Notes under the pieces: generated by a model
Seen by the model: only the letters and a program-made list of their open reading frames with translations
Told to the model about the DNA's origin: nothing
Database searches by the model: none
Made by a program: the position numbers and the translations under genes
Part shown: positions 1-25,258 of the stretch, piece by piece
Numbering within the stretch: position 1 is the stretch's first letter
Layout: every line of letters begins with the position of its first letter
DNA from: a virus
IMG/VR virus record: IMGVR_UViG_3300024306_000413
Location: 1-25,258 of that record
Length of the DNA: 25,258 nucleotides
Strand: one strand, 5' to 3'

Positions 1-1
1 G

Positions 2-190
2 AAATTAAGACAAGAAGCTAAATTAGCATTAGCTGGACAGGATCGAGCAGATCGTAATGCAGTTGAACCGGGACGTTATTCTGATACAACAGCAGACATT
101 ACTCAATTGCCTACAAAATATAAAGCAGATAATACTATTGAAGATAATGCCAACGTAGGCGGGCTCATTGCTGGCAGACCTTGGGCGTAA
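2..190 (+). CDS. C-terminal end of a phage protein (5' part outside window)
   Basis: An open frame runs in from the left edge and stops at TAA 188-190, giving 62 residues that end in GGLIAGRPWA. It is hydrophilic, and no domain can be recognised from this fragment. It lies three bases upstream of a structural-protein gene on the same strand, so it is probably also a virion (tail or neck) gene read in the same late transcript. The function is unknown. The call as coding rests on the continuous frame and on the tight spacing to the next start. Confidence 0.6.
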   Translation, partial: KLRQEAKLALAGQDRADRNAVEPGRYSDTTADITQLPTKYKADNTIEDNANVGGLIAGRPWA

Positions 191-193
191 CAT

Positions 194-1525
194 ATGCCGA
201 TCTTAAATCCTAATAGCACTAACTACGAACATCCTTGGGAACCTAACCTTGCTGATCTTCACTTGGTTATGGAGTACAATCAGTTAGGACAGCCTACACT
301 AAGAACCACTAACAAAGTAGGACAGACAGATGCGTTCGGCCGCATACGTATGAGCGAGCCATTTACTCTAGGAGACTACAAACACTTATACGGACTAGAT
401 CCTAACTTCATTGACTACACAGTGAACGGTGGAACTGTAGAATTTCAATCAAACAAAGCCTGTGCTAGACTAACAACTACCAGCAACTCTGCTAGTCGTG
501 TTGTTCATCAGACTAAGTTCTATCATCACTATATGCCAGGCAAAAGTCAGCAGATACTTTCAAGTTTTAACTTCTATGCGGCTACTACTAATGTTACAAA
601 ACGCACAGGTTACTTTGATGACAACAATGGTATATACTTTGAACAAGCAGGAGACGGTACACTAAGTTGGGTAATAAGAACATACACATCTGGCGCACCT
701 GTAGAAAATCGTAAGACACAATCAGAGTGGAATATTGATAAATGTGACGGAACAGGCGGAAGTACATTTGATATAGATATTACTAAGACACAACTATCAT
801 TTATAGAATTCCAATGGCTAGGTGTAGGATCAGTTACTGTAGGATTTGTACACGAAGGTGCCTTTATTCCCTGTCATCAATTTCATCATTCAAATAGTTT
901 AACCACAGTTTATATGAGTACACCAAACTTGCCTGTACGCTGTGAGATTGTAAACACAGGCACTACCACAGGTGCGTACTTTGATCAGATTTGCTCTACT
1001 GTGGCATCAGAAGGCGGCTATGTAGAAGCAGGTACCGATTGGGCTGTGAGTAGTCCTAGCCTAAGAGCATTAGCTTCAGGGGCTACATTGCCAGTCTTAG
1101 CCATTAGACTAAAGACAACCTTTAAAACCTATGCTAACCGTATGATAGTTCGCGCAGGTAATATAAATGTATTCAGCGACGGCGAGAATATTAAATGGCG
1201 TTTAATTAAATTACCAGCTCAATCACAGTTAACAGGTTCAACTTGGGTCGATGTTGATGATGACAGTGGTGTACAATACAACGCTACCTGTACAGCATTT
1301 ACAGACGGCGATGAACTTGATAACGGATTTGTTGGAGCCAGCACACAAGGAAGTCAAAAGGCTGGCGGAGCACCGGCAGCAAACATCCCTAGTTCAGCCA
1401 AAAAGAATTATATTATACAAAACTATGATAGTTCCGACAGCGAGATATATGTAGTAGTGGCAACTAATCTCGGAGCACAAAGTACAAATGTTGGAGTTGG
1501 CTTTCAATGGCGAGAGATTTATTAA
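194..1525 (+). CDS. Phage virion structural protein (tail/fibre-type)
   Basis: This 443-residue protein has the look of a large beta-rich virion protein: many Thr, Ser, Gly and Asn, few charged runs, no signal peptide and no membrane segment. Around residues 46-58 it carries DAFGRIRMSEPFTL, followed by a conserved-looking stretch with HHYMPGKSQ near 110-118. I associate this with structural proteins of marine T4-like and pelagic phages, from memory of the family. It follows the preceding partial gene by three bases, so the two are probably co-transcribed. The start is the ATG of CATATGCC. The exact virion position (tail fibre, collar or whisker) cannot be decided from the sequence alone. Confidence 0.7.
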   Translation: MPILNPNSTNYEHPWEPNLADLHLVMEYNQLGQPTLRTTNKVGQTDAFGRIRMSEPFTLGDYKHLYGLDPNFIDYTVNGGTVEFQSNKACARLTTTSNSASRVVHQTKFYHHYMPGKSQQILSSFNFYAATTNVTKRTGYFDDNNGIYFEQAGDGTLSWVIRTYTSGAPVENRKTQSEWNIDKCDGTGGSTFDIDITKTQLSFIEFQWLGVGSVTVGFVHEGAFIPCHQFHHSNSLTTVYMSTPNLPVRCEIVNTGTTTGAYFDQICSTVASEGGYVEAGTDWAVSSPSLRALASGATLPVLAIRLKTTFKTYANRMIVRAGNINVFSDGENIKWRLIKLPAQSQLTGSTWVDVDDDSGVQYNATCTAFTDGDELDNGFVGASTQGSQKAGGAPAANIPSSAKKNYIIQNYDSSDSEIYVVVATNLGAQSTNVGVGFQWREIY

Positions 1526-1534
1526 GGAAGTACT

Positions 1535-1684
1535 ATGAGCGAATACCAAAGACTTACGTGTAATCATTGTAAACATCCCGCACATTGCGGACATAGCTGT
1601 TTAGAAGAAACCTGCGATCACTGTTCAGAATGTGCCTGCGATCGTTGTCAAGCAGAAGATGAACACAAACGTGGTTATAACTGA
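1535..1684 (+). CDS. Cys-rich 49-residue mini-protein
   Basis: This short frame begins at ATG 1535, with AAGGAAG as a good ribosome binding site at 1524-1530, and ends at TGA 1682-1684. The product has nine Cys (residues 9, 12, 18, 22, 27, 30, 33, 35, 38) and six His in 49 residues. They are arranged as repeated CxxC or CxxxC pairs, which suggests a zinc- or metal-binding knuckle protein. Its end overlaps the start of the next gene by 26 bases, suggesting translational coupling. No family is recognised. It could be a regulator or metal-binding chaperone, but that is inference. Confidence 0.6.
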   Translation: MSEYQRLTCNHCKHPAHCGHSCLEETCDHCSECACDRCQAEDEHKRGYN

Positions 1685-2303
1685 TAACAAGTTTGATCCA
1701 AACGGTTATTGGGATCAACCTATTGCTAAGATATTGTTTTTACCCACAGCAGAAGATGTAGCATTGTTTGATCAAAACGGCTACGATCTTACTGTACTAG
1801 AACAACATTTTGCCTACGGTAATTACGCTAAACCAAAGAAGCACAGAGAACATATACGTGCTTTGAAACAAGATTGGTTTGTACAAGAGCCTACTATTGT
1901 GGGCCCTGTACTTAATCATAGTTTGTTGTTTGAACGTAAAGGCTATACAGGAGAGGCCCTTGAAGAGCTACAAAATTGGGCCAAATCATTGCCATTAATT
2001 TATAAAATTATATCTCTTCGCCCTAAGTGGGGATTAGATTTTAGTATGGACTGGGTTGATACTAAAGGTAATGTTTTTGAAATATTACACTGGGAATGGG
2101 ATAGTTTTAACTACGAAGAAATAGAAAGCATTCGCAAAACCGTAGAACCTATATTGTTGTCCATTGACTGGCTTGATGCAGGAAAACAAATATTAAATCT
2201 CAAGGAACAATGGCATCATTTAGATTTTTTTGCTCAAAGCCGTTGGAAATGCGATTATTTTGGTATTCCTGAAGAAAGATTTAAGATGGTATCCTGGAAA
2301 TAA
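1659..2303 (+). CDS. Hypothetical protein, aromatic-rich
   Basis: The product has 214 residues if the ATG at 1659 (MNTNVVITDNKFDP) is used. A GTG nine codons upstream would also keep the frame open, but it lies deep inside the Cys-rich gene and has no ribosome binding site. The protein is soluble and rich in Trp, Tyr and Phe, with segments such as WDQPIAKILFLPTAEDVALF and DFSMDWVDTKGNVFEILHWE. No motif, signal peptide or membrane helix is seen. The gene overlaps the upstream mini-protein and is followed by a late-promoter-like motif that reuses its stop codon. I do not recognise the family. Confidence 0.65.
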   Translation: MNTNVVITDNKFDPNGYWDQPIAKILFLPTAEDVALFDQNGYDLTVLEQHFAYGNYAKPKKHREHIRALKQDWFVQEPTIVGPVLNHSLLFERKGYTGEALEELQNWAKSLPLIYKIISLRPKWGLDFSMDWVDTKGNVFEILHWEWDSFNYEEIESIRKTVEPILLSIDWLDAGKQILNLKEQWHHLDFFAQSRWKCDYFGIPEERFKMVSWK

Positions 2304-2306
2304 ATA
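2299..2306 (+). promoter_or_regulatory. T4-type late promoter motif
   Basis: AATAAATA matches seven of eight bases of the T4 late consensus TATAAATA. It contains the TAA stop of the upstream gene. The motif ends 25 bases before the endonuclease start. It is one of a series in this window. Confidence 0.5.
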
Positions 2307-2331
2307 CACAGTTAATTTTAGGATAACCGTA

Positions 2332-3132
2332 ATGAATAAATTTTTAATTATATTAGCACTTTTTACTTCTCAGGCATTTGCTTGGGAACAACGTGCTCCA
2401 CTACCAGTTGATGCCTGCAAAGTACACAGCCCCTATGGATGGGCACAGACTGTACGTCAGATACAGCCTATTTGCAGAGAAGCATATCTAGTAGGCTATG
2501 ATGCTCCTGTTAAGATTCCTGCTTATGTAAGCTACACATTATTGCCACAAAATGCTCTAGGTTGTTTTCCTAGAACAGATGCTTTTGTTGCGGACAAATC
2601 AGTCCCAAACGGAGCGACCCCGTCGGACTATGCTGGGACTGGCTACGACAAGGGCCATGCAGCACCGGACGGGGATATGAGCTGGAGTCAACAAGTAGAG
2701 TACGAAAGTTTTTTGATGACGAATATGTATCCCCAACACGGGAGCCTAAATCGTGGGATTTGGAAGTTACTGGAAACTTCCGTGCGTGGGTGGGCCTTTC
2801 AACAGAACCGCCCGTTTACCGTATACGTTGGGGCTATATATGGCGCTGGTGACAAATACATCGGTAACGGAGTTATAGTTCCACACGCTTACTATAAGAT
2901 CGTTGTTGATCAACAAACAGGCGCTGTGGCAGGTTGGAGATTTCCACACGGTGCTCCCTACGGCAACCTAGGCAACGACCTAACTAAATTTAGAACTGCT
3001 ATACGCGATATTCAAGCAGAAGCAAATGTTGTATTTGGTTTTCCAGGTACTGCCAAAGAGCTGGCACCAGGGCAAGAATGGCCCGTAGATTTTGGTGCTT
3101 TGACTAATGCAAAACGAGCTAAATGCAAATAA
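2332..3132 (+). CDS. Secreted NucA-type DNA/RNA non-specific endonuclease
   Basis: This 266-residue protein opens with a clear signal peptide (positive MNK, hydrophobic LIILALF, cleavage likely after QAFA at residue 17). The catalytic core follows: DKGHAAP at 106-112 is a variant of the DRGH signature of the beta-beta-alpha-metal nucleases, with His109 as general base. Asn140 and Glu148 in NRGIWKLLE fit the metal-binding helix. Four Cys outside the signal may form disulfides, fitting export. The enzyme would cut DNA and RNA in the periplasm or outside the cell, for example to scavenge nucleotides or block incoming DNA. The start is ATG 2332, which has AGGA upstream; a longer frame upstream is an artefact. 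The middle of the gene is more G+C-rich than its flanks. Confidence 0.85.
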   Translation: MNKFLIILALFTSQAFAWEQRAPLPVDACKVHSPYGWAQTVRQIQPICREAYLVGYDAPVKIPAYVSYTLLPQNALGCFPRTDAFVADKSVPNGATPSDYAGTGYDKGHAAPDGDMSWSQQVEYESFLMTNMYPQHGSLNRGIWKLLETSVRGWAFQQNRPFTVYVGAIYGAGDKYIGNGVIVPHAYYKIVVDQQTGAVAGWRFPHGAPYGNLGNDLTKFRTAIRDIQAEANVVFGFPGTAKELAPGQEWPVDFGALTNAKRAKCK

Positions 3133-3135
3133 ATA
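3128..3135 (+). promoter_or_regulatory. T4-type late promoter motif (very close to start codon)
   Basis: AATAAATA includes the TAA stop of the endonuclease gene. The next start codon lies only four bases downstream. If transcription began the usual six or so bases after the motif, the message would start at or just inside that start codon. The site may therefore be fortuitous, or it may serve genes further downstream. Confidence 0.35.
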
Positions 3136-3139
3136 TATT

Positions 3140-4015
3140 ATGCGACCAGAATCTTACCAAATATTTGCCCAACTTTTAGAAGGACACTTAGACGAAGCTA
3201 GTACTTCTATGAATCTTATTGCCGGACAGCCTGGCGGTAAAGAAGTAGTTCAGGCTCTACACAAAGACCTAAAACTTGCACACGATATTGGATATCGTCC
3301 AGTAGATAAAATATCTTGGAGCGATTTAAAAAATGCCTATGAAGGTGCCTGGGTTATTATACAAGGAGCCAAGGGTACCGGAGCTATTAAATCCGGACGT
3401 AACGGTACCTATGATGCAGTTGCCAGTAGCGGTGGCCCGATTGACACTACATCAGACGGTCGTGGCGGAAATATTCTAGATTTCTTAAAATCAAAAATTG
3501 GTAAGCTACAAAAGTTTTATGTGGGCAAGAACACTAGAGCAGTCACTGATAAACAGCGCAAACGTGCAGATGCACAACAAGGCGCCGGCGGCACACAAGA
3601 AGTTACACAAGAAACTCTAGTTAAAAAATTTCGCCCAATGTGGATTCGTGCTACCACAGCGGCCATAGCAGACGTTAAAGGTCACGTGGCCAATATGATC
3701 AAGAACGATGCGTTTGAAAAAGCACAAAAGAAACTTAATCACGTAAGTAAACTGCAAAGCGGATTAGAAGCATTAGAAGCAGGCGAAGATGTTACGCCAG
3801 AGTTTGTTACTAATGCTATTAACGTTTCGGTGTTAATGGCCGCAAGTCATTATTATCCAGAACAGACTGGTAGTATAACAAAAAGTTATGGTAGTAGATT
3901 TAGTGCCCAACGTTCAGAAGGCACACAACAATTATTAAAAGACATTGCCGGTGGAGATCAAAAGAAGCTTGGAGCAGTTCTTTCATTCTTTAAAAGGGCT
4001 TTGATAACAGGATGA
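3140..4015 (+). CDS. Hypothetical phage protein with capsid-targeting-like N-terminus
   Basis: The product has 291 residues from ATG 3140 (MRPESYQIFAQLLEG). An upstream in-frame ATG at 3107 lies inside the endonuclease gene and is less likely. The protein is basic in its middle (KSKIGKLQKFYVGKNTRAV, near residues 115-133) and helical toward the end, with no recognised domain, signal peptide or membrane helix. The first 15 residues end in LLE-G, which fits the T4 prohead protease rule (Leu/Ile-x-Glu before Ala/Gly/Ser) and resembles other N-termini in this window. The next gene starts within its stop codon (ATGA). The likely role is an internal head protein, by inference. Confidence 0.65.
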   Translation: MRPESYQIFAQLLEGHLDEASTSMNLIAGQPGGKEVVQALHKDLKLAHDIGYRPVDKISWSDLKNAYEGAWVIIQGAKGTGAIKSGRNGTYDAVASSGGPIDTTSDGRGGNILDFLKSKIGKLQKFYVGKNTRAVTDKQRKRADAQQGAGGTQEVTQETLVKKFRPMWIRATTAAIADVKGHVANMIKNDAFEKAQKKLNHVSKLQSGLEALEAGEDVTPEFVTNAINVSVLMAASHYYPEQTGSITKSYGSRFSAQRSEGTQQLLKDIAGGDQKKLGAVLSFFKRALITG

Positions 4016-5133
4016 AACTAGATCAAATCGTATTAGAAGCCAACATTGCGGCAAAATTAAAAGATCCAAAGACTGTTAAGATGCTTGGAATTGCAATGCG
4101 TCACGACAGCACATTACCAAAAGATAAGGTTGCTAAGTTAGGTCCTAAACCAGACGATCAAGCAATTTTACAACTATGGAGTGAACTATTAGATACATCA
4201 CTTCGTTCAACAGACTACGGCGACCTTTCACAAGACGGTAAGTTTGACGATTGGTTGACACGTCTTTATATGAACGGTGTAGTAGACTATGAGGATATCA
4301 ACGGTGAAGGTGGGGATGCCCTAGGTGCTTGGAAAGCTCTAAGTATACGCGGTAAGCTCAAAGAGCCGCATCAGGATTTTAATCGTTTTAAAAATCTACG
4401 CCAGATTCAAGCAATTGTACAGACTAGAGAATACCGAGACGAATTACGTAAGATTAAAGATGCTGAAGTTATTGAGAAACATAAGCGTGAAAAGAAAGAA
4501 TCTATATTGATCAACAATGATCGTTTCCTAGTAACATTACCTTACAACTACGGTGCTTGTTATACATTCAATAACTCCGAAGGTTATCAGGCAAGTTTCT
4601 GTACAGGATCTAGTTCAGGTCTACGTTGGTTTGAACGCTATGCTCCAGAAGGTCCTATCGTTAGTATTGTTGATAAACAAAATCAAGACGATGTAAACGG
4701 TAAGTGGCAGATGCACGCCCCAACAGGACAGATGAACAACGGTAATCAATCGTTGAGTTATAGCCGTGGAGATGAAAAGTTTGCTGAACTATTCCCCGGA
4801 TTGCTTAAAGAAATTATCGCTGCTATGAAATCTAAAGCAGAAGAAATCAAGCAGAATTCTAAAGATATAACTCCAGACGGTTACGACATTGATAAAGCAA
4901 TTGCAGACATTAAATCTAGATTGCCATATTCATATGCATCTGAACCAGAGAAGAAAGAAGATGAGCCAGCTGAAGAAGGTCCCGGAATGTTTATAGTTAC
5001 ACTTCTTCAAAATGGACGAACAGCTCGTATTGAAGCAGAAAGCGAAGAAGATGCTATTCGTAGAGTTATTGAAAGACATCCAAGTATTCATAGAGAACAA
5101 CTTAGAGTCGAAAGAGATCGCGAAGGCAATTAA
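4012..5133 (+). CDS. Hypothetical phage protein with capsid-targeting-like N-terminus
   Basis: This 373-residue protein is translationally coupled to the upstream gene through ATGA. It begins MKLDQIVLEA, another short N-terminus ending in Leu-Glu-Ala, like a prohead-protease site. The centre (about residues 164-245) has aromatic and Gly-rich strands: FLVTLPYNYGACYTF, then FCTGSSSGLRWFERYAPEGP, then IVSIVDK and WQMHAPTGQM. This order resembles a widespread phage domain with a WCTA-type motif followed by a GPLYII-type strand, whose function I do not know. The C-terminus has a separate small alpha/beta module, MFIVTLLQNGRTARIEAES, near 325-345. No catalytic assignment is possible. Confidence 0.65.
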   Translation: MKLDQIVLEANIAAKLKDPKTVKMLGIAMRHDSTLPKDKVAKLGPKPDDQAILQLWSELLDTSLRSTDYGDLSQDGKFDDWLTRLYMNGVVDYEDINGEGGDALGAWKALSIRGKLKEPHQDFNRFKNLRQIQAIVQTREYRDELRKIKDAEVIEKHKREKKESILINNDRFLVTLPYNYGACYTFNNSEGYQASFCTGSSSGLRWFERYAPEGPIVSIVDKQNQDDVNGKWQMHAPTGQMNNGNQSLSYSRGDEKFAELFPGLLKEIIAAMKSKAEEIKQNSKDITPDGYDIDKAIADIKSRLPYSYASEPEKKEDEPAEEGPGMFIVTLLQNGRTARIEAESEEDAIRRVIERHPSIHREQLRVERDREGN

Positions 5134-5144
5134 AAACACCCTAC

Positions 5145-5226
5145 CTTAGGACGTTATCGTTACTTTGGGTGGCCCGGCTGCTGGGCAGGGGATTATGGGA
5201 GTCGTGCCCCGGAATGGTCCCCTAAG
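5145..5226 (+). ncRNA. Candidate structured RNA (three-stem G+C-rich island)
   Basis: The 114-base gap before the amidotransferase-like gene holds a stretch of roughly two-thirds G+C in an A+T-rich genome. By eye it folds into a three-way junction. The closing stem pairs CTTA 5145-5148 and GGAC 5149-5152 with GTCC 5217-5220 and TAAG 5223-5226, leaving CC bulged. One hairpin is GCCC 5172-5175 with GGGC 5183-5186; another is GGGG 5188-5191 with CCCC 5207-5210. No run of T follows, so it is not a simple terminator. It could be a leader or riboswitch for the next gene, a small RNA, or a processing site. I recognise no known family. Confidence 0.35.
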
Positions 5227-5247
5227 TGAGCATTTACATTTTGTCCA

Positions 5248-5871
5248 ATGAAAATTGCTTTATTCATACATCAACCTGTTTGCGCAGTTGATTCAGCTAA
5301 TGGAATTATAAAAGCATTATCCCCCCAACATTCTTTTAAATTATTCTCCAAAGACGAAGTAGAAACCACTTTCTTTGATGATGTGGACTGTGTATGCTTT
5401 CCAGGAGGCTTTGGAGATGCAGACAGATTTGATACATTAGTAAAATGGAATTATGATGCTGTAAAACACTTCGTTAGCAATGGCGGAAAGTATTTAGGAA
5501 TATGTATGGGAGCGTATTGGGCCGGCCCAGACTATTTTGATTTATTAGATAACGTTGAGGTTACACAATATATCAAACGTCCCAATACCTGCACTAGAAG
5601 ACCCCACCCTAAAGCAATGCCAGTGAAGTGGCTAGACAATTTTGAAAGGATGTATTTCTATGACGGTTGTGCATTTGTTGGGAATAATATGGACGTTGTG
5701 GCTAGCTATAGCAATAGTGATCCTATGGCGATTGTGCAAAAGAATATCGGACTAATAGGTTGCCATCCAGAAAGCGAACAGTGGTGGTATGATAAAAAAT
5801 ACCTTGAGCCGCATTGGCATCAAGGTACTCATTATCAGTTACTGTTAGATTTTGTTAACCGTTTACGATAA
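5248..5871 (+). CDS. Class I glutamine-amidotransferase-like protein (BPL_N type)
   Basis: This 207-residue protein has the flavodoxin-like amidotransferase fold. It starts MKIALFIHQP, then has the strand and loop CVCFPGGFGDADRF (residues 48-61), the nucleophile elbow GICMGAYWA with Cys86, and GCHPESE with His173 and Glu175, completing a Cys-His-Glu triad. The PGG loop with GICMGAY most resembles the BPL_N family (the N-terminal-like domain of eukaryotic biotin protein ligase), whose reaction is unclear. No synthetase partner is fused, so the ammonia acceptor, if any, is unknown. The gene follows the structured island and ends in a 17-base convergent overlap with the minus-strand phosphatase gene. 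Family confidence is good; function is open. Confidence 0.8.
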   Translation: MKIALFIHQPVCAVDSANGIIKALSPQHSFKLFSKDEVETTFFDDVDCVCFPGGFGDADRFDTLVKWNYDAVKHFVSNGGKYLGICMGAYWAGPDYFDLLDNVEVTQYIKRPNTCTRRPHPKAMPVKWLDNFERMYFYDGCAFVGNNMDVVASYSNSDPMAIVQKNIGLIGCHPESEQWWYDKKYLEPHWHQGTHYQLLLDFVNRLR

Positions 5872-6442
5872 TTTCGTAAATGTCTTTCCAGGATTGAACT
5901 CTTGGAATTTCTGCGTGTTCAAAATCCATATTGTGACCGTGTTCCATAAGCAGAGGTTTTAGTCCTACGTTATGACCAGCGACGGCATTGGTGATTTTAT
6001 CTTCAATCCACCAGCAGCCTGTCCCACGATATTGTTCTAACACTTCGTCTTTGTCTGCACCTGTGTCTAGGATAATAAACTTATCAAATGCAGTTTCACC
6101 AAACAACTTACGCATATTCATCTTACGTAGTTTTTGAGCGTTACGATCTTTGCTTAGGCTAGTGATACAATGGAATACATAACCGTGTTCTTCGTGTAAG
6201 CGTTTTACATAATGTTGAGCATCACGTAGGGCAGGTAAAAATCCCATATGAGCAGATTCATTAAAAATCTTAATCAGCTTCTTGCCCTGCTCCATATCAA
6301 TACCGTAGCGTTTACCAATGCTATAAACAAATTGGCTACCTTCTTGACGTTTGAATCCGTGTTCCTGCATCCAAACATCAAATGCCCATTCCCAATCTAG
6401 TAGAACGCCATCGGCGTCAGTGAGTATTACTTTGTCTTTCAT
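5855..6442 (-). CDS. HAD-family phosphatase
   Basis: This 195-residue protein, read on the minus strand, carries the HAD motifs. ILTDADGVLLDW gives nucleophile Asp9 and acid Asp11. CITSLSKDRN around Thr94-Ser95 is motif II. Lys131 in DTGADKDE may be motif III, and WWIEDKITN with Glu147 and Asp148 is motif IV. It is about the size of 5'(3')-deoxyribonucleotidases and similar small HAD enzymes, so a nucleotide or sugar phosphatase role is plausible but not proven. It stands alone against the surrounding plus-strand genes, with a consensus sigma70 promoter just upstream, which implies early transcription by host polymerase. Its 3' end overlaps the amidotransferase-like gene tail to tail. Confidence 0.8.
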   Translation of the reverse strand: MKDKVILTDADGVLLDWEWAFDVWMQEHGFKRQEGSQFVYSIGKRYGIDMEQGKKLIKIFNESAHMGFLPALRDAQHYVKRLHEEHGYVFHCITSLSKDRNAQKLRKMNMRKLFGETAFDKFIILDTGADKDEVLEQYRGTGCWWIEDKITNAVAGHNVGLKPLLMEHGHNMDFEHAEIPRVQSWKDIYEIIVNG

Positions 6443-6472
6443 TGTATGTCCAATCTATTATTTTACTCTAAT

Positions 6473-6501
6473 ATTATATACTCAGATAATGATTTTGTCA
6501 A
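6473..6501 (-). promoter_or_regulatory. Consensus sigma70 promoter for HAD gene
   Basis: On the minus strand, TTGACA (6496-6501) and TATAAT (6473-6478) are both perfect hexamers separated by exactly 17 bases. The predicted start is near 6466, about 24 bases before the HAD gene start at 6442. A promoter this strong suggests immediate-early expression by the host RNA polymerase. Confidence 0.85.
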
Positions 6502-6517
6502 GTCCTCTAGAAGAGCC

Positions 6518-6524
6518 ATAAATA
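6518..6524 (+). promoter_or_regulatory. T4-type late promoter motif for isocitrate lyase
   Basis: ATAAATA (in CATAAATACTA) lies 22 bases before the lyase start, followed by a strong AAGGAG ribosome binding site at 6535-6540. The intergenic region thus holds an early host-type promoter facing left and a late-type motif facing right. Confidence 0.55.
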
Positions 6525-6546
6525 CTAGGCTTTTAAGGAGAACCAA

Positions 6547-7754
6547 ATGAAGAAGCGCAACTACACACAAGACACAGTCCGCAAGTTACAAGGCTCATTA
6601 CAAATTGAGCATACTTTAGCCAAACGTGGTGCAACCAAACTACGTGAGTTACTAGCAACAGAACCATACGTTAACACGCTAGGAGCGTACAGCGGCCAAC
6701 AAGCCGTACAACACGCCAAAGCAGGACTCAAAGCAATTTATCTATCAGGCTGGCAAGTGGCCGCAGCCGCAAATACAGCAGGACAAACATATCCTGATCA
6801 AAGTTTATATCCAGTAAATTCAGTGCCCACAATCGTTAAGCAAATCAATAATGCGTTCCGTCGTGCCGATCAAATCGAACACAGTGAAGGCAATTTAACA
6901 ACAGATTATTTCTTGCCAATTGTAGCTGACGCAGAAGCAGGTTTTGGTGGCGCATTAAACGCATATGAACTTATGATGGCTATGATCGAAGCAGGCGCCG
7001 CAGGCGTACACTTTGAAGATCAACTATCTAGCGAAAAGAAATGTGGACACTTAGGCGGTAAGGTTTTAATTCCCACTAGCCAAGCTATTCGTAACCTACA
7101 GGCCGCACGTCTTGCTAGCGATGTAGCAGGAGTAGAAACAGTTATTATGGCACGTACCGACGCAGAGTCTGCTACACTTATTACCAGCAATCACGATCCA
7201 TTGGACAAGGACTTTATTATTGATGAACGCACTGACGAAGGCTTTTACAAATTTAAAAACGGGCTTGATGCTTGTATTAGCAGAGGTCTTGCTTATGCCC
7301 CTTACGCTGATCTCCTTTGGTTCGAAACTAGCACACCTGATATCGCACAGGCTAGAAAGTTTGCTGAAGCGATCCGTGCCCAGTATCCTGATCAAATGCT
7401 TGCTTATAATTGCAGTCCTAGTTTTAATTGGCAAAAGTTTTTAAGCATTGAAGAATGTGAAACATTCCAACGTGAATTAGGTGCGTTAGGCTATAAGTTT
7501 CAGTTCATTACACTAGCAGGATTCCATTCAGTAACCTTGCTACATTTGAATTAGCAGAAGCCTATAAACAACGTGGTATGGCTGGGTATTCAGAAATGCA
7601 ACAGCGTGAGTTTGAAGCACAGGCTCGTGGCTTTACAACAGTTAAACATCAACGTGAAGTTGGCGTTGGTTACTTTGATTTGATTAGTGAAGCAGTTGGT
7701 GCTACATCAACAGTTGCTAATAAGTCCAGCACAGAGGCAGATCAGTTCCACTAA
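6547..7754 (+). pseudogene. aceA: Isocitrate lyase, interrupted by a one-base frameshift
   Basis: Isocitrate lyase splits isocitrate into glyoxylate and succinate, the entry step of the glyoxylate shunt. The first frame (6547-7554, 335 residues) has the family landmarks: [12 protein letters not shown] near 65-76, [12 protein letters not shown] (124-135), the catalytic loop KKCGHLGGK (164-172) with Cys166, and [10 protein letters not shown] (288-297). At codon 329 the frame breaks. Shifting one base back from position 7533 restores [20 protein letters not shown], then VKHQREVGVGYFD and a C-terminal DQFH ending at TAA 7752-7754, for 402 residues in all. One missing A in the GTAACC tract explains it. 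It is either a sequencing or assembly indel or a real recent lesion; no canonical slippery heptamer is seen. The gene is shorter at the N-terminus than enterobacterial AceA and has a strong ribosome binding site. Confidence 0.9.
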
Positions 7755-7757
7755 ATA
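7751..7757 (+). promoter_or_regulatory. T4-type late promoter motif at lyase stop
   Basis: CTAAATA contains the restored lyase stop codon TAA. It sits only four bases before the desaturase ATG, so it is a weak candidate for that gene itself. Confidence 0.3.
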
Positions 7758-7761
7758 TTAG

Positions 7762-8466
7762 ATGGAAATTATTTTAGCAACGTTAGTGATGACGCACATC
7801 ACAATAGTGTGCGTCACACTATACCTGCATCGTGGACAGGCTCATAGAGGCATAACCTTTAATTTTATATTTGAACATCTAATACGTTTTTGGTTATGGC
7901 TTACTACTGGTATGGTCACAAAACAATGGGTGGCGATACATCGTAAGCATCACAGATTTAGTGATGAACAAGGCGACCCGCATAGTCCGCACGTATACGG
8001 TATTTGGCGTGTGTTGTTTAAAGGTGCTGTATTATATCATACTGCAAGTAAAGATTCTGAAATGATTCAACAATACGGAGTTGGTACTCCGGATGATTGG
8101 ATCGAACGTAATTTGTATACCCCACACAGTCGCTGGGGGATTCTCTTAATGTTGGTCATAGACCTTGTTCTTTTTGGACCTGTAGGACTAGTAGTTTGGG
8201 GTATACAAATGCTTTGGATTCCTTTCTGGGCAGCAGGAGTTATCAACGGAGTAGGACATTGGTATGGATATAAAAACGGAATTAGCAATGATCGTAGTCG
8301 CAATATTAGTCCTTGGGGTATTATCATTGGTGGGGAAGAGCTTCATAACAATCATCACCTTAGCCCAGCAAGTCCTAAACTAAGCCGTCGATGGTTTGAG
8401 TTTGACATTGGTTGGATGTGGTTAAGTTTGTTTAGAGTTTTAAGGATAGCTGAATTAAGGAAGTAA
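7762..8466 (+). CDS. Membrane acyl-lipid/acyl-CoA desaturase
   Basis: This 234-residue membrane protein carries the three histidine boxes of the diiron fatty acid desaturases: HRGQAH (23-28), HRKHH (60-64) and HNNHH (195-199), plus NGVGHWYGY with His166. Hydrophobic segments lie near 1-20, 38-55, 126-147 and 150-163. It would introduce a cis double bond into fatty acyl chains in the inner membrane, altering fluidity. It is shorter than many bacterial delta-9 desaturases but lacks no His box. The start follows the restored lyase stop by seven bases without a good ribosome binding site, so coupling to lyase translation is likely. The next gene begins one base after its stop. Confidence 0.88.
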   Translation: MEIILATLVMTHITIVCVTLYLHRGQAHRGITFNFIFEHLIRFWLWLTTGMVTKQWVAIHRKHHRFSDEQGDPHSPHVYGIWRVLFKGAVLYHTASKDSEMIQQYGVGTPDDWIERNLYTPHSRWGILLMLVIDLVLFGPVGLVVWGIQMLWIPFWAAGVINGVGHWYGYKNGISNDRSRNISPWGIIIGGEELHNNHHLSPASPKLSRRWFEFDIGWMWLSLFRVLRIAELRK

Positions 8467-8467
8467 G

Positions 8468-9052
8468 ATGATTGTTTACATACACGGTGCTAGTGCAACT
8501 TCTGAAAGTTTCACTCACATTAGACAATATGTAAGAGATTATTTTGACGAACCCGATATTATGCTTGAGTACAAAAGCGAAGATGGGTTTGAACATAATC
8601 TAAAACAAATGAAGGGCAAATTAGATGATGCTGATAGACTTTTCTTTATCAGTCATAGTCTAGGAGGTATCTACGCTCTGCATCTGGCCAATTATTATAA
8701 AGAAACTACACACGGAGGAGTTAGCCTGTCGACACCCTATGGTGGCAGCGAACAAGCAGACTTTGCTAGGTACTTTGTACCATTCAATCAATTAATGAAA
8801 GATATTGGAACAATGAGTACACCGATGCGTGAATCGAGGGATTTACCTGCTCCTCCAAATTGGACTCAGATAGTTTCTACTGTTGGGCAAAGTCCTTGGA
8901 TACAAGGTGATAATGACGGAGTAGTTACATTAAAGAGTATGCGCAGTCGCAAAGACTTTGAACAAATAGAGCTTCCATTAAATCATTACGAAGTTGTGAT
9001 CAGCGATAAGACTGTTAAAATCATTTTAGAAAAAATATCCAAAGCACTATAA
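8468..9052 (+). CDS. Small alpha/beta hydrolase (lipase/esterase type)
   Basis: This 194-residue protein starts MIVYIHGASA, which provides the oxyanion HG pair. SHSLGG at 62-67 is the nucleophile elbow with Ser64, DGVV with Asp150 supplies the acid, and NHYEVV with His173 the base. The catalytic triad is complete and in order. There is no signal peptide, so it acts in the cytoplasm. The fold is that of triacylglycerol lipase, esterase or PGAP1-like enzymes; the substrate is unknown. It follows the desaturase by one base, with AAGGAAG as ribosome binding site. A strong terminator follows its stop, marking the end of the lyase-desaturase-hydrolase unit. Confidence 0.8.
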   Translation: MIVYIHGASATSESFTHIRQYVRDYFDEPDIMLEYKSEDGFEHNLKQMKGKLDDADRLFFISHSLGGIYALHLANYYKETTHGGVSLSTPYGGSEQADFARYFVPFNQLMKDIGTMSTPMRESRDLPAPPNWTQIVSTVGQSPWIQGDNDGVVTLKSMRSRKDFEQIELPLNHYEVVISDKTVKIILEKISKAL

Positions 9053-9056
9053 AAGA

Positions 9057-9087
9057 AAAAGCACTCCGAAGAGTGCTTTTCTTTTTT
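9057..9087. terminator. Strong, probably bidirectional intrinsic terminator
   Basis: A ten-base perfect stem (9057-9066 with 9071-9080) has a CGAA loop and is followed by CTTTTTT. A-rich sequence precedes it, so it can work on both strands. It separates the plus-strand hydrolase from the converging minus-strand gene group. Confidence 0.85.
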
Positions 9088-9115
9088 CTATTATATTTGC
9101 TCTATGAGCCTAATA

Positions 9116-9397
9116 TTATTTCTTCACGCCGTTGTTAACAAATGCGTACATTTTTTCGGCGGTTTCTAATACTTTATCTAGGCCTGGGAATTCAGGCATA
9201 CCTACCTTAGTTACAATTTGACCAGTCTTTTCATCACGTTCTGCTGTTAATTCCCAACCTTGGAACTTAACGTGGAAGTCTTGAGAAACAAGCTCTTTAG
9301 CCATTTCTAAGATTTCTGTACGGATTTCATAACCGTTTTTGTTGAATTTAACTTCTGGTGTTTTCATTTCTGGTGTTTTAAAAAATTCATTAGACAT
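9116..9397 (-). CDS. Conserved small phage protein of unknown function
   Basis: This minus-strand gene encodes 93 residues with AAGGAG upstream of the start. The core FNKNGYEIRTEILEMAKELV (residues 18-37) is followed by FPGLDKVLETAEKMYAFVNN. I remember similar NGYEIR-type small proteins in T4-like cyanophages, where no function is known; this is recollection, not a search. It is the last gene of a four-gene minus-strand group and ends next to the bidirectional terminator. Confidence 0.7.
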   Translation of the reverse strand: MSNEFFKTPEMKTPEVKFNKNGYEIRTEILEMAKELVSQDFHVKFQGWELTAERDEKTGQIVTKVGMPEFPGLDKVLETAEKMYAFVNNGVKK

Positions 9398-9441
9398 AAT
9401 TTTCTCCTTGTGTGTGTTTGTGTCTATATCCGTTAGGTGGA

Positions 9442-9654
9442 TTAGGCCTTCTTTGGAAACAATACACTAGCGTATGCGTCCGTAGAATATTTAGCAAGAT
9501 CAATAGCGTTTTGGCTAACGGTCTTAGCAAAAGCTGTTTGTGCATCGATTAAGTCTAGTACAGATTGTTTGATAACCTTGTCAGTTACAACTGTATTGAC
9601 AAAAACACGCTTGGTGTTTTGATATGCTTCAATAAATGAATCTGGTGTGAACAT
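9442..9654 (-). CDS. Small helical protein, phasin-like
   Basis: The 70 residues are almost entirely amphipathic helix. The stretch IDAQTAFAKTVSQNAIDLAK (36-55) has the spacing of Ala, Phe and polar residues typical of phasins, which coat polyhydroxyalkanoate granules. The match is short and based only on pattern, so a generic coiled helical protein is equally possible. GAGGAG gives a strong ribosome binding site, and a host-type promoter lies 27 bases upstream. It lies in the same minus-strand group as the NGYEIR-type protein. Confidence 0.55.
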   Translation of the reverse strand: MFTPDSFIEAYQNTKRVFVNTVVTDKVIKQSVLDLIDAQTAFAKTVSQNAIDLAKYSTDAYASVLFPKKA

Positions 9655-9680
9655 TTTTTCTCCTCTGTGTTAATGTGTAA

Positions 9681-9709
9681 AGTATATATCTTTTGTTGAT
9701 AAAAATCAA
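9681..9709 (-). promoter_or_regulatory. Sigma70-type promoter for phasin-like gene
   Basis: On the minus strand, TTGATT (9704-9709) and TATACT (9681-9686) are separated by 17 bases, with four and five consensus matches of six. A perfect hairpin or palindrome (9695-9710) overlaps the -35 box and could act as an operator. Confidence 0.55.
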
Positions 9710-9716
9710 CTTTTTT
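9695..9716 (+). terminator. Short hairpin with T-run, plus-strand reading
   Basis: GTTGAT (9695-9700), loop AAAA, ATCAAC (9705-9710), then TTTTTT (9711-9716). Read on the plus strand this is a weak intrinsic terminator, but no plus-strand gene lies just upstream. Because the palindrome overlaps the minus-strand -35 box, a regulator binding site is an alternative reading. Confidence 0.4.
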
Positions 9717-9730
9717 CTAAACTTTTTTGC

Positions 9731-9847
9731 TCATTTGTATAGAGCTTGTGCTTCTTCTACTTTTCCTGATCTTGCCAGTACTGCGGCAGCACGAGCTTTG
9801 CCCATTGCTTCAAAAAAAACGTAGATACTGTTTAAGAATGTTTTCAT
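9731..9847 (-). CDS. Small hypothetical protein (38 residues)
   Basis: This minus-strand frame runs from ATG 9847 to TGA 9731-9733. It gives a helical product starting MKTFLNSIYVFFEAMG, with an Ala-rich second half and the ending EAQALYK. AAGGAA lies upstream, and the start overlaps the stop of the preceding gene as ATGA, the coupling used throughout this genome. No family is recognised; the size and layout resemble the small DUF3563-type proteins next to it. Confidence 0.55.
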   Translation of the reverse strand: MKTFLNSIYVFFEAMGKARAAAVLARSGKVEEAQALYK

Positions 9848-10020
9848 AGGTAAGATTCCTTTTGAGAATTAAATTGTCGGATATAGTTTTCTAACTGTGC
9901 GGCATCGGTAATGCCTTTGGTACTTAGATAGCTGTCTAAGCGACTTTGATAGGAACTTTCTGGAAACATTTCTGCTAGGCGTTCCATAAGCCCTAGCATA
10001 AAGTTTGATACGGTTTTCAT
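9844..10020 (-). CDS. Small DUF3563-like protein (58 residues)
   Basis: This minus-strand frame runs from ATG 10020 to TGA 9844-9846. The sequence has an N-terminal amphipathic helix (FMLGLMERLAEM), then YQSRLDSYLS and ITDAAQLENYIRQF. This helix-turn-helix-like layout, with an aromatic residue followed by LDxYL and then LE, recalls the proteobacterial DUF3563 family, which has no known function. GAGG precedes the start at a slightly long distance. It opens the four-gene minus-strand group and overlaps the next gene by four bases. Confidence 0.6.
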   Translation of the reverse strand: MKTVSNFMLGLMERLAEMFPESSYQSRLDSYLSTKGITDAAQLENYIRQFNSQKESYL

Positions 10021-10070
10021 TGTGTGATATCCTCTGTAAGTGTCTGTAAAAACTAATGGTTTCTACTGAG

Positions 10071-10077
10071 TATTTAG
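10071..10077 (-). promoter_or_regulatory. T4-type late promoter motif, minus strand
   Basis: CTAAATA read on the minus strand lies 50 bases upstream of the DUF3563-like gene. It is the only late-type motif I see facing left in this window. Confidence 0.35.
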
Positions 10078-10109
10078 TTGGGATATGCTGCATCTGCACA
10101 TTTACGGCT

Positions 10110-10138
10110 TTGACTTTATTGTTTTTTTAATTTACAAT
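10110..10138 (+). promoter_or_regulatory. Sigma70-type promoter for the 10180 operon
   Basis: TTGACT (10110-10115) and TACAAT (10133-10138) are separated by 17 bases, each matching five of six consensus positions. The predicted start near 10145 leaves a leader of about 35 bases. A late-type motif lies between this promoter and the gene, so the operon could be read both early and late. Confidence 0.6.
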
Positions 10139-10153
10139 ATGATTTAATTTGAG

Positions 10154-10160
10154 TTAAATA
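10154..10160 (+). promoter_or_regulatory. T4-type late promoter motif
   Basis: TTAAATA lies 19 bases before the ATG at 10180, just downstream of the host-type promoter. Confidence 0.4.
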
Positions 10161-10179
10161 TATTATAAACGAGTTGATT

Positions 10180-10461
10180 ATGAAATTAAGAACTAGGTCA
10201 ATCCTGCAAGAATTGAACGAAATAGCAGAAGTCCGTAACAAGGACTCGCTGTTTGAAAGTCGCGCCGTTAACATTATTAATTCAGCTATTAATCTTTTGG
10301 AAAGTATTCATAAGAACTATACGCCAGAACAAGCTGATGAGCTAGAGCGCCGCTTAATTAATGCTATCCGTGGACAAGATGCAGCAAAGTTTACACGCGG
10401 TATTCGTAAAATAGCAGAATCACGCAAAGTTAATAAACCATTAGATTCAAATGACGAATAA
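10180..10461 (+). CDS. Small helical protein with capsid-targeting-like N-terminus
   Basis: The product has 93 residues from ATG 10180 (MKLRTRSILQELNEIAEV). A TTG two codons earlier is possible but less likely. It is highly charged and all helical, with SILQE near the N-terminus as a weak prohead-protease-like site and ERRLINAIRGQDAAKFTRGI later. No domain is recognised. It opens the operon, ends 11 bases inside the next gene, and is preceded by both a host-type and a late-type promoter. Confidence 0.6.
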   Translation: MKLRTRSILQELNEIAEVRNKDSLFESRAVNIINSAINLLESIHKNYTPEQADELERRLINAIRGQDAAKFTRGIRKIAESRKVNKPLDSNDE

Positions 10462-11263
10462 ATTATTTGAGGGCGGAAACGTATTCAAAGGCCCAGACAA
10501 ACAACCTTTAACGCAGCGTATTGCTACGGGAGATGTTCCAGCCACTATTGCTTTTATCGAAAAAGTAACAGGACTAGACTTCACCAAAGAATTAGATCCT
10601 CACGATAAAAAACCTGTAAAATGGCTAGGTACAACTGGACGTAAAGAGCATCCAGACGGAACTTTTGAATTAAACAGTTCTGGAGATTTAGATTTATCAG
10701 TTGACGCTAACGAAGTAGACAAGAAAGAATTTGCTACAAAACTAGCACAACAATTTGGCAAAGACAGCGTAAAATTAAGTGGCGATTCTGTACACTTAAA
10801 GACACCAATTAAAGGTGACGAAGCCAACGGATTTGTACAAGCAGACTTTATGTTCTCTAACAATCCTAAGTTCCAGCAAGGAAGTATGATTGGTGGGCAG
10901 GGACAGTATCGAGGAGAGCATCGCCATATTGTTCTAAGTTCTATTGCTCGTGCAAGAGGAATGAAATATAGTCCTAAGTTTGGTCTAGTTGATCCAGAAA
11001 CAAATGAACCTGTTAAAGGTGGAGATGATTGGAATACTATTGCTAAACAGTTGTTAGGTCAAACCGCAACAGTTAAAGATATTCGTTCCGTTGATGCTAT
11101 CATTAATTACATTAAAAAATTACCTAACTATGACGAATTAGTCAGTGCTGCTCGTGAAACACTAGGGCGTTCAGGAATTGAACTTCCACAGAAAGAATCA
11201 TTAGAGCACTACACACCTAACAGTCCAAGTTGGATGCGCAAAATTATGGATATGGTAAAATGA
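10451..11263 (+). CDS. Nucleotidyltransferase-fold protein (predicted)
   Basis: This 270-residue soluble protein shows the minimal nucleotidyltransferase pattern. Gly60 lies in LGTTGRKE, the two-Asp motif SSGDLDLSV has Asp79 and Asp81, and FVQADFMF with Asp132 fits the third metal ligand. This family transfers nucleotides to RNA, proteins or small molecules, but the substrate cannot be read here. The remaining sequence is mixed, with HRHIVLSSIARARG near 155-170 and a C-terminus PSWMRKIMDMVK. It overlaps the upstream gene by 11 bases and the downstream gene by ATGA. Its N-terminus is less like the capsid-targeting type than those of its neighbours. Confidence 0.6.
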   Translation: MTNKLFEGGNVFKGPDKQPLTQRIATGDVPATIAFIEKVTGLDFTKELDPHDKKPVKWLGTTGRKEHPDGTFELNSSGDLDLSVDANEVDKKEFATKLAQQFGKDSVKLSGDSVHLKTPIKGDEANGFVQADFMFSNNPKFQQGSMIGGQGQYRGEHRHIVLSSIARARGMKYSPKFGLVDPETNEPVKGGDDWNTIAKQLLGQTATVKDIRSVDAIINYIKKLPNYDELVSAARETLGRSGIELPQKESLEHYTPNSPSWMRKIMDMVK

Positions 11264-12093
11264 GAATAACCGACATTCTAATAGAATCTAAAAAAACTCT
11301 TAAGAACAGTAACCCTTGCTGGAAAGGATATCATCCAGTAGGTACAAAGAAGAAGGGCGGCAAGACTGTGCCTAACTGTGTGCCAGAGGCTGCTAATCCT
11401 GCTCAACAGGCTGCAATCGCAGTTAATATGAAAAAGCAAGGTAAGAAACCTAAGAATGAAGCATTTGATGATGCAGAATATAATGATGAATCCGGAATGG
11501 CTCAAAACAGCCTACACACTATTCATAGAGCCGCAGTAGGTTTATCTAAGTTAATCAAAGACGGAGAGAACCTCCCAGAATGGGTACAGGAAAAATTATC
11601 CATTGCTGAAGATTATATGCAGACAGTTTGGGATTATCTAGAGAGCGAGCACGAAATGAGCCACACTCCTGAAAGTCTAGAACTAGAACAAGACTTTGAT
11701 CTTATTGAATCAATCATTGAAGACATTGCAGAAAGCAACGGTGTAGACCCAGAAGTAGTTTGGGAAGATCTAGAATCCTTAACAGATGACGAGCTATATG
11801 TATTTGCTGTTACTTCTCAACTAAACGAAGATTGGCAAAAGGTTAATAAGAAAGACAAAACAGACGGTATGAGCCGTAAGGCTGTAAAGGCCTATCGTAG
11901 AGAAAATCCAGGTAGTAAGTTAAAGACTGCGGTAACCACAAAGCCAAGCAAACTTAAAAAAGGTAGCAAGGCCAGCAAGCGCCGTAAGAGCTACTGTTCT
12001 CGTTCACGTGGACAAATGAAAATGCACAGCATCAGCTGTGCCAAGACACCAGACAAGGCAATCTGTAAGGCACGCCGTCGTTGGAACTGCTAA
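11260..12093 (+). CDS. Modular basic virion-type protein (DUF6321-like C-terminus)
   Basis: The product has 277 residues from ATG 11260, coupled by ATGA to the gene before. The order is: a capsid-targeting-like start MRITDILIES (Ile-Glu-Ser site); a Cys-containing module NPCWKGYHPVGTKKKGG (18-34) ending VPNCVPE; an acidic helical middle (about 60-185); and a very basic C-terminal domain from residue 191, with GMSRKAVKAYRRENPGSKL, TTKPSKLKKGSKASKRRKSY and a terminal KARRRWNC. The last domain recurs in aquatic phage proteins that I recall as DUF6321; its charge suggests nucleic acid binding. The likely role is a head-internal or DNA-associated protein. Confidence 0.7.
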   Translation: MRITDILIESKKTLKNSNPCWKGYHPVGTKKKGGKTVPNCVPEAANPAQQAAIAVNMKKQGKKPKNEAFDDAEYNDESGMAQNSLHTIHRAAVGLSKLIKDGENLPEWVQEKLSIAEDYMQTVWDYLESEHEMSHTPESLELEQDFDLIESIIEDIAESNGVDPEVVWEDLESLTDDELYVFAVTSQLNEDWQKVNKKDKTDGMSRKAVKAYRRENPGSKLKTAVTTKPSKLKKGSKASKRRKSYCSRSRGQMKMHSISCAKTPDKAICKARRRWNC

Positions 12094-12293
12094 TGAGAGC
12101 CAGTGAGTTTGTCATTGAAAATTTTGCCGATGGAAAGGTAAAGGGAAAGAGCCGCCCCGGTCGTGTCAAACGTTCTGGTGCTAGCTGTTCTGGATCAGTG
12201 ACAGATCTACGCAAACGTGCAAAAAATGCAAGTGGTGAAAAGGCTAAAATGTATCATTGGTGTGCTAATATGAAGTCAGGAAAAAGTAAATGA
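12093..12293 (+). CDS. Small basic protein with capsid-targeting-like N-terminus
   Basis: The 66 residues are coupled upstream by TAATG and downstream by ATGA. After MRASEFVIEN comes a basic module GKSRPGRVKRSGASCSGSV, then TDLRKRAKNASGEKAKMYHW and a final CANMKSGKSK. I associate this short module with several marine phage structural proteins, from memory. It has two Cys and a strong positive charge, fitting DNA contact inside the head. Translation from an upstream in-frame ATG at 12081 would start inside the previous gene and is unlikely. Confidence 0.65.
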   Translation: MRASEFVIENFADGKVKGKSRPGRVKRSGASCSGSVTDLRKRAKNASGEKAKMYHWCANMKSGKSK

Positions 12294-13657
12294 GAGCTTT
12301 TGAGTTTTTGATAGAATCAAAACCTGGTAAACAGGCTATGAGCTACAAGCGTAGTAATAGATATCCTGACGGCAGTGATATTCCTGACAGCTTACCCGAT
12401 AGGTATCAGCCAGCGTCAAATCCGGGAGTGCCTGCGCAACAAAAATGTAGCAATTGCGGCTACTATGATAGTAAAACTAAGAAGTGTGACAAGTTCAAAG
12501 GTGAGCCTGTGGTCAAACCTGCTTATTGGTGTGCCAAGTGGGAACCTTATAAAGAAACTGTAACAGAAGCCGAAGCACCTGTACCTAAGAAAGTAGGTCG
12601 TGAGTTTAATCACCTAGAAGATCTAGTGTTTACAGAACACGGTGGTGCCAAACGTGCTGTTGAAGTTTTAAAAAGTCTAGCATCTGATGCTAAAGATGTT
12701 TCTATCAAGTGGGACGGTAATCCAACTGTCTATTGGGGCAGAGACGAAGATGGTACCTTCCGTATGGTAGGTAAAAATAACTGGGGTCGTGAAGAAGGTA
12801 AGAGTTCTAACCCAGAAGAGCTCAAGCAGTTTATCCTAAGTCGCGGCAAAGGAGAAGACTGGCGTGAGAAATTTGCTGGTGATATGGCTAGCCTATGGCC
12901 TATCTTTGAAAAGGGAACTCCCAAAGATTTTAGAGGTTATATCTATGGTGATATCTTGTTCCATCCTGGAAAACCTTATGACAGTGGTAATGGTAAAATT
13001 AATTTTACCCCTAATCAAACTACATATTCAGTTAGAGCAACAAGTCCAGTTGGCGTAAGATTGGGTAAGGCTAAGGTAGCTATTGCTGCTCACAAACATT
13101 TAGATTATTTTGGTGACAAGACTGGAGATGATCTAACAGATGTTAAGGCTCTTAATGTCAGTCCAGAACTTGTAGTGTTTGGACAAACCTATGTAGCACA
13201 TCAACCTGCGGTAAATGCAGACAATCTAGGTGTAATTGAAAAATTAGCCAACCAAGTTGGCCCTAAAATTGATCAACTATTAGCACCTGTTGCAGGCCTA
13301 AGCGATCTACAGACAATCATCTATACCTTTGTAAACAATCAGTCAAAGGCCAAAGCCTTAGATAAAATAGACACAAACAGTTTCTTTCAGTGGCTACAGG
13401 GCAGCAAAGTCAGTGCTCCAAAACAGGCTAAGATTGCTGAATTAAACAAGGCCAACGCAGGTGTAATGGATAATATGTTTCATTTAGTGCGCGAATTAAT
13501 GAAAGCCAAAGACGAAATTATTCGTGAACTAGATGCTGCCGAAGGCGATATTACTGCACACACTGGCGGAAAACCAGGCGGTGAGGGTTATATGCACACA
13601 GGACACGGTGTTAAGCTAGTTCCACGTGATCGTTGGACCCCATTTAGAGCCGATTAA
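12290..13657 (+). CDS. Ligase-like covalent nucleotidyltransferase with Cys-cluster module
   Basis: This 455-residue protein has three parts. First is a capsid-targeting-like start, MRAFEFLIES. Next, residues 53-81 carry four Cys (53, 56, 66, 81) in CSNCGYYD...KKCDKF...YWCAKWEP, recalling high-potential iron-sulfur proteins. From about 100 on comes a nucleotidyltransferase core: SIKWDGNPTVYW with Lys140 fits ligase motif I (KxDG); DFRGYIYGDILF (213-224) fits motif III; EGYMHTGHGVKLVPR (432-446) fits motifs IV and V. DNA or RNA ligases use this lysine to carry AMP. The spacing between motifs III and IV is long, implying an inserted domain. If packaged, it could repair nicks at injection. Family assignment is motif-based and moderate. 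Confidence 0.6.
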   Translation: MRAFEFLIESKPGKQAMSYKRSNRYPDGSDIPDSLPDRYQPASNPGVPAQQKCSNCGYYDSKTKKCDKFKGEPVVKPAYWCAKWEPYKETVTEAEAPVPKKVGREFNHLEDLVFTEHGGAKRAVEVLKSLASDAKDVSIKWDGNPTVYWGRDEDGTFRMVGKNNWGREEGKSSNPEELKQFILSRGKGEDWREKFAGDMASLWPIFEKGTPKDFRGYIYGDILFHPGKPYDSGNGKINFTPNQTTYSVRATSPVGVRLGKAKVAIAAHKHLDYFGDKTGDDLTDVKALNVSPELVVFGQTYVAHQPAVNADNLGVIEKLANQVGPKIDQLLAPVAGLSDLQTIIYTFVNNQSKAKALDKIDTNSFFQWLQGSKVSAPKQAKIAELNKANAGVMDNMFHLVRELMKAKDEIIRELDAAEGDITAHTGGKPGGEGYMHTGHGVKLVPRDRWTPFRAD

Positions 13658-13688
13658 AGCCTATAAACCCTAGTTTTTTCCAATCTGA

Positions 13689-13695
13689 CTAAATA
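13689..13695 (+). promoter_or_regulatory. T4-type late promoter motif
   Basis: CTAAATA lies 48 bases before the virion-type gene at 13744. The leader between them contains a six-base hairpin (GGCCTC/GAGGTC) and a strong AAGGAG. This looks like a dedicated strong late unit. Confidence 0.55.
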
Positions 13696-13743
13696 CTATG
13701 CCGGCCTCTGAGCGAGGTCATAATGATTTAAGGAGAAACTATC

Positions 13744-14136
13744 ATGGCAGACATTACATCAGTATATCAAACATATAACAACTCTGGTTCAGGAGTTGCA
13801 CAAGCAGACGACAACTACGGAAAATTTGCTATCAGCCAATCCGACGTTGGTCGTGAAGTTGTTCTTAGCATTACTAAGACAAACATCACTAATGCAGAAT
13901 TGCAAACAATTATTAACTATCTAACAACCAGCCACGGTTCAGCAGGTTCAGGTGACTCTGCATTTACAGTTGCAGCAGTTGGTACAGCAGATGGTTCAGC
14001 TTTTGTAAGCGGTACAACTGACGTTGTATACCTACGTTTACAAGGTACAGGCGATTACACAGTTGATGCATCCGATGCACACGGTGTTACTGGCGCTGCT
14101 ACTGCTATTGTTGCAGTTTTCAAACCAGCACTATAA
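13744..14136 (+). CDS. Virion-type protein, likely abundant
   Basis: This 130-residue, Thr/Ser/Gly/Ala-rich, probably beta-structured protein has no Cys, signal peptide or membrane helix. It begins MADITSVYQTYNNSGSG and has a low-charge repeat-like centre. The gene stands alone between its own late motif with a strong ribosome binding site and a strong terminator, the typical layout for a highly expressed structural protein such as a head decoration or tail protein. No specific family is recognised, so the structural role is inferred from composition and expression signals. Confidence 0.65.
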   Translation: MADITSVYQTYNNSGSGVAQADDNYGKFAISQSDVGREVVLSITKTNITNAELQTIINYLTTSHGSAGSGDSAFTVAAVGTADGSAFVSGTTDVVYLRLQGTGDYTVDASDAHGVTGAATAIVAVFKPAL

Positions 14137-14165
14137 TTAGTTAATTCCTAGGGATGGGAAGGATG

Positions 14166-14189
14166 GGCCGGATTTATTCCGGCCTTTTT
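14166..14189 (+). terminator. Intrinsic terminator
   Basis: GGCCGGA (14166-14172), loop TTTAT, TCCGGCC (14178-14184), then TTTTT. A strong G+C stem with a T-run ends the single-gene virion unit. Confidence 0.9.
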
Positions 14190-14196
14190 CTTTGGC

Positions 14197-14204
14197 TATA
14201 AATA
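14197..14204 (+). promoter_or_regulatory. Perfect T4-type late promoter (TATAAATA)
   Basis: This is an exact match to the T4 late consensus, directly downstream of the terminator. The next ATG lies ten bases after the motif and has no ribosome binding site, so the message would have a leader of only a few bases. Confidence 0.7.
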
Positions 14205-14214
14205 GTAGCACATT

Positions 14215-14607
14215 ATGGCACGATATAAGATAGTAACCCTAGTAGACATAACTCGTACCAATTCGACAAGATCGGAATCTGATCCTATTAAAATTGGACA
14301 GCAGGCAAATTTTAATTCTCTGCTACAGGCAATAGGATTGAGATCAAATGTAGAATGGGTAAGAGATCCAAAAAAGTATACAGGCTCATTACCAGACGAC
14401 ATCAAAGGTAAGGCAACCTATTGGATATGGGAAGTTGACTGTGAAAGAGAAGATGTTTTCTTAAAAGATAATGATCCCTGCGGACTTTTAAAAGACGATG
14501 TTCACGGTGTTCCTATTGTTGACCAATTAGAAAATTCTGTTGACATAACTCCCGCAGCGTTCCAAACACGCAACGGAAATCAAAATACCTGGATTACCAT
14601 AATCTAG
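14215..14607 (+). CDS. Hypothetical phage protein
   Basis: This soluble 130-residue protein begins MARYKIVTLVDITRTNSTRS, with a Trp-containing middle (ATYWIWEVDCERED) and ends in NTWITII. No domain is recognised. A perfect late promoter lies just upstream, and there is no Shine-Dalgarno sequence before the start, so translation is probably near-leaderless. The gap to the next gene is 53 bases and contains another late motif, so it may be its own transcription unit. Confidence 0.6.
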   Translation: MARYKIVTLVDITRTNSTRSESDPIKIGQQANFNSLLQAIGLRSNVEWVRDPKKYTGSLPDDIKGKATYWIWEVDCEREDVFLKDNDPCGLLKDDVHGVPIVDQLENSVDITPAAFQTRNGNQNTWITII

Positions 14608-14632
14608 TATTATTCATATTACAATTACCCTA

Positions 14633-14639
14633 GTAAATA
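14633..14639 (+). promoter_or_regulatory. T4-type late promoter motif
   Basis: GTAAATA, followed by TTATACTGAGG, lies 21 bases before the membrane-protein start. TGAGG at 14646-14650 can serve as its ribosome binding site. Confidence 0.45.
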
Positions 14640-14660
14640 TTATACTGAGGCAATTATAAT

Positions 14661-14981
14661 ATGGAAAACTTTAGAAAAAAAACAATTAAACAAATTAGGC
14701 TCTGGGCGTGGGCAGCGGCTGTCCTTCCCGTTACGGCTCTTGCAGGCATTTTCTTTGTATGGCGTTTCTTTGATGGCACATTTTTAGGCTATGTGATGAT
14801 CACCGGCGAAACTTTGATGTTTGCGGTTGCTGTAGTTTGGTGGTGGTGGGCAATGTATGTATTTCGAAATCTAGTCAAACACTGGGATGAAACTAAATCA
14901 AAAGTAGACAATGTTCTTACTGATATTAAGGATATTAAGAGTCTAGTGATTGATGTAATTAAACCAGACGAAGATAAATAA
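14661..14981 (+). CDS. Two-helix membrane protein
   Basis: The 106 residues hold a basic N-terminus, two hydrophobic helices (about 14-37 and 45-68, the second containing four consecutive Trp), and a charged C-terminal helix with coiled-coil character (71-100). By the positive-inside rule, both ends would face the cytoplasm. It is immediately upstream of a holin/XhlA-like gene, so a part in lysis or membrane modification is possible but unproven. No family is recognised. Confidence 0.6.
   Translation: MENFRKKTIKQIRLWAWAAAVLPVTALAGIFFVWRFFDGTFLGYVMITGETLMFAVAVVWWWWAMYVFRNLVKHWDETKSKVDNVLTDIKDIKSLVIDVIKPDEDK
14974..14980 (+). promoter_or_regulatory. T4-type late promoter motif at end of membrane-protein gene
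   Basis: ATAAATA overlaps the last codons of the upstream gene, 79 bases before the next start. The distance makes it a moderate candidate. Confidence 0.3.
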
Positions 14982-15059
14982 AATATAAGAAATTTATAGG
15001 CTTTTTTCGCAGGCATAATATTTAGGCATCCAAGTATACCTTATTGGAGATATTTTATT

Positions 15060-15302
15060 ATGGCTGATATGCCTACCACAAGTTTAGAAAAACAAAGCCT
15101 AGAAGCACACGTTGATTTGTGCGCACTTCGTTATCAACAGTTAGATCAACGTCTAACTAATTTGGAAGACAAAGTTTCAAACATTCATACTGATATTGTT
15201 CAGGGCCAGAAGTCAATGACCAAAGTCATTATTGGTACCGCTGGTACAGTAATTGCAGGTGTTCTAAGTATTATCATTACCATGCTTATGCGTGGTGGAT
15301 AA
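15060..15302 (+). CDS. Holin/XhlA-like small membrane protein
   Basis: The 80 residues comprise a soluble helical part with coiled-coil spacing (10-50, including EAHVDLCALRYQQLDQRL) and one C-terminal membrane helix (55-77, KVIIGTAGTVIAGVLSIIIT). This layout matches the XhlA/haemolysin-type proteins and similar small proteins that I recall from T4-like marine phages. Some of these help holins permeabilise the membrane. TTGGAG upstream gives a ribosome binding site. A terminator follows. The alternative is a membrane anchor without lysis function. Confidence 0.6.
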   Translation: MADMPTTSLEKQSLEAHVDLCALRYQQLDQRLTNLEDKVSNIHTDIVQGQKSMTKVIIGTAGTVIAGVLSIIITMLMRGG

Positions 15303-15325
15303 TTTTTAGCACATTATATACGCAG

Positions 15326-15332
15326 TTAAATA
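15326..15332 (+). promoter_or_regulatory. T4-type late promoter motif overlapping terminator stem
   Basis: TTAAATA ends on the first base of the terminator stem. A start site six bases on would lie inside the stem, so transcripts begun here could not form the complete hairpin. Confidence 0.4.
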
Positions 15333-15354
15333 AAGGACCATAGGTCCTTTTTTT
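15332..15354 (+). terminator. Intrinsic terminator abutting a start codon
   Basis: AAAGGACC (15332-15339), loop ATA, GGTCCTTT (15343-15350), then TTTT, immediately followed by the ATG of the next gene. The T-run totals seven. Confidence 0.75.
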
Positions 15355-15783
15355 ATGACTCAACTTTCTCGACGCCTAGAGCAGATAGTTAAGAAAGAAC
15401 TATCCAAAAATATCATTCCTGTTCGCACAGAGCGTGGTATTCTTGTAGGCGAAATTTTGATAGTCAGTGATGGACCAATTAAATCTCTTTACAAGAACAA
15501 CGAATTATTATATAATGAAATACATTTAAATTCTATTGCTATTAAAATTGCTAACCTATTAGCACTTCGTCAGAGTAATATACTTGCCGATGCATTATAT
15601 AGAGCGGATCAAGAATATGGACGTTGGTTCACTGATAGCCAAATACTCAGGGCTCAATATCAAAGAGCAGTAAGTAATAAGGACTTTGATAGGGCTGATA
15701 TGCTATGGGCAAGATATGTTGAAAGCAGAGATCGTACAATGGTCTGCAAAACCCAAGCAGAGAGTTTAATAAGAAATGAATAA
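15355..15783 (+). CDS. Conserved-type hypothetical phage protein
   Basis: This soluble 142-residue protein has a basic N-terminus (SRRLEQIVKKELSK), a short beta part (VRTERGILVGEILIVSDG) and a helical C-terminal half with many Arg and Tyr. No motif is recognised. The ATG lies directly against the T-run of a terminator hairpin. The only upstream purine match is TAGG at 15341-15344, inside the stem, so reading from the upstream transcript would hide it while a transcript from the overlapping late motif would expose it. Confidence 0.6.
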   Translation: MTQLSRRLEQIVKKELSKNIIPVRTERGILVGEILIVSDGPIKSLYKNNELLYNEIHLNSIAIKIANLLALRQSNILADALYRADQEYGRWFTDSQILRAQYQRAVSNKDFDRADMLWARYVESRDRTMVCKTQAESLIRNE

Positions 15784-15786
15784 ATA
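15780..15786 (+). promoter_or_regulatory. T4-type late promoter motif with embedded stop
   Basis: ATAAATA contains the TAA stop of the upstream gene and lies 25 bases before the start at 15812. Confidence 0.5.
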
Positions 15787-15811
15787 TAGTATCAATCTGG
15801 ACCCTTAATTT

Positions 15812-17311
15812 ATGAAAACTACAGACCTTTTTAAATCAAATAGATCATCTAAAAAGATCAATGAATCGATGGAAAAATTATTCGGTACAAAGCTAGATTT
15901 TGCTAGTTTTGATGTACCAAAGTTGGAAGATGCTCGTAATAAGCTACGTACACAATTAAGTCAAGTTCGTTCAGGCAGCGGATTTAATGAAAATATTGAA
16001 AATGAAGCAGTAGCACAAGCTCAGTGGATGTTAGACGCTATCAATGCTGAAATTGCAGAACGTGCAGAGTTTATTGTTGATCCAAGCGTTGCTGAAGTTA
16101 GCACAGATGAAGGATTTGGGTCTTTAGAAGATGAAGTTATGCAACTTCTAAAAAGGTTTGACGAAAATGCCAACGAAATTGGCGCTTACGGAGATCTAGA
16201 CGCTAAAAAAATTGTCGAACTATTAAGACAAGGTGACTTTGAAGGCGCAGCAGAAGAAGTATGGTACGCATACAGTGACCAAGACGGTGGCGAAGTTCCA
16301 CGAATTGAACCGTATGTTGAAGACCTACAAGCAGAATTTGAAGCACTTGCTCAAGGCGGTGACGAAGACGAGGGTGGAGATACAGACGATGCTTATGCTC
16401 TAGCATCAGCAGGACACGGTTCAGATGAAGACTACGGTAGTTTTGGCTACGACGAAGAGTATCAAGCAGAAGATGCTGACGAGGAAACTAAAGCAGCTCA
16501 CAATGCTGGATATAAAGATGCTTCTCAAGGAAAGAAAAAGAATCCATACAATCCCGGATCACCGTCGGCAAAACACTACGATGACGGACAGGATTCATAT
16601 AAAAGACACTTTGGTGAAGGTACTGTATCAGAAAAAGCACCTCCAGGAGCCAAAGCAGAACGTATGGTAAAACATATTAAAAAAGGTTATGCCAAAGATG
16701 GCAAACTAACCGATAAAGAAAAAAGCATTGCGTATGCTACCGCTTGGAAGCAACACAACAAAGAAAAGAACGAGTCAACAGAATCAGGAGAAGATATGAC
16801 TAAACTAAACGAAGGCGAAGTACAACAGGCCAGTGCTATCGTTACAGCAAAAACTATGGTCGACAGAGTTAGCCGTTGGATCGAAGAACTATCTGGCATG
16901 GAGAACGACACACTTCTACAGCTAGGCGATTCTATCCGCGATGAAATGGGACAAGAACAGGCTAAGGCATTTATTAGCCAGTGTGCTCCGGCTATTCAGC
17001 AGGCATTGGAAAACTTAAAATCCACACGCGATACATTAAGTACCAGTGTTCGTTCATTGGCCAGTGGAGAGCAGCCAACAGATATGCTAGGCGGTGAGCC
17101 AGGTGCAGATATGGGAGCTGGAGACGAAATGGGTCCTGCTGAGCCAGATATGATGAATACAGGCGGAGACGAAAGTGGACTAGATGCTCTAGCAGGTGGC
17201 GACGAGTTTGGCGCAAGCGATGCAGCAGCTGGCGGATTAGAAGCAGCTGGACGTGAACAGCGTGAAAGCATTGATCGTAGCAACAGTCTATTAAGAGTAT
17301 TAGCAGGTTAA
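15812..17311 (+). CDS. Large acidic modular protein with capsid-targeting-like N-terminus
   Basis: The product has 499 residues. After MKTTDLFKSN, and KKINES at 14-19, come helical segments and then a strongly acidic stretch (183-225). A module at 228-266 has the AHNAGYKDASQG and KHYDDGQDSYKR pattern, which recalls ribosome modulation factor. Next is a basic module ending IAYATAWKQHNKE (305-317) that I know from other phage structural proteins. The last third has a helical part and a Gly/Asp/Met-rich low-complexity tail (about 415-480). The overall acidity and modular build suit a head core or scaffold-type or internal protein, but no single assignment is safe. It is coupled by TAATG to the next gene. 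Confidence 0.65.
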   Translation: MKTTDLFKSNRSSKKINESMEKLFGTKLDFASFDVPKLEDARNKLRTQLSQVRSGSGFNENIENEAVAQAQWMLDAINAEIAERAEFIVDPSVAEVSTDEGFGSLEDEVMQLLKRFDENANEIGAYGDLDAKKIVELLRQGDFEGAAEEVWYAYSDQDGGEVPRIEPYVEDLQAEFEALAQGGDEDEGGDTDDAYALASAGHGSDEDYGSFGYDEEYQAEDADEETKAAHNAGYKDASQGKKKNPYNPGSPSAKHYDDGQDSYKRHFGEGTVSEKAPPGAKAERMVKHIKKGYAKDGKLTDKEKSIAYATAWKQHNKEKNESTESGEDMTKLNEGEVQQASAIVTAKTMVDRVSRWIEELSGMENDTLLQLGDSIRDEMGQEQAKAFISQCAPAIQQALENLKSTRDTLSTSVRSLASGEQPTDMLGGEPGADMGAGDEMGPAEPDMMNTGGDESGLDALAGGDEFGASDAAAGGLEAAGREQRESIDRSNSLLRVLAG

Positions 17312-17586
17312 TGAAACTTTTTAACATCATTAGTGAACGTGAAATGTCCAGGTTAGCTGAACTCGATGCTCCTATGCTTGGACAACAGCCTGCTGGACAG
17401 CCTGGCGCACAGCCAATGACTCCTGCACAGGATCCTCAGGCACAGGCTAAACTTCAAGCACAACAAGTAAAACAACTAGCTGATCAAAGAAAACAAATTC
17501 AAGATGCTATCAAACAAAAGCAACAAGAATTAGTAGATCTACAAAAACAGTTATCTAGTTTAAATTCTCCATCGGGTGGTGTATAA
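17311..17586 (+). CDS. Small coiled-coil protein with capsid-targeting-like N-terminus
   Basis: The 91 residues begin MKLFNIISER, followed by a Gln/Pro/Ala-rich linker (25-50) and a long Gln/Lys coiled coil (50-82: KQLADQRKQIQDAIKQKQQE). Starts and stops overlap on both sides (TAATG). The coiled coil suggests self-association or partner binding. No family is recognised. Confidence 0.6.
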   Translation: MKLFNIISEREMSRLAELDAPMLGQQPAGQPGAQPMTPAQDPQAQAKLQAQQVKQLADQRKQIQDAIKQKQQELVDLQKQLSSLNSPSGGV

Positions 17587-17954
17587 TGAGATTTTTTGAA
17601 TTTGCCGGTGATGATGTAGGCGTAGACAAGTTTGTTATGATTTTAAAGAACTTTATAGGTCGTGCTTCATCAAAAGGACAACCTGCTAAATTAAACTGGG
17701 CAGCACTTCAAAAAATAGCATCTGATGCAGGATTTGAAATGGGTTCTGATTACGAAACATTTAAATCAATGTATGATAGTACTCCTGCTATCCAAGCATT
17801 AGTAAGAGATTTTAATGCCGATGGCGTTAATCTAAATGTTCCTGGCACAGACCAAGATACCGAAACACCTGTAAAAGGTGGAGAAACAAGCCAAGATGCT
17901 GTAGATAAAATGGCTGCATCTGCCGCTCCAAAACAATTAGCCGCTCAGGCTTGA
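17586..17954 (+). CDS. Small hypothetical protein, last gene of the overlapping trio
   Basis: This 122-residue soluble protein begins MRFFEFAGDD, followed by a helical domain (VDKFVMILKNFIGRASSK, WAALQKIASDAGFEMGSDYE) and a disordered acidic tail. Its start overlaps the upstream stop, and its own stop TGA lies inside the -35 box of the promoter for the next gene. The N-terminus is like those of the other capsid-targeting-type proteins, though it lacks a clear Leu/Ile-x-Glu site. No domain is recognised. Confidence 0.6.
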   Translation: MRFFEFAGDDVGVDKFVMILKNFIGRASSKGQPAKLNWAALQKIASDAGFEMGSDYETFKSMYDSTPAIQALVRDFNADGVNLNVPGTDQDTETPVKGGETSQDAVDKMAASAAPKQLAAQA

Positions 17955-17977
17955 CAATCCTAAAATAAAAGTATAAT
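17951..17977 (+). promoter_or_regulatory. Sigma70-type promoter for PD-(D/E)XK nuclease gene
   Basis: TTGACA (17951-17956) and TATAAT (17972-17977) are both perfect hexamers, but the spacer is 15 rather than 17. A shifted TAATAT at 17974-17979 gives a 17-base spacer. The -35 box overlaps the upstream stop codon. Transcription would start only a few bases before the gene's ATG. Confidence 0.6.
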
Positions 17978-17988
17978 ATATAAAGTAT

Positions 17989-18687
17989 ATGAATACTTTT
18001 ACACCACCTCCCTTTGTGGAGAAGTTCCAATACAAGAACTGTCAACAAATTAACGATCCGGTTACACGCAAACGTGTATATCTAACACCCGATGGCGAAA
18101 GTCTTCCTAGTGTTACAACCATCCTTAGTGCTACCAAAGATATGACGCACTTAAATGAATGGAAGAAACGTGTAGGTGAAGAAAATGCTAAACGCATTAC
18201 TACAGAAGCTGCAGGAGTTGGTACTGCTATGCATAGTAATTTAGAACGTTTCATTGCAGGCCTAGAGCGTATGCCAGGCAAAAATCCTGTACACGTACAG
18301 GCTAATTCAATGGCTGACCAAATTATTATTAACGGTCTCAGCGATGTTAATGAAGTCTGGGCAATGGAACAAAGTTTGTATTTCCCAGGGTTGTATTCAG
18401 GAACAACAGATTTAGTAGCAGTTTATAAAGACAATCCAAGTGTATGTGATTATAAACAAACTAACAAGCCTAAAAAATCAGAGTGGGTTGAAGATTACTT
18501 CCTGCAGTTAGTTGCTTATATATTAGCACATAATGAAGTATATGGCACCGATATGCGCGAAGGGCATATTTTTATGTGTTCTAGAAACTGTGAATATCAG
18601 CAGTTTGATCTATGGCCCAAGGACTTTAACAAGTACCAGGATATGTGGCTCAACAAGGTAGAGGAGTACTATACGAGCTTAAGATAA
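17989..18687 (+). CDS. PD-(D/E)XK nuclease (MGME1/RecB-exonuclease-like)
   Basis: This 232-residue enzyme shows the fold's markers: GVGTAMHSNLERFI (77-89, motif with His82), Glu128 in MEQSLYFPGLYSG, GTTDLV with Asp141, CDYKQ with Asp154 and Lys156 as the (D/E)xK pair, and LQLVAYILAH with Gln173. The order resembles the single-strand exonuclease MGME1 and similar cyanophage nucleases, so a role in replication, recombination or host DNA degradation is likely. There is no ribosome binding site before the ATG; with the promoter just upstream, the mRNA would have a leader of about five bases. Codon use is like that of its neighbours. Host-type promotion suggests early expression, unlike the flanking late genes. 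Confidence 0.8.
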   Translation: MNTFTPPPFVEKFQYKNCQQINDPVTRKRVYLTPDGESLPSVTTILSATKDMTHLNEWKKRVGEENAKRITTEAAGVGTAMHSNLERFIAGLERMPGKNPVHVQANSMADQIIINGLSDVNEVWAMEQSLYFPGLYSGTTDLVAVYKDNPSVCDYKQTNKPKKSEWVEDYFLQLVAYILAHNEVYGTDMREGHIFMCSRNCEYQQFDLWPKDFNKYQDMWLNKVEEYYTSLR

Positions 18688-18690
18688 ATA
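18684..18690 (+). promoter_or_regulatory. T4-type late promoter motif with embedded stop
   Basis: ATAAATA contains the TAA stop of the nuclease gene and lies 24 bases before the tail-spike start. Confidence 0.55.
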
Positions 18691-18714
18691 TTCAATAACG
18701 GGAATTTTATCATT

Positions 18715-20316
18715 ATGGCTGTCGTACAGATCTCTAAAATACAAGTCCGCAGAGGACAAAAAAATTCAAACAGCGGCATTCCGCAACTAAGTTCTGCGGA
18801 GTTTGCCTGGGCTGTTGACTCGCAAGAGTTATTCATTGGTAACGGTAGTGTTGCAGAAGGTGCTCCTTACGTAGGCAACACTAAGATCCTTACAGAACAC
18901 GATAACATATTAGAGCTAGCATCGAGCTATCATTTTGCATCTAATAATGCTGCAATAACATTAAGCGTTCCGAGAAGTTTACAATCTAAACTAGACGAAT
19001 ACGTTTCTGTAACAGATTTTGGTGCAGTAGGTGACGGAGTAACCGATTGTGTTGAAGCATTTGAAACTGCATTTCAGCAGCTATTCCAAAATGTAGATCC
19101 AACCCTTAAGAAATATCTTTTAATACCAAATGGAGAATATTATTTCGCAAGTGATCTAACAATTCCAAGCGAAGCAATTCTTAAAGGTGAAACACAATTA
19201 GGCACAGTTCTAAATATCGACGCTCACAACATTCGATTTGTTACCTCAACTGGACTGGAACTTGTAGATTTTAATAGTACTAATAGACCTAAGAATATTA
19301 ATATTTCTCAACTTACAATTAAACGAACAACAGGGCAATTTACATTATCGGGCATTGCCGATTCAGTCTTTCAAAATATCACATTCCTAGGAGAGTACGT
19401 ATTAGGCGATTCTCTAGAATCATTAATTGCAGAACCGTCTGCGTTATTCTGGGAAAATGATCTTATTGGTGTTAGAACAACTAATGTAAAATTTATAGAT
19501 TGTTCTTTTAACAGCAATAGCATTAGTATAAAATGTATTCAAACAGATGTGTTTGATACAGAAATTGATTTTGATAACTGTAATTTCTTTGTTAATGATA
19601 CAGCCATATACGTTGACGGTATATCGACACAAGGCACCAAGTGGAAAATATATGACAGCAACTTTGAAGAAATTTACAATAACGCATTTAGATCTACATA
19701 CGGTCATGGTACTATTATAAATCGTTGTTTTTTTAAAAATGTCGGTAACGGAATTAACAATTCTTCCGATCCAATTGGACCAATGGTCTACTTTGGTGAA
19801 TCGGCAAACAACATTGTTATAGATTCAACTAGTGACCGACAACAAGACGCAGGAATTGTGTCTGTTGGAACTTCGGCAGCATATACTGAAGTTTACAATG
19901 GTTCTTTAACTACATTTGTTGATAGAAATTATTCTCAAATATATCTTTCAGATAGTTTTAGACCGTTGGCAGTATTTTCTGCATTGAATAAATTTACATC
20001 AATCAACTATTCGTTGAAGTTAGGCGAACATACACGTTATGGAAATATTACGTTTGTAATTGGTGACGACCTATCTCCAGGAACTAACGGTTCAGATATT
20101 TCTATTACAGATAATTTTACCTACTCTCCGAATTTTGTTCTATCCGAAGGAGGAAATCTTATGACTAATTTTGAATTCAACGTTACTAAAACTAGTAACA
20201 CTACCGGTGATGACTCTACAGCAGCAGTTGTAGATACTATCGTATTATCATATAAGAACCCTCTAGCCTCAGGCAAAACAGGTTCCATCTCTTTTGATGT
20301 AACCTATGGTGTTTGA
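18715..20316 (+). CDS. Tail spike / tail fibre protein with pectate-lyase-like beta-helix
   Basis: The product has 533 residues. The N-terminal part (1-65: VQISKIQVRRGQ, LSSAEFAWAVDSQELFIGNG, NTKILTE) is the tail-fibre attachment-type domain shared by many T4-like marine phages. From about residue 92, SVTDFGAVGDGVTDC opens a Pectate_lyase_3-type beta-helix with repeated Asn/Ile/Val strands. Such spikes bind or cut surface polysaccharide and set host range. There is no transmembrane or signal segment. The catalytic acids of the helix cannot be pinned down by eye. The last residues overlap the start of the next gene by 11 bases. Confidence 0.82.
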   Translation: MAVVQISKIQVRRGQKNSNSGIPQLSSAEFAWAVDSQELFIGNGSVAEGAPYVGNTKILTEHDNILELASSYHFASNNAAITLSVPRSLQSKLDEYVSVTDFGAVGDGVTDCVEAFETAFQQLFQNVDPTLKKYLLIPNGEYYFASDLTIPSEAILKGETQLGTVLNIDAHNIRFVTSTGLELVDFNSTNRPKNINISQLTIKRTTGQFTLSGIADSVFQNITFLGEYVLGDSLESLIAEPSALFWENDLIGVRTTNVKFIDCSFNSNSISIKCIQTDVFDTEIDFDNCNFFVNDTAIYVDGISTQGTKWKIYDSNFEEIYNNAFRSTYGHGTIINRCFFKNVGNGINNSSDPIGPMVYFGESANNIVIDSTSDRQQDAGIVSVGTSAAYTEVYNGSLTTFVDRNYSQIYLSDSFRPLAVFSALNKFTSINYSLKLGEHTRYGNITFVIGDDLSPGTNGSDISITDNFTYSPNFVLSEGGNLMTNFEFNVTKTSNTTGDDSTAAVVDTIVLSYKNPLASGKTGSISFDVTYGV

Positions 20317-20731
20317 TCAATATGGAACGGAAAGACTTGCAGCCTGGAAAGAATTTAGAGACAACCTAGAGACTAGCGATAACCCATTAGAGGATGTTGC
20401 TAGACTTTGGGGCCAAGCTCCATTTGTCAGTCCGTATTTAGACCCTCAAAATCCAACAGAATGGCCCGATCCGTGGCATTTAATTCTGGATCTACGACTT
20501 GACGATCTTGCTATTGTTCTTGGAATGCTGTACACTATTAAATTAACAAGTCGCTTTATTGATACCGAATGTGAGATACATAAATCCATAATCCCAGATA
20601 AAGATGACGCTTCATATATTTTGGTAGTAGACAAAAAATATGTACTTAATTTGGAATATAAAAGTGTAGTTGGTGTAGACGAATTAAAGAACATCGAGAC
20701 CAAGTTGCTTTGGTCAAAATCTAGATTGTAA
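20306..20731 (+). CDS. Hypothetical protein paired with tail spike
   Basis: This soluble 141-residue protein starts within the tail-spike gene, indicating coupled translation. It has WPDPWHLILDLRLDDLAIVL (53-72), a pattern that I recall as a conserved small protein next to tail-fibre genes in T4-like cyanophages, and a beta-rich C-terminal half. A role in spike assembly, as a chaperone or partner, is inferred from position only. Its stop is followed by a late motif serving the nrd cluster. Confidence 0.65.
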   Translation: MVFDQYGTERLAAWKEFRDNLETSDNPLEDVARLWGQAPFVSPYLDPQNPTEWPDPWHLILDLRLDDLAIVLGMLYTIKLTSRFIDTECEIHKSIIPDKDDASYILVVDKKYVLNLEYKSVVGVDELKNIETKLLWSKSRL

Positions 20732-20737
20732 TAAATA
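20731..20737 (+). promoter_or_regulatory. T4-type late promoter motif before nrdA
   Basis: ATAAATA starts on the last base of the upstream stop and lies 36 bases before the nrdA start. Confidence 0.45.
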
Positions 20738-20773
20738 TCAATCTACAACATTATAAGAACAGAGATAAACACA

Positions 20774-23107
20774 ATGAGCATCACAGTTATTAAACGCAGC
20801 GGAAACAAAGAACCATTAGCAGTTGAAAAATGGCAAGCCCAAGTAGCTAAAGTTTGTAAAGGCATTGCAGACGTTAGCCAGTCAATGATAGAAATTAAAG
20901 CCCAACCACATTTCTATGACGGTATTACTACAGAAGAGATTGATGGAATTACACTTAGAGCAATAGTTGATCTAATTGATATTGAACATAATCCAGATGT
21001 AGGTCACACTAACTATCAGTACGTAGCAGGCAAACAACGTCTTTCGATGTTGAGAAAGGATGTTTACGGAGACTACGAGCCTCCCCACCTTTACGACATT
21101 GTTAAGAAAAATGTTTCTGTTGGATTATATACTCCAGAACTTCTTGAATGGTATTCAGAAGATGACTGGAATAAAATGAATGATATGCTAGATCATTCTA
21201 AAGATGAAGAATACAGTTACGCAGCTATTGAGCAATTGATCGAAAAGTATCTCGTGCGTAACCGAGCTACTAAGGAGATCTATGAAACACCACAAGTTCG
21301 TTATATGGTTGCTGCCGCGACTGTCTTCCATAAAGAAGAACCTAATGCAGCCCGTATGCGTTACATCAAAGAGTATTACAACGCGGCTTCAGATGGTTTG
21401 TTTACTCTTGCTACACCTGTGTTGGCTGGCCTTGGCACTCCAACTAAGCAGTTTTCTAGTTGTGTGCTTATCCGCAGTGACGACGATCTGGATAGCATAT
21501 TTGCTTCTGGGGAGATGATGGCCAAGTATGCCAGCAAACGTGCTGGCATCGGTTTAGAGATTGGACGACTACGTCCATTAGGTTCGCCTATTCGAGGTGG
21601 CGAAATTATGCACACAGGTATGATACCATTCCTGAAAAAATGGTTCGGTGATTTAAGGAGTTGTTCACAAGGTGGAATTCGTAATGCATCTGCTACTGTC
21701 TTTTATCCCATTTGGCATCATCAGTTTGATGATCTCATTGTTCTCAAGAACAACCAAGGTACAGAAGAGACACGAGTTAGACACATGGACTACGGGGTCG
21801 TGTTGTCGTCATTCTTCTGGAGAAGATTTAAGAACAAAGAAAATATAACTTTCTTTGATCCAAATGAAGTGCCAGATCTATATGAAGCATTTTACAGCAA
21901 CACAGAACGATTTGAAGAACTATATGTAAAATACGAAAAGCAAAAAGGTTTACGTAAAAAAACAATGTCAGCTGAAGAAGTATTCAAGTCCGGCATTCTT
22001 AAGGAGCGTACAGATACAGGTCGCATCTATTTGGTGTTTATTGATAATGTTATGAATCAAGGACCTTTTGATCCTGAATATCATACCATCTATCAAAGTA
22101 ACCTGTGCTGTGAGATCTTATTACCAACCCGTCCATTTAAGAGATTAGACGACGAGGAGGGACGCATAGCGTTATGTACACTGGGATCCATTAACTGGGG
22201 TGCGTTCCGAAACCCAGAAGATATGCGTAGAGCGTGTCGAATCTTACAACGTAGTCTTTGCAACATTTTAGATTATCAAGATTTCCTAAGTATTCAATCT
22301 AAACTAAGCAACGACGAAATTCAACCACTAGGTATTGGTATTACTAACCTTGCCTATTGGCACGCTAAAAGAGGAATGAAATATGGCGACAAAGACGCAC
22401 TGGCGGAAGTTAAAGTTTGGATGGAGCATCAGGCCTTTTACCTTACAGAAGCAACAGTTGAACTTGCCAAGGAAAGAGGCAAGTGTAAAGACAGCGACCG
22501 AACAAGATACGGTCAAGGGATCTTCCCTTGGGAAAGAAGAGCCCAAGGTGTTAACGAACTTACTGACTTTACTCCAGAACTCGATTGGGAAACTCTTAGA
22601 AAAGAAATGAAAACACACGGTGTTCGAAACGCTACCTTAATGGCTGTAGCACCTGTAGAGTCTAGTTCAGTTGTTATTAATTCAACCAACGGTATTGAAA
22701 TGCCGATGAGTTTAATTTCAACTAAAGAATCCAAAGCTGGCTCGTTTACACAAGTGGTTCCAGAATATAATAGACTTAAGAATAAGTATCAGTTGATGTG
22801 GGATCAAACAGACTGCCAAGGTTATCTAAAGACTGCGGCTGTTTTAGCAGCGTATGTTGATCAAAGTATTTCAACAAACACATTCTACAATCCAGCACAT
22901 TTCCCAGAACGCAAAGTTCCAACTACACTAATTGCTAAGAACTTGATGCAGGCACAGTTGTGGGGTATTAAGACTTTCTACTATAGTCTAATCAATAAGC
23001 AAGGCGCCAAACACGAGGACAAGACTCCCGAAGTACACTATAACGGTTTCTATGAAAGAGAAGCTGAAACAAGTATTGAAGAAGATTGTGAGGCCTGTAA
23101 ACTATGA
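20774..23107 (+). CDS. nrdA: Class Ia ribonucleotide reductase, large subunit
   Basis: This 777-residue enzyme reduces ribonucleoside diphosphates to deoxy forms for phage DNA synthesis. An ATP-cone-like regulatory region is at the N-terminus (1-90). The catalytic residues are in place: Cys230 in KQFSSCVL and Cys468 in ALCTLGSIN form the redox pair, and the NLCCEI segment (443-448) gives Asn443, Cys445 and Glu447. The C-terminal tail ends DCEACKL, with Cys772 and Cys775 as the shuttle to glutaredoxin. The length and motifs are those of a complete class Ia protein. Its stop overlaps the next gene as ATGA, so reductase and iron-sulfur genes are translated together. Confidence 0.95.
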   Translation: MSITVIKRSGNKEPLAVEKWQAQVAKVCKGIADVSQSMIEIKAQPHFYDGITTEEIDGITLRAIVDLIDIEHNPDVGHTNYQYVAGKQRLSMLRKDVYGDYEPPHLYDIVKKNVSVGLYTPELLEWYSEDDWNKMNDMLDHSKDEEYSYAAIEQLIEKYLVRNRATKEIYETPQVRYMVAAATVFHKEEPNAARMRYIKEYYNAASDGLFTLATPVLAGLGTPTKQFSSCVLIRSDDDLDSIFASGEMMAKYASKRAGIGLEIGRLRPLGSPIRGGEIMHTGMIPFLKKWFGDLRSCSQGGIRNASATVFYPIWHHQFDDLIVLKNNQGTEETRVRHMDYGVVLSSFFWRRFKNKENITFFDPNEVPDLYEAFYSNTERFEELYVKYEKQKGLRKKTMSAEEVFKSGILKERTDTGRIYLVFIDNVMNQGPFDPEYHTIYQSNLCCEILLPTRPFKRLDDEEGRIALCTLGSINWGAFRNPEDMRRACRILQRSLCNILDYQDFLSIQSKLSNDEIQPLGIGITNLAYWHAKRGMKYGDKDALAEVKVWMEHQAFYLTEATVELAKERGKCKDSDRTRYGQGIFPWERRAQGVNELTDFTPELDWETLRKEMKTHGVRNATLMAVAPVESSSVVINSTNGIEMPMSLISTKESKAGSFTQVVPEYNRLKNKYQLMWDQTDCQGYLKTAAVLAAYVDQSISTNTFYNPAHFPERKVPTTLIAKNLMQAQLWGIKTFYYSLINKQGAKHEDKTPEVHYNGFYEREAETSIEEDCEACKL

Positions 23108-23511
23108 GTTACTCAGACAAAGTAATCGACCATTATGAGAATCCTCGAAATGTAGGTAGCTTTTCTAAAGATGAACAAGGAGTAGGCACAGGTATGGTCG
23201 GTGCACCTGCTTGTGGTGACGTAATGAAGCTACAAATTAAAGTAGACGAAACCACAGGAATTATTCAAGATGCCAAATTTAAAACGTATGGTTGTGGAAG
23301 CGCGATTGCGTCGAGTTCGCTCGTTACTGAATGGCTCAAAGGAAGAACGCTTGACGAAGCGCAACAGATTAAGAATAGCGAAATTGCTACTGAGCTTGCC
23401 CTCCCCCCTGTTAAGATTCATTGTTCGATACTTGCAGAAGATGCGATCAAAGCGGCCGTAAATGATTACCGTAACAGACAAAGCCAAAACAAAGATCAAG
23501 CACTTGCTTAA
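23104..23511 (+). CDS. iscU: Iron-sulfur cluster scaffold IscU
   Basis: This 135-residue protein is a full-length IscU, the scaffold on which [2Fe-2S] clusters are built from cysteine desulfurase sulfur. The three ligand Cys are present: Cys37 with Asp39 in [10 protein letters not shown], Cys64 in TYGCGSAIA, and Cys107 in IHCSIL. The HscA-recognition motif LPPVK is at 100-104. It is strikingly similar to the beta/gammaproteobacterial protein as I remember it, which suggests fairly recent acquisition from a bacterium. It starts inside the nrdA stop, and its 3' end overlaps the iscA gene by 50 bases in another frame. No IscS, HscA or ferredoxin gene is in the window, so host partners would be needed. 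Confidence 0.93.
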
Positions 23512-23788
23512 GAATAGAGGCAAGGGTGTAGGAATTCGACTAGCAGTTAAAACTACTGGTTGCAGTGGTTTGGCATATGTGTTAGAATATGTAGACGAGT
23601 ATGAAGCAGAAGTTGGAGTTACAAATTTTGCTACAGATGATTTTGTAATATTAGTAGATGCAAAGTCTTTAGTATATCTAGACGGATTAACTATAGACTG
23701 GGTAAAAAATGGATTAAATGAAGGGTTTGATTTTGTTAACCCAAATGAACGTGACCGTTGTGGTTGCGGAGAAAGTTTTAGAGTATAA
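23462..23788 (+). CDS. iscA: A-type iron-sulfur carrier (IscA/ErpA/HesB family)
   Basis: The 108 residues have the A-type carrier ligands: Cys34 in [10 protein letters not shown], and Cys100 with Cys102 in the C-terminal CGCGESFRV. The protein carries iron or clusters from the scaffold to apo-proteins. It begins within iscU and is followed two bases later by nrdB, so it lies between the two reductase subunits. IscA, ErpA and SufA cannot be told apart by sequence alone; the gene symbol reflects its position next to iscU. No ribosome binding site is obvious, fitting coupled translation. Confidence 0.88.
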
Positions 23789-23790
23789 AA

Positions 23791-24900
23791 ATGAGTAAAC
23801 AACAATATAATTTAACAACAAAGACAGACTATCTTAATCGTAAGATGTTCTTGGATCCGGCAGGTCCTGTTACTATTCAACGATTTGAAGAAGTAAAATA
23901 TAATAAAATTGTAGACTTTGAAAAGACAGCCCGTGGATTCTTTTGGGTCCCAGAAGAAGTTAGTCTAACCAAAGATGCAAATGATTTTAAGGAAGCATCA
24001 GATGCGGTTAAACATATCTTCACTAGTAACCTGCTTAGGCAAACTGCTCTTGACAGTCTGCAAGGTCGCGGCCCAAGTCAAATCTTTACTCCGGTCGTAA
24101 GCCTTCCAGAATTAGAAGCATTGGTCTATAACTGGAGTTTCTTTGAAACTAATATTCATTCACGCAGTTACAGTCACATTATCCGTAACATCTATAACGT
24201 GCCTAAGGAAGTATTCAACACTATCCATGACACCAAAGAAATTGTAGATATGGCCAGTAGTATTGGCAAGTATTATGATGACTTGCATAAGTTTAACTGC
24301 ATTAAAGAGATTGATAGTGATCCTAACAACTCTCCCGAAGAAGGACATATCAAAGCAATCTATCTAGCCTTACACGCAAGTTACGCATTAGAAGCTTTCC
24401 GCTTTATGACATCATTTGCTACAAGTCTAGCAATGGTTGAGAACAAGATCTTTATCGGTAATGGCAACATTATTAGCCTAATTCTACAAGACGAATTGCT
24501 ACACAAAGGATGGACTGCTTATATTATTAATCAGGTAGTCAAAGAAGATCCACGATTTGCCAAGGCAGCACAAGAGTGTCAAGATGAAGTAATTCAAATT
24601 TACAAAGATGTTATTGCAGAAGAAAAAGCCTGGGCCGACTATCTGTTTAAACTAGGCCCAGTGATTGGTCTTAATGCTAATATTCTAAAAGAGTTTGTTG
24701 ACTTCACAGCTCACGGTTCTCTAAAGGATATTGGTATTAAGTATTGGAATCCACATCCAAAGACTACTCCTATTCCTTGGTTTAACAAGCACACTGATAC
24801 TAGTAAGAAACAGAGTGCATTACAAGAAACAGAATCTACAAGTTATGTTATTGGTGTTATGTCAGATAATCTCGACTACGACGCTCTACCAGCTATATAA
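23791..24900 (+). CDS. nrdB: Class Ia ribonucleotide reductase, small (radical) subunit
   Basis: This 369-residue ferritin-fold protein houses the diiron-tyrosyl radical. Ligands by alignment to E. coli: Asp88 in TALDSLQGR, Glu119 and His123 in FFETNIHSRSY with radical Tyr127, Glu201 in LEAFRF, and Glu235 with His238 in DELLH. Between Glu119 and His123 there are three residues rather than the two I know from E. coli (ETIH). The C-terminal tail (YVIGVMSDNLDYDALPAI) would dock on NrdA. It follows iscA by two bases. Iron supplied by the adjacent iron-sulfur genes could feed this centre, but that is inference. Confidence 0.94.
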   Translation: MSKQQYNLTTKTDYLNRKMFLDPAGPVTIQRFEEVKYNKIVDFEKTARGFFWVPEEVSLTKDANDFKEASDAVKHIFTSNLLRQTALDSLQGRGPSQIFTPVVSLPELEALVYNWSFFETNIHSRSYSHIIRNIYNVPKEVFNTIHDTKEIVDMASSIGKYYDDLHKFNCIKEIDSDPNNSPEEGHIKAIYLALHASYALEAFRFMTSFATSLAMVENKIFIGNGNIISLILQDELLHKGWTAYIINQVVKEDPRFAKAAQECQDEVIQIYKDVIAEEKAWADYLFKLGPVIGLNANILKEFVDFTAHGSLKDIGIKYWNPHPKTTPIPWFNKHTDTSKKQSALQETESTSYVIGVMSDNLDYDALPAI

Positions 24901-24906
24901 TAAACT

Positions 24907-25074
24907 ATGTATAAAGCTCAATTCAAAAGAAAATCACCTTACGAGTCTTGGACAACTATAGGAACCTATGGCAGCGAACAAGCTGCTATAAGTGCTGCCC
25001 TTCAATATAAAAATAAAGGTATGCTCCTAGTTAGAGTCACAGACAAGACGGGTGCTGTAATATACTCAAATTAA
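24907..25074 (+). CDS. Small hypothetical protein between nrdB and glutaredoxin
   Basis: The 55-residue frame runs from ATG 24907 to TAA 25072-25074. The product is basic and mixed alpha/beta, beginning MYKAQFKRKSPYESW, with SEQAAISAALQYKNKG and the ending RVTDKTGAVIYSN. It fits tightly between nrdB (six bases) and the glutaredoxin gene (12 bases), which supports it being real. No family is recognised. Confidence 0.65.
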   Translation: MYKAQFKRKSPYESWTTIGTYGSEQAAISAALQYKNKGMLLVRVTDKTGAVIYSN

Positions 25075-25086
25075 AGGAAACAAGAA

Positions 25087-25258
25087 ATGAAAGCGATTGT
25101 ATGGAGTAAGTATCATTGCCCCTATTGCGATCAGGCCAAAGCATTGCTCACACAAAAGGGAATTGCATTTGAAGAACGCAAAATTGGAGACGGGTATTCA
25201 AAAGAGGATTTATTAGAAGCTGTGCCTACCGCACGTACAGTTCCACAGATCTTTACGT
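25087..25258 (+). CDS. Glutaredoxin (NrdC/NrdH type), cut by window end
   Basis: The first 57 residues are present. KYHCPYCDQAKALL carries the CPYC redox site (Cys10, Cys13), and TVPQIF near the end is the cis-proline substrate loop. Glutaredoxin re-reduces the C-terminal Cys pair of NrdA, so its place at the end of the nrd cluster is expected. AAAGGAA upstream is its ribosome binding site. The 3' end lies outside the window, so length and final class cannot be stated. Confidence 0.88.
   Translation, partial: MKAIVWSKYHCPYCDQAKALLTQKGIAFEERKIGDGYSKEDLLEAVPTARTVPQIFT

Follow-up and report, generated by a model that had tools for sequence, protein, structure and literature searches.

We analyzed a gene near the middle of a viral DNA sequence of 25,258 nucleotides (IMG/VR record IMGVR_UViG_3300024306_000413; the window). 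The reading frame at 12290..13657 (+ strand) is open, begins with ATG, and encodes a protein of 455 amino acids. Its start overlaps the stop of the upstream gene (12081/12093..12293) by 4 nt. From the N-terminus on, the protein consists of a tag of nine residues, a four-cysteine module (residues 18-86, approximately), and a core (approximately residues 108-450) that belongs to the Pfam family DUF6267 (PF19782). This is not a chance reading frame, as it has relatives on 230 viral contigs and matches DUF6267 with E = 4.7e-17. A preliminary description had listed MRAFEFLIES, cysteines at 53, 56, 66, and 81, a KxDG motif at Lys140, and later motifs like those of nucleotidyltransferases. All of these are in the translation, with MRAFEFLIES at the N-terminus and KWDG at Lys140. 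The features of the gene and its tagged or enzyme-like neighbors are:

10451..11263, + strand: upstream protein that looks by eye like a Pol-beta-like nucleotidyltransferase (SSGDLDLSVD)
11260..12093, + strand: upstream DUF6321 protein with the tag MRITDILIE|S
12081/12093..12293, + strand: upstream small basic protein with the tag MRASEFVIE|N
12290..13657, + strand: the whole gene (tag, HiPIP-like module, and DUF6267 core)
12290..12316, + strand: capsid-targeting-like tag MRAFEFLIE, with predicted cleavage after Glu9 (L-I-E|S) by the rules for T4 (PMC9026906)
12341..12547, + strand: HiPIP-like four-cysteine module (residues 18-86), inserted by comparison with close relatives
12446..12532, + strand: codons for Cys53, Cys56, Cys66, and Cys81 (C-x2-C-x9-C-x14-C-x2-W)
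12611..13639, + strand: DUF6267 core, residues 108-450, a predicted covalent nucleotidyltransferase
12707..12718, + strand: motif I, KWDG (within IKWDGNP), with Lys140 as the candidate nucleotidylated residue
12773..12775, + strand: invariant Lys162, the putative counterpart of Lys119 of T4 Rnl1 by spacing (22 versus 20 residues past the lysine of motif I)
12947..12961, + strand: motif III-like GDILF (220-224), with Gly220-Asp221 invariant
13091..13093, + strand: invariant His268, on the strand 263-271, at the position of motif IIIa
13217..13537, + strand: helical region, residues 310-416, between motifs IIIa and IV, unlike T4 Rnl1
13583..13594, + strand: motif IV, EGYM (432-435), with Glu432-Gly433
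13613..13621, + strand: motif V, KLV, with Lys442 (VKLV is 441-444)
17311..17586, + strand: another tagged gene, MKLFNIISE|R

The core scores 62.8 bits against DUF6267, versus a gathering cutoff of 27. Typical members of the family have E-values of 1e-100 and below (down to 1e-121), versus 4.7e-17 for the window's protein. DUF6267 is found in 465 records for isolated phages, and the gene is carried by marine and freshwater phages. Among the best 80 of the relatives on 230 contigs, nearly all align from residue 89 onward only. A literature search on DUF6267 found nothing, and a search of NCBIfam gave no match to a ligase.

Across 77 diverse members of DUF6267, the residues H108, G119, K140, W141, D142, G143, P145, K162, G220, D221, and H268 are invariant, and E432, G433, and K442 are at least 90% conserved. 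The ordered signature KxDG...K...GD...EG...K is nearly invariant throughout the family. From their order and kind, we take K140-W-D-G, K162, G220-D221, H268, E432-G433, and K442 to be motifs I, Ia, III, IIIa, IV, and V of DNA ligases, RNA ligases, and capping enzymes. DUF6267 departs from this set in having Asp instead of Glu in motif III and in missing the second lysine of motif V (KLV). Motifs IV-V of typical members read EGFVAVDKSGNAVKLVDR, and the counterpart in T4 Rnl1 is EGYVAVMKDGSHFKIKSDW. If the anchor residues are excluded, the flanks of motifs IV-V are more like Rnl1 than are 99.7% of other offsets (P = 0.003). The same comparison for the flanks of motif I gave no likeness to Rnl1 or Rnl2.

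Structure prediction and comparison with ligases had been suggested as a check. In the AlphaFold2 model of the window's protein, most of the core has pLDDT above 90 and the N-terminus is unordered. When we compared this model to the PDB with Foldseek, T4 Rnl1 ranked first (E = 5e-3), followed by an archaeal RNA ligase, LIG4, T4 DNA ligase, DNA ligase III, T4 Rnl2, and others, but no match reached E = 1e-3. The non-ligase entries high in this list were mostly CorA chains. Among the BFVD matches that have a name and are not DUF6267, a viral RNA ligase and an RNA ligase 2 of a phage ranked first. The model for a relative (L105) is better (pLDDT of 90 and pTM of 0.86). Its comparison to the PDB was noisy, with nothing significant: RNA ligases were the highest-probability matches displayed, while carbonic anhydrases and CorA had better E-values. 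With hhalign, the alignment of DUF6267 to Rnl1 had a probability of 1% and included motifs IV-V alone, and there was no alignment to Rnl2; locally, the profile matches Rnl1 best in precisely the motif IV-V block. A profile search for homologs among PDB sequences returned coiled-coil-type noise, which we discarded.

Overall, the catalytic signature of DUF6267 looks good at the level of motifs and only suggestive at the level of fold. The earlier proposal of a ligase-like enzyme is partly supported: ordered, conserved motifs speak for it, as does the ranking of ligases for the first model, but no fold or profile match is significant. Since Foldseek and hhalign found nothing significant, we consider a ligase-like nature to be likely from the motifs and unproven from the fold: the core is likely, not proven, to be a covalent nucleotidyltransferase, and probably an RNA-ligase-like one.

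The N-terminus suggests where the protein goes. Internal proteins of phage T4 are packaged via N-terminal sequences, gp21 cuts after L/I-x-E, and residues 4 and 7 chiefly set the targeting (PMC9026906). MRAFEFLIE|S has the form of a T4 capsid-targeting sequence (a short hydrophobic or aromatic N-terminal peptide that ends in L/I-x-E) and matches the pattern of MKTYQEFIAE from IPII/IPIII, although it is one residue shorter. Of the matches to close relatives, all 81 have a tag like this one, with 18 different spellings. More distant lineages of DUF6267 spell the pattern differently (MFSFKQFLTE, MYSFKQYLSE, MDFTTFITE, MIDFKEFLLE, or MLIEDVLTE), and the DUF6267 proteins of the isolates Melnitz, C48C1, and DLP6 have it as well. 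The strict pattern is expected just 0.03 times per 240 shuffled ORFs, and it occurs in this gene. Other genes in the window are also tagged, including the two directly upstream and others nearby. On a tree of 84 DUF6267 cores, the tag label requires 7 changes, and the main untagged clade is from cyanophages. These results strongly support the preliminary description's claim of a head-targeting tag, and packaging in the head appears to be better supported than the ligase-like identity.

A gp21-type prohead protease is encoded in all 7 of the isolate genomes that we checked, including those of Melnitz, C48C1, and DLP6, whose DUF6267 proteins are tagged. On contigs from the window's own clade, all of which are fragments, gp21, gp23, and gp20 were not detected. 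This includes a large one of 163263 bases (G001, the contig of L051), which encodes a T4-like clamp-loader-like protein as well as tagged genes; its head module is either absent from the contig or very divergent. We found no detection of any DUF6267 protein in virions by proteomics. The cytidylyltransferase T4-GC190 has been detected in cyanophage virions (PMC3037559; PMC10665884). The gene for T4-GC190 adjoins DUF6267 in cyanophages, and in two contigs a like domain (CTP_transf_like, which is NMNAT-like) is fused to the C-terminus of DUF6267 (L180:3980-5773 and L193:3983-5770). Synechococcus phage S-PM2 has a similar fusion (A0A0M6VVW4).

The clusters of related phages can include NMNAT-like domains (in Melnitz, with the tag MKKFSEIIE), Pol-beta-like domains, and kinase domains of the zeta-toxin/AAA_33 type. 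In two contigs, a single protein of 780-835 amino acids, encoded close to DUF6267, has Pol-beta-like, NMNAT-like, and HiPIP-like domains (L150:6317-8821 and L187:6111-8450). In the window, the protein at 10451..11263, with its Pol-beta-like look, had no library match; its counterpart is at the same place in G001 (162116-162925). The cluster around DUF6267 looks like a set for nucleic-acid end repair, and it is reminiscent of the cassettes with RNA ligase and RlaP that have been described in jumbo phages (PMC7824862). In cyanophages, the DUF6267 gene is near the replication genes uvsX and gp41 and near mazG. Farther upstream in the window, we noticed by eye an isocitrate-lyase/PEP-mutase-like protein, a fatty-acid desaturase-like protein, and two phasin-like proteins (6547-7554, 7762-8466, and 9116-9654), and these may point to genes for the lipid or polyester metabolism of the host.

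The cysteine module has the pattern C-x2-C-x9-C-x14-C, with V-x3-Y-W-C-x2-W. If the module is cut out, it matches Pfam's HIPIP family (PF01355) with 24.4 bits (E = 3.6e-5), just past the cutoff of 22; the full-length protein scores 19.9 bits, which is below the cutoff. The best PDB sequence matches of the module are HiPIPs, with weak E-values. Thus, the description of the cysteine pattern as HiPIP-like receives moderate support. It was also correct that such a cluster is unusual in a ligase-like protein: within DUF6267, the module is confined to the window's phage population (it is identical in five other contigs), and the combination of tag, HiPIP-like module, and DUF6267 core occurs in that one population. 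A literature search on HiPIPs and phages found nothing relevant.

Homologs of the module stand alone in the Pelagibacter phages HTVC026P and HTVC111P and in the contigs L115/L116. (In an alignment that we discarded, a KWD in these stand-alone proteins was misaligned as motif I.) The module is also a domain of the L150/L187 proteins and of the annotated prohead protease of Pontimonas phage phiPsal1, where it lies near the N-terminus (L199:1330-2784). In close relatives of the window's protein, the tag is joined to the core directly or via a different small Cys/Lys-rich module, KWSxKYKRSINCSxPKGFSQKAHCAGRKK. This other module follows the tag of DUF6267 or of its upstream neighbor in L042, L045, L049, L059, L064, and L075, and in the upstream gene of L029. 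It seems as if small modules shuffle among tagged proteins.

The preliminary description had also linked the cysteine module to genes for iron-sulfur assembly. The window does encode IscU/NifU_N-like and IscA-like proteins (23104-23788), between nrdA-like (20774) and nrdB-like (23791) genes. However, the relatives G001 and G011 have a NifU_N/IscU gene as well, and their ligase-like protein lacks the module, so we reject this link.

Taken together, this DUF6267 gene probably encodes a ligase-like nucleotidyltransferase that is packaged in the head and that, in this one phage population, carries a HiPIP-like insertion. We give a probability of roughly 0.6 to the whole of our best explanation, which is that this is a head-packaged, RNA-ligase-like covalent nucleotidyltransferase. 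Judging from the tag, the nonapeptide would bind the prohead core, a T4-type prohead protease would cut after Glu9, and the enzyme would stay in the head until it is ejected together with the DNA. Judging from the conserved motifs, ATP or NAD+ would then nucleotidylate Lys140, in a pocket formed by Lys162, Asp221, Glu432, and Lys442, and the AMP would be handed to a 5'-phosphate end so that the strand could be sealed. Of these parts, packaging in the head is very probable and covalent nucleotidyl transfer is likely, while we lean only slightly towards the sealing of ends. If the enzyme does seal ends, then RNA (such as host or phage tRNA that was cut by defense nucleases) is a slightly likelier substrate than nicked DNA, given that T4 Rnl1 is the closest likeness and that the neighbors recall RNA-repair cassettes. 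The HiPIP-like module would be a dispensable and recently inserted add-on. It probably, by a modest margin of belief, binds a [4Fe-4S] cluster, and it might sense redox or help hold nucleic acid.

The enzyme might instead be a covalent nucleotidyltransferase that does not seal strands and, with an NMNAT-like partner, modifies RNA ends (as in capping), proteins, or small molecules. DUF6267 is fused or adjacent to CTP_transf_like/NMNAT-like domains, motif V has one lysine instead of two, and no nucleic-acid-binding domain was recognized in the protein. But RNA ligases have the best likeness in both structure and motifs, and the Pol-beta-like and kinase domains in some clusters resemble a system that repairs nucleic-acid ends. 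We think that this alternative is unlikely. It is less likely still that the protein is an internal head protein or a DNA-binding structural protein that has lost catalysis, with motifs that are a relic or a coincidence. Several small basic neighbors do carry packaging tags, and the fold comparison was not significant, but no residues in the family are more conserved than those of catalytic type, and without chemistry this would be hard to explain.

We give slightly less weight again to the idea that the enzyme acts in the infected cell and that its N-terminal motif does not serve for packaging. The cyanophage clade manages without the tag, and its gene is near uvsX, gp41, and mazG; yet all close relatives retain the tag's pattern despite differences in its sequence, and unrelated proteins of adjacent genes have it too. 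As for the cysteines, it is quite possible, if somewhat less probable than an iron-sulfur center, that they bind zinc and form a small module for contacting nucleic acids or proteins. Zinc-ribbon-type ribosomal proteins are among the weak PDB sequence matches, no redox role is known for the module's relatives, which are small phage proteins, and sister proteins have other small Cys/Lys-rich modules at the same place. On the other side, HiPIPs are the top matches in both PDB and Pfam, and a CxxC with two single cysteines and a C-terminal YWCxxW is HiPIP-like, unlike two zinc knuckles.

If our preferred reading of a packaged ligase is correct, then these phages could mend nucleic acids within the first seconds of infection, ahead of gene expression. 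This would be relevant to the survival of T4-like phages in the face of defenses that nick, restrict, or cut tRNA. It would also give a function to a family that has had none until now and that is carried by hundreds of sequenced phages from the sea and from fresh water. The tag's pattern may offer a simple means of listing the injected proteins of uncultured phages. A bolder idea, which we consider rather doubtful, is that DUF6267 proteins are widespread and unrecognized covalent nucleotidyltransferases, which numerous T4-like phages load into the head with other nucleotide-transfer enzymes (NMNAT-like, Pol-beta-like, and kinase) as an injected kit for repair or counter-defense, and that the ligase in this population is controlled by a HiPIP-type iron-sulfur module.

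How does this protein compare to known systems? Its core belongs to DUF6267, for which Pfam records no function, and it adds the tag and the cysteine module. Like T4 RNA ligase 1 (RnlA, gp63), which was the top PDB fold match of the first model, it has KxDG and a downstream lysine at a similar spacing, and typical DUF6267 proteins have EGYVAV followed by a lysine 13 residues on (10 in the window's protein). Unlike Rnl1, it has a helical region between motifs IIIa and IV and has KLV instead of KIK; there is no significant sequence relation between Rnl1 and DUF6267, and Rnl1 is not known to be packaged in the head. The tag is like the short, propeptide-like N-termini of T4's internal proteins and Alt (M-K/R-x-aromatic...[LI]-x-E), but it has 9 residues instead of 10 and the cargo is a ligase-like enzyme. 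The module shares its cysteine spacing and the V-x3-Y-W-C-x2-W segment with HiPIPs and passes Pfam's cutoff when cut out, but it is shorter, it would be in the cytoplasm or the virion, and an aromatic residue replaces the usual glycine before the last cysteine. Finally, as in RNA-repair cassettes with the Pol-beta protein RlaP and an RNA ligase (PMC7824862), in some phages the ligase-like gene is beside genes for a Pol-beta-like nucleotidyltransferase and a kinase, but the proteins in the DUF6267 clusters are from different families and their genes are head-tagged.
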